Source of the DNA: an uncultured Bacteroidota bacterium
GTDB lineage: Bacteria; Bacteroidota; Bacteroidia; 2-12-FULL-35-15
Length of the DNA: 64,000 nt
Direction of reading: 5' to 3'
Assembly (NCBI GenBank): GCA_903926385.1
Contig: CAIYIS010000009.1
Location: 1-64,000 of the forward strand
The position numbers were made by a program, and so were the translations under genes. How positions within the stretch are numbered: the first letter of the stretch is position 1; each line of letters begins with the position of its first letter. The notes beneath the pieces were generated by a model, which was not told the DNA's origin, made no database searches, and worked only from the letters and a program-made list of their open reading frames with translations. Positions 1 to 64,000 of this stretch are shown here, in pieces.

Positions 1-255
1 CCACAGGAAAGCCGCAAAGAATGGATGCTTCATCAGTTTGAATATTATGGCAGCATTAGTCCTCAAAAACAGAAATATCAATTTTGGAAACATGATAATC
101 ATCCTTTCTATCTTTATACTCCCACTATGATAAAGCAAAAAGTAGATTACATACATGATAATCCGGTGGAAGCAGGTTTTGTAAATCAGCCAAACGAATG
201 GAGACTAAGCAGTGCAAACGAACAAAGTGCAATAAAATTAACAGAAAGAATATGA
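1..255 (+). pseudogene. C-terminal end of a REP-associated (Y1/RAYT-type) transposase, cut by the window edge
   Basis: The reading frame is open from base 1 to a TGA at 253-255 and enters from outside the window, so only about 84 residues are visible. The tail contains KVDYIHDNPVEAGFV followed by a W-R-x-SSA stretch, the typical C-terminal signature of REP-associated tyrosine (TnpA_REP, IS200-like) transposases. The catalytic HUH motif and Tyr would lie upstream and cannot be seen, so I cannot tell whether the gene is intact. Such proteins are usually single-copy housekeeping-like transposases linked to dispersed palindromes, and palindromes of that style occur at 2149-2176 and 63914-63941. 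The first in-window ATG (25) is internal and not the real start. Confidence 0.75.
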
Positions 256-298
256 AAATGATTTTAGGTAAGTACAACTTACCAAATTATTATGTCAC

Positions 299-502
299 GA
301 AGCTCCAGCGCACTTTTCAACGCTTCAGCTTCGCGCCTACGGGGGGTGTTCACAAGCAGCTATTGAGAATCAAGGCAATGATTACTGCGTACATGGTGGA
401 GATCAACAAGAAAAAGATAAAATTGTATTTCATAAAATTACGGAAATTAAGAAAAGATATTCAAAGACCAAAATCATTCAAGAAGAAGCAATTCATGCTT
501 AA
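299..502 (+). other. Possible dead reading frame between the transposase end and the peptidase
   Basis: A frame different from that of the downstream peptidase is open over about 299-499 and ends at TAA 500-502. It has no ATG at its head but reads like ordinary protein, e.g. GGDQQEKDKIVFHKITEIKK near its end. It may be the 3' remnant of a gene lost by insertion or deletion next to the transposase. The alternative is chance openness in an AT-rich stretch. Confidence 0.25.
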
Positions 503-1916
503 TCCAACTCTTTTTAAAGTATCAATTAGAGTGTATAAAAAATTATTTACAATAATAATTTTACAGTTCTTTATTCAAACTATTGGTAATGCTCAATTTC
601 CACATATTACGGGTAAATTAAATTTGAATATTCAAAAAGGGACACTTGAAGGTGATTTTGAATTATCTAATCTTCCAACAATTAATAATTATTACATTTC
701 TTTAAACTCCGGATTAAATATTCGTTATTTTAGAAATGAGAAAGATAATTTCAACTATTATTACAACAAGGAATATGGTGATTCAACTCCAGCTGGATGT
801 TTTGGTTACTACTTTCGAAACAATACCGGCAAAGGGAAATTTCTGCCACATACTTTTCAAATTAGCTATACAGGGGCCTTTCCTGTAATTTCTGATACTT
901 TGAAAGCTTCTGATTCTGGTGATTGGGCTGGAAATATTGCATGCAATGGGAAAACTATTAGGGCTACAGACCAATCCGCCTGGTATCCAATTTTATATGA
1001 TATTGAAAAAGATATTAAATATACAAAAATCATATATGATATAGAAGTAACTTGTGATGACTGTGAAGATATTTATTTAAACGGAAATACTCCAATTAAA
1101 GGAAAATACGCACATCTTAAATCGGATTCGGCCTTCGCATTATTGCTTTTTGCTGGCAATTATAATATTGATACCTCAAATAATACCTACTTCCTTAATA
1201 CAGATATGACTAAAAAACAATTGACTGAATTTGGTAAAATGACAAATAGTTATAAAAAGTACTATGAAAAAGAGCTATCAATACCCTATATTTATAATAT
1301 AACATATCTACAAACGACACCAACAAGTAAGTATAACGGTTTTCTTTTCGTAACCTATCCATCAATTACTGCAGTAGGATGGGATAATGGATTTAAAGGA
1401 TGCTTTGGAGAAAATGGAAATTCATTTAAACCCTTTATTGCTCACGAATTAGGGCATTATTATTTTGGCAACTATGCTAAGTATAATTCTGAACTTGGAC
1501 ATACGATAGATGAATCGTTTTCTGAGTTTCTTTCTTTAAAAGTCACTGAATACTTTTTAAGGGATTCCATCTATAATTCTAAAATTGATAATGATATTAG
1601 AATACTGAATGATTTCAATCCTATTTCCATTGGTTATGTCATATCTGGTTCAGATATTAAGAATAATCAGATATATAATTATTCTTATTTTCCTATTGTA
1701 CTAGTTGCTATTGAAAAGGAAATAGGAAAAGAAAAAATGTGGAAATGGTTAAATTTAATATTAACTACAAAAACTGAATTTACAAACTATGAATTTCTAA
1801 AAAATACTTTAAGAATTGCATTAAAAGATAATGAGTTATTAGAAAAAATCGAAAAGAAGTATTTCAAGTCCAAAGAGTCCTTAAAGAATGCGATTTCCAC
1901 TATTCGTCAAAAATAA
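495..1916 (+). CDS. Secreted M1-like (gluzincin) metallopeptidase, 473 aa
   Basis: The frame is open from 198, but the first 99 codons overlap the transposase end and have odd composition. I place the start at ATG 495, which gives a classical export signal: basic residues, then a hydrophobic LFTIIILQFFIQTIG segment and a cleavage-like NAQ-F around residue 34. The catalytic core is HELGH (residues 317-321) with a glutamate at 340, an exact HExxH-18-E spacing as in M1 aminopeptidase-type gluzincins; the usual N-terminal aminopeptidase GAMEN motif is not recognised. Length and layout (beta-rich N-terminal half, helical C-terminal half) fit the secreted M1-like proteins of Bacteroidota. No sorting tail is visible, so it is probably periplasmic or lipid-free secreted. 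Substrate unknown. It stands alone, flanked by repeat debris, suggesting a recently rearranged spot. Confidence 0.7.
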   Translation: MLNPTLFKVSIRVYKKLFTIIILQFFIQTIGNAQFPHITGKLNLNIQKGTLEGDFELSNLPTINNYYISLNSGLNIRYFRNEKDNFNYYYNKEYGDSTPAGCFGYYFRNNTGKGKFLPHTFQISYTGAFPVISDTLKASDSGDWAGNIACNGKTIRATDQSAWYPILYDIEKDIKYTKIIYDIEVTCDDCEDIYLNGNTPIKGKYAHLKSDSAFALLLFAGNYNIDTSNNTYFLNTDMTKKQLTEFGKMTNSYKKYYEKELSIPYIYNITYLQTTPTSKYNGFLFVTYPSITAVGWDNGFKGCFGENGNSFKPFIAHELGHYYFGNYAKYNSELGHTIDESFSEFLSLKVTEYFLRDSIYNSKIDNDIRILNDFNPISIGYVISGSDIKNNQIYNYSYFPIVLVAIEKEIGKEKMWKWLNLILTTKTEFTNYEFLKNTLRIALKDNELLEKIEKKYFKSKESLKNAISTIRQK

Positions 1917-2070
1917 GGTTTAATTATAATTTAGGTTTAGAGGTAAAAATGCGATGAGAAGTTAGGCTTAATAGGGAATTCGTTGCTTTAAGTAAATGTA
2001 ATTATTTATCACAAAAAAAGAGGAATAGGAAGTTTGTGAAGGAGTAGAAGAAATTATAAGTTATGAATGA

Positions 2071-2105
2071 GGCTCGGGGCAGAAATGTTCGGGGCCTTTT
2101 TTATT
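2071..2105 (+). terminator. Weak terminator-like element after the peptidase gene
   Basis: A short GGCTC/GGGCC stem (one G-T pair, large loop) is followed directly by TTTTTTATT. CGGGGC occurs twice as a direct repeat in the loop. The stem is weak, so this is a tentative call for the end of the 495-1916 transcript. Confidence 0.35.
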
Positions 2106-2148
2106 GATTATTGTGTATTGATTATTGTTTATTGCCTATTGGCTATTA
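2101..2148. repeat. Simple TATTG(A/T)TTATTG-type repeats
   Basis: ATTGATTATTG occurs twice within 30 bases and is followed by related ATTG-rich words. This is low-complexity intergenic sequence next to a dispersed palindrome. No coding signal is seen. Confidence 0.5.
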
Positions 2149-2176
2149 GAGATTGCTTCGCTGCGCTCGCAATGAC
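2149..2176. repeat. Dispersed palindromic repeat, copy 1 (TCATTGCGAGCG family)
   Basis: The element runs GAGATTGCTTCGCTGCG then CTCGCAATGAC. ATTGC and GCAAT form the outer palindrome arms. Its reverse complement matches 63914-63941 at 26 of 28 positions. Elements beginning GTCATTGCGAGCG are widespread dispersed intergenic repeats in bacterial genomes. Confidence 0.75.
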
Positions 2177-2209
2177 TGAGGTATTAATAAATAAAAAAAA
2201 TGGAAAAGG

Positions 2210-3124
2210 TTAGATTTTTAGTTTCTGACCAAGGCGTAAAACAGAAGAGGTGGAGATTCCGTTCTTTTTGCAAATAACCGCCACCGAAACTCCATAACGA
2301 TGAGCAATAGCAGAAAGAGAATCGCCTTGTTTTATAACGTAAACATTGCCGGCAAGTAGTTTTCCTCCGTTAGCTACATTACCATTTTTAGTGGTTTTAG
2401 TAGCTTTAGCGTAATATTTAAATGTTTCTTTATTGATAAGTAAAGTATCTTCCAGAAGATGGCAATCGGTAAACGAAATCAAATCTGCCGGATTGATAGG
2501 CTGCCCTAAGTAACGTACTTCGAAATGTAAATGGCTTCCTCTTGAATATCCTGTATTGCCACCCAAACCGATAATATCGCCTGCAAAAACTTCTTGTCCT
2601 ACTTCCACATTAATTTTTGAAAGGTGAGCATAATAAGTTTCTAATCCATTGCTGTGACGAATAACTACCACATTTCCATACGAAGTACTTTTCTTAGCAA
2701 TTCTCACTTTTCCATCAAAAGCAGCACCAACGGCTTCTCCTGTTTCCAAGTCAATATCCACTCCGTAGTGAAAATATCTTCTGTGTGGCCCCCAAGGACA
2801 AGTTATTTTCCCGATAAAAGGAGGAACATATCCGCAACTGTTTGGATCGTTCAAGGCTATTTTGCGAGAACCTCCGTGTAAAGAATCAATGTGGAATTTG
2901 GTGTAATGAATGTTTTCGGTATCGAATTCGGAATATAAATCGAATGCAGGTGATAAAGATAGTGTATCGGCACATGTAGAAACCGGTTCTTCGGTAAGCA
3001 CATAAGGAACAGTATCAGTAGGATTTGGATTGGGAACGAGTAGGGTAATAGTTTTATTCCCCGCAAAGGCAAAAGCCACTTGCAGCAATGAAAAAAGAAG
3101 AAAAGCAGAAAAGGTCTTTTTCAT
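2210..3124 (-). CDS. Secreted M23 peptidoglycan endopeptidase with C-terminal LysM, 304 aa
   Basis: This is a zinc endopeptidase that cuts peptide cross-bridges in peptidoglycan, acting in the periplasm. A signal peptide covers residues 1-21 (MKKTFSAFLL, then a hydrophobic run ending AFA-G). The M23 (LytM/lysostaphin) domain spans about 105-215, with the HxxxD zinc motif at H119/D123, a catalytic-type histidine at H167 and HLH at 198-200, so the active site is complete. A single LysM domain (about 262-304) at the extreme C-terminus should bind glycan. A Ser/Thr/Pro-rich linker-like region lies between the signal peptide and the catalytic domain. The gene is monocistronic. A near-consensus -7 box (CATATTTG on the minus strand) lies about 50 bases upstream. 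Probable role is cell-wall turnover or separation; whether it needs an activator is not visible. Confidence 0.93.
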   Translation of the reverse strand: MKKTFSAFLLFSLLQVAFAFAGNKTITLLVPNPNPTDTVPYVLTEEPVSTCADTLSLSPAFDLYSEFDTENIHYTKFHIDSLHGGSRKIALNDPNSCGYVPPFIGKITCPWGPHRRYFHYGVDIDLETGEAVGAAFDGKVRIAKKSTSYGNVVVIRHSNGLETYYAHLSKINVEVGQEVFAGDIIGLGGNTGYSRGSHLHFEVRYLGQPINPADLISFTDCHLLEDTLLINKETFKYYAKATKTTKNGNVANGGKLLAGNVYVIKQGDSLSAIAHRYGVSVAVICKKNGISTSSVLRLGQKLKI

Positions 3125-3291
3125 TATTTAAATAATTACAACTATTACTATCAGAGTCCATCTTATTTTTAAAGATGTGCAAATATGGAAAAAAATTTCT
3201 AAAAAACAAGCGTTAATATATGTTAAGCAACTTTTAAGTTATCCACAATTTTACGATTCGTTCTTAATCCCCCCTGTTTTCACTATTTTTA

Positions 3292-3299
3292 TATATTTG
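3292..3299 (+). promoter_or_regulatory. Bacteroidota-type -7 box upstream of the 3322 gene
   Basis: TATATTTG matches TAnnTTTG and ends 22 bases before the ATG at 3322. No clear TTG -33 element is seen at the usual distance. Confidence 0.5.
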
Positions 3300-3321
3300 C
3301 GTCTTCAAATTTTAAATTTCG

Positions 3322-3609
3322 ATGAGAAAAAGTAAAGTAGTACGTCTTATTATTTATGAAGTGGTCAAACTTGTGCTCTGTTTCCTTGCAGGCTATGTGT
3401 TTTATTCGCTTATGCCCCTTACTTTGTATATTATTGCATTTCCAATAGACTTGTTCAGTTGGTTAATTTTCAAGAAAAAGAAATGGAGATTTAAAAAATG
3501 GCTTCAAATTTCCATTCTTATATTCATACTGCTGTTTATTGCTGATTACGGATGGTTCAGAGCCGGACACGAAGACCCTTTTTCGTTTTTGCTAGACTGG
3601 ATTAATTAA
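3322..3609 (+). CDS. Small membrane protein of unknown function, 95 aa
   Basis: I do not recognise a family. The protein has three likely membrane segments (about residues 9-29, 32-50 and 62-79) separated by a very basic KKKKWRFKKW loop at 51-60, which by the positive-inside rule should face the cytoplasm. The C-terminus is short and acidic/aromatic. The ATG lies just downstream of a good TAnnTTTG box, which supports a real gene. It converges with the glycosyltransferase gene on the other strand, with 30 bases between the stops. No functional partner is apparent. Confidence 0.7.
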   Translation: MRKSKVVRLIIYEVVKLVLCFLAGYVFYSLMPLTLYIIAFPIDLFSWLIFKKKKWRFKKWLQISILIFILLFIADYGWFRAGHEDPFSFLLDWIN

Positions 3610-3639
3610 CCTCTGACCTTTTTTAAGTACCGAAGCTTA

Positions 3640-4719
3640 TTAGAACAACTGCGTTAGCTTTTTAACATTCGCATTATTCGAAAAGTTTTCGGACAAAATC
3701 TGTTCTCTGCGGCTCACTTCGGTGCGGTCTATGGGCAATTCGAACAGACGAGGAATTTCTGCAAGCATATCTTCTGCGCTATCTTTAATACAACACAAAT
3801 TCTCCAATCCGGTATTGGCTACCATAGGGGTGTTTACCAGGCAATGTCTGCCGTTAAACAAAGCTGCAAGTAATTTTAGTTTAATACCGGTAGCCTGAAA
3901 AGTGGGCAGAATATTAATCTGAGCATCTTTAATCAGGTCGTCTATTTCCTGAGTGTTGATATTAGCTTTAAGCTGTATGTGTTTATGTTTGTTTACTGCT
4001 TCAGCCAGTTCCACTGAAGGTTTACGACCTGCAATAACGAGGGGAAGTTTTATTTTTGAGAACACTTCGTTTACCAGAAACAAAGCCGCTTCGTTGTTTT
4101 CGCCCACTTCCAAATTTCCGTGATACAAACAGAAATTACCTCTGCCTTCTTTAATAGTTACTTTTTCGTTGGGATGAAAAGCAGTGATGTGATGCACGTT
4201 TTTATATCGACCTGCTAATTCTTTGGTATCGGCCGGAGAAATGGCCGCAACATGAGTTGCCTTATTCAATATCTTTTCGAAAAGTTTTAATTTTTTTGCT
4301 TCCATTCCGAAATAAATTTTTCGGAATAATGATTTTTCTACCTTCTCCAGATTAACATAATAGTCGTGCTCTATGTTATGCATGCGCACTATTTTAGTTC
4401 GGTCTTTCAATCGAACTTCATCCAAATGAAAACAGCAATGTAATCCCTCAAAAAGTATCGGGTGTTTGTCGCGCATAACCACATCCATCAGCTTTTCTGA
4501 CGAACGGGTAACCACCACAAACGGCAATTTGTTGAGCAAATACTGTTTGCTCATTTTGCGTTTATAATAATATACTTTTTCGCAAATGCTTTCCAAACTT
4601 AGGGCTTCTGCTCTGCCGTATTCAAAGCAATGCAAATGAATTTTTACTCCCTGAGCATGCAGCGCCTTGAGTTTATAATAAATGTCAATCACCCCACCGT
4701 AATTGGCAGGATAAGGCAC
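3640..4719 (-). CDS. Glycosyltransferase, GT-B fold, GT4/group-1 like (start codon uncertain)
   Basis: This enzyme likely transfers a sugar from a nucleotide donor to a glycan or lipid acceptor on the cytoplasmic side. The N-terminus PYPANYGGVIDI is the acceptor-side loop typical of this Bacteroidota group-1 glycosyltransferase type. The C-terminal half contains the second Rossmann domain (CLYHGNLEVGENNEAA, then VIAGRKPS) and the donor-binding region (TFQATGIKLKLLAALFNGRHCLV), where GIKLK takes the place of the usual E-x7-E. Only GTG 4717-4719 is a standard start, but the conserved leader KHLHIISFD is encoded just upstream in frame with no ATG/GTG/TTG before the stop at about 4780. The true start may be ATT 4756-4758, two bases after the TAA of the preceding glycosyltransferase gene. 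The two genes are translationally close and probably co-transcribed. Confidence 0.85.
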   Translation of the reverse strand: MPYPANYGGVIDIYYKLKALHAQGVKIHLHCFEYGRAEALSLESICEKVYYYKRKMSKQYLLNKLPFVVVTRSSEKLMDVVMRDKHPILFEGLHCCFHLDEVRLKDRTKIVRMHNIEHDYYVNLEKVEKSLFRKIYFGMEAKKLKLFEKILNKATHVAAISPADTKELAGRYKNVHHITAFHPNEKVTIKEGRGNFCLYHGNLEVGENNEAALFLVNEVFSKIKLPLVIAGRKPSVELAEAVNKHKHIQLKANINTQEIDDLIKDAQINILPTFQATGIKLKLLAALFNGRHCLVNTPMVANTGLENLCCIKDSAEDMLAEIPRLFELPIDRTEVSRREQILSENFSNNANVKKLTQLF

Positions 4720-4759
4720 ATCAAATGAAATTATATGTAGGTGTTTTGCTTCGATAATT

Positions 4760-5923
4760 TTACAAAAACTGCGAGTAAACTGCCTTTAATTGCAATTCTT
4801 CTGTCTCCCAGTTTAATTTTTCGGCTGCAATTGTAGTGTTTTTTTTCCACACGGTGAGTTTTGCTTCATCATTGAGGATAGAATTTATTTTATCCGCAAT
4901 GTGTTGCGGCTTGTGGTTATCAATTATATCGCCTATTTTATAAGCTGAAATAATTTTTGCTATTTCCACCAGATTAGAAGACAAAACAGGCACACCGGCA
5001 TGTAGGTAATCAAACAATTTGTTGGGCAAACTGAAGTGATAGTTAATATTGGTGTCTTTATCTAATGTAAGACCTAAATCAGCAAGGCGGGTATATTGCA
5101 CCAGTTTCTCAAACGGCACTTTGCCAATAAAAATAACCTTTTCCTGAAGTTTTAAATCCACCACCATTTGTTTCAACACATCCAGCACATCACCACTTCC
5201 AATAATAACCAGTACGGCATTGGTAACATATTGCATGGCCTGCACCGCTTCTTCAGCTCCCCGATCAATATTGATGCCCGCACCCTGAAGTACAATCACT
5301 TTTTTCGCCTCCGGCAATCCTATTTCTGCTCTGGTTTTTGTTTCAATGGTTTTGCTGTTGGCTAATGGGGGCATGTTTCTAACCACTTTCACTTCCACAT
5401 TGTACTCTTTGCTGTAAATTTCGGCTATCGAATCATTCACCGTAAATACATGTTTCAGTTTTGGGAAAATCCATTTTTCCAGTCGTTTCCAGATGTTACG
5501 TTTTGTAGGATTTTGCTGCAGTTCGGGCACTTCGCAAAATAATTCGTGACTATCGTATACCAAATGAGATGATTTAAATTTAGCAACCAAATAATTTGGC
5601 AACAATGTATCGAGGTCGTTTGCCACCATTACATCGGCCTTATGAAAAAGAAGGTACCAGAATAAGCGTTTCTGAAACTCGAGATAAAACAGAGGGCCTT
5701 TTTCGAACAACAGAAACATCCGTTTGGTTTTATATTCCCGGGGCAAAAGAGCAATGCTTTTTCGCTGTCTGCGCCCTACAAGGGTAACATCATAACCCAT
5801 GCGGGTAAGCGTGGTGCAAACCTTATGCACCCGCTGGTCGGTGCTCAAATCATTTATTACAGATACAATGACGCGTTTCAATCGAAAGTTTTTTTGCGAA
5901 GATATAAATTTTAAACGCTGCAA
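4760..5923 (-). CDS. Glycosyltransferase, group 1 (GT4-like), 387 aa
   Basis: A GT-B glycosyltransferase. The N-terminal core KRVIVSVINDLSTDQRVHKV is typical of a Bacteroidota family of glycosyltransferases; VYDSHELF near residue 120 and VFTVNDSIAEIY near 160 are further family landmarks. The donor domain has VLQGAGINIDRGAEEAV, then PNKLFDYLHAGVPVLSS (about 305-321), the usual nucleotide-sugar binding loop. The ATG at 5923 adds about 14 residues before KRVIVSV; a TTG at 5879-5881 would give a start at LKRVIVSV and looks equally good by family habit. The downstream glycosyltransferase (3640-4719) begins at its stop codon, so both likely act in one glycan pathway. The acceptor cannot be read from sequence. 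Confidence 0.9.
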   Translation of the reverse strand: MQRLKFISSQKNFRLKRVIVSVINDLSTDQRVHKVCTTLTRMGYDVTLVGRRQRKSIALLPREYKTKRMFLLFEKGPLFYLEFQKRLFWYLLFHKADVMVANDLDTLLPNYLVAKFKSSHLVYDSHELFCEVPELQQNPTKRNIWKRLEKWIFPKLKHVFTVNDSIAEIYSKEYNVEVKVVRNMPPLANSKTIETKTRAEIGLPEAKKVIVLQGAGINIDRGAEEAVQAMQYVTNAVLVIIGSGDVLDVLKQMVVDLKLQEKVIFIGKVPFEKLVQYTRLADLGLTLDKDTNINYHFSLPNKLFDYLHAGVPVLSSNLVEIAKIISAYKIGDIIDNHKPQHIADKINSILNDEAKLTVWKKNTTIAAEKLNWETEELQLKAVYSQFL

Positions 5924-6010
5924 GTTGTTTATAACATCTTGAATAACTTTTTTATTATTGCCGATGCACTTACTTAATCATTGCCGAATTTTATACTTTA
6001 ATTCTATGTT

Positions 6011-7027
6011 ATGATTATCAGCGAAAATTATTCTTTAAAACAAGTCAATACTTTTCACATCGATGCTTCGGCAAGATATTTTACCGAAGTAAATTCTGTT
6101 GACGAAATCATCGAAACTGTTTCTGCTAAATTGTTCGTAAACACTCCCAAACTCATATTGGGAGGAGGAAGCAACATGCTTTTTACAAAAGATTTTGACG
6201 GAATAGTGATAAAAAACAATCTAAAAGGAATTGAATTAATCCGTGAGGACAACGATTATTATTATGTGAAAGCCGCTGCCGGAGAGGTGTGGCATCATTT
6301 GGTTATTTACTGTATAAACCACAACTATGCGGGACTGGAAAACCTGTCGCTTATACCCGGCAATGTGGGTGCAAGCCCAATGCAGAACATAGGTGCATAT
6401 GGGGTGGAAATAAAAGATGTGTTTTACGAATTGGAGGCCCTGCATATCAAGGAAAAAACAACACATATTTTTTCGAACGCAGACTGTAAATTCGGCTATC
6501 GCGAAAGTGTGTTCAAACACGAATTTAAAAATCAATTTATCATCACTTCGGTTACGTTCAGGCTTCGTAAAAAGCCCGATTTTAAAACAACTTACGGTGC
6601 CATAGAAAAAGAACTGGAGATAATGGGAATAAAAAAAATGACCATTCAAGCCATCAGCATGGCTGTATGTAATATTCGCAGAAGCAAACTACCCAACCCT
6701 GACGAGATTGGTAATGCAGGTAGTTTCTTTAAAAACCCCGAAGTAACCGCTAAGAACTATCAGGAATTGAAAATTAAATTTCCGGAAATAGTTGGTTACA
6801 ATTTAGAAAACGGAAATGTGAAACTTGCGGCCGGATGGCTTATCGAGCAATGCGGCTGGAAAGGAAAGAGATTTGATGATGCCGGAGTTCACCAGTTTCA
6901 GGCTCTCGTGCTGGTTAATTATGCCAATGCCACAGGCATCGAACTACTTAATTTATCCGAAAAAATAATGCTTACTGTTAAAAGTAAATTCGGTGTGAAT
7001 TTAGAACTGGAAGTAAATATTATTTAA
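6011..7027 (+). CDS. murB: UDP-N-acetylenolpyruvoylglucosamine reductase (MurB), type I
   Basis: This FAD enzyme uses NADPH to reduce UDP-GlcNAc-enolpyruvate to UDP-MurNAc, the second committed step of peptidoglycan precursor synthesis in the cytoplasm. The FAD-binding region shows LILGGGSNMLF (about 48-58) and LSLIPGNVGASPMQNIGAYG (about 112-131). The catalytic loop GNAGSFFKNPEV places the proton-donating serine at 238, and the conserved arginine is R164 in GYRES. At 338 aa with the long form of domain 3 it is a type I (E. coli-like) MurB. The ATG at 6011 gives the family start IISENYSLKQVNTFHID. It converges with the DinB-family gene, the stop codons overlapping by a few bases. Confidence 0.97.
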   Translation: MIISENYSLKQVNTFHIDASARYFTEVNSVDEIIETVSAKLFVNTPKLILGGGSNMLFTKDFDGIVIKNNLKGIELIREDNDYYYVKAAAGEVWHHLVIYCINHNYAGLENLSLIPGNVGASPMQNIGAYGVEIKDVFYELEALHIKEKTTHIFSNADCKFGYRESVFKHEFKNQFIITSVTFRLRKKPDFKTTYGAIEKELEIMGIKKMTIQAISMAVCNIRRSKLPNPDEIGNAGSFFKNPEVTAKNYQELKIKFPEIVGYNLENGNVKLAAGWLIEQCGWKGKRFDDAGVHQFQALVLVNYANATGIELLNLSEKIMLTVKSKFGVNLELEVNII

Positions 7028-7548
7028 ACAGAAGGATTTTCGAGATACTTTGTTTTTACCACATTCATGTGATGAGCGGCATGGCCTGCCAGCATAAATA
7101 ATATGGCTCTTACCGAAACATCTCGTCCGTTGGCATTTCCTATCTGGTCGAGCGCTTCAGTATCGAACGACCGAAATAATGTAATGTTAGATTCTCTCAA
7201 TACAGCGAATTCGTGGGCCAAATCATAAATGGTTCGGTTCTTAAAATTGGCATAATACACGTAATCATTTTCATTAAATCCGGGCAAAGCCGTTTTGTCT
7301 TTACGAGCAAAACTCAAGGCACGACAAGCAAATATCCTTTCCGTATCTGTTATATGACCAATCACTTCTTTAGCAGTCCATTTTCCGGGAGCATACGATT
7401 CGTTCTCATTTGTTACCGATATTTCTGAAATCAATTCCTGAAAGTCGATAACCTGAGCGGAAAGTTCCTTTATGATATCGTCAGATTTTACTAAGTCAAT
7501 ATAGTGTTTGTAATAAACAGGGTGTTCAGCTTCTAACGGTCGTCTCAT
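7024..7548 (-). CDS. DinB-family four-helix-bundle metalloprotein, 174 aa
   Basis: The DinB/YfiT superfamily is a four-helix bundle with a three-histidine metal site; members act in small-molecule thiol chemistry, but most are uncharacterised. Here the histidines fall where the family has them: H65 (in WTAKEVIGHITD), H156 and H160 (in LAGHAAHHMNVV). The motif WTAKEVIGHITDTE is the family hallmark. The ATG at 7546-7548 follows an upstream AT-rich stretch. The gene lies 13 bases downstream of apaG on the same strand, so the two may be co-transcribed. Substrate unknown. Confidence 0.9.
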   Translation of the reverse strand: MRRPLEAEHPVYYKHYIDLVKSDDIIKELSAQVIDFQELISEISVTNENESYAPGKWTAKEVIGHITDTERIFACRALSFARKDKTALPGFNENDYVYYANFKNRTIYDLAHEFAVLRESNITLFRSFDTEALDQIGNANGRDVSVRAILFMLAGHAAHHMNVVKTKYLENPSV

Positions 7549-7561
7549 ATAACAGTTCTAA

Positions 7562-7957
7562 TTAATTTAAACGTTGTGGAAGTATCAGTTCGAATTCGGG
7601 AATAACCACTCTGAAACGAGCTTTATCAATGGTGCGTTCCATTAAGTAGGTTCCGCTCATTTTTCCGATATCAGTAGTTATTACACATGCCGATTCGTAT
7701 TCAAACGATTCTCCCGGTTCCAGGATAGGTTGTTCGCCTACTACTCCATCACCTTCCACTTCGCTGTATTCATTAGCTGAGTCGAAAATGTCCCAGTGTC
7801 GGGAGATAAGTTGAACGGTGTATTCGCTTTTATTTTCTATTCTTATTTTATAAGTAAATAAATAATGATTTTGTTCTACCACCGAATGTTCGTTTCGAAA
7901 CTGGCTGTCGACACTAATATTTATTCCTTCTGTTACTTTGTTGGCTTGAGCTCCCAT
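7562..7957 (-). CDS. apaG: ApaG family protein, 131 aa
   Basis: ApaG proteins are single fibronectin-III-like domains associated with Co2+/Mg2+ resistance phenotypes in enterobacteria; the biochemical role is unclear. The sequence covers the whole domain: ISVDSQFRNEHSVVEQNHYLFTYKIRIEN, the RHWDIFDSANE strand, the family glycine loop EVEGDGVVGEQPILEPGE, and GTYLMERT near the C-terminus. Length is typical. It is followed closely by the DinB-family gene, a likely small operon. No clear promoter was identified upstream. Confidence 0.95.
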   Translation of the reverse strand: MGAQANKVTEGINISVDSQFRNEHSVVEQNHYLFTYKIRIENKSEYTVQLISRHWDIFDSANEYSEVEGDGVVGEQPILEPGESFEYESACVITTDIGKMSGTYLMERTIDKARFRVVIPEFELILPQRLN

Positions 7958-8143
7958 TACAATTAGGTTTTATAATGATTGGTTAATTGGTTGCAATATT
8001 AAACATTTCTTTTACATAGTTGCAAGTATCGTGCTAAAATGATTTGAACATTTGATAAACCACCTTATTTGTGCCACAAACCAACACTGACAAGTGCTAT
8101 TGGGGCAACATGACAAAAGTTCAGTAGGGCTGTTTTTATAATA

Positions 8144-8181
8144 AAAACAAGTCCGGGGCCTCCGCGCCCCGAACTTGTTTT
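8144..8181 (-). terminator. Strong intrinsic terminator of the 8208-8864 gene
   Basis: AAAACAAGT at 8144-8152 pairs with ACTTGTTTT at 8173-8181, and CGGGGC with GCCCCG inside, with one mismatch. The minus-strand transcript ends in GTTTTTATT. It begins 27 bases after the stop of the minus-strand gene and could also work in the other direction. Confidence 0.85.
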
Positions 8182-8207
8182 ATTAAAATTCGGCAAAAAG
8201 CCTGAAT

Positions 8208-8864
8208 TTATTGAATTACCAGACCAAATGGCTCAGAAAAAACTTCCGATTCCACTGCCCCTCCATTTCCTACTCGGAAATAATACTTCTTTACACTACT
8301 CAATCCCGATTTCATAAAATCGGCTTTACTGGTAATGCCTATCGATACCCAACTGTTATCGTCAGCAGGGGTCAATGTCATTTGCCAGTGATAAATTCCG
8401 GAAGGATTAATAGCTGCCAGTAAGGCTACAGTGCCTTGCACAGCAGTATTCATAGCTCCGTACGATTGAGGACTACGACCGGGAAAAGATTTGAGGCTAC
8501 AGGAAGCAGCAGCAGCAATATTCTCTGCAAATAAGGGGTTGGCACGAGCAACGCCCTGTACATACTCCCTTACTCTTTCCATCAACTCCATCAATTCTCT
8601 TCTCCTGTCTTTCACTTTTTTTCGGTTTTCCCTACTCGGAGTCAATGTTGCAGTTGTTATGGCATTAGCCAAAGCAACTCTTGCAGCATCCACATCAGTG
8701 AGCGGAGGTGTGGGTGTGCCAAAATAGGCACTTGCCGCAATTGATTCCGAAATTAACTTAACCCTTGCAATTAAATCGGGCAATGCCAGCCTAGCTAGCA
8801 TTAGCACCACTACAATCATTTCTATCATGATTTTTTTGATTTTGTTTGTGTTTTGCCCGTTCAA
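8208..8864 (-). CDS. Conserved-type protein of unknown function with helical N-terminus and Fn3-like C-terminus, 218 aa
   Basis: I do not assign a function. Residues 1-30 are followed by an Ala-rich helical region (about 45-130; ISESIAASAYFGTP, then DAARVALANAITTAT and a basic NRKKVKDRRRELMELMERV helix). The last 80 residues look like a beta-sandwich: IYHWQMTLTPADDNSWVSIG and VKKYYFRVGNGGAVESE resemble fibronectin-III strands. Similar proteins (LARLALPDLI start, ALANAITTA, YVQ) occur widely in Bacteroidota without assigned role. The start could be ATG 8864 or the internal Met of MIEMIVVV. There is no convincing signal peptide. It reads away from the periodic repeat array that begins 169 bases upstream, so that array may be its control region. 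A strong terminator follows. Confidence 0.75.
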   Translation of the reverse strand: MNGQNTNKIKKIMIEMIVVVLMLARLALPDLIARVKLISESIAASAYFGTPTPPLTDVDAARVALANAITTATLTPSRENRKKVKDRRRELMELMERVREYVQGVARANPLFAENIAAAASCSLKSFPGRSPQSYGAMNTAVQGTVALLAAINPSGIYHWQMTLTPADDNSWVSIGITSKADFMKSGLSSVKKYYFRVGNGGAVESEVFSEPFGLVIQ

Positions 8865-8923
8865 GTCGCCATTAGCTACTTGTCAACCTATCCGGACAAA
8901 ACGGTTTATACTAAATTAATAAT

Positions 8924-8935
8924 AGACTAAAGTCT
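8924..8935. repeat. Short palindrome AGACT-AA-AGTCT
   Basis: A 5-bp perfect inverted repeat about 60 bases upstream of the 8208-8864 gene. Its arms share the AGTCT core of the motif repeated at 9033-9297. Candidate operator; no direct evidence. Confidence 0.35.
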
Positions 8936-9032
8936 GGTAGCGGTTTTAATCATTGTACTAAATTTTTGAATTTCTATTCTTTATCAACTCTTTATGTTTT
9001 TCCTCAAGTGGTCGGACTACTATATTTTTTTT

Positions 9033-9297
9033 TATACTAGTCTTTTTGTCAAATATACTTGTCTAAAAAAAATTATACCAGTTTTTTTAGAATTATACTT
9101 GTCTAAACTTTTTTATACAAGTCTTCGGCACTTTTTGACTTGTCTAAAAATTATTTTACTTGTCTTTTTCTCCTTTTGAGAAGTATAAATTACTTTAGAC
9201 AACGCTAAAAATATTTATACCAGTCATTTTGTCATTTATACCAGTCTTTTTAACTTAAAGACTGATATTTTTTAAAAGATACAAGTCTTTTTGTCTT
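9033..9297 (+). repeat. Phased array of an 11-bp motif TATACnWGTCT every 20-21 bp
   Basis: Starting at 9033 the motif recurs at 9054, 9074, 9094, 9114, 9135, 9155, 9176, 9196, 9216, 9237, 9257 and 9278. The steps are 21, 20, 20, 20, 21, 20, 21, 20, 20, 21, 20 and 21 bases, mean 20.4. Copies at 9033, 9054, 9094, 9114 and 9237 match the consensus fully. Those at 9074, 9155, 9216 and 9278 differ at one position and 9135 at two. 9176 and 9196 are degenerate, and 9257 is weak and instead carries the motif core inverted (AGACTG at 9259). The 9-10 bases between motifs are mostly T or A tracts. The step is not a multiple of three, so this is not a coding repeat. It is two helical turns, so all motifs face one side of the helix. 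Function unknown; a protein-binding array or curved DNA is plausible. Confidence 0.85.
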
Positions 9298-9376
9298 ACA
9301 GACTGCTCCAAAACTATTTTTACTGTTCAATAGATTTGAAGCGTTTTTTTTGACCATTTTAATGTTTTAGTCCTAA

Positions 9377-9407
9377 CAGCGCAGCATCTGCGCATCTTTT
9401 TTTGATT
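9377..9407 (+). terminator. Possible intrinsic terminator in the gene-free region
   Basis: GCGCAG (9379-9384) and CTGCGC (9388-9393) form a perfect 6-bp stem with a three-base loop, followed by ATCTTTTTTTG. No gene upstream on the plus strand needs it, so if real it would end an unseen transcript coming out of the repeat array. Confidence 0.4.
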
Positions 9408-9490
9408 GTTTACTTAAGTGGGTAACGATGTTTCAAATTGTAACGGTTTTTAAAACTTGGGCAATATTAGTGAGCCCCTTTACTCTATTA

Positions 9491-9635
9491 TACTCCGATT
9501 TTAAATTTTGGTTGCGTTTATTTTTGTTTTTTTTCAAAAAATGCGACAAAAGCATTCATTTTTTTCACCATATAAACTCCGATTTTCACTTTTTATTGCT
9601 CCTTAATGAACTTTTTTTTCGAAAAATGCGATGAA
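9491..9635 (+). repeat. Imperfect direct repeat, about 60 bp, offset 84-85 bp
   Basis: Both units start with ACTCCGATTTT (9492 and 9576), have TTTT-rich middles with a TTGC word, and end with TTC(A/G)AAAAATGCGA (9533 and 9617). The units are T-rich. A 68-codon frame runs through them but encodes a Phe/Leu-rich low-complexity peptide and is not credible as a gene. Confidence 0.6.
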
Positions 9636-10219
9636 ATTTTATTTTACGGAGACATACACGGTTTTTGAACAAAAATATGGGAAATTGTAAGCTTAACAAA
9701 TGCATAAATATTTCAAGTATCCCTTTTCTTAATAATCACTGAAAGCCTTTTAAAATATGATGTTTTTAGTAAAGAGATAAAGTAATTAATTAGATAAAAT
9801 TAAGGATATTTAGTTAGAAAATGCATTCCATCCGTTTCGGCAGAAAAGAAAATGGAGCACTAAGTTAAAAAAATTGCTAAAAATGGAAGAAATTGAATAA
9901 AAATTGAACTTTTTTTAATCTTTTTTCAAAAAAAATAATTATTACATAAGTTACAGAATTGTAGATTTATATATTAATATTCTTGATTAAAATAGTATAG
10001 ATTTTGAACTTTTTTAAAAAATATTTAAAAAAAATGCAACCCTCATGCAACCTTTTACAAATTTAAAACATCTATAGACGTAAGGGGCATAAAAAGGTTG
10101 CCTCTGATTTTAAAAAATATTTGTTTTTTTATCAGTTCAGTTAAAATTATTCATAATTTAGCACAAGATTTAAAAGTTTAAAACCAATTAATAAAAGATT
10201 AACTAAAAATTAAAGTATC
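9636..10219. other. Gene-free, very A/T-rich upstream region of the first giant surface gene
   Basis: No open frame of note. Long A and T tracts run from about 9880 to 10030. It contains the inverted repeat at 10047-10101. No convincing TAnnTTTG box at a fitting distance from 10220 was found; TAATTTAG at 10154-10161 is the closest. Confidence 0.5.
10036..10101. promoter_or_regulatory. Inverted repeat GCAACCTTTT / AAAAGGTTGC upstream of the giant surface gene
   Basis: GCAACCTTTT at 10047-10056 is the exact reverse complement of AAAAGGTTGC at 10092-10101, and a further GCAACC lies at 10036-10041. The spacing is 35 bases and the second arm ends 118 bases before the ATG at 10220. It could be a regulator site or a 5'-leader stem. 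The arms stand out in otherwise A/T-only sequence. Confidence 0.5.
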
Positions 10220-13200
10220 ATGTTGAAAAAATTTACTCAATTCTTCTCTTGTTTAACACTGATAGGAGCATTACCATCGGTTGCATTAGCCTCTCACGTA
10301 TCTGGAGGAGAAGTTACCTACACCAATGTGGGTGTAAATCAGTTTAAGGTTGTATTGGTCAACTATTGGGATTGTGCTTCTTTCGATCCGGGTACATCTC
10401 AGCAAATGGCAACTACCAACAATGGTGGTTTCACAGATTTAAACTTTACAGTGAATCTGGACTCAGCAGTTGAGGTTTCTCAGGTATGCCCAACAGCCAC
10501 TACAACATGTAATGGAGGGACCATCCCAGGAAACAAGAAAAATGTATATTCTGCCATTGTAACCCTTCCGGGGCAATGTTCGTTGTGGACGTTTTATCAT
10601 ACTTCTTGTTGTCGTAATATTTCTGTGAATGCCCCTAACTACGATAGTTATACTTTTTATGCAACCTTAAACAACTTGGTGGCACCAACCAATAACTCCC
10701 CTTATTTTACTTCTACTCCTTTGCCTTACCTTTGTGTTGGTCAAACCGTATGTTATAGTCCGGGAGTTGTAGAAATGGATGGGAATACTTTAAGTTTTTC
10801 TTTTGTTGACGCAATGAATACCAACTCAACTACTCCCATAACTTATGCTGCAGGTTATACAGGAGCAGTGCCAATGCCGGGTATTTCTATTCTTCCGGGT
10901 AATGGATTGATTCAGTTTAGTCCAACCACAATTGGTAACTTTGTGGTTGCTTTTATGGTTACTGAACGCGATGTGAATGGTATCGTTATCGGGACAATAG
11001 TTAGGGATATTCAAATGGTAGTGGTTAACTGTACAAACCAAGTGGTGCCTTGTAATGCTGGAGCAGTGACCAATCTAACAGGATTTGGTGCAATTATTAT
11101 TCCACCTAACGGAGTTCAGGTTTGCGAAAACGTTCCTTTCGGATTTCAGTTTAGTTTTACAGACCCCGATCCTGCTGATATTTTAACAGCTATTTCAAAT
11201 ATTCAGGCTATTATGCCTGGTTCTACATTTACTTTCACAGGAACCAATCCTATCACCGTTTTTGTAACATGGACAGCCCCTCCGGGAACCGCCAATACAT
11301 TCACAACATTTGCAGTAACGGTAACAGACAATGCGTGTCCGGTCACGGGTCAGCAAACTGTTAATTATATTATGGACATTCTGCCGGCTACTCATGCCGG
11401 ACCTGATGTTACCATTTGCGGTAATCAAGCTGATACATTGCATGGATTAATTCCGGGAACAGGTTGTCAATGGACAGTTTTGAGTGGACCTCCAATGTAC
11501 ACTAGCGGGCCAATGCAGAACTTTTCTTGCGATACGTGTTTGAATCCTATTGCTACACCAACAGCCACCACTACTTATGTGCTTACATCTAATGGTTCTC
11601 CGGCATGTGTGTTAACCGATACAGTAACCATCTTTGTGGTGCCAGATTTTACGTATACTGTAACTCAAAGTTCAGGAAATACTTGTTTACTTGACCCTGT
11701 TCAATTAAATGTTACAAACATTACACCGGGAACATACACTTATCTTTGGTCTCCGGCAACGCATTTAAGCAATGCCAATATTCCAAACCCTACAGCTACT
11801 TTTAGTAGCCCTGGTACATATAATTATATGCTTACCGTAACTAGTTCTACAGGATGTGTGCATTACAGTAACATCTCTATTACAGTTGCGCCTGCATTTG
11901 CTCCTAATATAACAGTTAGTAACGATACTAGCTTCTGTTCGGGTACTGCTACACTCAACGCCTATTTCACAGGTGGAGGTATTCCTCCTATTTGTCAGTT
12001 AAGCCCAACCGGAGGTTGTGGTGGTACAGCCTTAACAGGATTAGTAGGTACTGTAAATAATCCTACTTCTAACACTGACTATGCTTATCCGGCTCCTTTT
12101 GGTAACTGGTACACATCAGCTGTTCAGCAGTATTTATATACAGCTGCTGAGTTAAATGCAGCAGGTGTTATTGGTGGAAAAATAGATCAGATAGATTGGA
12201 ATATTACATCCATGAATCCTACAGCATATACTACCTATCCGGAGTTTACAATCAAGATGGGATGTACTAATTTAATCACATTCAATTCTACCACTCCTGT
12301 GTTCTCAACCGGGTTATACACCGTTTTCCCTGCACAAACAGTAACTGCTGTGATGGGATGGAATTCTTTTGTATTTGCTAATCCGTATGAGTGGGATGGT
12401 ATTTCTAACATCATTATAGAGGTTTGTTTTACAGAAGGACCTCCTTATTCTAACTATACTTATAATTTACAATCTACTCAAACCGCTACCGGATATACAT
12501 CTAGTCAATGGTCACTTAGTGATGCAGCGGACCAATGTGCAGGTGTTACAGGTTGGTTGACTACTGCTAATATTCACCCTGATATGCAGGTGCATTATTG
12601 TTCTATTGTTCCTAATCCAAATGATTTCTCTTTCCAATGGACAGCTTTCCCTGCAGGAGGAAATATCGCGAATGATACCATGCAGTTTACTACTGGTTCG
12701 CCAACAGTAATAACCGACTATCAGGTGGTGGTTACCAACGTTAACGGAGGTTGTACAGATATTGACACCGTACATGTAGGTGTTACAAATATTGCCACGA
12801 TGCACATGGACCCAGCTGGGCCGTATTGCACTGCAAGTTCTATGGATACTTTAACTGTTTCTGTTCCTTTGGGTACAGGTGCGTTTTCAGGACCTGGTAT
12901 TACTGATACTTATTTAGGTGTGTTTGATCCGGTGACAGCAGGTGTTGGAACTCATGTCATTCATTATACCACAAACGGTATTTGCGGTACTGCTGATACC
13001 ACCATTACTATACTTGTAGCAAATACACTTAATGCCACCATAACTCCGGTTGCACCATTATGTACTTCATCCAATCCTGTTACACTTACTGCTGCTACTC
13101 CCGGAGGAAGCTGGACAGGTTACGGAATAACCGATACCCTTAACGGAACATTCGACCCTACCTTACCTGGACTTGCAGGCAATGTTATTATTGTAACATA

Positions 13201-14275
13201 TACTATCTATTTCCCTTGTTTCTCTCAAGATACAGTCTTGGTTAGTGTAACTCAACAACAGCACGCGACAATCGACTCTGTACCGGGTCCATTCTGTATT
13301 GATGCGGCACCTTATCAATGTACATCAGCAGTTGGCCCTGGCGGAACATGGAGCGGCCCAGGCATGTCATCATCGGGTGTATTCTCTCCGGCTATAGCTG
13401 GTGCTGGTACTCACACCATTTTCCATTACATGACTCAATTCTGCGGAGACACTGCATCTACAACTATTACAGTTATTGCATTACCGGTTATTTCAATTAT
13501 TGCTGATGTTTCATCAGGTTGTGAGCCTACTGTAGTTCACTTCACTAGTTCAACTGATCAGCCTGGAGGAACTTATGCATGGACTTTAGGAAACGGAACT
13601 TCTTCTACTCAAGCCAATCCTTCCTGCAATTATACAAGCGCAATGGGATCGCCTTTTGATGTAACGCTTACTTACACCAATTCCAACGGATGTGTTTCTT
13701 CAATTACAAATTCAGGTATGATTACTGTATTTTCTCAGCCTCATGCTATGTTTACTTCTACTCCGCAGCCAACGGATGTGTCGAATCCGGAAATTCATTT
13801 CCATGATCATTCAACTGGAACAATTGATACTTGGGCATGGACATTTGGAAGTGGAGGAGCTGGTTCGTCTCAGCAAAACCCACACTATACTTATCCTGAT
13901 TCAGGTTCGTATACTGTTCAGTTAATTGTAACCAATAGTGCAGGACCTTGTTCAGATACGATTACTCATACTATTATTATTGATCCAATTTTGACTTGTT
14001 ATTTCCCAAGTTCATTTACTCCGGACGATGATGGAGTAAACGATGAATGGAGAATGGTGGGAAGTAACATACAGCCTGACGGATTCCAGATGTTAATCTT
14101 TAATCGCTGGGGAGAGTCGTTATTTACTTCATCGGATTATCTGGTTGGTTGGAACGGAAGACGTGGAAATGTGGGAACTCCGGTTGATCAGGGAGTATAC
14201 GTTTACAAAATTCATTTTGTAGATTTTAAAGGTGTAACTCACGATTACATTGGTCATATTACATTAAAAAGATAA
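10220..14275 (+). CDS. Giant cell-surface protein with PKD-like repeats and CHU_C (T9SS, gliding-type) C-terminal domain, 1351 aa
   Basis: Residues 1-24 are a signal peptide ending SVALA-SHVSGGE; an S-H-x-S-G-G-E start after cleavage is common in large Bacteroidota surface proteins. The body is Thr/Ser/Cys-rich, built of Ig/PKD-like beta domains; two PKD-like units are clearest at about 1090-1255 (TYAWTLGNG, DTWAWTFGSG, YPDSGSYTVQL). The last 95 residues (from about 1257, ILTCYFPSSFTPDDDGVNDE to IGHITLKR) are a CHU_C/gliding motility-associated C-terminal domain, the type B signal that sends proteins through T9SS. Such proteins normally need a PorP/SprF-type partner; one is encoded at 51246-52196 but not next to this gene. 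The C-terminal 790 residues align with the next gene (14410-18450) while the N-terminal 550 do not. Probable adhesin or matrix protein; ligand unknown. Confidence 0.9.
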   Translation: MLKKFTQFFSCLTLIGALPSVALASHVSGGEVTYTNVGVNQFKVVLVNYWDCASFDPGTSQQMATTNNGGFTDLNFTVNLDSAVEVSQVCPTATTTCNGGTIPGNKKNVYSAIVTLPGQCSLWTFYHTSCCRNISVNAPNYDSYTFYATLNNLVAPTNNSPYFTSTPLPYLCVGQTVCYSPGVVEMDGNTLSFSFVDAMNTNSTTPITYAAGYTGAVPMPGISILPGNGLIQFSPTTIGNFVVAFMVTERDVNGIVIGTIVRDIQMVVVNCTNQVVPCNAGAVTNLTGFGAIIIPPNGVQVCENVPFGFQFSFTDPDPADILTAISNIQAIMPGSTFTFTGTNPITVFVTWTAPPGTANTFTTFAVTVTDNACPVTGQQTVNYIMDILPATHAGPDVTICGNQADTLHGLIPGTGCQWTVLSGPPMYTSGPMQNFSCDTCLNPIATPTATTTYVLTSNGSPACVLTDTVTIFVVPDFTYTVTQSSGNTCLLDPVQLNVTNITPGTYTYLWSPATHLSNANIPNPTATFSSPGTYNYMLTVTSSTGCVHYSNISITVAPAFAPNITVSNDTSFCSGTATLNAYFTGGGIPPICQLSPTGGCGGTALTGLVGTVNNPTSNTDYAYPAPFGNWYTSAVQQYLYTAAELNAAGVIGGKIDQIDWNITSMNPTAYTTYPEFTIKMGCTNLITFNSTTPVFSTGLYTVFPAQTVTAVMGWNSFVFANPYEWDGISNIIIEVCFTEGPPYSNYTYNLQSTQTATGYTSSQWSLSDAADQCAGVTGWLTTANIHPDMQVHYCSIVPNPNDFSFQWTAFPAGGNIANDTMQFTTGSPTVITDYQVVVTNVNGGCTDIDTVHVGVTNIATMHMDPAGPYCTASSMDTLTVSVPLGTGAFSGPGITDTYLGVFDPVTAGVGTHVIHYTTNGICGTADTTITILVANTLNATITPVAPLCTSSNPVTLTAATPGGSWTGYGITDTLNGTFDPTLPGLAGNVIIVTYTIYFPCFSQDTVLVSVTQQQHATIDSVPGPFCIDAAPYQCTSAVGPGGTWSGPGMSSSGVFSPAIAGAGTHTIFHYMTQFCGDTASTTITVIALPVISIIADVSSGCEPTVVHFTSSTDQPGGTYAWTLGNGTSSTQANPSCNYTSAMGSPFDVTLTYTNSNGCVSSITNSGMITVFSQPHAMFTSTPQPTDVSNPEIHFHDHSTGTIDTWAWTFGSGGAGSSQQNPHYTYPDSGSYTVQLIVTNSAGPCSDTITHTIIIDPILTCYFPSSFTPDDDGVNDEWRMVGSNIQPDGFQMLIFNRWGESLFTSSDYLVGWNGRRGNVGTPVDQGVYVYKIHFVDFKGVTHDYIGHITLKR
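12866..12931 (+). other. Segment with the same protein as 17038-17103 but different codons
   Basis: The 22 codons PLGTGAFSGPG-ITDTYLGVFDP encode the same residues as 17038-17103 in the neighbouring gene, yet only 6 of 22 codons are identical. It marks the most conserved part of the paralogue pair. Confidence 0.9.
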
Positions 14276-14297
14276 AAAGTAAAACCACTATATACTT

Positions 14298-14336
14298 CAT
14301 ACGGCATTTACAGATAACATCTGTAAATGCCGTATG
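14298..14336. terminator. Perfect 18-bp hairpin between the two giant surface genes
   Basis: CATACGGCATTTACAGAT (14298-14315) is followed by a three-base loop and its exact reverse complement (14319-14336). It starts 23 bases after the first giant gene's stop. No T run follows, so it may act as a processing or stability element or a factor-assisted terminator rather than a classical intrinsic one. Confidence 0.6.
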
Positions 14337-14409
14337 ATTGGAATTAATTAGTAAACTGCCGATTGCAGTATAGGCGTTTTACTTTTTTGTTTACCAAATC
14401 AACAAAAAA

Positions 14410-17400
14410 ATGAAACCACTTTATTTAACCTTAATTCTTTGTTTGTTTGCCTTTTTTCAGGTTACATCACAAACAACAATTCCTCCTGTTGACAGTCCTC
14501 TGTACGAACAAATGAAAGCAAATGGCACTTTGCGTCAAGCCTTATTACCTGCGGATACGAGAACCGATGAGCAAAAGGAGAAAGATTTAAAGGTTCAATT
14601 GGCTAAAATGAAAAAAGAATCTCCTAATATGTATGTTAGCGGGAATGAGAAGTTAGTAAAATTAAATTCAAATGATCCACATATTCGTGCTCCTCAGCCC
14701 AACCCTAGTGGTTGTGGAGCATTTGTACCTTGCGGTTCGGGAGGGGGAAGTAATGTATACACCTTAAATCCATGTGATGATTGCAGTTCCGCTGCCCTTC
14801 CTTTACCTTTTAATTTTTGTTTTTATGGCACTAATGAAACACAGGTATATTTAAATAATAATGGTAATTTATCATTTAGTGGCATGCAGCCTTCGTTTGT
14901 ACCAGTTCCGTTTCCGGCAGTTGGGTATGACATGATAGCACCTTTTTGGGCAGATGTTCAAACTAATTGCGCTTTTCCTGCCGGAAGCGTTTGTTCTGAA
15001 ACAACAAATTCTCACTTTATTGTTACATGGACAGGGGTCACCGTTTTCTTTTGTGATGGAACCTTGTTTAATTCGTTTCAAGTAATTCTTACAGATGGTT
15101 CGGATCCAATTTTACCTGCTGGTAATAACATAGGTATGAATTATGGTCAGATGCAATGGACCACAGGTACTGCTTCCGGTGGATCCGGTGGATTTGGTGG
15201 CTCAGCTGCAATTGTAGGGTTGAATCAGGGAAATGGTGTGGGTTTTACCCAAGTCGGAGGGTTTGACTCTCCTGGAACAACTTTTTTTAGTTCTACCGCT
15301 ACTAACAATCAGGTGGGTTGGTTAACCAATAAAACCTTTTATTTTAATGTTTGCAATGCTGCATTGAATATACCGCCTATTTGCAGTACACTAAATAATT
15401 GCGACACGGTAAGGGTATGCGGACTTAACGATACTGCCATAGTGGACGCTTTTTTTCTTTCCCCTGAGTTAGGACAAACCACACATGTTACTGTAAATCT
15501 AAATGGATTGGCAGGGGCAACAGTTCTGCCAATTGTTCCAGGCAATACCTGCGATGCTCAAGTTCAGATAATCGGTTCGGGATTAAATGCCGGTTATCAC
15601 GTGATTACATTTACAGCCTGGGATAATGGAATTCCGGTGGATACTACCATCATTAATGCAACAATATATATAGATACGAGTACGGTTTCACAGCTTAATC
15701 CCGTCATTACGGGTGTGCTGGCTCTTTGCGGAGGAGGCAGCACAACCTTGACTGTAAATCCAACAAATTATGATTCCTATCTATGGAATACCGGTTCAAC
15801 AAACACATCAATATCTGTTTCAACTGCTGGATATTATTCTGTACATTGTGTGCTTCAAAGTTGTCAGGCAACTGTTGGAGTAAACGTAGTGGTTCATCCA
15901 TTACCTACACCTGTAATCACTGGACCTCTAATAACAGCCTGCGGAACGGGAACTACCACTTTAACATGCGACTCTCTAATATATGCGTCTTATCTATGGT
16001 CGAACGGAGCAACAACTAGTTCTATAACCGTTGGTGCTGGAACTTATTCTTTAACTGTAATAGATGCCTTTGGTTGCACTGCAACATCGGCTCCTGTAAC
16101 CGTTACCTCACAACCGGCTCCAACTATATTGGCGCATAATGACACTACTTTCTGTTCAGGTTCTGCCAATTTGTGGGTTACATTTACAGGTTCAGGACTC
16201 CCGTCCACTTGTGGAACAACTACTAGTGGACCTTGTGCCTCCACAACCCCGTATACAATTGGAAACGGAACTACAGCTGCATTTACTCAGTATCCAACTC
16301 CATTTACCGGATTTTGGGATAATGGCAGAATTCAAATGCTTTATACTGCTGCTGAATTGACAACTGCCGGCTTTGCCGGTGGAAAAATAAATTCGCTTGC
16401 ATTTAATGTTTTACAACTAAATAGTTCCATTCCTTACAATGGATTTACAATACAAATGGGATGCACCAATCTGGCTTCGTTAAGTACCTTTCAAACTGGT
16501 TTGACTATGGTTTATGGACCCTCAGCTTATTCCCCAACTATGGGATGGAATGTCTTTAATTTCACAAATGCTTATGAATGGGATGGCGTTTCAAATATTA
16601 TAGTCGAAGCATGTTACAATAATTCTTCTTGGTCGGGAACTGATGAACTGAGCAAAACACCAACAGGTTTTAATTCCGTAATTATGCAATATCAAGACCT
16701 AGGTGTTGGTTGTACATTTACAACTCCTAGCACCTATATGGATCGCCCAGATATCCGGTTCGAGGCTTGCAATACATTTCAAAATCCTGCTAACTTTAAT
16801 TATGTATGGACTTCGTTTCCTACAGGGGGAGGTATTGCTAATGCAACAGCACAAAATACAACAGCTACTCCAACACTTGCTATGACTGATTATCAGATAC
16901 AGGTAACAAATATCAATGGAGGTTGTAGCGCTATTGATACTGTGCATGTAGGATTAATCAATATTGCTACTATGCACATCGACCCGGCTGGTCCGTTTTG
17001 TACTGCAAGTCCACTTGATACGCTTACTGTTTCTGTTCCACTTGGAACAGGAGCCTTCTCCGGTCCGGGAATTACAGATACTTATCTTGGAGTTTTTGAC
17101 CCTGCTATAGCGGGTGTAGGGACTTGGACAATACATTATATCACCAACGGAATTTGCGGTACAGCTGATACAACAATAACAATTGTTGTCGCTAATACAT
17201 TAGATCCAACAATTGCTCCGATACCTCCATTATGTACTTCATATAACTCGATTCAATTGACAGCCGCTACATCAGGAGGAAGTTGGTCGGGATACGGAAT
17301 CACAGATACCATTAACGGAACATTTGATCCTACATTACCGGGATTAGTTGGAAATATAAACATAGTAACATATACTATTTATCAACCTTGTTATTCACGA

Positions 17401-18450
17401 GACACCGCTATGGTAAGTGTTACTCAACAAGTGGATGCTACCATTAATCCGTTAGGAGGTCCGTATTGTATTGATGCATTACCTGTTCAGTTTACATCAT
17501 TGGGTGCAGGAGGTACTTGGGCTGGTCCAGGTATGTCTTCATCAGGATTGTTTTCTCCTTCATTGGCAGGTGCAGGTACTCACACAATTTTTCATTACCT
17601 AACTGCTTTTTGTGGAGATACAGCTTCTGCAACAGTTACCGTAATTGCTTTGCCTGTAATTTCGTTCACATCTGATATAACATCCGGTTGTGAACCAACT
17701 ACTGTTCAATTTACAAGTTCAACAGATCAACCTGGAGGAAATTATTACTGGAATTTTTATGATGGAAATGCATCTTCTTCTCAAAATCCTTTACATACTT
17801 TTTTACATTATAACGGAGGTGTTCCTTTTAGTGTTTCACTTACTTATACCAATACTAATGGCTGTGTTGACTCTGTTACACACGCAGGAATGATTACTAT
17901 TTATTCTCAACCTCATGCTGTATTTACGGCTACTCCTCAGCCTACCGATGTAACATCGCCTGAAATTCATTTTCACGATCATTCCACCGGAGTTATTGAT
18001 ACCTGGAGTTGGACGTTTGGCAATGCCGGGGCAGGTTCTGCTATTCAAAACCCAAGTTATATTTATCCGGATTCAGGTTCATATGTAGTGCAATTAATTG
18101 TTACGAATAATTTGGGACCGTGTGTAGATACAGTAACTAATATTATAGTAATTGATCCTATCTTGACCTGTTATATTCCGAATGCGTTTTCACCAAATGA
18201 TGAAAATGGCACAAACGATGAATTCAGATTAAGCGGAACAAATATTCTGAATGATGGATTTTCTATGCAAATTTTTGACCGCTGGGGTGAACGGGTATTC
18301 TATTCGAATGATGCGAATGTAGGCTGGAACGGAAGGAAATCAAATGCTGGACAGGTGTTGGAATTAGGGGTTTATGTTTATAAAATAAATTTAGCCGACT
18401 GGAAAGGCGTTACGCATGAATATATTGGACATGTTACCTTATTAAAGTAG
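14410..18450 (+). CDS. Giant cell-surface protein with NIDO-like N-terminal domain and CHU_C C-terminal domain, 1346 aa
   Basis: A signal peptide covers residues 1-20 (MKPLYLTLILCLFAFFQVTS-Q). Residues about 25-85 form a charged helical segment. A nidogen (NIDO)-like region at about 110-300 is suggested by ALPLPFNFCFYGTNETQVYLNNNGNLSF, then MIAPFWADVQT, HFIVTWTGVTVF and FQVILTDG. Ig/PKD-like repeats follow, including a pair of SYLW-containing repeats near 455-540. From about 575 the protein is collinear with the preceding paralogue, through two PKD-like domains (GGNYYWNFYDGN, DTWSWTFGNAG) to the CHU_C domain (about 1252-1346, CYIPNAFSPNDENGTNDEF to IGHVTLLK). It should be exported by T9SS to the cell surface. 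A strong terminator follows. The gap of 134 bases to the previous gene holds a perfect hairpin, so the genes may have separate transcripts. Confidence 0.9.
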   Translation: MKPLYLTLILCLFAFFQVTSQTTIPPVDSPLYEQMKANGTLRQALLPADTRTDEQKEKDLKVQLAKMKKESPNMYVSGNEKLVKLNSNDPHIRAPQPNPSGCGAFVPCGSGGGSNVYTLNPCDDCSSAALPLPFNFCFYGTNETQVYLNNNGNLSFSGMQPSFVPVPFPAVGYDMIAPFWADVQTNCAFPAGSVCSETTNSHFIVTWTGVTVFFCDGTLFNSFQVILTDGSDPILPAGNNIGMNYGQMQWTTGTASGGSGGFGGSAAIVGLNQGNGVGFTQVGGFDSPGTTFFSSTATNNQVGWLTNKTFYFNVCNAALNIPPICSTLNNCDTVRVCGLNDTAIVDAFFLSPELGQTTHVTVNLNGLAGATVLPIVPGNTCDAQVQIIGSGLNAGYHVITFTAWDNGIPVDTTIINATIYIDTSTVSQLNPVITGVLALCGGGSTTLTVNPTNYDSYLWNTGSTNTSISVSTAGYYSVHCVLQSCQATVGVNVVVHPLPTPVITGPLITACGTGTTTLTCDSLIYASYLWSNGATTSSITVGAGTYSLTVIDAFGCTATSAPVTVTSQPAPTILAHNDTTFCSGSANLWVTFTGSGLPSTCGTTTSGPCASTTPYTIGNGTTAAFTQYPTPFTGFWDNGRIQMLYTAAELTTAGFAGGKINSLAFNVLQLNSSIPYNGFTIQMGCTNLASLSTFQTGLTMVYGPSAYSPTMGWNVFNFTNAYEWDGVSNIIVEACYNNSSWSGTDELSKTPTGFNSVIMQYQDLGVGCTFTTPSTYMDRPDIRFEACNTFQNPANFNYVWTSFPTGGGIANATAQNTTATPTLAMTDYQIQVTNINGGCSAIDTVHVGLINIATMHIDPAGPFCTASPLDTLTVSVPLGTGAFSGPGITDTYLGVFDPAIAGVGTWTIHYITNGICGTADTTITIVVANTLDPTIAPIPPLCTSYNSIQLTAATSGGSWSGYGITDTINGTFDPTLPGLVGNINIVTYTIYQPCYSRDTAMVSVTQQVDATINPLGGPYCIDALPVQFTSLGAGGTWAGPGMSSSGLFSPSLAGAGTHTIFHYLTAFCGDTASATVTVIALPVISFTSDITSGCEPTTVQFTSSTDQPGGNYYWNFYDGNASSSQNPLHTFLHYNGGVPFSVSLTYTNTNGCVDSVTHAGMITIYSQPHAVFTATPQPTDVTSPEIHFHDHSTGVIDTWSWTFGNAGAGSAIQNPSYIYPDSGSYVVQLIVTNNLGPCVDTVTNIIVIDPILTCYIPNAFSPNDENGTNDEFRLSGTNILNDGFSMQIFDRWGERVFYSNDANVGWNGRKSNAGQVLELGVYVYKINLADWKGVTHEYIGHVTLLK

Positions 18451-18466
18451 ATTAATTTGGTAGTAG

Positions 18467-18506
18467 AAAAAAAGCCTGTTTAAAGAAATCTAAGCAGGCT
18501 TTTTTA
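18467..18506 (+). terminator. Intrinsic terminator of the second giant surface gene
   Basis: AAAAAAGCCTG-TTTA and TAAG-CAGGCTTTTTT form a long stem with one mismatch and a loop of about 8 bases, ending in a T run. It starts 17 bases after the stop codon at 18450. Confidence 0.9.
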
Positions 18507-18580
18507 GTAAAAAGGAAAGGAAATATGAATGGTCAACAATCATGAATACCATAGAAGTTTAGCTTCAACTGGCAGAAGTT

Positions 18581-20737
18581 TTAAAATTTAAACTTTATTT
18601 CCGCCTTAATTTCTGATTTGGTTTTTCCGTTAATCTCCGTGAGACTGCCGGCACTGATGGTGTTCTGATTTTCGTAATAAGTTTGAGAATATCTAACCCA
18701 AACTTCGATACTTCTGGTGACGTTGTAATCCAACATCAAATAAAAGCGCGACCCTCTGTAATAATAAGCCGGAATGGAGTAGGAGCCAGGCACATCATTT
18801 TCGTATGCATATAAACGAGAATCATAACTATCGGTTTCGAAAAGTGCATAGCGCATCGAAAACGAAAATGGTTTTCCTAGTTTACTAAATATAATATCTT
18901 GATAGGCTAGATAGCCTTGCTGTGTTTTGTTATCTCCTAGTTTGTATTCTATCAGCTCTACCCTGCTTTTTAATTTAACAGCAGGTAAAACGGAATAAAC
19001 AACATCAAATCGACAGTTGGTTTGCTTTGTTGGAACCAGAAAGTCAATTACGGCATCTGCTGCTGTCGAATTCTTTTCTTTGTTGCGCTGTCGTATGCGA
19101 ATGTACATGTCTGTTTTTTTATTAGGAGTGTAATTAAATTGCACCATATAGTCGTTGCCATGAGAGGGGGCGTTAACCTGATATTTTAACCATGGAAATT
19201 CGAACCTGTCATAGAATGCAGTTACGGTTGTAACATTGTTTGGTTTTATTACTAACCCGATGTACAAGCCTTTTTCGTTTGATGCAGTGGTGCTTTCGGC
19301 AAACCCTGCACTTAGTAAATTCTGATAATTTCGTTCGTAATAACGATGAAGAATAGTTAATGATAATCGAGTGTCGAGCATGATGAGTGCACCGTTAACA
19401 AATGCTTTCCCTCCGTTCTGGCTCATGGCAGCTTCTCCAAAGAAATTGAAATTGCGAAACAGGAAATTGTAATTGATGCCTCCATTAAAATTTTGTTTTG
19501 AAGAAAATTCAAACTTATTATAATAAGAAAGCGATCGATTGAACTCATGATTGAGTTCGTAGTTTGCTGCAGTAATCCCTGCATTAAATTTTTTTCTTTT
19601 GTACGATAGATTGCCACCGTATATAGTTTGAAGTATGGAGTGTTTGTCAGCTATTTCAGAAGGTGTGGTGTGGTAACCTGTTGTTTGAAGTGAAGAAATG
19701 GCTGCGATTTCACCATTTTCCAATGTGTCGCTTACATTGGCATCAACATGTTTGCGCGAAAAAAAAGCTGTAGCTTCAAAACTTTTATACCCTATTGTAG
19801 TTGCGACTCCGCGCATAAACTTATTTTCGTCAACTGAAGCATAAGGATGGATTCCTGTTGCTGATTTTTTTACGGAAGTTAAGTCCGCTCCTTTCCCGAA
19901 TGCAAACGAACTCCATGCCACAAGGCCCTGACCAAAGGTTACCTGATAATCACCAATGGCAAGAGCTTTAATAAATTTAATGTTGTGTAAAAACACATGA
20001 GCTGAATAAAAATCAAAACCTGTTTTCTGATTTCCTTTTAGCGATTGATTGTACCAATCGTATTTGAACTTTTGATTGTTCTTAAAGAACAATTCCCCCT
20101 GATCTTTTTCAGCAGTTATTCCCCAGCTCACATTATTTGCATAGGTAAAACGGTATTTTAAATACAATTTATCAGGGCTTCCAATGTAACGTGAGTTGGG
20201 GCTTTTGTATAAAGCAGAACTGTCTGTAGGTACAAATCCTATTTGAGGTTCTATTACCCGCGCGTAACGAAATGTTGTGCTATTCTGTCCGCTTCTGAAC
20301 ATTTCTTTCAAACTGAAATGAGCAGATTCAAAGTTATTGTTAACTCTTATATAAGGCAAAAGTTTATAAATGGTTTGCAAGTCGAATCCGGAAATTCCTT
20401 GCAATTCATATATAGTAATGAGTTTGCCGTTTTTTTCTATATGAGTTAAAAGATTGTTGATTTGGATGTCGTTTAAGATACGGAGTTGGCGCAAATCTTC
20501 TGCTTTTGCATTGTTAAGATTAATTGGGTGTGTTTTATAATTATTAAGTGATTCCAGAATGTCGGAGTAATCAATATCTTCGGAATTGTTGTCTTCAGCA
20601 GCATTTTCCAATAGTTGCTGAACATTACTGTCGTCTGATTTAGAAGGCAGGGTATCTTGCGATTTGGCGCTAATATATAAATGTACAAATAGAATTGTAA
20701 GGAAAAGATTGAAATAATATTTAGATAATATTTTCAA
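18581..20737 (-). CDS. Outer-membrane beta-barrel protein with N-terminal helix-hairpin-helix region, 718 aa
   Basis: Residues 1-26 are a signal peptide (hydrophobic LFLTILFVHLYISAKS-Q). Residues about 72-135 (INLNNAKAEDLRQLRILNDI, then LITIYELQGISGFDLQTIYKLLPYI) carry two helix-hairpin-helix-like units of the ComEA type; NLN-A--EDL--L is the usual HhH opening. From about 150 to the end the sequence alternates polar and hydrophobic residues with many aromatic girdle positions and ends in KFKF, i.e. a terminal Phe as in outer-membrane barrels. ComEA HhH domains bind DNA in periplasmic DNA uptake, but HhH can be a protein-protein module as well, so a DNA-uptake role is only a hypothesis. It follows the PorV/PorQ-like gene by 11 bases and is likely co-transcribed with it and purE. 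Confidence 0.8.
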   Translation of the reverse strand: MKILSKYYFNLFLTILFVHLYISAKSQDTLPSKSDDSNVQQLLENAAEDNNSEDIDYSDILESLNNYKTHPINLNNAKAEDLRQLRILNDIQINNLLTHIEKNGKLITIYELQGISGFDLQTIYKLLPYIRVNNNFESAHFSLKEMFRSGQNSTTFRYARVIEPQIGFVPTDSSALYKSPNSRYIGSPDKLYLKYRFTYANNVSWGITAEKDQGELFFKNNQKFKYDWYNQSLKGNQKTGFDFYSAHVFLHNIKFIKALAIGDYQVTFGQGLVAWSSFAFGKGADLTSVKKSATGIHPYASVDENKFMRGVATTIGYKSFEATAFFSRKHVDANVSDTLENGEIAAISSLQTTGYHTTPSEIADKHSILQTIYGGNLSYKRKKFNAGITAANYELNHEFNRSLSYYNKFEFSSKQNFNGGINYNFLFRNFNFFGEAAMSQNGGKAFVNGALIMLDTRLSLTILHRYYERNYQNLLSAGFAESTTASNEKGLYIGLVIKPNNVTTVTAFYDRFEFPWLKYQVNAPSHGNDYMVQFNYTPNKKTDMYIRIRQRNKEKNSTAADAVIDFLVPTKQTNCRFDVVYSVLPAVKLKSRVELIEYKLGDNKTQQGYLAYQDIIFSKLGKPFSFSMRYALFETDSYDSRLYAYENDVPGSYSIPAYYYRGSRFYLMLDYNVTRSIEVWVRYSQTYYENQNTISAGSLTEINGKTKSEIKAEIKFKF

Positions 20738-20748
20738 TTCTTATATTT

Positions 20749-21588
20749 TTAGGGAATTTTACTCGGATTCTTAGCAGGGATGTTATACGTCAAACCCAAC
20801 TGGGGACTGATGCCTAAAATCTGATGGTAGGAGGTAGCAATATCAATTTTTAAATTTTTTATATTTATTCCAAACCCAAATGAACTAAGCACAGGTTTGG
20901 TCGAAATACCGGCACGTAAATAAAATTCTTTAACAATTTTGTATTCAATTCCGGCCTTGAAAATGGCTTTCTGCGAAATATCCTTATCCGTTTCGATAGC
21001 GATTAAAACCTTATCGGAAAAGGCATATTCAGCTCCCAGTTTTATTATCGTTGGCAGGGTTTCATTATTGTATGTTGTAATTTTTGCACGTGTGGGATTG
21101 TAAACATGTGCACCAAATGTAAGTCCTTTTAAGGGTTTGGCTATTATTCCTGCTTCGGCTGCAAATGCACCTCTCGAACCGTAACCATCTGCAATTTTTG
21201 TGGAAAGGTAATCTAAAGCAATACCTGCAGAAAGTTTATTCCCGAATGATTTGCTGAATGAAAGACTGTATTTGTTTTCACTGTACTGAGAATAACCAAA
21301 ACTGGTAATGCATAAACCAAATGTTCCACCTTTAACAGGAACAGCAATTGCTCCTCCTTTAATACTTAGTTCTTTCAGTAAAAATCGGTTTTCGTAACAG
21401 GCCCCGGCAGAGTAATCTCTCACAAAGCCTAATCCAGCCTGATTATGCTGCGCACTCCATACATCACTTAACGAAACGGAAGCATTTCCCATTGCCGATG
21501 ATCGTGCACCAATTGGATAATCTTCGTTACCAGCAAGGCTATTTAACGATGCAATTAATCCGGCTAATATAGTGCAAAGTATTTTCAT
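20749..21588 (-). CDS. PorV/PorQ-like outer-membrane barrel protein, 279 aa
   Basis: Signal peptide 1-19 (MKILCTILAGLIASLNSLA-G). The mature start NEDYPIGARSSAMGNASVSLSDVWSAQHNQAGLGF is the signature of the PorV/PorQ/FadL-like barrel family of Bacteroidota: an R-S-x-x-M-G-x-A motif with W-x-x-x-x-NQAGL. The rest is a repetitive amphipathic beta pattern (GTFGLCITSFGYSQY, LSAGIALDYLST, LTFGAHVYNPTRAKI). PorV shuttles T9SS cargo to the attachment complex and PorQ acts with PorZ; this protein is shorter than PorV (about 390 aa), so it is either PorQ-like or an uncharacterised paralogue. It lies between purE (43 bases upstream) and the HhH-barrel gene (11 bases downstream), suggesting one transcript and a functional link with the barrel. 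Confidence 0.82.
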   Translation of the reverse strand: MKILCTILAGLIASLNSLAGNEDYPIGARSSAMGNASVSLSDVWSAQHNQAGLGFVRDYSAGACYENRFLLKELSIKGGAIAVPVKGGTFGLCITSFGYSQYSENKYSLSFSKSFGNKLSAGIALDYLSTKIADGYGSRGAFAAEAGIIAKPLKGLTFGAHVYNPTRAKITTYNNETLPTIIKLGAEYAFSDKVLIAIETDKDISQKAIFKAGIEYKIVKEFYLRAGISTKPVLSSFGFGINIKNLKIDIATSYHQILGISPQLGLTYNIPAKNPSKIP

Positions 21589-21631
21589 TGATAACGTCCC
21601 AGCTACCAGGCTTCAAAAATTATTCAGTCAT

Positions 21632-22144
21632 TTAATTGGTTTTATACTCAAATTTAATTTCCGATAATTCTTTGTTTGCCTTCAAGATTTTATTCTTCAG
21701 ATTTTCTTTGTATTCGATCATCTTTTTTAATAGCGCTTCATCTCCGCTTGCTAATATTTGTACCGCTAGTATTCCTGCATTCTGTGCACCGTCTAGTGCA
21801 ACAGTAGCAACAGGAATGCCTGGAGGCATCTGTAATATGGAAAGTACAGAATCCCACCCGTCAATAGAAATAGAGGAACGGCAAGGAACTCCAATAACCG
21901 GAACGGGCGTGAATGCAGCCACTACACCGGGTAAATGAGCTGCCCCTCCGGCTCCGGCAATAATTACTTTTATTCCTTTTGTGTGGGCTGTTCGAGCAAA
22001 TTCTGCTACCTGTTCGGGAACTCGATGAGCGCTCAAGGCATTAATTTCAAAGGGGATTTTAAATTCATTTAGAATCTTTGCGGCTTCCTGCATTACTGGC
22101 ATATCGGAAGTGCTTCCCATTATTATACTTACTTTTGGAGTCAT
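21632..22144 (-). CDS. purE: N5-carboxyaminoimidazole ribonucleotide mutase (PurE), 170 aa
   Basis: PurE class I moves the carboxyl group from N5 to C4 of the imidazole ring (N5-CAIR to CAIR) in de novo purine synthesis, in the cytoplasm. The active-site loops are present: IIMGSTSDMPVMQEAAKIL (about 6-24), ALSAHRVPEQVAEFA (about 37-51) with the catalytic histidine, and IIAGAGGAAHLPGVVAAFT (about 61-79). The C-terminus is complete. PurK, its usual partner, is not in the window. It heads a minus-strand group with the PorV/PorQ-like and HhH-barrel genes. The 123-base gap to the divergent hpt start should hold both promoters. Confidence 0.97.
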   Translation of the reverse strand: MTPKVSIIMGSTSDMPVMQEAAKILNEFKIPFEINALSAHRVPEQVAEFARTAHTKGIKVIIAGAGGAAHLPGVVAAFTPVPVIGVPCRSSISIDGWDSVLSILQMPPGIPVATVALDGAQNAGILAVQILASGDEALLKKMIEYKENLKNKILKANKELSEIKFEYKTN

Positions 22145-22267
22145 GTTATCTGTTATTAAAAATTGAGATGTTGTAAAAATAGCTTTTTTAATAAAAGGAG
22201 AATAATTATTTCTTCGTTTTTTATACTCTTATTTTGTTTAATTTCGTTTTTTTTAAAATCTATATTT

Positions 22268-22810
22268 ATGAGTAAAGTGATTTTTCACGGGCATACATTT
22301 AAAACAAAAATCTCAGCAGCGGAAATTGATAAGGCGGTGAGTGCAGTTGCGGAAAAGCTGAATTCCGATTTAAGGGGTAAAACACCCTTGTTTGTTGCTG
22401 TTTTGAACGGGTCGTTTATGTTTACATCCGACCTTTTGAAGAAAATAAAAATTGATTGTGAAGTGTCTTTTATTAAAGTTGCATCCTATGAAGGCGTTTC
22501 TTCAACAGGAAAGTTGACCGAGTTAATTGGATTGAATGAATCTGTAAATGGCAGGACAGTTATTATTGTTGAAGATATTGTAGATACAGGTTCCACTATT
22601 GAAAATGTTTGGAAACAGTTATCGGAGATGGGAGCTACAGAAATTAGGGTTGCTACATTATTGTTTAAACCCAAAGCATACACAAAGGCTCTGCCTGTTG
22701 AGTATGTGGCCATCGAAGTGCCTAACGATTTTCTAATCGGATACGGATTGGATTACGATGGTCTTGGCCGCAATCTGGAAGATATTTATGTGTTAGACGA
22801 CCAAATCTAA
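22268..22810 (+). CDS. hpt: Hypoxanthine phosphoribosyltransferase, 180 aa
   Basis: The enzyme salvages hypoxanthine (and usually guanine) with PRPP to IMP/GMP. The PRPP-binding motif is VIIVEDIVDTGST (about 98-110), with the flexible-loop region VASYEGVSSTGKL (about 71-83) and the base-contact strand IGYGLDYDGLGRNLEDIYVL near the C-terminus, all normal for the family. The frame is open from 22163, but the added N-terminus is a hydrophobic, low-quality extension; MSKVIFHGHTF at 22268 is the family start, and I use it. It is followed by adk (41 bases), a sensible nucleotide-metabolism pair. Confidence 0.95.
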   Translation: MSKVIFHGHTFKTKISAAEIDKAVSAVAEKLNSDLRGKTPLFVAVLNGSFMFTSDLLKKIKIDCEVSFIKVASYEGVSSTGKLTELIGLNESVNGRTVIIVEDIVDTGSTIENVWKQLSEMGATEIRVATLLFKPKAYTKALPVEYVAIEVPNDFLIGYGLDYDGLGRNLEDIYVLDDQI

Positions 22811-22851
22811 TCGAACAAGCTAATTAATCATTAACAAACAAACTATATATT

Positions 22852-23427
22852 ATGTTAAATATTGTTTTATTTGGGCCTCCGGGAGCAGGCAAAGGAACAC
22901 AATCTGAAAAATTAATTGAAAAATATAATCTGGTACATCTTTCCACCGGAGATATTTTTCGTGCAAACATTAAGCAAAATACCGAATTAGGCATCCTTGC
23001 AAAAAGTTACATGGATAAAGGACAGTTGGTGCCTGATGAAGTTACCATACGAATGCTGGAAAGCGAAGTGAATAAAAATCCTTCGTCAAAAGGTTTTATT
23101 TTTGATGGTTTCCCTCGTACTCAAGCTCAGGCAGAGGCACTGGATATATTATTAAAAAGTAAATCAACTTCCATTACCATGATGCTTGCCCTTGAAGTGG
23201 AAGAAACGGAATTAAAAAAACGACTGTTATTGCGTGGTAAGGAAAGCGGCAGAGCAGATGATCAAAACCCTGAAGTGATTCAGAAAAGAATAGATGTGTA
23301 CAACAACGAAACTTTTCCGGTGAAAGATTATTTCACAGCTCAGGGTAAATATAAAGGTGTTAATGGAATTGGTGAAATAAGCGAAATATTCAATTCGCTT
23401 TGCCAGAAGATTGATTCCGGAAAATAA
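22852..23427 (+). CDS. adk: Adenylate kinase, short form, 191 aa
   Basis: The enzyme interconverts ATP + AMP and 2 ADP. The P-loop is GPPGAGKGT (8-16), the AMP-binding segment is HLSTGDIFR (about 31-39), and FDGFPRTQAQAEAL (about 84-97) is the adenylate kinase signature. The LID is the short type (RGKESGRADD), without the zinc-type insertion, so the protein is about 25 residues shorter than the E. coli enzyme. The ATG at 22852 gives a P-loop right after the first beta strand, as expected. It lies between hpt and obgE on the same strand. Confidence 0.97.
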   Translation: MLNIVLFGPPGAGKGTQSEKLIEKYNLVHLSTGDIFRANIKQNTELGILAKSYMDKGQLVPDEVTIRMLESEVNKNPSSKGFIFDGFPRTQAQAEALDILLKSKSTSITMMLALEVEETELKKRLLLRGKESGRADDQNPEVIQKRIDVYNNETFPVKDYFTAQGKYKGVNGIGEISEIFNSLCQKIDSGK

Positions 23428-23514
23428 AATGACTTCCTATTAGGAGGCTTAATAAAAACATTTGCATTAATTTTTGCATTGTTTAAAAATTCATAAACTT
23501 TTGAAATTGTAAAA

Positions 23515-24546
23515 ATGTCGGATAGTAACTTTGTTGATTATGTGAAAATTTGTTGTCGTTCAGGAAAGGGCGGAGCAGGATCTGTGCACCTGCACCGAAG
23601 TAAACTTACTGCAAAAGGCGGCCCGGATGGAGGTGATGGAGGCAGAGGCGGGCATATTATCGCTCGCGGGGATAAACAATTCTGGACACTCATACATTTA
23701 AAATACAGAAAGCACATTATTGCTGAGGATGGTGAAAGTGGCGGAAGCAGTAAGAAAACTGGTGCTGAAGGGAAAGATGAAATATTACATGTGCCTTTGG
23801 GCACTATCATACGCGATGCGGAAACAGGGGTAATTGAAGGAGAAATTACGGAAGAAGGGGAAGAGAAAATTATAGTGCCGGGGGGACGCGGTGGATTGGG
23901 GAATGATCATTTCAAAACATCCACTAACCAAACTCCGCATTATGCTCAACCCGGAGGTGATGGGCGATATGAATGGAAAATTCTCGAATTGAAAGTTCTT
24001 GCAGATGTCGGTTTGGTTGGTTTTCCGAATGCAGGTAAATCTACTTTGTTATCTGTTCTTTCAGCTGCTAAACCCGAAATAGCGAATTATCCTTTTACTA
24101 CACTGGTGCCAAATTTAGGTATCATAAAATATCGTGATTATAAATCGTTCGTAATGGCCGATATTCCTGGAATCATAGAAGGGGCGAGTGAAGGAAAGGG
24201 GCTCGGAATTCGTTTTCTTCGTCACATCGAACGGAATTCAACTTTGTTATTTTTAGTTCCTGCCGATACTTCTGACATCATTAAGGAATATAAAATATTG
24301 TTGAATGAATTGGATAAATATAACCCTGAATTGGTTCATAAGAAACGAATATTGGCTATTTCTAAATGCGATATGCTGGACGAGGAATTGCTTGCTGAAG
24401 TTAAGAAGGACATGAATAAACGTTTTAAAGAAAAGAAGACTGTTCCGGTTATTTATTTTTCTTCACACACACAACAAGGGTTAACCGAACTGAAAGACGA
24501 ACTTTGGAAGCAGCTCAACAGTAGTGATAACTCTTTCGATTATTAA
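23515..24546 (+). CDS. obgE: GTPase Obg (ObgE/CgtA), 343 aa
   Basis: Obg is a ribosome-associated GTPase involved in 50S assembly and stress control. The N-terminal glycine-rich Obg fold is seen at 1-158 ([32 protein letters not shown]). The G domain follows: G1 GFPNAGKS (169-176), G2 in the NYPFTT loop, G3 DIPG (in [18 protein letters not shown]), G4 SKCD. There is no long C-terminal extension beyond the G domain, the normal state in many Bacteroidota. The PAP2 phosphatase gene starts at the base right after its stop codon, so the two are translationally coupled. adk lies 87 bases upstream. Confidence 0.97.
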
Positions 24547-25119
24547 ATGGGTTTTATCGATTCTATAAAAAACCTCGATACTCAACTGTTTTTATTCTTA
24601 AACGGAAAACACAATGCCTTTTTTGATTTTGTGATGTTATGGGTAAGCGATAAGTTTTTATGGATACCACTCTATCTTTTCTTCGCTTATTTATGTTACC
24701 GACATTTCGGAAAAAGAATTTGGTTGATAATTCTTGCCACCTTTTTGCTAATTCTTCTCAGCGACCAGATTTCGAATCATGTTTTTAAAAATAACTTTCT
24801 TAGGTTTCGTCCGTGTCATAATATTATTCTGGAGCCTTACGTGCATCTGAATGGAGATTGTGGCGGAACATATGGGTTTGTCTCTTCGCATGCGGCTAAT
24901 ACATTTGCATTGGCCATGTTTCTTTGTTTATTGTTTTATAAAAAAATAAAACGATTTGGATTGTATGTTTTCTTATGGGCCGCTTTGGTGTCATATAGCA
25001 GAATATATAACGGAGTTCACTATCCTGCCGATGTTGCAGTCGGAGGTATGGTCGGTTCGCTCATCGGTGTTTTTATTTATTTCTGGTTTGATAAAATAAA
25101 CAGAAAAATTACTTCCTGA
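24547..25119 (+). CDS. PAP2-family membrane phosphatase, 190 aa
   Basis: These integral membrane enzymes remove phosphate from lipid phosphates such as undecaprenyl diphosphate or phosphatidate. The three catalytic motifs are complete: K81-x6-R88-P89 (KNNFLRFRP), S113-S114-H115 (FVSSHAANTF) and R152-x5-H158-x3-D162 (SRIYNGVHYPAD). About five membrane segments are visible (for example 27-50, 58-75, 116-130, 138-150, 163-181). An outside-facing active site and the gene set around it make an undecaprenyl-diphosphate phosphatase role attractive but unproven. The ATG directly abuts the obgE stop codon; the methyltransferase-like gene follows after 10 bases. Confidence 0.92.
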   Translation: MGFIDSIKNLDTQLFLFLNGKHNAFFDFVMLWVSDKFLWIPLYLFFAYLCYRHFGKRIWLIILATFLLILLSDQISNHVFKNNFLRFRPCHNIILEPYVHLNGDCGGTYGFVSSHAANTFALAMFLCLLFYKKIKRFGLYVFLWAALVSYSRIYNGVHYPADVAVGGMVGSLIGVFIYFWFDKINRKITS

Positions 25120-25129
25120 TACTTATACT

Positions 25130-25879
25130 ATGTTATTGTCTGTTTCCCTTTACCAGCTGGTAAGTATAATCCTTGTTCTTATTGCATTTTTTTTAGGATT
25201 TAAAATTTTAGAATCTTCGTGGTCATATAAAATAAACAAACCTTTTTTGTGGGAAGAAGCTGTGAAAGACGGGCGACTTTCAGATACTTTGAAAAAAGCA
25301 GAACGAACGTATGATGATAAAGTAAGATTTTATAATTTTTGGTTTCAAATTGAAAGAATAAAAAAAGACAACATACCGGGAGCTTTTGCCGAACTAGGCG
25401 TGTATAAAGGCGAAACCGCTTCATTTATTCATTTGATGGAACCTTCTCGCAATTTACATTTGTTTGATACTTTTAATGGGTTTGATTCTGGTGATTTAGC
25501 AGCCGAAGTAATTAATAACTCTAAATACAGCGCCACTAACTTTTCCGATACGAGTATAGAATCTGTAAAAAAGATATTTGAAAATTCAAACCAAGTCCAT
25601 TTCTACCCGGGTTACTTTCCAGATACTACGGCAAGTTTAACGGAAACAACTTTTGCTCTTGTTCATCTGGATGCAGATTTGTATCAACCAACAGTGGCGG
25701 CTCTTCAGTATTTCTATCCAAAACTTTCGCCCGGAGGTGTTATCGTAGTGCATGATTACAATCATAGCTGGGCTGGAGTTACCAAGGCCGTTGATCAATT
25801 CAGAAGTACCATTCCTGAACAAATAATCGGAATACCCGATACTCAGGGGAGCATTATGATTATTAAAAACAAATGCTGA
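25130..25879 (+). CDS. TylF/MycF-type methyltransferase-like protein with N-terminal membrane anchor, 249 aa
   Basis: Residues about 8-27 form a membrane segment (YQLVSIILVLIAFFLGFKIL). The remainder is a class I SAM-dependent methyltransferase of the TylF/MycF (macrocin O-methyltransferase) type: FAELGVYKGETASFIH (about 84-99) is the SAM-binding loop, followed by HLFDTFNGFDSGD and LVHLDADLYQPTVAALQYFYPKL, where the acidic DAD is the metal-binding site of the family, and GGVIVVHDYNHSWAGV. Target unknown; the family methylates sugar or polyphenol hydroxyls. The membrane anchor fits action on envelope glycans. It ends the hpt-adk-obgE-PAP2 run. Confidence 0.85.
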   Translation: MLLSVSLYQLVSIILVLIAFFLGFKILESSWSYKINKPFLWEEAVKDGRLSDTLKKAERTYDDKVRFYNFWFQIERIKKDNIPGAFAELGVYKGETASFIHLMEPSRNLHLFDTFNGFDSGDLAAEVINNSKYSATNFSDTSIESVKKIFENSNQVHFYPGYFPDTTASLTETTFALVHLDADLYQPTVAALQYFYPKLSPGGVIVVHDYNHSWAGVTKAVDQFRSTIPEQIIGIPDTQGSIMIIKNKC

Positions 25880-26004
25880 ATCCAATAGTTGTCCAGTAAT
25901 TATTATCCTGCACTTTCATAGTTTGAATACCTCCCCAATTAAATAGAACTAAGTTTACCTTCCATTTAATATTAATCTGTCTTTAATGTAGAGCCAACAA
26001 ATTT

Positions 26005-26865
26005 TTAAAATTCGATTGGCATTTCCTTTTCATTCTTTCCGTCTACTTGCAACTTTGCTAAATATCGGCCTTGTTCCAGTCCGGATGTTCGGAAAGTAAA
26101 ATACAGCCTGTTGAATCCTTTCTGGTGAGGAATATCCTGAATCAATGTCTGAACCAAACGTCCTGTGCTATTGTAAATCGCAATGGTAACATGTCCATTT
26201 GCCGATAAATCATATTCAAATATTCCATCAATTGTTTTTACATGGCCCAGCACTTCTTGAGGGCTTTGCCTTTCATAGCTCACATCGTATTTTGGAATTG
26301 GCCTTCCGGTTATTTTAGAGACATACTTTTTCAAACTCTCTGTTATCGCAGCATCTCCATCGTTAATTCCTCCAATCGACTTGTGGTCTGAAATGCTCCA
26401 AACAGCTTGTTGAGCGGCAAACGAATTGTAATATTTGTTTGCATCAATAAAAGCAGCAAGCTTTATCAAATTCGTATCTGCCATTTTTCCGATTGAATAT
26501 TCTGAGTTTTTTGACGGACAACTATTACCTGCCTGACAACACATACCTGTAACATTTATTGTTATGAATTGCTCAGAATTCAAAACAAATTCTTGCTCCT
26601 TTGTTACCAAGATGTCTTGTTCGTTTTGATTTTTCGAATCCAACCTTCTTCCGGCCTCCAGCATTAATTCAAGGTTTTGTTTTTTTAAGTTTTTTATTTT
26701 CATTTCTATAACATCGCCTGTAAATCCTCCTTTACTTTTAATAATAAGTTTTACAAGTCCTCTTTTTCCTGCATCTTCTAACGAGAGGCAGTTTTTTGCC
26801 AATAGATGGTTTAAACAAATAATCAAAATTGACATACTCAAACCGATTTTTCTGATAGTTTTCAT
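26005..26865 (-). CDS. Secreted protein of unknown function with FlgD-Ig/T9SS-tail-like C-terminus, 286 aa
   Basis: I choose ATG 26863-26865 because it follows an AGGAGG five bases upstream and starts a signal peptide (MKTIRKIGLSMSILIICLNHLLA-K). An upstream ATG at 26926 would add 21 residues without a purpose. The middle has paired cysteines (MCCQAGNSC) and a segment FAAQQAVWSISDHKSIGGI; an A-Q-Q-A-V-W stretch of this form occurs in many Bacteroidota secreted proteins. The last 70 residues (GHVTIAIYNSTGRLVQTLIQ, then RTSGLEQGRYLAKLQVDG) look like a FlgD-Ig fold or short Por-type tail but lack the usual V-Y-P-N-P opening. A strong Shine-Dalgarno is unusual here. Isolated on the minus strand. 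Confidence 0.72.
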   Translation of the reverse strand: MKTIRKIGLSMSILIICLNHLLAKNCLSLEDAGKRGLVKLIIKSKGGFTGDVIEMKIKNLKKQNLELMLEAGRRLDSKNQNEQDILVTKEQEFVLNSEQFITINVTGMCCQAGNSCPSKNSEYSIGKMADTNLIKLAAFIDANKYYNSFAAQQAVWSISDHKSIGGINDGDAAITESLKKYVSKITGRPIPKYDVSYERQSPQEVLGHVKTIDGIFEYDLSANGHVTIAIYNSTGRLVQTLIQDIPHQKGFNRLYFTFRTSGLEQGRYLAKLQVDGKNEKEMPIEF

Positions 26866-26875
26866 TTTTCCTCCT
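26866..26875 (-). promoter_or_regulatory. Strong Shine-Dalgarno sequence before the 26005-26865 gene
   Basis: On the minus strand the bases before the ATG read AAAAAAGGAGGAAAAATG. AGGAGG is a full anti-SD match, rare in Bacteroidota, and it fixes the start codon. Confidence 0.7.
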
Positions 26876-27107
26876 TTTTTAAGTTGTTTTACCCTATAAT
26901 GACAAGAATGAAAAAAGATACAGAACAATCAGAAAAATTTTAAAACAAGGGTCGTTTTTCAAATACCTTTTTGGGAATAAATGTTCGAACTTACTTTTGC
27001 TAAAAATATCACTAAGTCTTTGTCATCGAAATAGCTTTCTTTATTTTGAAAGTGATGCGGAAATGGGTGGCAAGAAAATGGTTTTCGATGTTGAGTCGCT
27101 AAAAACC

Positions 27108-28229
27108 TTAATTAATTTTTATCAATCGGGTAGTGTAATTATTGATACGTACCAAATATATTCCGCTCGGAATCGTTCCGGTGTCTATGGTTAAAGTGTT
27201 GTCCATTGCTATTGAACGAATGCTTTTCTTCATAATTATTTGACCAAGGGTATTGGTTATCTCTATTTGTTTGGGAAAGCTTGCTTTTGTCGGAAGCTTA
27301 ATCGTTATTAAGTTGGTAAAAGGGTTTGGGTAAACCGTAATATCATTTTCGGTTAATTCATTTACAGAAGTAATATGGGCACAGTGTTTTCTGAAGAATT
27401 TCCAAATCTCTTCGCTTGCATTAAAGTCGCCACACGTATTACCTAAACTCACTACTGGTATTCCTCCTGGCCAGGTATGTCCTCCTCCGGTTATCATATA
27501 ATGTATCACTTCACTATTATCATTGCCATTACTATATGTATATCGAGTTGCAGTGCACCCATCCGTTGTGTTAATGTCGGGCACAGAAAAAACAGATGGA
27601 GTTGTAGTACACATATTTTTATTTACCCACCAGTTTACGTTAGCAGGAACGGTAGAAACGCCAGCAGAACCATTATAACTTACAATGGCATCGGCCGTGC
27701 CGTGTATTTCCATTACAGGCATCCCTTTTACCGGACTGCAAACTAATTGTTGTAAAGTTGTCATATTGCCAGCTACCGGTGCCACACCAGCCAGTTTGTA
27801 CGAAATGTCACAAGCTAAAATAAAAGAGAGATAGGCTCCGTTCGACAAACCTGTGGAATAAACACAAGCCGCATCAATCGAATACTGTTGAAGAAGAGTG
27901 TCAATCAAAACAGTTGCAAAATTAACATCGTCTGCTCCTCCTTGCCCTATATTCCATGAATTGCTGAGTCCCTGAGGATACACAACAATGAACTTAGCTG
28001 TGTCGGCAATCGCATCAAAACCGGTATAAATTTCCTGTTGCAATGCTGTTTCTCCTAAACCATGGAAGTTTAAAATAAGAGGATAAGAAACCGCAGAATT
28101 ATATCCTGTCGGAAGATGAACAATAAAGGTACGATATCCTCCTTGATGCAAAATAGAATCAACCTGAGCCTTTGCCGTAAAGCAAAGGCTCAAACTGCAA
28201 ATCACAACAACAAGGAGTTTTCTTGTCAT
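27108..28229 (-). CDS. T9SS-exported PHB-depolymerase/LpqC-type esterase, 373 aa
   Basis: An alpha/beta-hydrolase of the polyhydroxybutyrate depolymerase / feruloyl esterase-like group. Starting at ATG 28227-28229, a signal peptide (MTRKLLVVVICSLSLCFTAKA-Q) is followed by the catalytic domain: oxyanion strand LILNFHGLGE (about 51-60), nucleophile S129 in GLSNGAYL, acid D180 in EIHGTADAIV, and H251 in GGGHTWPGG, a full triad. Residues about 300-373 are a Por_Secre_tail T9SS sorting domain (ENDITVYPNPFTNLITIKL, TNTLGQIIMKK, GTIPSGIYLVRI). It should be released or anchored outside the cell. Substrate may be an acylated polysaccharide or a polyester. It lies 7 bases after purC on the same strand. 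The ORF can be extended to 28277, but that part overlaps the end of purC. Confidence 0.9.
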   Translation of the reverse strand: MTRKLLVVVICSLSLCFTAKAQVDSILHQGGYRTFIVHLPTGYNSAVSYPLILNFHGLGETALQQEIYTGFDAIADTAKFIVVYPQGLSNSWNIGQGGADDVNFATVLIDTLLQQYSIDAACVYSTGLSNGAYLSFILACDISYKLAGVAPVAGNMTTLQQLVCSPVKGMPVMEIHGTADAIVSYNGSAGVSTVPANVNWWVNKNMCTTTPSVFSVPDINTTDGCTATRYTYSNGNDNSEVIHYMITGGGHTWPGGIPVVSLGNTCGDFNASEEIWKFFRKHCAHITSVNELTENDITVYPNPFTNLITIKLPTKASFPKQIEITNTLGQIIMKKSIRSIAMDNTLTIDTGTIPSGIYLVRINNYTTRLIKIN

Positions 28230-28236
28230 TCCAGAT

Positions 28237-29184
28237 TTATGAAGAAGTTTTAAGAAATAAATTGATATTGTTTTCAACTCTCTTCAGCACATTATCTGCC
28301 GAAGCTTTTTGAAATTTTTCACCGACAATATTTTCGTATAATTCAATATAACGTTCAGAGATATTCGAAATGATTTCGTTTGTCATTTCCGGAACAGTTT
28401 GTCCGTCCTTTCCCTGAAACCCATTTGCCATAAGCCATTCGCGAACAAACTCTTTTGACAACTGTTTTTGTGCTTCTCCTTTTTGTTGACGAGTTTCGTA
28501 ACCTTCTTTGTAAAAGTAACGCGATGAATCGGGAGTATGTATCTCGTCAATCAGGTAAATTTTTCCTTCTTTTTTTCCAAATTCATATTTTGAATCTACC
28601 AGAATAAGCCCCATTTCAGCAGCTATTTCAGTACCTTTTTGAAATATCGCTCTTGTATATTTTTCCAGTTGAGCATAATCATCTGCAGATACAATTCCAT
28701 TTTTCAAAATATCTTCTTTCGAAATATCTTCATCATGTCCAACCGAAGCTTTGGTGGTTGGAGTAATTAAGGGTTGAGGAAATTTGTCATTTTCCTTCAT
28801 ACCTTCCGGCATGGGCACACCGCATATCACACGTTTCCCTGCTTTATACTCTCTCCATGCATGGCCCGACAAATAGCCTCGTATTACCATTTCAACTTTA
28901 AATGGGTCGCATAAATGTCCAACAGTTACCATTGGGTCAGGCACTGCTATTACCCAATTAGGAACTATGTCTTCTGTTGCTTTAAGGAATTTATAAGCAA
29001 TTTGATTTAACACCTGACCTTTGTACGGTATTCCTTTTGGAAGCACCACATCGAATGCCGATATACGGTCGCTTACTATCATTACGAGCATTTTGTCATC
29101 AATGTTGTACACATCGCGAACTTTACCTTTGTAAAAGCTTTTTTGATTCGGAAAATTAAAATGAGTTTCTGTTATTGCGTTCAT
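28237..29184 (-). CDS. purC: Phosphoribosylaminoimidazole-succinocarboxamide synthase (PurC), 315 aa
   Basis: PurC joins aspartate to CAIR to make SAICAR. Family landmarks: [40 protein letters not shown] split over residues 17-56, the signature [10 protein letters not shown] (about 193-202) and [13 protein letters not shown]. Length (315) matches the longer bacterial/eukaryote-type enzyme found in Bacteroidota. It follows phoH by 20 bases and is followed by the esterase gene, so the three are probably one transcript. Confidence 0.97.
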
Positions 29185-29204
29185 ATTAGTTAGTTGATTA
29201 TATT

Positions 29205-30158
29205 TTATTTTTTATCGTATTGTTCTATTATTCTTTTTACAATTTTATGTCTTATTACATCTGTTCCGTCCAGTTCTACAAAATCTATTCCTTCCACATC
29301 TTTTAATAACCGCTGCGCATGGGGCAATCCCGAAGGCTGATGTTTTGGTAAATCTATTTGAGTAATATCTCCGGTAATCACAAATTTTGCCGACATACCC
29401 ATTCGGGTTAAAAACATTTTCAATTGCGCTTCGGTTGCATTTTGCGCTTCGTCTAATATTACAAAAGCATTATCCAGCGTTCGGCCTCGCATAAAGGCTA
29501 AAGGAGCTATCTGGATAACTCGGTTTTCTAAATAATAACTTAATTTTTCAGGCGAAATCATATCTCCTAATGCATCGTACAAAGGTTGCAAATAAGGGTC
29601 TAATTTATCTTTTAAATCTCCCGGCAAAAAACCTAAATTTTCACCGGCTTCTACTGCCGGACGGGTAAGTATTATTTTTTTTACTTCTCTGTTTTTTAAG
29701 GCTCGTACAGCCAACGCCACAGCTGTGTATGTTTTGCCGGTTCCGGCCGGCCCTATCGCAAACATCATATCATTCTTCGACAAACTTTCCACCATTCTGC
29801 GTTGGTTAATCGTTCTGGCCTTTATTATTAATCCGTTATTGCCAAACACCAAAACATCATCACTCACCAGTTGTTCCTTGCCGTTCTCCTTATTTATCTT
29901 TGTCGAATTTCCACCCAAAATCTGCTCCACTGCATTTTCCGACAAATTGCCGAATCGATTGTAATAAGCCGTGAGCACATCTATCACCATCGATACCTGA
30001 TTCACTTCTTCTTCTTCTCCACTCACCTTTAGTGTTTCCCCCCTCCCAACTATTTTTAAGTTCGGAAAGCGTTTTTTTATCAGTGTTAGCTTCGAGTCGT
30101 TCACCCCGTATAAATCAATAGGGGCAATATCTTCAAGTATTATTTTTATTTCTGTCAA
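29205..30158 (-). CDS. PhoH-family ATPase, 317 aa
   Basis: PhoH/YbeZ proteins are P-loop ATPases linked to RNA metabolism, often paired with the endoribonuclease YbeY. The N-terminal KH-like region (about 1-65) is followed by the ATPase domain: Walker A GPAGTGKT (136-143), the characteristic [19 protein letters not shown], and Walker [10 protein letters not shown] (about 232-240), ending in [11 protein letters not shown]. The C-terminus is complete. It heads the phoH-purC-esterase group. The divergent gap to the DUF62 gene is 101 bases and must hold its promoter. Confidence 0.95.
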
Positions 30159-30222
30159 CTTCTTATTTTGAGTTTATACAGGTTACTGCAAACTTTTTTA
30201 TTTTTATTGCACGAAAATAACA

Positions 30223-30230
30223 TATTTTTG
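30223..30230 (+). promoter_or_regulatory. Bacteroidota-type -7 box for the DUF62 gene
   Basis: TATTTTTG fits TAnnTTTG and lies 29 bases before the ATG at 30260. A TTG is found only 13 bases upstream of it, closer than usual. Confidence 0.45.
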
Positions 30231-30259
30231 CCTACCTAAAATTTACAACTTACTAACAA

Positions 30260-31027
30260 ATGCCAATAATTACTCTCACTACCGACTTTGGGCTTAAAGA
30301 CCATTATGTGAGTTCCGTAAAAGGTGCCATCCTGCAGCAATTACCTCAGGCCACCATTATCGACATTTCTAATGTAATCGAAAAATATCACTTACCCGAT
30401 ACAGCGTTTATCATCAAAAATGCTTACGTCAATTTCCCAAAAGGAACCATACATATTATAGGTGTTAAAGCCAATCAAACCAAAGATGCCCGACATTTAA
30501 TCGTCTTGGCTCAGGGGCATTATTTTATTGGTGCCGATAATGGAATTTTCTCCCTTTTGTTCGGTAACGATTTCGAAAAAATAATAGCATTGCCCGAAAA
30601 CAATTCAGTGTTTCCAACTCGCGATATTTTTGCCACAGTAGCCTGCCAAATTGCCCAAGGCACTGCCCTCGAACAATTGGGCCAGGTTACCCACAATGTT
30701 AGGCAAATGCTTGCGTTTAATGCCGCTTCCATGGGCGACAATATCAGAGGCCTTGTTGTTTATGTTGACGAATACGGCAATTCCATTACCAATATTTCTA
30801 AATCATTATATCAACAGGTAGGCAAAGGCAGAAGTTTTATTATTGAAGTAGGGCGCCAACACCTCACCATTAGTAAAATCAGCAATTCCTATTCCGATGT
30901 GCCCGATGGCGAAATTCTCGCCCTCTTCAACTCTTCCGATTTTCTCGAAATTGCAGTTAACCTCGGTAAAGCCGATAATCTCTTGTCCTTAAAAACCAAC
31001 GCCACTATACTTATTCAATTTATATGA
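30260..31027 (+). CDS. SAM hydroxide adenosyltransferase (DUF62 family), 255 aa
   Basis: Members hydrolyse S-adenosylmethionine to adenosine and methionine; relatives are the SAM-dependent chlorinase and fluorinase. The start ITLTTDFGLKDHYVSSVKG is the family N-terminus. Other landmarks are FIGADNGIFSLLF, the DIFATVACQIAQG motif and the C-terminal domain opening VDEYGNSITNIS. The DIF-type hydroxide-activating set is present, so hydrolase rather than halogenase activity is likely. The 3' end overlaps the next gene (ATG within 31024-31026), indicating translational coupling. Confidence 0.93.
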   Translation: MPIITLTTDFGLKDHYVSSVKGAILQQLPQATIIDISNVIEKYHLPDTAFIIKNAYVNFPKGTIHIIGVKANQTKDARHLIVLAQGHYFIGADNGIFSLLFGNDFEKIIALPENNSVFPTRDIFATVACQIAQGTALEQLGQVTHNVRQMLAFNAASMGDNIRGLVVYVDEYGNSITNISKSLYQQVGKGRSFIIEVGRQHLTISKISNSYSDVPDGEILALFNSSDFLEIAVNLGKADNLLSLKTNATILIQFI

Positions 31028-31320
31028 TTATACGAATTGTAAAAATGACATTCGAACACAATAAAGTCGAACAGTTTTTAGAAGTATTTCACTCATCCAA
31101 ACATTTAATTCGTGGCTTTCAAGGTTGTTCTCACCTCGAACTTCTCAACGATATCTCATCACCCAACATCTATTTTACATACAGCCATTGGGCAAACGAA
31201 GAAAGCCTCAATAATTACCGCAACTCCGAATTATTCAAAACAGTTTGGGGAAAAACAAAAATTTTATTCTCTGCCAAAACCGAAGCCTGGAGCGTTACTC
31301 AAAAAGTTATATTGGAATAA
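31024..31320 (+). CDS. Antibiotic biosynthesis monooxygenase (ABM)-fold protein, 98 aa
   Basis: Small dimeric alpha/beta ferredoxin-like domain used by quinol monooxygenases and haem-degrading enzymes, though many copies have unknown roles. The pattern IIRIVKMTFEHNKVEQFLEVF, GCSHLELLNDISSPNIYFTYSHW, then ESLNNYRNSELFKTVW is typical of the ABM domain and covers its whole length. ATGA overlap with the upstream DUF62 gene suggests coupled translation. Downstream the Wzy-like gene starts after 12 bases. Confidence 0.88.
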   Translation: MIIRIVKMTFEHNKVEQFLEVFHSSKHLIRGFQGCSHLELLNDISSPNIYFTYSHWANEESLNNYRNSELFKTVWGKTKILFSAKTEAWSVTQKVILE

Positions 31321-31332
31321 ATACGAAGCATT

Positions 31333-33468
31333 TTGACCTCAAAATTAAATAAAACACATTCGGGAATATTTCAGTTGTTTGTTGTTTTATTTATTGTTTT
31401 CACACCTCTTGTTTACAGCAAAACAACTGTTGATATTACTTTATTACCTCAATTTTTATTTTTCTCCTGTTCGTTATTATTGTTTGTTGTTCTGTTATTT
31501 CTATTTGGCATTCATAAAAAGTTCTTTCTTCCAATAAATCGAATTACTATTACTCTCATTGGTTATTTTTTATTTTCGGTCACCTCATTGATTGGAGCAC
31601 TTAGTATATCAGAAGGCTTGTTTGAAGTAACTCAAATAGGAATTTGGATAGTTTTTATAATCATCACTCTTAATTTGCTGAGGACTTACCCTGAAATAAA
31701 ATATTTAATTTTTAAAGCATTTGTTTTGTCTTCTTTGCTCGTTTCTTTAATAGGTTTAGCTCAGATTTTAGGCATCGGGTTTACTAAATTGCCGGGTCAA
31801 TTGGTTCCTTACGGAACTTTTGGTAACAGAAACATTTATACTCCTGCATTACTGTTGACTCTTCCCTTTGTAATTCTTGAAATCATTTGGGCCGAATCTG
31901 ACAAATGGAAATGGTTTGCCATTATTTCGGGGTTATTAAATGTACTTGTTGTTTTATTAAGTTGTATGCGTACTGCATGGTTAGCTTTGGCGCTTGCTAT
32001 ACTTATAACTATGATAATTTTGTTGGTGAAGAACAAAAGAAATTCGCTTGAGTATACTTCTGCTTTGATTCGCAAAATTAAGATTGTTGTTATTTCACTT
32101 GTGTTTCTCGGAATAGCAGGTGCTTTCGTTTTCGTAATCAAATCGGATGAAAAGAAAGCGAATGTAGGTAAATTATGGAGTTTTAGTTCTACTAATGAAC
32201 GAACCACTTTATGGAAAAAATCAATTGAAATGTTTTTTGATCATCCTGTAAATGGAGTAGGAGAGGGCAATTGGAGAATAATGTTGCCCAATTATACACT
32301 TACAGGATTGCCACGCGAAGCTGTGGTAGGAGAAATGCACTATCAGAGACCAGAAAATGATTTTATTTGGATATTGAGTGAAACAGGGCTAGTCGGTTTC
32401 ATAAGTTATCTTCTGTTGTTTGTCTTTGCATTTGATATTTTATTTAAACGGCTGGTTCATTCGCTTTCTCCTCGTGAAAAAAACTCAGTTTTCATTTTAA
32501 TCGGGTCTTTGATTCTGTATATTGTCATTGCCATGTTCGGGTTTCCTAAGGAGCGAACCTTCTTAACGCTTGAATTTGGATTCCTTATTTCATTAATTCT
32601 GGCAGAACAAAAAAGTTCTTCGGTACCTTCAAAAAGCGTTAACATTACTCCAATTCTTTTTATTCTGATTCTTTTGGTGGGAATGTATTTAGGTTATAAT
32701 AAGTATGCGGGCGAAGTACAAACGCAAAAAATAATTCAAGCTCGCTCTGAAAATCAAAATGAGCAAGTAATAAAATACTCGGAGTTGGCTTTGAAGAAAG
32801 GATATGTTATTGACCCAACTTCTACACCAATCAATTTTTATAAAGGAGTTGCATACTATTCATTAAATAATATCGATAGCGCATTGTATGATTTTGAACT
32901 TGCAAAGAAAGTACATCCTTATCATTTACATGTATTAAATAATCTGGGAACATGTTATGAAGCCAAAGGTAATCATGCAAAGGCGATTGAATGTTTATCC
33001 GAAGCAACTCGAATTTCGCCTGACTTTCAGGATGCGCTCATCAACCTTTCGGCTGCTTATTTTAATTCCGGAAATTTGATAATGGCCAGAAAAGTGATTA
33101 CAAAATGTAGGATTAATAAAAGCAATAAAGAACTTGAAACATTGCATAAAGTAATTGATAAGAAATGGAATGATTCAATAATAAGTACTTCTATTAATTA
33201 CTTTAACACTGGCAATATTACTCAAGCCAATCAATCTATACAAACACTAAAAATAAAGGATCCTAAAATAAAAGAAATAAAGGCGGCAATAATTAATTAT
33301 CGAAAAGATTCGGTTATAAAACTTGCGGAGAGATATTTTAAGAATGATAGTTTAAAAGCTGCAAAACTAGAGTTGTTAAAATGCAGGGGGTGTAATACCA
33401 ACCCACGGTTTGCGATTCTCAAAACCGAGCTTGACAAAAAAATGGGTATTCATGAGAAGAGTAGATAG
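31333..33468 (+). CDS. Wzy/O-antigen-ligase-like membrane protein fused to TPR repeats, 711 aa
   Basis: Start is TTG 31333-31335; no ATG fits. Residues about 15-430 contain roughly 11-12 membrane segments (FQLFVVLFIVFTPLVY, FLFFSCSLLLFVVLLFLFGI, LIGYFLFSVTSLIGAL and so on) with the periplasmic catalytic-loop-like sequence TLWKKSIEMFFDHPVNGVG-EGN, typical of the O-antigen ligase/Wzy superfamily. Residues about 470-700 hold TPR-like repeats (INFYKGVAYYSLNNIDSALY, LHVLNNLGTCYEAKGNHAKA, EATRISPDFQDALINLSAAY). Wzy/ligase domains followed by TPRs are common in Bacteroidota. Probable role: polymerising repeat units or attaching glycan to an acceptor. The polysaccharide run at 39.8-47.9 kb is on the same strand but 6 kb away. 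Confidence 0.85.
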   Translation: MTSKLNKTHSGIFQLFVVLFIVFTPLVYSKTTVDITLLPQFLFFSCSLLLFVVLLFLFGIHKKFFLPINRITITLIGYFLFSVTSLIGALSISEGLFEVTQIGIWIVFIIITLNLLRTYPEIKYLIFKAFVLSSLLVSLIGLAQILGIGFTKLPGQLVPYGTFGNRNIYTPALLLTLPFVILEIIWAESDKWKWFAIISGLLNVLVVLLSCMRTAWLALALAILITMIILLVKNKRNSLEYTSALIRKIKIVVISLVFLGIAGAFVFVIKSDEKKANVGKLWSFSSTNERTTLWKKSIEMFFDHPVNGVGEGNWRIMLPNYTLTGLPREAVVGEMHYQRPENDFIWILSETGLVGFISYLLLFVFAFDILFKRLVHSLSPREKNSVFILIGSLILYIVIAMFGFPKERTFLTLEFGFLISLILAEQKSSSVPSKSVNITPILFILILLVGMYLGYNKYAGEVQTQKIIQARSENQNEQVIKYSELALKKGYVIDPTSTPINFYKGVAYYSLNNIDSALYDFELAKKVHPYHLHVLNNLGTCYEAKGNHAKAIECLSEATRISPDFQDALINLSAAYFNSGNLIMARKVITKCRINKSNKELETLHKVIDKKWNDSIISTSINYFNTGNITQANQSIQTLKIKDPKIKEIKAAIINYRKDSVIKLAERYFKNDSLKAAKLELLKCRGCNTNPRFAILKTELDKKMGIHEKSR

Positions 33469-33606
33469 AAGTTTGCTATTTTCATTTAGTTAGCTTCTTG
33501 TTGTTTTAACTCGACTGATATCCAAAATATTTAAAAGCGTAGAACTTATTAATTAATTTTTGAAAAAAAACTTCTTAAGAATTAGAGAGTTATTTTTTAA
33601 CATTAT

Positions 33607-33637
33607 TTGTTTTTGTATATAATTAATTTTACATTTG
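33607..33637 (+). promoter_or_regulatory. Bacteroidota promoter for the 33660 gene
   Basis: TTG at 33607-33609, a 20-base spacer and TACATTTG at 33630-33637 fit the TTG-N19-ish-TAnnTTTG consensus. The ATG at 33660 is 23 bases downstream. Confidence 0.7.
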
Positions 33638-33659
33638 TCGTAAATTAATCTTTCCGGAC

Positions 33660-35726
33660 ATGAAAAATTCTACAAAACAATTAATGGTAGTTACCCAGTT
33701 TCTGATTTCGCTTATAGCAAATCTGCAAATAATGGCGCAGGGAAATGTAATAACAGTAACACCTGATAGCAGCCAGACAGGTAATACAGTAATGCTTGCT
33801 ATTTCTGGTCACAATACTGTGTTTAGTCAGGCCACCACATCTCTTCATTGTAATGTAAGTGGGTTAAATTTGTTTGCATCTTCGATGAACATAACAAATG
33901 ATAGCTTAATGACTGCAACATATATCATACCCAATAATCCTATTTATGGAGGAGTGTATGATGTGCATGCAGCCAATGCAGTGCCGTTAACAGGTAGTTT
34001 CTTAGTTACTATAGCTCCTAGTGTAGTAATTCAAGGAAGCATTTATTCTGATGACGATGGTAACTGTATCTACGATCCTTTGGAGCATGGTTATTATTCT
34101 CCTTTCCTTTCAGTTACGGTGCAGCCCGGCAATATTACTGTTCCGGTTACAAGCACTGGCTTTTATGCTGTAACTCTTCCGGGAGGTAATTATAATGCTA
34201 CTGTTCATTTGAATGTTGCTAGTTATTGGTCTTCATATATTGGAAGTGTCATTTGTCCTGGTACACTTACCGTTCCCATTAATACAGTGTTGTCCCAACT
34301 TGTAACTCATCAGGATTTTGGTATAGTTACAGGAATGAATATTATAAGGGGAAATGTTTTTGTAGATGCTAACAGTAATTGCTTGAAAGATATTTCTGAT
34401 CCTGTAGTTAGTGGAGGAACTGTAACGTTCAGTTACGGGCCGCATACAGCCTCTGTGCAGCCAAATGGTTCGTATTCTATTAATGTTCCGGTGGGAACTT
34501 ACTCAGGAACATTGCATTTTAATACTCCCGGCAATAATATATGGGATAGCATCAGTTGTCCTTCAAATAATAGTATTCCTTTCAGCTTTACTGGTATAAT
34601 GCCTGATACCATTACTAATCAAAATTTCGGATTAACAGCGGGTACATGCCCTAAATTACAAACTACTATCTATACCGGCAATATGCGTCCATGCTTTTAT
34701 CACCATTCGAATATTTACATTCATAATCTCACTGCTGTCACTGCTACTAATGTTGTTGCCACTGTGGTATTAGATCCAGCCGAGATACCTTTAACTACTG
34801 GGTGGTGGTATAATACTCCTTGGACAAGTATCTTAGGAAATGTCATTACTTATAATATAGGTAATATTAATGGTTATGGATCTTATAACATTACGATTTG
34901 GGATAGTACTCGTTGCGATGTGGTTATTGGAGACACACTTCATATAAGTGCTTTTGCAAATTATACACCTACTCTTTGCGTTGACAGTTCATACAGCTAT
35001 GCTATCATTAGTCACATAACCACCGCTTCTTGCGATCCAAACAGCAAAGAAACCACTTTCCCTTTTGGAGAGAATATTACGGCAAACGATTATTTGAATT
35101 ATACCATCAACTTCCAAAATACCGGAACCGACACAGCATTTAACATTACTGTAATAGATACATTGCCTCCCGAACTCGATCCGCTTACTTTAATTCCTGC
35201 CGGAGGAAGTTCTGCTTACACTTATCAGCTTATCGGAAATAATATTGCCAAGTTTATTTTTCACAATGTTCAATTGCCGGATAGTACAGCAAGTGAAGTG
35301 AACAGTCACGGATTTGTTAATTTTACAATTAATCAAGTAGCAGGCCATTTGCCGGGAACAATAATTCGTAACCATGCGGCCATTTATTTTGATTTCAATC
35401 TTCCTGTTATCACAAACAGTACCTTTAATATTATTCCACAAAGCACTGTTGGTATTAAGGAAAGTGTAATTTCGAATGATGAAATAACTGTTTATCCAAA
35501 TCCATTCACCAACGATACACGCTTTATCTTTAAAGACAGTGGACCAAACTCCAAGTACACCATTTCTTTATTTGATGTAACCGGTAAAAAAGTTCGAGAA
35601 ATAAATAGTATTACCGAGAAGTTTTACGATTTAAATAAAGGAGATTTAAAACCTCAAATTTATTTTTATAAAGTTTGGAATAACCAAATGCAGGTAGGAG
35701 TGGGCAAACTGGTTATTATGGAATAG
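33660..35726 (+). CDS. T9SS cargo: surface protein with DUF11-like (DUF7619) repeat and Por_Secre tail, 688 aa
   Basis: Signal peptide 1-26 (MKNSTKQLMV, hydrophobic core, LQIMAQ-G). An Ig-like domain follows (about 27-120), then two SpaA/Cna-B-like units whose opening is IQGSIYSDDDGNCIYDPLE and IIRGNVFVDANSNCLKDISD (about 130-330; D-x-N/D-x-N-C calcium-like loops). A DUF11/DUF7619-like domain lies at about 460-600 (CDPNSKETTFPFGENITAND, YTINFQNTGTDTAFNITV). The last 80 residues are a Por-type T9SS sorting tail (DEITVYPNPFTNDTRFIF, LFDVTGKKVREIN). The product should be outside the cell or surface-bound; function unknown. It has its own promoter. The next gene is a mini-protein with a related tail. 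Confidence 0.88.
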   Translation: MKNSTKQLMVVTQFLISLIANLQIMAQGNVITVTPDSSQTGNTVMLAISGHNTVFSQATTSLHCNVSGLNLFASSMNITNDSLMTATYIIPNNPIYGGVYDVHAANAVPLTGSFLVTIAPSVVIQGSIYSDDDGNCIYDPLEHGYYSPFLSVTVQPGNITVPVTSTGFYAVTLPGGNYNATVHLNVASYWSSYIGSVICPGTLTVPINTVLSQLVTHQDFGIVTGMNIIRGNVFVDANSNCLKDISDPVVSGGTVTFSYGPHTASVQPNGSYSINVPVGTYSGTLHFNTPGNNIWDSISCPSNNSIPFSFTGIMPDTITNQNFGLTAGTCPKLQTTIYTGNMRPCFYHHSNIYIHNLTAVTATNVVATVVLDPAEIPLTTGWWYNTPWTSILGNVITYNIGNINGYGSYNITIWDSTRCDVVIGDTLHISAFANYTPTLCVDSSYSYAIISHITTASCDPNSKETTFPFGENITANDYLNYTINFQNTGTDTAFNITVIDTLPPELDPLTLIPAGGSSAYTYQLIGNNIAKFIFHNVQLPDSTASEVNSHGFVNFTINQVAGHLPGTIIRNHAAIYFDFNLPVITNSTFNIIPQSTVGIKESVISNDEITVYPNPFTNDTRFIFKDSGPNSKYTISLFDVTGKKVREINSITEKFYDLNKGDLKPQIYFYKVWNNQMQVGVGKLVIME

Positions 35727-35826
35727 AATTTAAAATTCAGTATCAATGGAAAAAAGGAAATTTGCTCATAGTTAAAAGTGAATTTCCTTTTTTCTTTTAA
35801 TAGTATTAATTCTTAAATTAACAACG

Positions 35827-36279
35827 ATGAAAAATATGAATCACAACCTGAAGTTATTAGCATCAACATTATTTTTACTTTTTTTTGTTTCAAATTTGTT
35901 GAATGCACAAGTGAAGTCGAGCAATAATAATTCAGCTTCTCTTAAACAATTGCCATTATCTATTTCTGGAACAAAAACAGTATACTCAATGGTTACTGCA
36001 GGAATTAACACGATTGATGGTAAATCAAATTCTGTTTCTGTCTATCCAAACCCATTTTCAGATGCAGCCCGGTTTGAGTTAGGGAGTATGGATTTTGGCC
36101 GGTATTGCGATATTTTAATTTATAATACCTCTGGCACACTTGTAAAAAAAGTGAGCAATATTACTTCTTCATTTTTTGATTTATCCAGAGAGAATTTGGA
36201 GCCACAAATGTATTATTACAGAGTACTCTTCAGTGATTCAAAAAAAGAAACTCTAGGTAGATTTGTAATTGTAAACTAA
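35827..36279 (+). CDS. Mini T9SS protein: signal peptide plus sorting tail, 150 aa
   Basis: Signal peptide about 1-27 (LLASTLFLLFFVSNLLNAQ). Residues 28-70 are polar, low-complexity and without a recognisable domain. Residues about 70-150 form a Por_Secre tail: NSVSVYPNPFSDAARFEL, LIYNTSGTLVKKVSN, MYYYRVLFSDSKKETLGRFV. So nearly all of the mature protein is the export/anchoring domain. The tail resembles that of the preceding gene (shared S-I-T-x-x-F-x-D-L-x-x-x-x-L-x-P-Q pattern). It may be a decayed paralogue, a small surface-anchored peptide, or a modulator of the attachment machinery; sequence alone cannot decide. It begins about 100 bases after the previous stop. Confidence 0.8.
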   Translation: MKNMNHNLKLLASTLFLLFFVSNLLNAQVKSSNNNSASLKQLPLSISGTKTVYSMVTAGINTIDGKSNSVSVYPNPFSDAARFELGSMDFGRYCDILIYNTSGTLVKKVSNITSSFFDLSRENLEPQMYYYRVLFSDSKKETLGRFVIVN

Positions 36280-36610
36280 TAGTAAGGAATTAGTTTAAAA
36301 CTTAGTTATCTGTTTTCGATTGTCAATACTGTTTTTTCGAAAAAGTACTTTCATAATCTATGTCCGAATAGATTAAATAGAGCGTAGAATCCTTATTATT
36401 TATTCGATTTTCTTCATCTTTTCTTTCGTTAGGCTATACGGAAAACTTCTTTCTGGAAAAACATGTTTCCTTCATTGATTTCTTTCATGTCACATAAATT
36501 TTATTTGACAAATAAACCTACTGTATAATTCATTTAATCTAAATTGCACTTGCCAGTTTCCTAATATACCTTTGGTTACTGTTTTTAATTATATTTGTAA
36601 AAAATAAAGA
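36280..36610. other. Gene-free stretch before the Wzz-like gene
   Basis: No credible reading frame. It holds the promoter-like TATATTTG near its right end and a run of pyrimidine-rich sequence at 36400-36500. Confidence 0.5.
36590..36597 (+). promoter_or_regulatory. Bacteroidota-type -7 box for the 36611 gene
   Basis: TATATTTG matches TAnnTTTG, 13 bases before the ATG. TTTG at 36571-36574 is 15 bases upstream, slightly short for a -33 element. Confidence 0.5.
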
Positions 36611-37567
36611 ATGGAAACCTCTGATAACAGAACTTTGTTTAATCAAATCATAAAGTGTCGTAAGTATATTGCGGTTATTTTTATTTTCGTTTTTATTTCT
36701 GTGGCTTCTGCGTCCTACTATTATTTCGGGCGCACATACAGTGCAGGAGTAGAGTTCTATTTTTTTAAATCTTCATTCGAAAATCCTCAAGCCGATAACA
36801 ATATAATGTTAGCAAAAGACGAACTGGAAATTATCAAAAGTATTTCCATGTCCGACCAACTTTATAACAACCTCATTACTTCTAAAAATCTTTTAAAACA
36901 TTACAATAAGAAATATGCTTATCAGGGATGCGATGTGCTTCGTAAAACTACCGCAATACAAATTGATGAGCACGGTAAAATTTCTATAACTGTCGAAGAT
37001 GCCGATCCCTATTTCGCTTATCGATTGGCAAATGATATGAAGGATGCAATTAACAATTTGTATAAAGTTTATCTCAAAAGCTTTAAGAATAATCGGATTT
37101 TAAAATGCGATCAGGAAATAACTCATTACAATGCCGAAAAGCAAAACATCATCCGAACGTTTTCTAAATACCCTTCATCACTTTTAAATTTAAAATATTC
37201 AAACGATAGTTTGAATGGCCCCAATTTTATTAAAAAAATAAATAAGTACAGTGTTCAGAACGATGTTAAAGTTACAGAGGTAATTACTGTACTTAATCTT
37301 TTTAATCGATGGAACAAAGTGGACGAACAAATTTATCTCTACTCCGACCAAAAGCAACAGTTGCGTAACGCTTTGTACATGCTCGACCGAAATCATATTT
37401 TTGTAATCAATAAGAACATTCAATTCAAACGCACCGTTGAGGTGTTCTCTCATTTTCTACTAGCATTTAAAGCAGCATTTTTAGCAGTGTTTTTATTTGT
37501 TTTAACAGCATTCGTTCTTCAGAAATATACCACTGAGTTCAAGATGATATTCAACTACAAAAAGTAA
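36611..37567 (+). CDS. Wzz-like chain-length/co-polymerase membrane protein, 318 aa
   Basis: Two membrane segments bracket a large extracytoplasmic helical domain: TM1 about 20-43 (YIAVIFIFVFISVASASYYY) and TM2 about 283-305 (FLLAFKAAFLAVFLFVLTAF). The domain between (about 44-280) is rich in charged helices with NIMLAKDELEIIKSISMS near its start, the arrangement of polysaccharide co-polymerases of the Wzz/PCP type. There is no kinase domain at the C-terminus, unlike the Wzc-like gene at 43799. Function inferred: regulating polymer length or export, possibly with the Wzy-like gene at 31333. Confidence 0.65.
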   Translation: METSDNRTLFNQIIKCRKYIAVIFIFVFISVASASYYYFGRTYSAGVEFYFFKSSFENPQADNNIMLAKDELEIIKSISMSDQLYNNLITSKNLLKHYNKKYAYQGCDVLRKTTAIQIDEHGKISITVEDADPYFAYRLANDMKDAINNLYKVYLKSFKNNRILKCDQEITHYNAEKQNIIRTFSKYPSSLLNLKYSNDSLNGPNFIKKINKYSVQNDVKVTEVITVLNLFNRWNKVDEQIYLYSDQKQQLRNALYMLDRNHIFVINKNIQFKRTVEVFSHFLLAFKAAFLAVFLFVLTAFVLQKYTTEFKMIFNYKK

Positions 37568-37704
37568 TTTTTGTTATTGCTGTTCAGTTTCGCTATTAAA
37601 GTTGTTTTTTTACCTGCAAACCAAAACTGCATAAATATCCCATAATATTCTACAATAATATATGTGTATAAATAAGCATCCACCCCTTATTATCCACTCT
37701 GGCC

Positions 37705-37788
37705 CCCCTCTCCTTTTTCAAGGAGAGGGGCAGGGTGTGTGGTCTTACCACAATCGTCACGCTTTCTCCCCTTTCCTTCGGAGAGGGG
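37705..37788. repeat. Pair of C-rich palindromes (CCCCTCTCCTT family)
   Basis: CCCCTCTCCTT (37705-37715) pairs perfectly with AAGGAGAGGGG (37720-37730) over a 4-base loop. A second, less perfect one pairs 37768-37776 (CCCCTTTCC) with GGAGAGGGG (37780-37788), one G-T pair. GGCCCCCC occurs on both outer sides (37701 and 37801). Such paired palindromes are typical of dispersed intergenic repeats. Confidence 0.75.
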
Positions 37789-37925
37789 ATCAAGGGGGTA
37801 GGCCCCCCGTAAGCAAGTAGTTGCTCTTCGTTATTTACTAAGAATATGAGTTACACTTTCACGGCTACTTGTTTCTTTCATTTTAATTACAGTTAATATA
37901 TTTTAACATTAATTAACACAAAATC

Positions 37926-38009
37926 CCCCTCAATCCATTTTGTCCACCCCTCAATCCATTTTTCCCACCCCTCAATCGTCTTCGTCCACCCCTAAATCCA
38001 TTTTCCCCA
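37926..38009 (+). repeat. Four tandem 21-bp repeats, CCCCTCAATCCATTTT(T/G)-type
   Basis: Units start at 37926, 37947, 37968 and 37989. Units 1, 2 and 4 are nearly the same; unit 3 has CGTCTTCG in place of CCATTTTT. The period is 21 exactly, unlike the 20-21 alternation at 9033. The sequence then passes into AATCCCAAATCCC words. Confidence 0.85.
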
Positions 38010-38204
38010 CCACAATCGCGAATCCCAAATCCCAAATCCAAACCACGCAAAACCCAATTTGTGCTTTAATTTTGTCCCAATGCCATTTATTTGATATCTC
38101 TTCTTCCCAAATGAGTAGTATAGAGGCTTGGCTTCACACAGAAGCTTACCTCAATCATTGCCGAAGATAAGTTAAATGTCCCGTTTTTCAAACGGTTCAG
38201 TAAC

Positions 38205-39674
38205 TCATAGTTTATTTTTGGAAATCAATAATAATCCTATAAAAGTGAAGGCCCCATTAACAATCACCATTTCAAATCCAAATTTATATCCATCAAACAG
38301 TTCCTTAGAATAGTCGTTCAACACAATGCATACAATAGGAGAAAGAATACAAACAATAGGAACCAGATAATCTTTTACCTCTTTCTTTGTAAATATCCCG
38401 AAAGAGTATAAACCAAGCAAAGGGCCATAGGTATAACCAGCCCACGTAAACAAATTATTTATTACTGCATCATTATTGATAAGTTTGAAAATCACAATCA
38501 CCAATAAAAGTATTGCAGCAAAAGAAAAATGAACCATATAACGAACTTTCTTTTTTTCTGTCTCACTTTTCAATTTATTATCATTCATTCCTAAAAAATC
38601 AATACAGAAAACCGAAGTAAGCGCTGTTAGTGCACCGTCAGCACTCGGAAAGGCAGCAGAAATTAAACCTATTATAAAGAACACTGCGGATACAGTTCCA
38701 AGATTTTCGAGAGCAATGGTTGGAAAAACATTATCCGAAACTATTTTCATTTTAGAATCGAGCAATAAGGGAATGCTTTGCTCCGATGCATAAATATAGA
38801 GCAATGCCCCTAGTACAAGAAAAAGAATATTAACAAGTAAAAGCACAAAAGTGAAGGTGAGAACATTTTTTTGAGCCTCACCTATATTTTTACACGAAAT
38901 GTTTTTCTGCATCATCTCCTGATCAAGTCCTGTCATAGCTATCGCAATAAACATACCTCCGAAAAACTGTTTCGGAAAGAATGACTTCAGCTTCCAATCC
39001 GTAAATATCACCTGTGCGTATTGCGAATTGGTTATTCTATTATATACCCCCGAAATATCTAAATTCATATTTTTCATAATAAAAACGATAGAAAGAATCA
39101 CAGAAAGCAACATAAAAGTTGTCTGTAAAGTGTCAGTATAAACAATTGTTTTTACCCCTCCCTGATAAGTATACACTAATATAAGTCCCAAAAATACCGC
39201 CACAGTTACAAAAAATGGAATCCCCAACGAATCGAACACAAATGTTTGCAATACATTTACTACAATATATAATCGGAACGAAGCTCCAACAACTCTTGAT
39301 AAAATAAAGAAGAAAGCACCTGTACGGTACGAATAATTCCCGAATCGTTGTTGAAGGTATGTATAAATTGATGTCAGATTTAGTTTATAATATATAGGCA
39401 GGAGTACATATGCAATAACAATATAACCTATTAGATAACCTAGCACAACTTGAAAATATCCAAAGTTTGATGTTCCTACTGCACCAGGAACAGAAATAAA
39501 TGTAACACCCGAAAGCGAAGCGCCAATCATTCCATAGGCTACCAAATACCATTTAGATGATCGATTACCGACAAAATAGGTTTCGTTAGTTGCTCCGCGC
39601 GATGTGAGCCGCGTTACTGCAAACAGAAAAATGCAGTAAGCTAAAATGCATATAGAGATTATGGATGAGGTCAA
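38205..39674 (-). CDS. Sodium:solute symporter (SSS family), 489 aa
   Basis: An integral inner-membrane transporter of the SSS/SSF superfamily, coupling Na+ entry to uptake of a small solute. About 13 hydrophobic segments run along the protein. The N-terminus YFVGNRSSKWYLVAYGMIGASLSGVTFIS is the standard family opening (T-E-x-Y-F-x-G-x-R-x--W), and GGMFIAIAMTGLDQEMMQKN at about 240-260 marks the core. The protein is close to full length (about 490). Substrate (sialic acid, sugar, amino acid) cannot be read. It is transcribed divergently from the asnB gene; the gap holds a palindrome (39733-39778). Confidence 0.92.
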   Translation of the reverse strand: MTSSIISICILAYCIFLFAVTRLTSRGATNETYFVGNRSSKWYLVAYGMIGASLSGVTFISVPGAVGTSNFGYFQVVLGYLIGYIVIAYVLLPIYYKLNLTSIYTYLQQRFGNYSYRTGAFFFILSRVVGASFRLYIVVNVLQTFVFDSLGIPFFVTVAVFLGLILVYTYQGGVKTIVYTDTLQTTFMLLSVILSIVFIMKNMNLDISGVYNRITNSQYAQVIFTDWKLKSFFPKQFFGGMFIAIAMTGLDQEMMQKNISCKNIGEAQKNVLTFTFVLLLVNILFLVLGALLYIYASEQSIPLLLDSKMKIVSDNVFPTIALENLGTVSAVFFIIGLISAAFPSADGALTALTSVFCIDFLGMNDNKLKSETEKKKVRYMVHFSFAAILLLVIVIFKLINNDAVINNLFTWAGYTYGPLLGLYSFGIFTKKEVKDYLVPIVCILSPIVCIVLNDYSKELFDGYKFGFEMVIVNGAFTFIGLLLISKNKL

Positions 39675-39732
39675 GATAAATATGAATTAAAAATTAAGAA
39701 TTAAAAATTATGCTTTACTTTTACAAAATAAA

Positions 39733-39792
39733 AATTCCGATGAACAAAGTAAACTAAATTAACATCACCATCGGAATTATAAAAGTAAACTA
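39733..39792. promoter_or_regulatory. Palindrome and direct repeats between divergent symporter and asnB genes
   Basis: AATTCCGATG at 39733-39742 has its exact reverse complement at 39769-39778. AAAGTAAACTA occurs at 39746-39756 and again at 39782-39792. The interleaved repeats sit in the control region of both genes. Confidence 0.5.
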
Positions 39793-39863
39793 TATCAACA
39801 AAGATTTACACAGCATAATTGAAGAGAAATCTTTAGTTGTAGATTGGTCAAGGAATATAAATA

Positions 39864-41744
39864 ATGTGCGGAATATCCGGAATAATAGCCTTTGATGAAA
39901 AAGGCAAACAACAGTTAAGTAAAATACTTTCTATTACCAATTCGCTTTCCAAAAGAGGGCCTGATGGAGTTGGAACATTCACACATCGTCATGCGGCTTT
40001 AGGTCATCGCAGATTATCTGTTATCGACACCAGCGAAGCCGCAGCTCAACCATTTACTGATTCTTCAGGCCAGTTTACAATTGTTTTTAATGGAGAAATT
40101 TTTAATTATCTTTCATTAAGAAAGCAATTGGAAGAAAAAGGTGTCAACTTCAAATCCAATGGCGATACTGAGGTGCTACTTTATCTTTTTATTTTAGAAG
40201 GAAAAGAGTGTTTGCAGAAACTAGATGGCGAATTTGCCTTTGCAATATACGATAACCAAAAGGAAGAACTCTTTCTCGCTCGCGACAGATACGGTATCAA
40301 ACCGCTGTATTATTACAAAGATGAAAACAACTTTGTTTTTGGGTCTGAATTAAAGACGCTAATGGCTTTTGGTATTCCAAAGAGTATCGACCTTGTATCT
40401 TTAGAAATTTATTTTCATCTCAATTATATCCCTTCTCCCTTCAGCATTTTTAAAAATGTTTTAAAATTAAAAGCTGGAAACTTTCTGACGGTAAATTTAA
40501 AAAGGGGAATATCCACAAAGATTTATTACACGATAAGTTATTCAGAAAACTTAACTGATTTTCTGGATTACAAAAGTGCACAGAAACAGCTCAGAAGTTT
40601 GCTCGAATCTTCTGTTCAACAAAGGATGATTGCAGATGTACCCTTGGGTACATTTCTAAGTGGTGGAATAGATTCTTCTATAATAACAGCAATTGCAGCT
40701 CGTCATACTCAGCATCTGAGTACCTTTTCAATTGGTTATAAAGACGAACCTCTCTTCGATGAAACATATTATGCACAATTGGTTGCCAAAAAACACAACA
40801 CCAATCACACCGTATTTTCATTAACCAACCAAGATTTGTTTGCAAACCTTCATCATGTGCTTGATTATATTGACGAACCTTTTGCAGATTCTTCGGCATT
40901 AGCAGTAAATATATTAAGCATGCATACCCGTAAACATGTTACCGTGGCTCTATCCGGAGATGGGGCAGATGAAATTTTTGCTGGTTACAATAAACATGCG
41001 GCAGAATTGAAAGCTCGAAATGGAGGAAAACTCGTTAACATGATTCAAATGGCAAAACCAATTTTGAACCAATTGCCAAAATCAAGAAATACAAAACTGG
41101 GAAATAAAATCAGACAAATGAGTAAATTTGCAGAAGGGGTGGGGCTTACTAAAAAAGAAAGATATTGGCGATGGGCAGGATTTAATAAAGAAGGAGGGTT
41201 GCTGTTGAATAGCGAAAAGTTTTTATCAGATTTTGAGAATCGAAAAAATGATATTTTGAAAAACATTAATTCTGATTATAATTCCGTTTTGTTAACTGAT
41301 ATGCATTTGGTTTTAGAAAATGACATGCTGGTAAAGGTCGATAGAATGAGTATGTCTCAGAGTCTCGAAGTTCGAGTGCCTTTTTTGGATAACAAGCTGG
41401 TTGATTTTGCTTTTTCGCTTCCTTCAGATTATAAGGTTGATAATAGAAATAGAAAAAAGATATTAAAGGAAGCATTTCAAAATGATTTGCCGGAAGAGTT
41501 GATGAATCGGGGTAAACAGGGTTTTGAAGTGCCTCTTTTGAAATGGTTTCAAACCGATCTGAAATCAATGATTACAGATGAATTATTGAGTGAGCAGTTT
41601 ATCATAGAGCAAAATTTATTTTCTGTAGAAGCAGTTAAAAATCTCAAATCATTATTGTTTTCCAAAAATCCGGATGATGCAGTGGCTCAGGTTTGGGCAT
41701 TAATTGTGTTTCAATATTGGTGGAAAAAAAATATTAGTGAGTAA
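39864..41744 (+). CDS. asnB: Asparagine synthase (glutamine-hydrolysing)-type amidotransferase, 626 aa
   Basis: N-terminal nucleophile glutaminase with catalytic Cys2 (MCGISGII) and GHRRLSVID (about 47-55), followed by a synthetase domain with the PP-loop SGGIDSS (266-272) and the VALSGDGADEIFAGY segment. The family includes free-asparagine synthases, but members located in polysaccharide loci amidate sugar carboxylates. Because the next genes are a glycosyltransferase, Wza, Wzc, RmlC and WecA-like, a role in amidating a uronic acid of the exported glycan is quite likely. Length is typical for the AsnB_2 type. The glycosyltransferase starts 15 bases downstream, consistent with one operon. Confidence 0.93.
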   Translation: MCGISGIIAFDEKGKQQLSKILSITNSLSKRGPDGVGTFTHRHAALGHRRLSVIDTSEAAAQPFTDSSGQFTIVFNGEIFNYLSLRKQLEEKGVNFKSNGDTEVLLYLFILEGKECLQKLDGEFAFAIYDNQKEELFLARDRYGIKPLYYYKDENNFVFGSELKTLMAFGIPKSIDLVSLEIYFHLNYIPSPFSIFKNVLKLKAGNFLTVNLKRGISTKIYYTISYSENLTDFLDYKSAQKQLRSLLESSVQQRMIADVPLGTFLSGGIDSSIITAIAARHTQHLSTFSIGYKDEPLFDETYYAQLVAKKHNTNHTVFSLTNQDLFANLHHVLDYIDEPFADSSALAVNILSMHTRKHVTVALSGDGADEIFAGYNKHAAELKARNGGKLVNMIQMAKPILNQLPKSRNTKLGNKIRQMSKFAEGVGLTKKERYWRWAGFNKEGGLLLNSEKFLSDFENRKNDILKNINSDYNSVLLTDMHLVLENDMLVKVDRMSMSQSLEVRVPFLDNKLVDFAFSLPSDYKVDNRNRKKILKEAFQNDLPEELMNRGKQGFEVPLLKWFQTDLKSMITDELLSEQFIIEQNLFSVEAVKNLKSLLFSKNPDDAVAQVWALIVFQYWWKKNISE

Positions 41745-41759
41745 TCAACATTTCTTATT

Positions 41760-42950
41760 ATGAAAGTTATAAAAGTATTAAGGATTATTAACCGATTCAA
41801 TTTAGGAGGGCCAACTTATAATGTTGCCTACCTTACTAAATATTTATCCCCCGAATTTGAAACATTATTGATAGGAGGAGCCAAGGATGATTCGGAAGAA
41901 AGTTCAGATTTTATTTTAGATAATTTGGGACTAAAGCCTGTAATTATTGATGAAATGAAACGGAAGCTCAGTTTTAAAAATGATTATATTGCATATAAAA
42001 AGATAAAAAGAATTATAGAAGAGTTTAAACCAGATATAGTACACACCCATGCATCGAAAGCCGGAACTTTGGGACGACTTGCGGCAAAAAGTTGTGGTGT
42101 AAAAGTTTTGGTACACACTTTCCATGGTCATGTGTTCCATTCTTATTTTGGAAAACTTACAACTTCTTTTTATAAAAATATTGAACGATATCTTGCAAGG
42201 CACACATCAGCCATTATCGCTATAAGTGAAATACAGAAAATGGAATTAGTGCAAGAACATCGAATTTGTAGTTCAGAAAAAGTGAGTGTAATTCCATTGG
42301 GTTTTGATTTGACAAAATTTCAAACAAATCAAGAGGAAAAAAGAATTTTATTTAGAACAAAGTATGATTTGGATGAAGACGAAATTGCAATTTCTATTAT
42401 CGGAAGGGTGGTGCCAGTTAAAAATCACATTCTCTTTTTGGAGGGTTTGAAAATTGTTTCCCAAAAATCCACTTTAAGAATCCGAGCATTTATTGTGGGG
42501 GATGGAGAGGAAAGGAAAAAAATAGAATCAAAAGCAAGTGAATTAAAAATACCGTTTGTTAGGGAAGGTGAGCGGTATGAAAAAAAACTCTTAACCTTTA
42601 CTTCATGGATAAAGGAAGTCGACATAGTGCTTGCAGGGAGTGATATTATTGCCCTAACTTCCTTTAATGAAGGTACCCCTGTGAGTTTAATAGAAGCTCA
42701 AGCCGCCAATAAACCCATCGTTTCAACAAATGTTGGAGGAATAGAAAATGTTGTAATTCCAGATAAAACAGCTTTACTTTGTGAAAGTTATAATGTTGAA
42801 CAATTTTCTAATCAGTTGTTAAAGCTAATTGAAAGTCCTGAACTCAGAAGTGACATGGGGCAGTTAGGCTGGGAGCATGTCAAAAAGAAGTATCATTACG
42901 AGAGGTTGGTAAATGATGTAGAAAACCTTTACAGACGTTTACTGAAATAG
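41760..42950 (+). CDS. Glycosyltransferase, GT4 family, 396 aa
   Basis: GT-B enzyme with N-terminal NRFNLGGPTYNVAYLTKYL (about 11-29), DIVHTHASKAGTLGRLAAK (acceptor-side Rossmann end) and HTFHGHVFHSYF. The C-terminal half has SIIGRVVPVKNHILFLEG (about 205-222) and the donor-binding E-x7-E loop in FNEGTPVSLIEAQAANKPIV (about 302-321). All catalytic landmarks are intact. It is cytoplasmic or membrane-associated and should add one sugar to the lipid-linked repeat unit started by the WecA-like enzyme. It sits between asnB and the Wza-like gene on the same strand. Confidence 0.92.
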   Translation: MKVIKVLRIINRFNLGGPTYNVAYLTKYLSPEFETLLIGGAKDDSEESSDFILDNLGLKPVIIDEMKRKLSFKNDYIAYKKIKRIIEEFKPDIVHTHASKAGTLGRLAAKSCGVKVLVHTFHGHVFHSYFGKLTTSFYKNIERYLARHTSAIIAISEIQKMELVQEHRICSSEKVSVIPLGFDLTKFQTNQEEKRILFRTKYDLDEDEIAISIIGRVVPVKNHILFLEGLKIVSQKSTLRIRAFIVGDGEERKKIESKASELKIPFVREGERYEKKLLTFTSWIKEVDIVLAGSDIIALTSFNEGTPVSLIEAQAANKPIVSTNVGGIENVVIPDKTALLCESYNVEQFSNQLLKLIESPELRSDMGQLGWEHVKKKYHYERLVNDVENLYRRLLK

Positions 42951-42990
42951 CTTCCCTCAACATATTTTTAACCATTTCAGAATATTTTTC

Positions 42991-42998
42991 TAACTTCG
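42991..42998 (+). promoter_or_regulatory. Possible -7 box before the Wza-like gene
   Basis: TAACTTCG differs from TAnnTTTG at one position and lies 21 bases before the ATG at 43019. It could be an internal promoter of the export genes. Confidence 0.4.
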
Positions 42999-43018
42999 CA
43001 CGTTAATTTTTAAAACAT

Positions 43019-43783
43019 ATGCGCAAGACATTATATTTATTTGGACTATTGTTTTTTTTATCTAGTTGTAGTTGGCTGAATCCCAGTATAATGCTCAAGA
43101 CGGGCAAGGGTTATCAGTATGGCAAGAATCCCGATTCTTCGAGAGTTTTGGATTATAAGATTTCTCCAAACGACATTATCAATTTTAATATGTATTCAAA
43201 CGATGGATTTAAACTGATAGATATTACATCCCTGAATAGCGCTAACGCATCTTATCATATCAATACAGAATTACCATATCTGGTCGAATCTGATGGAAGT
43301 GTGAAATTACCAATTTTAGGTAGAAAAAAAATTAGTGGATTGACAATACGTGAGGCTGAACTAACTTTAGAAGAAAGCTACTCTTCCTTTTATGTCAAGC
43401 CGTTCATTGAACTTAATATTGTAAATAAGAGAGTTATTGTATTTCCAGGAAGCAATGGTGATGCCAAAGTTATACCATTAGCAAACAATAATACTACTTT
43501 AATTGAAGCGATTGCATTAGCCGGAGGTATTGCTGAATACGGCAAAGCTAAAATGGTAAAGCTTATAAGAACCGTGGATGGAAAACAATTTGTCTATAGA
43601 ATGGATCTGTCAACAATTCAAGGGTTAAAAGATGGCGAAACCGTTTTGCAGGCCAACGATATAATTTATATTGAACCAAGAAGAAAATACAGTTACAAAC
43701 TTTTACAAGAGGTTGCACCTATTGTAAGTCTTCTTGCAAGTACATTCTTGATCTTTACATATAGTAAAGCTATTTCAAAATAA
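43019..43783 (+). CDS. Wza-type polysaccharide export lipoprotein, 254 aa
   Basis: Outer-membrane lipoprotein of the polysaccharide biosynthesis/export family. Lipobox FLSSC with Cys17 as lipid anchor. The Poly_export domain (about 45-130) has YKISPNDIINFNMYSNDGF, then YLVESDGSVKLPILGRKKISGLTIREAEL. A SLBB-type segment follows (about 135-220; VIVFPGSNGDAKVIPLANNNTTLIEAIALAGGI), and a C-terminal hydrophobic segment (LLQEVAPIVSLLASTFLIFTY). This shape is usual in Bacteroidota and slightly shorter than E. coli Wza. It pairs with the Wzc-like kinase gene, which starts 15 bases downstream; together they form the envelope-spanning export channel. Confidence 0.93.
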   Translation: MRKTLYLFGLLFFLSSCSWLNPSIMLKTGKGYQYGKNPDSSRVLDYKISPNDIINFNMYSNDGFKLIDITSLNSANASYHINTELPYLVESDGSVKLPILGRKKISGLTIREAELTLEESYSSFYVKPFIELNIVNKRVIVFPGSNGDAKVIPLANNNTTLIEAIALAGGIAEYGKAKMVKLIRTVDGKQFVYRMDLSTIQGLKDGETVLQANDIIYIEPRRKYSYKLLQEVAPIVSLLASTFLIFTYSKAISK

Positions 43784-43798
43784 AATTTCTTGGATTGA

Positions 43799-46246
43799 AT
43801 GCTTAAAGAAAATATTTCAAGTACTAACGACAACTTTGAGCGTTACAAGGAACGAATTTCTAATTTTAGCGGGGAATTTGAGTTAGGCCTTTTCCTCTTC
43901 ATAACTCGAAAGAGTTTAACTTGGGTAATTTTCTTTTTTGCAGTTTCATTAGGTTGTGCTTTTGTTTACTTGCGCTACACCCCTCCAATATTTGAGGCGA
44001 ATAGTGTAATTCAAATGCAATCTGAGAATAATGCAAAGCAGATTTTAAATGTTGAGTCACTTACAGAGTCGGATAATAGTTTGGCTGAAGGAGTAGAACT
44101 TTTAAGGTCAAAAGTTTTTTTTAAACGTGTTTTGGCAAAATTGCCATTATCCACCCGATATTATACAGAAGGGACATTTAAAGTAAATGAACTTTACAGA
44201 AATTCGCCTTTCTCAGTTGAAACTAAAATTACCAACCCAGAAATAAATGGCAAAAAAATTTATGTTGATTTTACCAATGGTAACAAAGGTTCAGTTTATT
44301 ATAATTTAAGCGGTAATAAATATTCTCAAAATTATGAAACCGGGAAATGGTTGCATTTTAACGATTTTGATTTAAAAATTAATATAAACAACTTCAATGA
44401 AATTAATGCGAAACAAAACTTAGTTAAAAAGAATGCTTTTTATTTTTGCTTGAATGACACAAATAGCATCTTAAATGAGCTTTATCCAAATTTGGAAGTC
44501 AAATTACTAAATGAACAAGCAAAAACAGTATTAATAGCTTTTAAGGATTTTAATCCTCAGAAAGCTACTGAAATTGTTACTACTATGGCAAATGAATACC
44601 AAAGTTTTGATGTTGAAAGTAAGGCGAAAAGCTCTAAGAGTGTAATAGAATTTATAGATGACCAATTAAATATAGTTTTTGAAAAGTTGAAGAGTTCAGA
44701 AAATACAATTCAGGATTTTAGAAAGAATAATAACGTTAATGAAAATGAAGTAGAGGTTTCTGCAAATGAAGCTCGATTAAATACCATAGATGATCAAATA
44801 ACTTCTCTTGAACTTGAAGAGAATGTTTTGAATAAAATTGAAGCTGAAATTTCAATTTCAAAAAATTTAGACACATATACCTTGCTGGCAATGTTAGCAG
44901 GGACACCTGCTGAAAGCAACATCAACTCAGTAATAGAAGATTTGCGAAAACTTCTTATTCACAAGGAGGAGATGTTATACGATGTCACTACAACAAGTTT
45001 GTCAATAAAATCATTAGACTACCAAATTGAAATTCAAAAAAAATTACTGAAAGAAAGCATCAGGTCTGCCAAAAGCAATGTAAGTAGAAGGATTGATGAT
45101 TTGAAAGTCAAGTCAAAACAATTTGAAAATAAGTATCATAAATTGCCTGAGAATGAAGTAGAGTATGGCCGATTACAAAGGTTATTCTCCATCAATGAGA
45201 AATATTATAATTTGCTTCTAGAAAAGAAAACAGAATATTCTATTTCTGAAAAAGGGTTTGTTTCGAAGACTGTTTTACTCGAAAAGGCTGATGTTCCAAA
45301 TAGCCCTGTTTCTCCTAATAGAAAAGTTACTTTTATCATTTTTGTGTTAGGTGCACTATTATCTAGTTTGATATTAATTTTCATTCGATATTTGGCTCAT
45401 AACGAAATTAACTCGTTGAATGAAATTACAAAATATACCCACGCTTCCATTTCTATTTTAGGTATTGTTCCAAGGTGCAAGCAGCACATTCCTGTTTCAC
45501 AATTATTGGTCGATAAGAGTCCAAAATCTTTAATTGCTGAAGCATTCAGATCGATTAGAACCAACCTACAGTTTATATCGAACGAGCCAGGACCAAAGGT
45601 AATAGCATTAACTTCCACAATTTCGGGTGAAGGGAAAACTTTTGTTTCTATTAATCTAGCTGGAATTATAGCTTTTTCAGGAAAAAAAGTAGTTATACTT
45701 GACCTGGATATGCGTAAACCAAAAATTCATATTGGTTTTGCAGTAGAAAATATAAAGGGGATGAGTACCCTTTTAATTGGCAAAGACACAATAGAAAATA
45801 CCATTCAGCACAGCAGTTTAGAAAATTTAGATATTATCACCGCAGGTCCCGTTCCTCCTAATCCTTCCGAGTTAATTATTAGTCAGAAAATGGATGATAT
45901 CGTTAAACATCTGAAAACTATATATGATGTAATAATTATCGACAATCCTCCGGTAGGTTTGGTGAGTGATGGTATAGCCATGATTCAAAAAGCAGATTAT
46001 CCGATTTATATTTTCAGAGCAGATTATTCAAAACGTAATTTTATTCAAAATGTGGACAGACTGTTTAACGAAGCTAACATTACTCGTTTATCTGTTTTGT
46101 TAAACGGTGTAGATGTTGACCGTAAAAATTATGGATATAACTATGGTTATGGCTATGGTTATGGTTACGGAACCGGATATGGTTATTATGATGAAGATAA
46201 ATCAAGAATTGGAGCAAAAAAGAAATCATTCTTTAGAAGAAAATAA
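43799..46246 (+). CDS. Wzc-type chain-length determinant and BY tyrosine kinase, 815 aa
   Basis: Inner-membrane polysaccharide co-polymerase with fused bacterial tyrosine kinase. TM1 at about 37-60 (LTWVIFFFAVSLGCAFVYLRY), a large coiled-coil periplasmic domain, TM2 at about 505-527 (FIIFVLGALLSSLILIFI). The kinase has Walker A SGEGKT (609-614), Walker A' with D635 (VVILDLDMRKPK) and Walker B with D715 (VIIIDNPPVG). The C-terminus carries an autophosphorylation cluster, a run of Y-G dipeptides followed by YYDEDKS. Phosphorylation state of the tail normally controls oligomerisation and polymer export. It lies downstream of the Wza-like partner. Confidence 0.95.
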   Translation: MLKENISSTNDNFERYKERISNFSGEFELGLFLFITRKSLTWVIFFFAVSLGCAFVYLRYTPPIFEANSVIQMQSENNAKQILNVESLTESDNSLAEGVELLRSKVFFKRVLAKLPLSTRYYTEGTFKVNELYRNSPFSVETKITNPEINGKKIYVDFTNGNKGSVYYNLSGNKYSQNYETGKWLHFNDFDLKININNFNEINAKQNLVKKNAFYFCLNDTNSILNELYPNLEVKLLNEQAKTVLIAFKDFNPQKATEIVTTMANEYQSFDVESKAKSSKSVIEFIDDQLNIVFEKLKSSENTIQDFRKNNNVNENEVEVSANEARLNTIDDQITSLELEENVLNKIEAEISISKNLDTYTLLAMLAGTPAESNINSVIEDLRKLLIHKEEMLYDVTTTSLSIKSLDYQIEIQKKLLKESIRSAKSNVSRRIDDLKVKSKQFENKYHKLPENEVEYGRLQRLFSINEKYYNLLLEKKTEYSISEKGFVSKTVLLEKADVPNSPVSPNRKVTFIIFVLGALLSSLILIFIRYLAHNEINSLNEITKYTHASISILGIVPRCKQHIPVSQLLVDKSPKSLIAEAFRSIRTNLQFISNEPGPKVIALTSTISGEGKTFVSINLAGIIAFSGKKVVILDLDMRKPKIHIGFAVENIKGMSTLLIGKDTIENTIQHSSLENLDIITAGPVPPNPSELIISQKMDDIVKHLKTIYDVIIIDNPPVGLVSDGIAMIQKADYPIYIFRADYSKRNFIQNVDRLFNEANITRLSVLLNGVDVDRKNYGYNYGYGYGYGYGTGYGYYDEDKSRIGAKKKSFFRRK

Positions 46247-46264
46247 GCTTACTATTATTATCAA

Positions 46265-46807
46265 ATGAAAGTTATTGCTACTGAAATACCCGGGTTATTA
46301 ATTATTCAACCAAAAGTTTTTGAAGATGGCAGAGGATATTTTTTTGAATCGTTTAATGAAAATCTTTTCAAGGAAATTGGTTTGGATGTTAAGTTTGTTC
46401 AGGATAATCAATCGCTTTCTCAGAAAGGAGTTTTGCGTGGTCTGCATTTTCAGAAACCGCCTTTTGATCAGGGGAAGCTGGTGAGAGTTATTAAAGGAAG
46501 TGTGCTGGATGTAGCGGTTGATATCAGAAAACAATCGCCTACTTATGGTCGGTGTTTTACTATTGAACTGACCGAGCAAAACAAAACCATATTTTGGATT
46601 CCTTCGGGCTTTGCTCATGGTTTTGCAACATTAGAAGATAATACAATATTTTCTTACAAATGCACTAATTTTTTTCATAAAGAATCAGAAGATTGCATTT
46701 TGTGGAACGATGAAACTTTAGCAATAAACTGGGGGATTGAAAATCCGCTATTGTCAGATAAAGATAAAATTGGTAAACGGTTTGCTAGTTTTGCTAGTTG
46801 TTTTTAG
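46265..46807 (+). CDS. rfbC: dTDP-4-dehydrorhamnose 3,5-epimerase (RmlC/RfbC), 180 aa
   Basis: RmlC converts dTDP-4-keto-6-deoxyglucose to dTDP-4-keto-rhamnose. The active-site histidine is H61 in GVLRGLHFQKPPFDQGKLVR, with the partner lysine K71; VAVDIRKQSPTYG and FWIPSGFAHGFATL complete the cupin signature. The C-terminus is complete. RmlA, RmlB and RmlD are not in the window, so they must be elsewhere. It starts 18 bases after the Wzc-like gene, supporting a deoxysugar in the exported polymer. Confidence 0.95.
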   Translation: MKVIATEIPGLLIIQPKVFEDGRGYFFESFNENLFKEIGLDVKFVQDNQSLSQKGVLRGLHFQKPPFDQGKLVRVIKGSVLDVAVDIRKQSPTYGRCFTIELTEQNKTIFWIPSGFAHGFATLEDNTIFSYKCTNFFHKESEDCILWNDETLAINWGIENPLLSDKDKIGKRFASFASCF

Positions 46808-46871
46808 TTTTGCTCACTCAAAATTTGATGCTGGCGAAAGAAATAATACCACATAGGATATTTAAAATTTT

Positions 46872-47942
46872 ATGAACGATTCGATTTATCTTTTTTTAGT
46901 TTACGGTGCCTATTTTATTTGCACTGTTATACTGTCGTTTTTGATAAATGGAATGTTTCTCAAATTCGCATCTAATCTTGGAACTCGAAATCAGGACGAA
47001 AATTTTATTCGTTGGAATGCCAATGTTAAACCATCACTCGGGGGCATTTCTTTCTTTCTTATTTTTTTACTTTCCATAGCGAGTTATCCCATTTTTTTCG
47101 AACAAAATCAATTTCTTTATGATAAACAATTGCTTGGAATATTAGGTGCAGGAACATTGGCTTTTTTGCTTGGTTTGTCGGATGATGCTTATAACACAAG
47201 GCCGATGCTTAAACTTGCTGTTCAAATAATTTGTGCGCTTATCTTAATTTTAACGGGCACTCATATCGCCATTTTCAGTAACGATTATTTGAATTATGCC
47301 ATTACTCTTATTTGGGTAGTGGGGTTGATGAATTCTATTAACATGCTTGATAATATGGATGCCATTTCTACAGTTGTTTCCATTACTACCATCTTGAGCG
47401 CACTATTAATTTTATATCTCAACAGTGACGGAAGAAATATATACATAATAATACTTATTGGCGTAATGGCTGCTTTGATTGGGTTTCTTTATTTCAACTG
47501 GCATCCTGCCAAAATGTTTATGGGCGATACAGGCAGTCAGTTTTTGGGGTTATTTTTGGCAGCCATTGGCATTATCTATTTTTGGAATACACCAGACGTG
47601 CATAAAAATTACGTTACTTCAAAACAGTTTTTTGTTACCATACTTACTTTTGCTATTCCGCTTATCGATACAGCTACAGTTGTGATCAACCGTTTCCTCA
47701 AAGGCAAATCTCCTTTTATTGGCGGGAAAGACCATACCACACATAGTTTCTTTTTTATCGGATTAAATGAAAAAAAAATCGCCCTTATGTATGGCGCAAT
47801 TTGCTTAATTTCTATGCTCTTTAATTTTTTAATCATTAAAGTAATTGATAACTGGGGTTACCTTCACATCTCCCTTTTTACACTTTACTTCATCATTCTG
47901 TTTTTATTTCTGTACTTACCAAGTCGTAAAAACGAGCATTAA
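46872..47942 (+). CDS. WecA/MraY-family sugar-phosphate transferase, 356 aa
   Basis: Polytopic enzyme that moves a sugar-1-phosphate from a UDP-sugar onto undecaprenyl phosphate, starting a lipid-linked glycan. About ten to eleven membrane segments. Conserved acidic motifs: D104-D105 (LSDDAYNTRPMLKL), D160 and N161-M-D163 (NMLDNMDAIS), D219 (FMGDTGSQFLGLF), and a later GGKDHTTHS histidine loop. All are expected of the family. WecA-type (GlcNAc-1-P) is more likely than MraY because the neighbours are polysaccharide genes. The stop overlaps the ATG of the next gene (TAATG), so translation is coupled. Confidence 0.93.
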   Translation: MNDSIYLFLVYGAYFICTVILSFLINGMFLKFASNLGTRNQDENFIRWNANVKPSLGGISFFLIFLLSIASYPIFFEQNQFLYDKQLLGILGAGTLAFLLGLSDDAYNTRPMLKLAVQIICALILILTGTHIAIFSNDYLNYAITLIWVVGLMNSINMLDNMDAISTVVSITTILSALLILYLNSDGRNIYIIILIGVMAALIGFLYFNWHPAKMFMGDTGSQFLGLFLAAIGIIYFWNTPDVHKNYVTSKQFFVTILTFAIPLIDTATVVINRFLKGKSPFIGGKDHTTHSFFFIGLNEKKIALMYGAICLISMLFNFLIIKVIDNWGYLHISLFTLYFIILFLFLYLPSRKNEH

Positions 47943-49021
47943 TGTTTCAAAAAATATTTCTTAAAGCACAGAGCTTATTTTTGGTCTGTAAAAAATACTT
48001 AGTAGCATTTGCTCTTATAGTGGTTCTGGTTAGTGTTGTTAAATTGTTCAGTTATTCTCATTCAAAAACGGACACTGCTTATCAAGATTTATTTCATTCT
48101 AACTATAAAGTGTATGACGTTCCTATTCCGCAAGATTTAAGTTTTGCTGACGAAAAAGTGCCTACTACAGATTTTATGGTACGCGAAGCTTTAGAAAAAG
48201 AATTGCTAATTAATACTTATTGGCCTTCGCAAACTTTATTGCTCGAAAAGAGAGCCAACAGATGGTTTTCTATAATTGAACCTATCCTAAAGGTTCATAA
48301 TATTCCTGACGATTTTAAATACATTGCTTTGGTCGAAAGTCAGCTTACCAATGCTGTTTCGCCACAAGGGGCGGTGGGTTTTTGGCAAATGATTAGTCCT
48401 ACTGCCAAAGGCTATGGACTCGAGGTTTCGGACGAAGTGGACGAGCGTTATCATGTAGCTAAATCAACTGAAGCTGCTTGTAAATATTTTGCAGAGGCTT
48501 ATGCTCAATTTAAGGACTGGACTTTAGTGGCGGCTTCGTATAACCTTGGAATAACCGGTATTCAGGCTCAACTCGACAAACAAAAAGTAAAAACCTTTTA
48601 CGATTTATTACTTACTGACGAAACTTCGAGATACATATTTCGAATTTTGTCCATCAAAGAAATCATATCACGACCCAAGTTATATGGCTTTTTGCTGCGT
48701 AAAAAAGATTTGTTTCCGCCAATTCTAACAAAGAAAATAACCATCGACTCTGCCATTACTAACTTGGCCGAATTTGCTCTTGCATTTAAAATAAATTATA
48801 AGATACTTAAACTCTACAATCCCTGGCTGAGAAGCAATGCACTCTCCAATCCCGAAAAAAAGAAATACACCATAGAGTTGCCTCAAGGCTCGGTTAACAT
48901 ATATGATATAGATGGAAATTATTATGGCAGCAATAAATTATCGCCAATGGATTCTATCAACTTGATGTTTAATTTTACTATTTCGTCAGATACCACCATT
49001 ACTACATCTCCTCCTAAATAA
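47942..49021 (+). CDS. Membrane-anchored lytic transglycosylase (SLT/GH23-type), 359 aa
   Basis: Cuts the glycan backbone of peptidoglycan with 1,6-anhydro product. An N-terminal membrane segment (about 18-36, YLVAFALIVVLVSVVKLFSY) anchors it. The SLT domain (about 105-240) has catalytic E132 in YIALVESQLTNAVSPQGAVGFWQM, then ISPTAKGYGLEVSDEVDER and AASYNLGITGIQ. The C-terminus (about 255-340) lacks a clear LysM motif, although FALAFKINYKILKLYNPWL is reminiscent of one. One-base overlap with the WecA-like gene suggests it belongs to the polysaccharide operon, perhaps opening the wall for polymer passage. A terminator follows. Confidence 0.92.
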   Translation: MFQKIFLKAQSLFLVCKKYLVAFALIVVLVSVVKLFSYSHSKTDTAYQDLFHSNYKVYDVPIPQDLSFADEKVPTTDFMVREALEKELLINTYWPSQTLLLEKRANRWFSIIEPILKVHNIPDDFKYIALVESQLTNAVSPQGAVGFWQMISPTAKGYGLEVSDEVDERYHVAKSTEAACKYFAEAYAQFKDWTLVAASYNLGITGIQAQLDKQKVKTFYDLLLTDETSRYIFRILSIKEIISRPKLYGFLLRKKDLFPPILTKKITIDSAITNLAEFALAFKINYKILKLYNPWLRSNALSNPEKKKYTIELPQGSVNIYDIDGNYYGSNKLSPMDSINLMFNFTISSDTTITTSPPK

Positions 49022-49044
49022 ATTTAGCAGACTACTATAAACGA

Positions 49045-49073
49045 AAAAAGCCCCGCACTTTGCGGGGCTTTTT
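49045..49073. terminator. Intrinsic terminator, possibly bidirectional
   Basis: AAAAAGCCCCGC (49045-49056) and GCGGGGCTTTTT (49062-49073) form a perfect 12-bp stem with a five-base loop. It closes the polysaccharide operon and, on the other strand, the cold-shock gene whose stop is at 49099. Confidence 0.95.
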
Positions 49074-49098
49074 AGGTAAATTACATTGTTGAATATAA

Positions 49099-49290
49099 TT
49101 ATGCTAATCTTACATTTACAGCATTTAAACCTTTTTTGCCTTCTTGAACTTCAAAAAGCACTTCGTCATTTTGACGAATTTCTTCTTTCAATCCTGACAC
49201 GTGTACGAAGAATTCTTCGCCAGAGTCGTTGGCTTTAATGAATCCAAATCCCTTTGTTTCATTAAAAAACTTTACAGTTCCATTTTTCAT
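49099..49290 (-). CDS. Cold-shock domain protein, 63 aa
   Basis: A single five-stranded cold-shock (OB) domain that binds single-stranded RNA/DNA and acts as an RNA chaperone. RNP1 is KGFGFI (13-18) and RNP2 is FFVHVS (27-32); the start KNGTVKFFNETKGFGFIKAND is typical. Length 63 is the short Bacteroidota type. The promoter is the best one in the window (49322-49353). A long cold-shock 5' UTR is unlikely because the transcript should start about 25 bases before the ATG. It converges on the terminator of the polysaccharide operon. Confidence 0.97.
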   Translation of the reverse strand: MKNGTVKFFNETKGFGFIKANDSGEEFFVHVSGLKEEIRQNDEVLFEVQEGKKGLNAVNVRLA

Positions 49291-49321
49291 TTTAATATAT
49301 GATATTGATTAATAATTACGT

Positions 49322-49353
49322 CAAAGGTATGCATTATTTTCGATAAATGGCAA
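49322..49353 (-). promoter_or_regulatory. Bacteroidota promoter for the cold-shock gene
   Basis: Read on the minus strand: TTG (49353-49351), 21-base spacer, TACCTTTG (49329-49322), matching TTG-N19-21-TAnnTTTG. The ATG at 49290 is 31 bases downstream. Confidence 0.8.
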
Positions 49354-50186
49354 TAAATTTTAAAAATCATGATTTTACTCGGTTTTGTCTTTTTAAACAC
49401 TTTGTTTTTCCTGAAAAAATGAATCATGAAGCAGGTCATTCAAGAATTTTAGTATAATTGGAAAAGAGAATTTGATAAAAAATGATGATTGGTCATAGGT
49501 TGAAGATTAACACAAATGTTGCTCTTAGGAGAATGGTATACGTCTAAAAGTTTTATTCTAATTCTATACTCCCTAAAAAATTGTAATTTTAAGTATGTTA
49601 TATGTATGACTAGTAAGAAGTCTAATAGTACCTCATTCTTTTTTTCAGAAAAATCTACTTTAAAAATTGTCATTCGCGGTCCCAAAAATATAGACCTTTA
49701 ACGTTTTTGACTCAAAGTCCAAATGAAAATATTTAGAACTTCATTCAAATTGGTATAATTTCCATCCACGATGGTTTGATTTTTATTACTTAACTCCCGT
49801 TACTATTTTCTAAATACGTTTATGGTACAATTGTTTTCATTGTCAGAGTAGCTAAAAGGTTGTAATATATACATGTAAATCTTTTTAGCAAGAAAAGGTG
49901 GGGAGTGAAAAATCGACATTTAAAAAGAGATCGAATGCCTTTAACAAGAACTTTAATTTTGTTTGTGAATGTTAATTGTCTTAACGAGAGATTGAATCTC
50001 TTCTACAAATAACTGGTTCCGAAAATTAAGCCCTTATTTTCTGTAAATTTAGCAACAAATATTCTAACTTAGAAAATGATCTATTTTAACAGGCCATTGG
50101 ATACAAATGTCAAAACAGAGAAGCTGAAACACGCTAAGTAAATTATTTAGTTGATAGATTAAAAACATTAATTTTTCAGGAAAATT

Positions 50187-50207
50187 AGATGAAGTTTCAC
50201 TTCATCT
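50187..50207. repeat. Perfect 9-bp hairpin in the gene-free region
   Basis: AGATGAAGT, loop TTC, ACTTCATCT. No T-run follows, so it is not a classical terminator. The nearest genes are 307 and 897 bases away. Confidence 0.5.
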
Positions 50208-50513
50208 TCGTGCATGCGTAATTTATACAATACTTCATGCTACCGAATAAATGTTTAGTAATGAAGAGAAAATGCTTTAGGACAATGTGTATTATTCATC
50301 GTCCGTGAACCTAAACGAAAAATCAGGGGCGAAATTTTCCTGGAGGTGCTTATATAGGCATTCATCATGAGAACTTGATTCTTGATGTGCGAGCTCAAAA
50401 GTCGTTGCAATAGTTTTTTTGTGCATTTAATAATTAATTTATCAATGGAATATTAATGAAAAATGTAACTAATTAAGTTAAACTTAAGATTAAGACAAAA
50501 AAGATGAGATGGT

Positions 50514-51227
50514 TTACTTTTTGGGTTCTTTGTTTTCGTAATTCAGAACCCCTCCCCAAAGTGCCATTTGGTGCATTATCCAAGCTTGCCGGCCAGAGAT
50601 ATAGGCAATAGGTTTGGCAGCTGAAAAACGGATAGGGTTTGGTAAAACTGCAGCTATGAGAGCCGCTTCGCCTTGTGAGAGCTTTTTGGCATCTTTATGA
50701 AAAAAGGTGGTGGATGCTGCTTGTGCTCCGTAAACACCATCACCCATCTCGATAACGTTGAGATAAACTTCCATTATGCGTTGTTTGCTCCAAAAGGTTT
50801 CGATGAGAAAAGTGAAATAGACTTCGAATCCTTTACGAATCCAACTACGACCACTCCAGAGGAATACGTTTTTGGCTGTTTGCTGGCTAATGGTGCTGGC
50901 TCCCCGTGTTTTTTTATGCTCGCTGTTATATTTCATGGCTCTGTCGATGGCTTCGAAATCAAATCCGGAATGATTTATGAAATTTTGGTCTTCGGAGCAA
51001 ACAACGGCTAGTTGGAGATTGGGCGAAATTTGTTCGAGGGGTACCCATTTTTTGTTTAGCTTCATTTCTTTGCCATCGGCTTTTTGCTCAACACAACGAA
51101 TGAGCATAAGGGGAGTTAGCGGTATTGGAATCCAACGGAAAAGAATAACAGAACTGATGCTGACAGCGAAAAACCACAGAGCAGCTTTCCAGAGAAATCG
51201 CCAAACTTTATTAAGGAATTCTTTCAA
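50514..51227 (-). CDS. mtgA: Monofunctional biosynthetic peptidoglycan transglycosylase (MtgA), 237 aa
   Basis: GT51 enzyme that polymerises lipid II into glycan strands at the outer face of the inner membrane. TM anchor about 12-30 (LWKAALWFFAVSISSVILF). Catalytic E79 in AVVCSEDQNFINHSGFDFEAI; donor-site motif GASTISQQTAKNVFLWSGRSW; second conserved Glu in the IMEVYLNVIEMGDGVYGAQAAS helix. No transpeptidase domain, so it is monofunctional. It lies 18 bases after the PorP/SprF-like gene and is the last gene of the purL-TPR-CHU_C-PorP group. Confidence 0.95.
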   Translation of the reverse strand: MKEFLNKVWRFLWKAALWFFAVSISSVILFRWIPIPLTPLMLIRCVEQKADGKEMKLNKKWVPLEQISPNLQLAVVCSEDQNFINHSGFDFEAIDRAMKYNSEHKKTRGASTISQQTAKNVFLWSGRSWIRKGFEVYFTFLIETFWSKQRIMEVYLNVIEMGDGVYGAQAASTTFFHKDAKKLSQGEAALIAAVLPNPIRFSAAKPIAYISGRQAWIMHQMALWGGVLNYENKEPKK

Positions 51228-51245
51228 GAAAAAACAGAGATAATG

Positions 51246-52196
51246 TTACATTTCGAATTTAGGACAATTAGTAGTACCGAGTTTTTCTAAATCTTCGGTA
51301 CTCATGAGAGGAGAATAACCTATCATAATTTCATCTGAGTTGGCTTTGCCGGAATGAAAACGGGAAATAGTGAAATCGTATGCAAAACCGACAATCAGAT
51401 TTTTATAAATACGTACCTGCAGAATTCCCGAAACGGCATCGTGCATCCGGTAATTGAAGCCTACTCCTACTCTTTTTTTGTAATAGGTGATTACATTAAA
51501 ATTAACAGAAGGAATTCCCTTAAAGTTAGATTGTATGTTAATAGCCGGAATGGTGATTAAACCATAACCTCCGGAAACAAATTTACGAGTCACAGAAATA
51601 TAGGCGGTGGGGAATAACTTGGTACCAGAGGCAAGTGTTTTTTTGCCAAATGATAAAGTGTTTTTATATACATCTCTAACGGAAACACTAAGTGAAAACT
51701 TTTTTGAATAAAGATAAACTCCAGGAATAATATCGGGTACAATAATTGCTTTGGTTTGATTTAACAAAGCAGGGTCGTTATTATCGAAAACAATATTGGA
51801 GAGTGCCACATTTTTTATTCCTCCTGCCAGTCCAAATCCTAAACGATAAGTTGGAGATACTTTTAAATGTATGGCGTAAGAAAGGTAAGCGACCTTATTG
51901 GTAAACACTCCGAATCGGTCTTGCTCAACAGAAGCTCCTACACCATGCCAATAATGCCTGTAGCCCTTTTTGCCTAATGCTATGGATATGTTGGCAAACT
52001 GGGTTTGAGGCGCGAGTTCAAAGCCTCGCCACTGAACTCGTTGTCCTGCCATAAACAATAACCCGTTAGCACTTCCTGCTACAGCAGGATTCATTCCATA
52101 ATCGTTCAGAGTAAATTGAGTAAACTGATCTGTTTGCTGAGCATTGAGTGCAGCCGAACAAAAAAAAGCAAGTATTATTAATATTATCTTTTTCAT
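51246..52196 (-). CDS. PorP/SprF-family outer-membrane T9SS protein, 316 aa
   Basis: Signal peptide 1-19 (MKKIILIILAFFCSAALNA-Q). The mature start QTDQFTQFTLNDYGMNPAVAGSANGL is the hallmark of PorP/SprF (Q-F-x-x--N-x-x-x-x-N-P-A-x-A-G). The rest is an outer-membrane barrel (YRLGFGLAGGIKNV, GVYLYSKKFSLSVSVRDVYKN, GVGFNYRMHDAVSGILQV, NLIVGFAYDFTISRF). SprF-like proteins are needed for secretion of partner proteins bearing a CHU_C (type B) tail; the CHU_C mini-protein gene ends two bases upstream, so the two are a cognate pair. TM 9-18 strand count cannot be fixed by eye. Confidence 0.93.
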   Translation of the reverse strand: MKKIILIILAFFCSAALNAQQTDQFTQFTLNDYGMNPAVAGSANGLLFMAGQRVQWRGFELAPQTQFANISIALGKKGYRHYWHGVGASVEQDRFGVFTNKVAYLSYAIHLKVSPTYRLGFGLAGGIKNVALSNIVFDNNDPALLNQTKAIIVPDIIPGVYLYSKKFSLSVSVRDVYKNTLSFGKKTLASGTKLFPTAYISVTRKFVSGGYGLITIPAINIQSNFKGIPSVNFNVITYYKKRVGVGFNYRMHDAVSGILQVRIYKNLIVGFAYDFTISRFHSGKANSDEIMIGYSPLMSTEDLEKLGTTNCPKFEM

Positions 52197-52197
52197 C

Positions 52198-52791
52198 TTA
52201 ATGCACTATGGAAACACAGCCCTTTTTTAATTTGCCTTTATCAGAGCGATTGGGGTAAAAAATATAGTAATAGGAAGCGTCTGGCAGAGGAGCTCCCAGC
52301 AAATCTTTTCCTTCCCAGGCCACATACAAACCTTTTTGCTCATGAACTTTTTGTCCTAATCGGTTATAAACTAAAAGCCAGGCATCAGGAAAATATTCTG
52401 ACTTGTCAATAAACCAGGTATCGTTATATCCATCACCATTAGGGGTAAACATGGCTTCGGCAGAAATTTCACAGGGATTTTCGGCAACATTGACTATAAC
52501 TGTTGCCAAATCTCCATCCTGACTATTAGTTATGGTTACCGTATAAGTTCCTACTTCAAGATTATCGGCTGTTGATGCGGTAACATTAGTATTGTATAAC
52601 CCATTACTCCATTGAAATGAGTAAGGCGGATGTACAACATTGGTTACTCGAACCGTTGCGGAGCCCAGATGTAAATGATTACAAGATACATTAATTACTG
52701 TATCAGTGAACGTGTGTATGTTTTGTCCGGAGGACAAGGAAATAAATGATAAGTAAGCAATAAGTGAAGGGTAGAAAAAACGTTTCATCAT
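52198..52791 (-). CDS. Mini CHU_C (gliding motility-associated) T9SS cargo, 197 aa
   Basis: Signal peptide about 1-22 (FFYPSLIAYLSFISLSSG-Q). A single SprB-repeat-like Ig domain follows (about 28-105; VINVSCNHLHLGSATVRVTN, YSFQWSNGLYNTNVTAST, GTYTVTITNSQDGDLATVIV). The C-terminal CHU_C domain (about 108-197) has AMFTPNGDGYNDTWFID, LLVYNRLGQKVHEQ, AWEGKDLLGAPLPDASYYYIFY. So this is a minimal type B cargo, one repeat unit plus signal. It starts at the TPR gene's stop (ATG overlap at 52791) and is followed by its likely SprF-type partner. Probable role: small surface adhesin or accessory of gliding/adhesion. Confidence 0.9.
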   Translation of the reverse strand: MMKRFFYPSLIAYLSFISLSSGQNIHTFTDTVINVSCNHLHLGSATVRVTNVVHPPYSFQWSNGLYNTNVTASTADNLEVGTYTVTITNSQDGDLATVIVNVAENPCEISAEAMFTPNGDGYNDTWFIDKSEYFPDAWLLVYNRLGQKVHEQKGLYVAWEGKDLLGAPLPDASYYYIFYPNRSDKGKLKKGCVSIVH

Positions 52792-53504
52792 TAATTACAT
52801 AATTTATTAATTAATTCTTCAGCAATGGTACTTCCTTTGAAAGCCGCAAGTTTTAACACATCACATGCTTCTGCTTTGTTACCATGCTGATACATAGCTT
52901 CGGCCATGCCAATGTAGGCTTCTTTATATTTAGGGTCCAACTTAATTACCGTTTTGTAATCGGCAATAGCACCATCATAATCCCCCGAAATATCTTTCCA
53001 AAAAGCACGGCTATAATAGGCATTGATATATTTATTATCCAAAGTGATGGCCTTGTCTAAATCGGTAATCGCAGAAGAGTAATCTTCCAAAAATCCTTTT
53101 GCTAATGCACGATTATAAAGCGACTTTGGATGTTTGGGGTTTAGTTGAATCGCCTTGCTAAAATCCTTGATTGCTCCTGTATAGTCTTTGAGTTGAGCTT
53201 TGGCATTGGCTCTGCCGTAATACGATTCAAAAACAGTTTCGTTTAGTCGAATGGCCCTGTCGAAAATTTTGATGGCGTCTTTATAGTTTTCACTTCTTAA
53301 ATTAATTGTAGCCAACAAACATAATGCACTATCGTAATTTGGTTTTAATTTAAATGCGTTGTCCAAATCGTGCAATGCCGCTACATCGTCTTTAAGAGAA
53401 TCGTTTATTAATGCACTTTGATAATATTCAGATGCGGTATTTTGCGCAAAGGCAAGGCCTCCGGCAAATATCATCAAAACAAACAAAGCAATTTTTCTAA
53501 TCAT
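52791..53504 (-). CDS. Secreted TPR protein, 237 aa
   Basis: Signal peptide 1-21 (MIRKIALFVLMIFAGGLAFA-Q). The remainder is a run of about six TPR repeats (ALHDLDNAFKLKPNYDSALC, AIKIFDRAIRLNETVFESYY, AIKDFSKAIQLNPKHPKSLY, AITDLDKAITLDNKYINAYY, AIADYKTVIKLDPKYKEAYI). TPRs are protein-protein scaffolds. As it lies between purL (14 bases upstream) and the CHU_C-PorP pair (overlapping downstream), it probably interacts with the secretion partner proteins in the periplasm. Confidence 0.88.
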   Translation of the reverse strand: MIRKIALFVLMIFAGGLAFAQNTASEYYQSALINDSLKDDVAALHDLDNAFKLKPNYDSALCLLATINLRSENYKDAIKIFDRAIRLNETVFESYYGRANAKAQLKDYTGAIKDFSKAIQLNPKHPKSLYNRALAKGFLEDYSSAITDLDKAITLDNKYINAYYSRAFWKDISGDYDGAIADYKTVIKLDPKYKEAYIGMAEAMYQHGNKAEACDVLKLAAFKGSTIAEELINKLCN

Positions 53505-53518
53505 GTATTCTTTCGAAA

Positions 53519-55747
53519 TTACTTTAATAAATCACCAAGAGCATTATCAAAAACGGCTTTTGCTTCTGCCACTGTTCCGAATGACTCATCGTCTATCATC
53601 AAATCTTTTCCTGTAACATCCCCCATATATTGAAACTCGGCTCTAGATTCCATCATCAAGTCAATAAATTTATCCTCATCCTCCTTTTTTACGGATACAA
53701 CAATACGGCTTTGGGATTCGCCAAACAAGAAAGAATCTTTTCTTATTTCTTCGTCCGAACTTATGTCGAAACCTAGACCACGTGGCATGGCGCTTTCAAG
53801 CAATGCAATGAATAATCCTCCATCAGAACAATCGTGAGCGGATTGAATAACTTTTTCCTTAATTAGTGTTTTTACGGCTTTTTGCACTTCATACTCTTCA
53901 TCCAAATTGAACATTGGAGCGGGAGTGTTTTTTATCTGATGATAAGAATACAAGTATTCGGAAGAAGAAATACAATCTTTAGAACTTCCGATGAGATAAA
54001 TGGAATCACCTTCGTTTTTAAAATCTAAGGTCATCCTATTTGATTTATCTTTTAATACACCAAGCATACCGATGGTGGGTGTTGGAAACACAGGCCCTTC
54101 GTAAGAAGATTGGTTGTAAAAACTCACGTTACCTCCTGTTACAGGAGTTTCAAACTTAATACATGCACTACCCATTCCTTTAATGGCTCCCACAAATTGC
54201 CAATACACTTCTGGATTGTAAGGGTTACCAAAATTCAGACAGTTGGTGATGGCAGATGGCTCGCCACCGCTGCATACAATATTTCTGGCTGCTTCTGAAA
54301 CTGCAATCGCACAACCTGTTTCCGGGTCGGCATTTACATAACGCGAGTTACAATCTACTTTGAGTGCAATTGCTTTATTGGTTCCTTTAATATTAACAAC
54401 AGCTGCATCAGAAGGTGCATTAGTACTCATATTGGCAGTTCCCACCATGGAGTCGTACTGATTATAAACCCATTGTTTGGAAGCTATATTGGGATGAGCA
54501 ATTAAAAATTTAGCAACTGCTTTCAAGTCTTTCGGTTCTTCTACAGAATCTATGTTGAATTTTTTTGATTCTTTAAAATAAGCAGGCTCTTTATAATCTC
54601 TGTGATAAACCGGAGCTCCTCCGCCCAAAACCAAGTCGTGAGCGGGGACATCGGCCACACACTCATCACCAACAAAAAACTTAATTCGTTTGGTATCGGT
54701 TACTTTACCTATCACCGCACAATTCAAATCCCATTTGTCAAATATTTTCTGCACTTCTTTCTCTCTTCCCTTTTTTACAACTATAAGCATACGCTCTTGA
54801 GATTCGGAAAGTAATATTTCGAAAGGCTGCATGTTAGCCTGACGAGTAGGAACTCTGTCTAACCAAATTTCCATACCATGTTCGCCTTTTGCACTCATTT
54901 CGGAAGTAGAACAAGTTATGCCGGCTGCGCCCATATCCTGCATACCCACCACAGCTCCTGTTTTAATAACTTCCAAAGTAGCTTCCAGCAATAATTTTTC
55001 CTGAAACGGATCGCCTACTTGCACAGCAGGCAAATCTTTTGCAGAGTCTTCGGTAATATCTGCCGAAGCAAAGGTGGCTCCGTGTATTCCGTCTTTACCT
55101 GTAGCCGAGCCAACGATATAAACAGGATTGCCTACACCATAAGATGTAGCCGAAATCGTTTCTCCTGTTTTAACTATTCCTGCACTCATTGCGTTGACTA
55201 GCGGATTTACGTTATAACAGTCGTCAAAAAACACCTCTCCTCCTACTGTGGGTATACCAAAGGCATTTCCATAATCGCCAATTCCTTTAACCACACCTTT
55301 AACCAACCATTTTGTTTTTTCCAATTTAATATCTCCAAAACGTAATGAATTCAGTTGTGCAATCGGGCGAGCTCCCATTGTAAAAATATCTCGATTAATT
55401 CCACCCACTCCAGTGGCTGCTCCTTGATATGGCTCCAACGCAGAAGGGTGATTATGCGATTCGATTTTGAATGCACAGCCCAAGCCATCGCCTATATCCA
55501 CAAGTCCTGCATTTTCTTCACCGGCTTCTGCCAAAATATAGGGACCTTTTTTAGGTAGCTTTTTTAACCAAACAATTGAATTTTTATAAGAACAATGCTC
55601 GCTCCACATTACCGAAAATATACTTAATTCTGTAAAGTTGGGAGTACGTCCTAATATTGTTTTAATCTTTTCATATTCGTCCGGCAGCAGACCTAACTTC
55701 TGCGCAGTTTCAACGGTTGTTAACTCTCCCTGAATAATTTCTGACAT
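53519..55747 (-). CDS. purL: Phosphoribosylformylglycinamidine synthase subunit PurL, 742 aa
   Basis: Converts FGAR to FGAM in purine synthesis using ATP and ammonia delivered by PurQ. It is the small-type PurL (about 740 aa), needing separate PurS and PurQ, neither in the window. Landmarks: [21 protein letters not shown] (about 33-53), [39 protein letters not shown] split over residues 78-116, and the second half [27 protein letters not shown] and [20 protein letters not shown]. The start [20 protein letters not shown] at 55745-55747 is preferred over the ATG at 55816, because a promoter (55814-55842) overlaps that upstream ATG. It heads the purL-TPR-CHU_C-PorP-mtgA group. Confidence 0.96.
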
Positions 55748-55813
55748 ATCTAATTTTAATATTTTATTGAAAAAACGTTTTGTTCCTTTCGCTAGTTGAT
55801 TTTTTTGAGATTC

Positions 55814-55842
55814 CAAATTTACATAAAAAACCTTCGCTTCAA
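55814..55842 (-). promoter_or_regulatory. Bacteroidota promoter for purL
   Basis: On the minus strand TTG (55842-55840), 18-base spacer, TAAATTTG (55821-55814), fitting TTG-N-TAnnTTTG. The purL ATG is at 55747, leaving a leader of about 60 bases. Confidence 0.7.
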
Positions 55843-55875
55843 CTCAAATATTTTATTTTGAGTTTTCAACCATTG

Positions 55876-57255
55876 ATGAATTACTATATTTGCCGAAATA
55901 AAAAATCCCTGAATCATTTGGAATTCCTTTTAACAACAGCTTACACTTTCCTTTTCATCTTTATTATTCATAGAATGAATTTTTTTGAAGCTGACGGTTT
56001 ATCAAAACGTTTGGTTTCGTTCATCTTTATGTTAAAAGTGGTTTTTGGACTGCTTCTTTGGGCTATATATACCTTTTATTATAAGGACCGTTCCACAGCC
56101 GATATTTATAAGTATTTTGATGATAGTAAAATATTATTTGATGCCATTAGAACTAATCCTGTTCATTTTTTCAAAATGATGGCTAGCATTGGCAATAATA
56201 CCCCAGACTTCGATATCTATTATAATCAGATGCATTATTGGGCACGAAGGATTGACAGCAGTATTTATAACGACAGTCACACTATAATTCGTTTCAACAG
56301 TCTGGTGCGGTTTTTCTCTCTTGGCTATTATAATGTTCACACTGTATTTATTTGTTTCTTTTCGCTGATAGGTCTTACGGCCATCTACAAAACGTTTGTC
56401 CCTTTTTTGAAAGATAAAAAAAGAGAATTGCTTTTTGTTGTCTTTCTGCTGCCATCCGTTCTTTTCTGGGGTTCGGGAGTACTCAAAGAAGGGTTAATTA
56501 TTTTTGCACTTGGATTACTTATCTATTATACTTCCCGATTATTCTCTGTTAAATCAACATTAATATGTTTGGCAGCAGGCTTTTTGCTGGCCTTTTCGAA
56601 ATTTTATGTTTGGCTAGCCATTTGTCCGAGTTTGTTTTTTTTAGTGTGGATTAATAAAACCAGCGCTGCTAAATGGTATTTGAAGTTTTTAATTATAGTA
56701 GTTGTTCTAGCCACATTAGGATTAAACATTGATAACTTCACTTCTATACAAAACCCTTTGGTAACCCTATCCCAAAAGCAAATTGAATTCAATCAACTTG
56801 CTAATGGAGGTCTTTCTGATGCGTATTGCCAACCGATACCAGTTGCAGGAAGCATTATTCTAATCCCTCCTCTCGAACCAACACTAAGTTCTTTTATTTG
56901 TAATGCACCTCATGCTTTATTAAATACTCTCCTGCGGCCATTTTTATGGGAACTAAAATCTCCAATGATGTTGATGGCGGGTGCTGAGAATGTCCTAATG
57001 CTCGTGTTTATCCTGATTTGTTTACTATTTTCCAAATCAATCAAAGAAATTAAATGGCAATATGTGTTATTCTGCTTGTCATTTGTAACTGTACAATTTC
57101 TAATTATAGGGGAAACAACACCAGTGCTGGGAGCCATCGCTCGTTACAAGGTACCAGCTTTACCTTTCCTTCTTATTTCTTTTCTTTTTATTCTCGACAA
57201 ACAAAAGTTGATGAAACGGGTTCCTGTTTTATCAAAATGGTTTCCGATAGAATGA
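55876..57255 (+). CDS. Polytopic membrane protein of unknown function, 459 aa
   Basis: Around ten to twelve membrane segments. The N-terminus (LEFLLTTAYTFLFIFIIHRM, then FEADGLSKRLVSFIFMLKVVF) and the motif YKDRSTADIYKYFDDSKILFDAI are shared by a group of Bacteroidota membrane proteins with no named role; the LLPSVLFWGSGVLKEGLI segment resembles that of glycan-handling polytopic proteins. The start is uncertain: ATG 55876 is used, but TATATTTG at 55885-55892 looks like a promoter -7 box inside it, which would favour TTG 55918 or ATG 55975. It is divergent from purL and followed by the APC transporter after 78 bases. Function unassigned. Confidence 0.72.
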   Translation: MNYYICRNKKSLNHLEFLLTTAYTFLFIFIIHRMNFFEADGLSKRLVSFIFMLKVVFGLLLWAIYTFYYKDRSTADIYKYFDDSKILFDAIRTNPVHFFKMMASIGNNTPDFDIYYNQMHYWARRIDSSIYNDSHTIIRFNSLVRFFSLGYYNVHTVFICFFSLIGLTAIYKTFVPFLKDKKRELLFVVFLLPSVLFWGSGVLKEGLIIFALGLLIYYTSRLFSVKSTLICLAAGFLLAFSKFYVWLAICPSLFFLVWINKTSAAKWYLKFLIIVVVLATLGLNIDNFTSIQNPLVTLSQKQIEFNQLANGGLSDAYCQPIPVAGSIILIPPLEPTLSSFICNAPHALLNTLLRPFLWELKSPMMLMAGAENVLMLVFILICLLFSKSIKEIKWQYVLFCLSFVTVQFLIIGETTPVLGAIARYKVPALPFLLISFLFILDKQKLMKRVPVLSKWFPIE

Positions 57256-57305
57256 AGAACTTATTATTATGTTGTAATGCGATACCGAATACTTATTTAT
57301 TTTTT

Positions 57306-57313
57306 TACATTTG
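57306..57313 (+). promoter_or_regulatory. Bacteroidota-type -7 box for the APC transporter gene
   Basis: TACATTTG matches TAnnTTTG and lies 20 bases before the ATG at 57334. No TTG at the usual upstream distance. Confidence 0.55.
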
Positions 57314-57333
57314 TTTCCCACTAAAAATCTATT

Positions 57334-59259
57334 ATGGACTATAAAAGTTTGTTCCGTAAAAAATCGGTTCACGATATATTAAAACAAGTTAACAAAAGTG
57401 AAGCTGAAGGTGGTCATGCTCCTTTAGGCAAACATCTTGGCGTAAGTGATCTCACGGCATTTGGTATCGCAGCCATTATTGGTGCGGGTATCTTTAGTAC
57501 CATTGGAAAAGCAAGTTCTGATGGAGGGCCAGCTGTTATTTTTCTTTTTCTTTTTACCGCTATTGCTTGTGGATTCGCAGCTTTTGCTTATGCCGAGTTT
57601 GCCTCAATGGTTCCTGTGTCGGGCAGTGCATATACTTATTCTTACGTTGCTTTTGGTGAGTTAATCGCTTGGATTATTGGATGGGCCTTGATTATGGAAT
57701 ACGCCATCGGAAATATAACAGTTGCAATCTCGTGGAGCGATTACTTTACTGGTTTGCTCGATAGTCAGGGAATACATTTGCCACAATGGATTCAAATGGA
57801 TTATTTAACTGCCTCCAATGGTTTTCATCAGGCTACTGCTTTGCTTCAAAGTGGTAAGATATTCGAAAATCTGGATGCCGGATTACAAGCCGCTTACACC
57901 GCCTGGACAACATCACCGGCCATTGGTTCGTTACATTTCATAGCCGATTTACCAGCCTTGTTTATTATTATACTTATCACAGCTCTTGTTTATAGAGGTA
58001 TGAAAGAGTCGAAGAATGCATCTAACTTAATGGTTGTTGTAAAACTTTGTATTATTCTTTTAGTTATTGCTGTTGGTGTGTTTTATGTGGATACCAAAAA
58101 CTGGCACCCCTTTGCACCAAATGGTTTGACAGGTATATTAAAAGGTGTATCGGCTGTGTTTTTTGCATACATTGGTTTTGATGCTATTTCTACTACAGCC
58201 GAAGAGTGTAAAAATCCTCAACGAGATTTGCCGAGGGGAATGATGTGGGCTATTATTATTTGTACTGTTCTTTACATCATTATTGCTTTAATTCTTACAG
58301 GCATGGTGAAATACGACCAGCTTAGCGTTGGCGACCCTCTGTCTTTTGTGTTTCAGAAACTGGATTTGAAATGGATGTCGGGAATCATTGCTATTAGTGC
58401 CGTTATTGCCATGGCAAGTGTTTTACTTGTTTTTCAAATGGGGCAACCTCGAATTTGGATGAGCATGAGCCGCGATGGTTTGTTGCCAAAAGCATTTTCG
58501 AGAGTACACCCTAAATTTAAAACACCATCGTTTGCAACCATCGTTACAGGTTTCGTGGTTGCTGTGCCAGCGTTGTTTTTAAACTTAACTATGGTTACCG
58601 ATTTGTGTAGCATCGGAACTTTATTTGCGTTTGTACTGGTATGTGCTGGTGTGTTGGTATTGCAAAATAAAACAGATATTCCTCGAGGTAAGTTCAAAAC
58701 ACCTTATATTAATGCAAAGTACATCATGCCAGGACTTATTGTATTAACCATCATCCTTTCGTTTACTTACAACCGGGAAGCTAGTATTGATTTTATCACC
58801 AATAAAAAGGCAATCATTAATTCAACTTCATTTGTTACCTCGCTAAAAGAAAATCAAATTGGAGAAATTAAAAAACTAATAGCGGGCAATGATAGTGCTG
58901 AATTCGCTAAAAGCGAAAACGATTTGGAAACATATCTGAGTAATCTGGATGAAACAAAATATACATCGGCAATTGAGTCTTTTCCTGTTGCTGAAAATCA
59001 GAAATACGAATCAGGGTTTAGATTGTTCAAACATAAAATCCCGATGTGGATTTTTATCTTCATTTCGTTCGGACTTGCCGTGTGGACGTATCGCCAAAAC
59101 TTATCACTCATCCCTTTGTTAGGTTTGGTGAGTTGCCTCTATATGATGGCCGAATTGGGCCTTTCCAACTGGATTGGTTTCGGTATTTGGTTATTGGCGG
59201 GTTTGATCATCTACTTTAGTTATAGCAGAAAAAACAGTAAACTTAATAGAACAAAATAA
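57334..59259 (+). CDS. APC-superfamily amino acid permease (CAT-like) with a hydrophilic insert, 641 aa
   Basis: Inner-membrane amino acid transporter. The opening LGKHLGVSDLTAFGIAAIIGAGIFSTIGKASSDGGPAVIF, split over residues 31-71, is the APC/CAT TM1 substrate-binding region with GAGIF. TM6 shows FFAYIGFDAISTTAEE (about 279-294). About 12 TMs follow the family pattern up to about residue 480, then an inserted hydrophilic stretch of about 85 residues (480-565, NREASIDFITNKK to RLFKHKIPMW) precedes the last two or three TMs. That insert is unusual; it should be a soluble domain with charged helices. The SDR gene follows after 6 bases, so the two are likely co-transcribed. Confidence 0.92.
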   Translation: MDYKSLFRKKSVHDILKQVNKSEAEGGHAPLGKHLGVSDLTAFGIAAIIGAGIFSTIGKASSDGGPAVIFLFLFTAIACGFAAFAYAEFASMVPVSGSAYTYSYVAFGELIAWIIGWALIMEYAIGNITVAISWSDYFTGLLDSQGIHLPQWIQMDYLTASNGFHQATALLQSGKIFENLDAGLQAAYTAWTTSPAIGSLHFIADLPALFIIILITALVYRGMKESKNASNLMVVVKLCIILLVIAVGVFYVDTKNWHPFAPNGLTGILKGVSAVFFAYIGFDAISTTAEECKNPQRDLPRGMMWAIIICTVLYIIIALILTGMVKYDQLSVGDPLSFVFQKLDLKWMSGIIAISAVIAMASVLLVFQMGQPRIWMSMSRDGLLPKAFSRVHPKFKTPSFATIVTGFVVAVPALFLNLTMVTDLCSIGTLFAFVLVCAGVLVLQNKTDIPRGKFKTPYINAKYIMPGLIVLTIILSFTYNREASIDFITNKKAIINSTSFVTSLKENQIGEIKKLIAGNDSAEFAKSENDLETYLSNLDETKYTSAIESFPVAENQKYESGFRLFKHKIPMWIFIFISFGLAVWTYRQNLSLIPLLGLVSCLYMMAELGLSNWIGFGIWLLAGLIIYFSYSRKNSKLNRTK

Positions 59260-59265
59260 ATAAAC

Positions 59266-60021
59266 ATGATTGCATTTATCACCGGAGCAACAGCCGGTAT
59301 TGGAAAAGCAACAGCTGAGCTGTTTGCTAAAAATGGTTACAACATCATTATCACAGGAAGAAGAAAAGAACGTTTGGATGAAATTGCTGCACAAGTGAAA
59401 TCAACTTTTAAAGTAGATGTATTGAGTTTAAATTTTGATGTGCGAAATAATAAAGAAGTGGAAAAGGCCGTTCAATCGCTTTCGGGAGATTGGAGAAATG
59501 TGGATGTGCTGGTGAACAATGCCGGACTTGCCGTTGGATTAAGCACCATTCAGGATGGAGATATGGATGATTGGGAACGAATGATAGATACTAATATCAA
59601 AGGTCTATTGTACATCACCCGTCATCTTTCTCCATTAATGATTAGTCATGGTTCGGGACATATTATTAATATAGGTTCCATTGCCGGCAAAGAAGTATAT
59701 GCTAACGGAAATGTGTATTGTGCCACCAAACATGCGGTGGATGCACTTAGCAAAAGTATGCGCATTGATATGTTGCCTTACAACATAAAAGTGACTGCTA
59801 TCAATCCGGGCATGGTGGAAACAGAGTTTTCAGTGGTTCGATTTAAAGGTGATGAAGACCGTGCTAAAAAGCCATACTTAGGCATTAAGCCGTTAACACC
59901 TGAAGATATTGCTGAAACCATTTACTGGTGTGCTTCTAGGCCTCCCCATGTTAATATCAACGATATCATTATTACTCCTACAGTCCAGGCAAACGCTACT
60001 ACAACCTTTCGTAAAGAATAA
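59266..60021 (+). CDS. Short-chain dehydrogenase/reductase (SDR), 251 aa
   Basis: NAD(P)-dependent oxidoreductase of the classical SDR family. Cofactor loop TGATAGIGKA (6-15), NNAG at 84-87, catalytic S138, Y151 and K155 (NIGSIAGKEVYANGNVYCATK). The closest functional type by motif is the YdfG-like 3-hydroxy acid (serine/3-hydroxypropionate) dehydrogenase, but the substrate pocket cannot be assigned. A hairpin (60032-60054) follows. It sits between the APC transporter and an amidohydrolase, suggesting amino acid or hydroxy acid catabolism. Confidence 0.92.
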   Translation: MIAFITGATAGIGKATAELFAKNGYNIIITGRRKERLDEIAAQVKSTFKVDVLSLNFDVRNNKEVEKAVQSLSGDWRNVDVLVNNAGLAVGLSTIQDGDMDDWERMIDTNIKGLLYITRHLSPLMISHGSGHIINIGSIAGKEVYANGNVYCATKHAVDALSKSMRIDMLPYNIKVTAINPGMVETEFSVVRFKGDEDRAKKPYLGIKPLTPEDIAETIYWCASRPPHVNINDIIITPTVQANATTTFRKE

Positions 60022-60031
60022 TTAGCTTCCT

Positions 60032-60054
60032 TGTCGTGGCTCAACACCACGACA
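60032..60054 (+). terminator. Hairpin after the SDR gene
   Basis: TGTCGTGG (60032-60039), seven-base loop, CCACGACA (60047-60054), followed by GGGTTTATTTTA. The T-rich tail is weak; it also overlaps the leader of the next gene. Confidence 0.45.
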
Positions 60055-60080
60055 GGGTTTATTTTATATATTACTTATTG

Positions 60081-61859
60081 ATGAAATTCCTCTCTACATT
60101 TTCAGTATTTAGCATTCTTGCATTCATTCTTTCTTCCTGCTCCCAGAAACAGAAATCCGATTTGATTGTTCGCAATGCTGTTGTTTACCAGGTCGATTCT
60201 TTGTTTTCGACTGCAGAAAGTTTTGCTGTAAAAGATGGAAAGTTTATCGCTATTGGAAGTAATACCGAAATAGAAACTAAATACGAAGCAAAGGAAACGA
60301 TGGATGCCCATGGTAAAGCCATCTACCCAGGCCTTATCGATTCGCATTGTCATTTTTATGGTTATGGAAAAGGATTGACCTCGGTGAATTTGGTAGGCAC
60401 AAAATCATTCGAAGAAGTGATTCAACGGGTGGTGCAATATGCCAAAACCAATAAATCAGAATGGATAATAGGCCGAGGATGGGACCAGAATGACTGGGAG
60501 GTGAAAGAATTTCCGAGCCGTTATCAGCTGGATGAATTGTTTCCTGAGGTGCCTGTGTTTCTTCAGCGAATTGACGGGCATGCGGCACTCGTTAATCATG
60601 CTGCCCTCAAACTTGCCGAAATTACTGCCGATACCAAAGTGCAGGGAGGGGTGATACAAACCGATAAAGTAACAAGTAACAAAAGCGAATCGGACCAATG
60701 GTTTAGTATTGAATTCAACAAAGAAATAAAAAACATTAAGTATCCCTTTTCGGTGCCTAGTGGAATCTTAATAGACAATGCTGTGGACTTGGTTCAGAAA
60801 ATTATTCCTAAACCAAGTGTTGACGAAATAACCGCTTCCTTAATTGCTGCTCAAAAAAACTGTTTTGCCGTGGGGCTTACCACGGTGGATGATGCAGGTT
60901 TAGAAAAAAAGATAATCGACCAGATGGATGCTTTGCAAAAATCGGGTGAATTGAAAATGCGCATCTATGCCATGCTTACCGACAATGCCGAAAACCTAGA
61001 CTATTACTTGCAACACGGCATTTACAAAACCGAGCGGTTAAACGTTCGTTCGTTTAAGTTTTATGCCGATGGTGCTTTGGGCTCGCGTGGTGCTTGCCTT
61101 TGCAAACCTTATACGGACCAACCTTTGTCACAGGGCTTGTTGCTTAGCTCTCCCGACTATTTTCGCACCACTGCCAAAAGAGTTGCTGACAAAGGCTTTC
61201 AGATGAACACGCATTGCATTGGCGATTCGGCTGTGCGCCTCTTGCTTTCGGTGTATGCTCCTTACCTTGCTAATCATTGCAACACGGCTACTCCCAAAAC
61301 CGAGCAATCGTTGCGTTGGCGCATCGAGCATTTTCAGGTTACTTCGCTCAAAGATATCGAACTTGTGAAATGCCTCAACCAACCGGCTACACAGCCCAAT
61401 GCTCCTCAACTTATTCCTTCGGTGCAGCCTACCCATGCCACCTCTGATATGTATTGGGCAAAGCAGCGGCTGGGCGATGAGCGCATTCATTATGCTTATG
61501 CTTATAATGATTTGCTGAATGCCACCGGTATGCTGGCTTTGGGAACCGATTTTCCCGTAGAAGATATTAACCCGCTATATACTTTTTATGCTGGGGTGAC
61601 ACGAAAAGATTTAAAAGGATTTCCTGACGAAGGCTTTCAAACAGAAAATGCACTTTCGCGAGAAAACACACTTAAAGGAATGACCATTTGGGGGGCTTAT
61701 GCCAATTTCGAAGAGCATGAAAAAGGTAGCATTGAGCCCGGCAAGTTTGCCGATTTCATCATTTTGGATAATGATATTATGAAGTGTACAATGGATAAAG
61801 TTCCATCTGTAAAAGTTCGCTCTACTTATATAAACGGAGAGTGTGTTTTTCGTCAATAA
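60081..61859 (+). CDS. Amidohydrolase-family (YtcJ-type) lipoprotein, 592 aa
   Basis: The ATG 60081 gives a lipobox (FILSSC, Cys20), so the protein is lipid-anchored outside the inner membrane; the upstream ATG at 60036 would add a leader with no purpose. It has the metal-dependent hydrolase fold: HxH at H89/H91 (GLIDSHCHFYG), a second metal region FQMNTHCIGDSAVRLL, WRIEHFQV and D490 in LGTDFPVED. The family (amidohydrolase_3, YtcJ) hydrolyses amides of unclear natural substrates. It follows the SDR gene and precedes pruA, an amino acid catabolic neighbourhood. Confidence 0.9.
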   Translation: MKFLSTFSVFSILAFILSSCSQKQKSDLIVRNAVVYQVDSLFSTAESFAVKDGKFIAIGSNTEIETKYEAKETMDAHGKAIYPGLIDSHCHFYGYGKGLTSVNLVGTKSFEEVIQRVVQYAKTNKSEWIIGRGWDQNDWEVKEFPSRYQLDELFPEVPVFLQRIDGHAALVNHAALKLAEITADTKVQGGVIQTDKVTSNKSESDQWFSIEFNKEIKNIKYPFSVPSGILIDNAVDLVQKIIPKPSVDEITASLIAAQKNCFAVGLTTVDDAGLEKKIIDQMDALQKSGELKMRIYAMLTDNAENLDYYLQHGIYKTERLNVRSFKFYADGALGSRGACLCKPYTDQPLSQGLLLSSPDYFRTTAKRVADKGFQMNTHCIGDSAVRLLLSVYAPYLANHCNTATPKTEQSLRWRIEHFQVTSLKDIELVKCLNQPATQPNAPQLIPSVQPTHATSDMYWAKQRLGDERIHYAYAYNDLLNATGMLALGTDFPVEDINPLYTFYAGVTRKDLKGFPDEGFQTENALSRENTLKGMTIWGAYANFEEHEKGSIEPGKFADFIILDNDIMKCTMDKVPSVKVRSTYINGECVFRQ

Positions 61860-61879
61860 AACGCAGAATTAATTTTAAC

Positions 61880-61887
61880 TATCTTTG
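61880..61887 (+). promoter_or_regulatory. Bacteroidota-type -7 box for pruA
   Basis: TATCTTTG matches TAnnTTTG, 52 bases before the ATG at 61940. No clear TTG upstream. Confidence 0.5.
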
Positions 61888-61939
61888 CACCCCAAAATAA
61901 TTCATAATCTATAATTCACAATTTATAATTTCTATAACC

Positions 61940-63580
61940 ATGTCAAAAGGATTTTTTACAGTTCCCCCACCGGTGAACGAACCCATCAAAAGCTATGCTT
62001 CCGGAAGTGCCGAAAGAAAAGAACTTCAGGCTATGCTCAAACAATTGCGCTCTGTCGAAATGGATATACCTATGTATATTGGCGGCAAAGAAGTACGAAG
62101 CAACGAAAAAGTGCGCCTTGCTCCTCCCCACGACCACAAACATACGTTGGGATATTTTCATAAAGGCAACAAAGAACATGTGCAGCAAGCCATCGATGCA
62201 GCTCTTGCCGCTAAACCAAAATGGGAAGCACTCGACTGGGAACATCGTGCCACTATATTTATCAAAGCTGCCGAACTTATTGCAGGGCCTTACCGTGCCA
62301 AGCTGAACGCAGCTACTATGCTGGGACAGTCGAAAAATGCATTTCAAGCCGAAATAGACAGTTCCTGCGAAATCATCGATTTCCTTCGTTTCAATGTACT
62401 ATACATGACCGAAATTTACAAACAACAACCACCTGTAGCAGGTACCGGTTTCGGAGTTTGGAATCGGGTGGAACAACGACCCCTCGAAGGTTTTATTTAT
62501 GCGCTTACTCCTTTTAACTTTACGGCCATTGCCGGCAACTTGCCTACCTCATGTGCAATGATGGGCAATGTGGTGGTGTGGAAACCTTCCAACACTCAGG
62601 TATATGCTGCCAATGTATTGATGGAAATATTTATGAAAGCCGGACTTCCTGCCGGTGTTATCAATCTTATTTACCCTTCGGGGCCCGATGCAGGCGATGT
62701 TATTTTCGCTCATCCCGATTTTGCAGGAATCCATTTTACCGGCTCCACCGAAGTGTTTCAAAGCATCTGGAAAACCATTGGTAACAACATCAGCAAATTC
62801 AAAACCTATCCCCGCATCGTTGGCGAAACTGGTGGTAAAGACTTTGTAATGGCACATTCATCCGCCAATCCTCAGGTGCTTAGTACAGCCCTCAGTCGCG
62901 GTGCTTTCGAGTATCAGGGACAAAAATGCTCTGCTGCTTCCCGCGCTTATATCCCCGACAACATTTGGCCTCAGGTAAAAGATTTATTAATTGCCGACTT
63001 AAAGTCGATGAAAATGGGACCTACCGAAGACTTCACCAATTTTATCAATGCCGTGATTGATGAAAAATCGTTCGACAAGCTGGCGAAGTATATTGACAAT
63101 GCCAAGAAAGACAAAGGCTGCGAAATTATTGCCGGAGGTAATTACGATAAATCAAAAGGATATTTTATCGAACCTACTGTAATCCTTGTGCAAGACCCTT
63201 ACTATGTTACCATGTGCGAAGAACTCTTCGGGCCGGTGCTTACCATTTATGTGTATCCTGCTGAGCAATATGCCGAAACATTAACCATTGTTGACAAAAC
63301 ATCCATCTATGCCCTCACCGGCTCCATCATTGCCGAAGACCGCTATGCCATCGAACAAGGCACCAAAGCCCTCCGCAATTCGTCCGGAAATTTTTACATC
63401 AACGACAAGCCTACAGGAGCTGTGGTGGGTCAGCAGCCATTTGGTGGTGCCCGCGCTTCGGGAACCAACGACAAAGCAGGTGCTATGATTAACCTCCTTC
63501 GCTGGGTATCGCCCCGCACCGTTCGCGAAACGCTTAATCCGCCTACCGATTACCGATATCCGTTTCTTCAGGCCGATTAA
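61940..63580 (+). CDS. pruA: L-glutamate gamma-semialdehyde dehydrogenase (P5C dehydrogenase), 546 aa
   Basis: NAD-dependent aldehyde dehydrogenase oxidising glutamate semialdehyde (from proline or arginine breakdown) to glutamate. Catalytic C330 in YQGQKCSAASRAYIP, general base E296 in VGETGGKDFVMAH, NAD-binding GIHFTGSTEVF. Starting residues SKGFFTVPPPVNEPIKSYASGS are the Bacteroidota/eukaryotic-type P5CDH N-terminus, and the length (546) agrees; this is the monofunctional enzyme, not PutA. PutA-like proline dehydrogenase is not in the window. A strong terminator follows at 63599. Confidence 0.97.
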   Translation: MSKGFFTVPPPVNEPIKSYASGSAERKELQAMLKQLRSVEMDIPMYIGGKEVRSNEKVRLAPPHDHKHTLGYFHKGNKEHVQQAIDAALAAKPKWEALDWEHRATIFIKAAELIAGPYRAKLNAATMLGQSKNAFQAEIDSSCEIIDFLRFNVLYMTEIYKQQPPVAGTGFGVWNRVEQRPLEGFIYALTPFNFTAIAGNLPTSCAMMGNVVVWKPSNTQVYAANVLMEIFMKAGLPAGVINLIYPSGPDAGDVIFAHPDFAGIHFTGSTEVFQSIWKTIGNNISKFKTYPRIVGETGGKDFVMAHSSANPQVLSTALSRGAFEYQGQKCSAASRAYIPDNIWPQVKDLLIADLKSMKMGPTEDFTNFINAVIDEKSFDKLAKYIDNAKKDKGCEIIAGGNYDKSKGYFIEPTVILVQDPYYVTMCEELFGPVLTIYVYPAEQYAETLTIVDKTSIYALTGSIIAEDRYAIEQGTKALRNSSGNFYINDKPTGAVVGQQPFGGARASGTNDKAGAMINLLRWVSPRTVRETLNPPTDYRYPFLQAD

Positions 63581-63598
63581 TTTCATCTGCCTACTACC

Positions 63599-63629
63599 AA
63601 AAGTCCTGCACCAAAAGTGCAGGACTTTT
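63599..63629 (+). terminator. Intrinsic terminator of pruA
   Basis: AAAAGTCCTGCAC (63599-63611) and GTGCAGGACTTTT (63617-63629) pair perfectly over a five-base loop and run into TTTTT. It begins 18 bases after the stop codon. Confidence 0.95.
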
Positions 63630-63704
63630 TTTATGCGCGCAATTTTAGTTAAAAGGTTCAAATTGCAGATTTCAGATTTTGCGCGTAACTCCGTTTAGTA
63701 TCTT

Positions 63705-63732
63705 AAATCTAATATCTCAAATCTAATATCTG
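63705..63732 (+). repeat. Tandem 14-mer AAATCTAATATCT(C/G)
   Basis: Two adjacent copies differing only in the last base. Simple low-complexity intergenic text. Confidence 0.7.
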
Positions 63733-63913
63733 TTTTGGGCGTTGAGCTTTCCCTCTTCGTTTGTCCCCTTCCACCCGCCCACACGCGATATCTTTTTTAG
63801 AATGTTTTTTTTCGCTGCGCGGCTATGGCAAAAAAAAGGATATTTCGCGCGGGTCGGGCGCAGTTTGTCAGCATCCAGCTTTTCTTTACCTTTTAGTATG
63901 CACCCAAAAAAGC

Positions 63914-63941
63914 GTCATTGCGAGCGCAGCAAAGAAATCTC
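63914..63941. repeat. Dispersed palindromic repeat, copy 2 (TCATTGCGAGCG family)
   Basis: GTCATTGCGAGCGCAGC then AAAGAAATCTC matches the reverse complement of 2149-2176 at 26 of 28 bases. Confidence 0.75.
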
Positions 63942-63979
63942 CACACTACCCTTTACCACAAGTATCACATCCCTCCCCT

Positions 63980-64000
63980 GTCAGGTTTTCGAAACCTGAC
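63980..64000. repeat. Palindrome GTCAGGTTT-TCG-AAACCTGAC at the window edge
   Basis: Nine-base perfect arms around a three-base centre. Elements of this form recur between genes in Bacteroidota; the copy may extend past the window. Confidence 0.6.

Follow-up and report, generated by a model that had tools for sequence, protein, structure and literature searches.

The helically phased array described here, which lies in a 64,000-nucleotide stretch of DNA from an uncultured Bacteroidota bacterium (the window), is a multi-copy feature, and the intergenic DNA of these bacteria contains dozens of such repeat blocks. Such arrays are linked to genes of a small orphan protein family, hold a fixed period while their units change, have sister arrays that stand without a gene, and do not code for protein. 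This suggests a previously undescribed partnership between a protein and a repeat. The best explanation, which we hold tentatively and at somewhat less than an even chance, is that a dispersed, MITE-like repeat element is paired with an orphan protein that would recognize its own array family on one face of the helix. We place it no higher because binding is the most economical inference from the sequences for a protein without a recognized fold.

All 13 registers of the window array were found where the first-pass annotation, made from the letters of the window, had placed them. Scored against TATACNWGTCT on the plus strand, they match at 11, 11, 10, 11, 11, 9, 10, 7, 8, 10, 11, 4, and 10 of 11 positions, which reproduces the earlier count of 10 of 13 registers at 9 or more; the register at 9257 scores 4/11 on the plus strand versus 7/11 on the minus strand. 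Recomputing the mean step as (9278-9033)/12 gave 20.42 bp, in agreement with the 20.4 bp first reported. Shuffled sequence had been named as the control on which the array could fail. An in-phase chain search (13 registers, steps of 20 or 21 bp) found 11 matches of at least 8/11 in the real array and at most five in any shuffle, both for order-2 Markov shuffles of the local 1.3 kb (n = 500) and for shuffles of the whole window (n = 20). When the 64-kb window was scanned for 20–21 bp periodicity, this array alone rose above the threshold. The spacers of the array repeat too, with T-tracts alternating with A-tracts, so that a 41-bp double unit is formed. We rejected a CRISPR array, defined by near-identical repeats and unrelated spacers, because the units are degenerate and the spacers recur at 41 bp; the first-pass annotation had likewise judged the array not to be CRISPR-like.

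The registers stood as given, and the block that contains them proved slightly longer, with a leader that starts at 9010 and similarity to another copy, on contig C25 of the same genome, that extends to about 9325 (Table 1). The evidence for the tail is a blastn alignment of window positions 9006-9325 to positions 9897-10216 of the C25 locus (L009) at 71%. As annotated, the block is flanked by divergent genes, the orphan partner gene on the minus strand and a T9SS-sorted PKD gene on the plus strand. Rfam and tRNA scans of the window found nothing. Elsewhere in the window, at 37926-38011, there is a short and weak 21-bp tandem repeat, four copies of CCCCTCAATCCATTTTGCCCA, with no family gene recognized near it.

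Table 1. Coordinates of the window array and its surroundings, and of two arrays beside other orphan families
Location	Feature	Coordinates	Strand	Remarks
Window	Partner gene, 206-aa orphan protein ("Ala-rich")	8208..8828	-	Best start ATG; ORF start possible at 8864 (TTG)
Window	Intergenic stretch, partner gene to array leader	8829..9009	.	Arrangement matched at L055 and L056 (relative)
Window	Conserved leader, GGTCGGACTACTATATTTTTTTT	9010..9032	+	In all three arrays of the window genome, nowhere else there
Window	Array, 13 units TATACNWGTCT, 20/21-bp steps	9033..9288	+	41-bp double unit, T-tract and A-tract spacers alternating
Window	Array tail, TTTTTACTG...	9289..9325	+	Loosely conserved relative to C25 copy; terminal inversion weak in window copy
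Window	T9SS-sorted PKD gene	10220..14275	+	
L173 (G000 C41)	21.00-bp array, unit about CAAACACTTGTTTGGAAAACT	4121-4661		About 100 bp before gene
L173 (G000 C41)	203-aa gene	4775-5386		
L174 (G000 C33)	21.00-bp array	3521-4001		Before gene
L174 (G000 C33)	304-aa gene	4139-5053		

The partner protein consists of a strand and four helices, followed by a fibronectin-III (FN3) domain. Assignment of the C-terminal half to FN3 draws on Pfam (fn3 in 12 of 17 members), a PDB sequence profile, and a PDB fold search, and the four helices of the N-terminal half were seen in an AlphaFold model (pLDDT 85). In the PDB fold search of this model the FN3 half was matched alone, the N-terminal half had no match, and no DNA-binding fold was recognized; searches of Pfam and NCBIfam returned fn3 alone, with no transposase match and no recognized enzymatic domain. 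The FN3 family has 15 members in the window genome; in G026, which belongs to the same genus, it has 26 matches, of which some are fragments. A single-sequence search of 36 genomes of the genus detected homologs in 11, and of 396 genomes from across the phylum 12 have homologs, some of which match the FN3 half only. A narrower family alignment, used for a scan of genome contigs, identified five loci. We dropped an origin from phage or plasmid because no homologs were found in IMG/VR, INPHARED, or PLSDB at the sensitivity used. Between the two G026 paralogs whose loci carry different units, differences are concentrated in the N-terminal half; selection on that half for new specificity is unsupported, given that silent changes follow the same gradient. 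At four loci (L115, L116, L118, and L119), the family gene is followed directly, in tandem, by a second, divergent FN3-family paralog.

The linkage of gene and array is most clearly seen across loci. Lag matching found 20–21 bp periodicity, or its double or triple, at 30 of 30 fetched family loci from the window genome and G026, and a free period search over 12–33 bp at those loci returned 21.0 at 27 and 20.4–20.5 at three; two had weak scores. Among 27 distinct loci of other genomes, some of them from different families and classes of the phylum, 24 gave periods of 20.0–21.0, the exceptions being L065 (at a contig edge), L076, and L084; L093 scores merely at the level of the controls. On 28 apaG control loci the same free period search favored no period, and no score exceeded 0.11.

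The position of arrays relative to genes bears on one alternative, in which the protein is a transcription factor, the upstream array serves its autoregulation, and the trans arrays (those elsewhere in the genome) control a regulon. Phased multi-site operators are a known design, and the array is upstream of the gene in the window and in 17 of 29 scored loci. However, 12 of the 29 arrays are downstream of their gene, trans arrays are in mixed orientation to neighboring genes with at least three of them between convergent genes, and the fold search gave no DNA-binding fold. Arrays were thus not found in the arrangement of an operator, at the promoters of a regulator and its targets, and we consider this explanation improbable.

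In the window genome (85 contigs, 4.27 Mb) the window units recur at C25:55422 and C35:64774, and all three copies open with the leader GGWCKGANYACTATATTTTTTTT. Both trans copies of the window array (L009 9906-10216 and L010 9951-10280) follow a phoU-pit pair of phosphate transporter genes, about 250 bp downstream of it, and the two are in opposite orientations. The analysis did not support the idea, raised in the first-pass annotation, of one special and fixed locus, given that the array is multi-copy and that the apaG site, across 30 loci of the genus, is accessory. We call the site accessory because the FN3 gene lies upstream of apaG in the window genome alone, and arrays are present there in two genomes with unrelated units, the window genome and G014, the other 28 loci being at background with neither gene nor array. 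The G014 array, a 21-bp array at L194 1001-1420, lies upstream of apaG in the intergenic position that the gene and array have in the window.

Periods of 20.0, 20.4–20.5, 20.65–20.85, and 21.0 bp were seen, all of them compatible with two helical turns. When the unit consensus sequences of 21-bp arrays were compared, likeness was above chance for one pair, whose proteins are 80% identical, and at chance where protein identity was 71% or less. The period is constrained, and the unit sequence is not. Because presentation of the units on one face requires a held period, the constancy of 20.0–21.0 bp across dozens of arrays unrelated in sequence fits helical phasing, and it bears out the earlier emphasis on phasing as the key property. 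Period and AT content were not significantly correlated (rho -0.19, p 0.16). Universally palindromic units were rejected on the grounds of weak enrichment, the units being weakly palindromic overall (combined p 0.006, with 20% of arrays below 0.1).

Free sequence on a fixed period could also be accounted for by curved or stiff DNA that acts as a nucleoid or supercoil element, for which any 21-bp repeat would suffice. In a calculation with wedge parameters, the predicted curvature of the arrays exceeds that of aperiodic shuffles (median contour/end 1.46 vs. 1.14) but not that of column-permuted arrays (1.48). The intrinsic curvature suggested in the first-pass annotation is therefore predicted, at a strength no greater than any 21-bp repeat gives. 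Curvature leaves both the sharing of units among distant copies and the linked gene families unexplained, and we rate it as less probable still than the operator. Much further down we place the notion that 21-bp arrays are coding sequence, perhaps decayed, for seven-residue repeats. It is true that 21 is a multiple of 3 and that most 21-bp arrays are open in some frame; however, periods of 20.0, 20.4–20.5, and 20.7 occur, the open frames are not biased toward either strand, and variability is level across codon positions (0.127, 0.125, and 0.118). On these three grounds we rejected coding as extremely improbable, and the same three sustain the earlier statement that the array cannot be coding.

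A change of unit under a kept period is seen in G026, in which five arrays lie behind a cognate leader, GGACTGACGACTATAATTTTTTTT. On C49 and C32, the leader and the 20.4-bp period are kept and the unit is TGGTTMCTT instead of TATACTTGTCT. Homologs of the partner gene occupy the matching divergent position beside the arrays on C38 and C49, and because the gene and leader regions of these two loci are 92% identical over 850 bp (blastn) and their units are different, we conclude that the units changed together and kept their spacing. Units like TATACTTGTCT and units like TGGTTMCTT each have their own distant arrays in G026. By eye, the difference is one of AC..GT to GG..CC in both half-sites, as would be expected if a dimer had switched specificity. 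The window unit is also found at the G026 C38 locus despite a protein identity of 72%, so unit turnover rates vary.

When 15 cis units were compared with the genome by BLAST, 10 of the 14 that could be judged had further arrays elsewhere, with up to eight chromosomal copies per unit. None of the 20 trans regions that were fetched contained a family gene. Remnants of a gene end or gene start persist in some trans copies (L179 and G026 C7), so gene-less copies can arise by deletion. In two well-sampled unit families the array ends are defined and form imperfect inverted repeats (TCGGGGAGGACGCTAATCTTGG vs. TCGGGGAGGATGTGAATCTTGG; AACAATATCGTTTAGTCG vs. AACAATATCGATTATTCG). Terminal inversion reached significance in L010, L138, L187, L132, and L181 but not in the window copy, L009, or L055. 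The inverted ends of L132 flank the array alone, and the gene lies outside.

Features of this kind are also those of selfish MITEs that contain a minisatellite and are mobilized by some unrelated transposase, in which case the orphan genes would be non-binding passengers or preferred landing neighbors. The layout of leader, tail, and inverted ends is like that of BrickBuilt and PgRS of Porphyromonas gingivalis (PMC4596501), there are intergenic array copies without a gene, the site is empty in most relatives, and gene-end remnants in some trans copies are as in deletion derivatives. What selfish elements leave unexplained is the presence of arrays near almost every family gene, and a two-turn period that is held while the sequence changes. 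We regard this explanation as unlikely, although it is the strongest of the rivals.

Further repeats accompany these arrays. Sister arrays of the ACGAAT-rich L102 unit were set aside and not counted as trans copies, since they resemble a distinct class of repeats near other 21-bp arrays. Repeats of ACGAAATACGAATAGTACGAAT, about 41 bp long and apparently a separate dispersed repeat class, lie beside 21-bp arrays at L173 (3937-4052), L174 (3957-4029), and L102 (about 800-1060). A PDDEXK_3 (GxxExxY-type) nuclease-like ORF directly adjoins an ACGAAT-type array on G000 C59 (L176 4116-4538). Arrays of the unit family AATCCAAGAAAGGCGAACGGT are found at or near many contig ends (G000 C18, C28, C42, C61, and C77), so they probably break the assembly, with the result that copy number is underestimated.

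Two orphan families unrelated to the FN3 family were found next to trans arrays, and neither had a match in a Pfam search. The 203-aa family (MKHKYYFP...WLLNY) has arrays of 20.8–21.2 bp at nine of nine loci with adequate context, a count that leaves aside four fragments or edge loci without an array, and the 304-aa family has 21.0-bp arrays at five of six loci (examples in Table 1). Because these families are linked too, the phased array is the common element, with which several unrelated small proteins are associated, and the exact nature of the protein may matter less than assumed.

Under the preferred reading, a MITE-like element paired with an orphan protein, the element would be an intergenic block in which a leader and a tail enclose a minisatellite whose units are two helical turns apart, and the gene for the small protein would adjoin one of the copies. 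The protein, probably as an oligomer, would recognize, both in cis and in trans, the units that belong to its own family of arrays. Binding on one face of the DNA would yield a regular nucleoprotein filament or cluster, which may organize or mark the elements or help to maintain and spread them, and paralogs within one genome would form separate protein-array pairs. Counting against this reading are the fold match of the FN3 half alone, the weak palindromy of the units, the non-significant terminal inversion of the window copy, the gradient of silent changes between the two G026 paralogs, and the linkage of two other orphan families to such arrays. A more far-reaching reading, unlikely but with a real chance of being true, is that these pairs make up a new genome-encoded addressing system, in which many orphan helical and beta-sandwich proteins would each coat a private array in cis and in trans, orthogonally to one another, with recognition sequences that turn over quickly at a fixed helical spacing. 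If linkage means binding, one bacterial genome would contain a dozen or more protein-DNA pairs of common architecture and different sequence. This would be a natural experiment in the change of recognition under kept geometry, and new DNA-binding scaffolds could be drawn from it. Should the arrays be no more than mobile elements, a two-turn unit length still recurs beside three unrelated orphan families, a rule that the papers we found do not describe. The arrays thus offer a handle on many uncharacterized Bacteroidota proteins and on a class of minisatellite known mainly from P. gingivalis.

Helically phased protein sites beside the gene for the binding protein are familiar from iteron and centromere arrays, such as plasmid Rep iterons and parC/parS-type sites. 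The arrays studied here differ in that they are chromosomal and have several copies per unit; no Rep-, ParA-, or ParB-like gene was noticed in the loci read, and no homolog was found on the plasmids and phages searched. A second comparison is with RAYT/REP systems (REPtrons), in which RAYT, a tyrosine transposase, is associated with short extragenic palindromes (PMC2817692; PMC3116915). Common to both are a gene beside its cognate repeats, dispersed gene-less copies, and several families per genome. Here, however, the repeats form phased arrays and the protein is helical with an FN3 domain, the only domain recognized in it by Pfam, NCBIfam, and the fold search, none of which detected a tyrosine transposase (Y1) domain.

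The nearest described relatives in form are BrickBuilt and MITE464/PgRS of P. gingivalis, MITE-like intergenic elements with a leader, a tandem minisatellite, a tail, and in some cases short inverted ends; BrickBuilt has 19 copies and 23-nt repeats, PgRS has 41-nt repeats, and the ends match IS5-type elements (PMC4596501). Like these, the arrays described here occur in Bacteroidota as dispersed intergenic tandem repeats (the window array at three sites, and gene-less arrays for 10 of the 14 judgeable units), with a leader in three copies, a weaker tail, and clear ends in two other unit families, and the 41-nt repeat of PgRS equals the double step of the window array. Unlike the 23-nt repeat of BrickBuilt, which is not two turns and belongs to one unit family, the arrays here have periods of 20.0–21.0 bp and many units per genome. 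No linked protein family has been described for BrickBuilt, whereas most units here have an orphan partner gene. A text search of PMC4596501 for "helical," "fibronectin," or curvature returned nothing, and that paper describes neither a helical rule nor a partner protein. Literature searches for a known system of 21-bp arrays and FN3 proteins found the P. gingivalis MITEs alone. For now, we would class the system as intermediate between minisatellite MITEs and pairs of a gene and its repeat.
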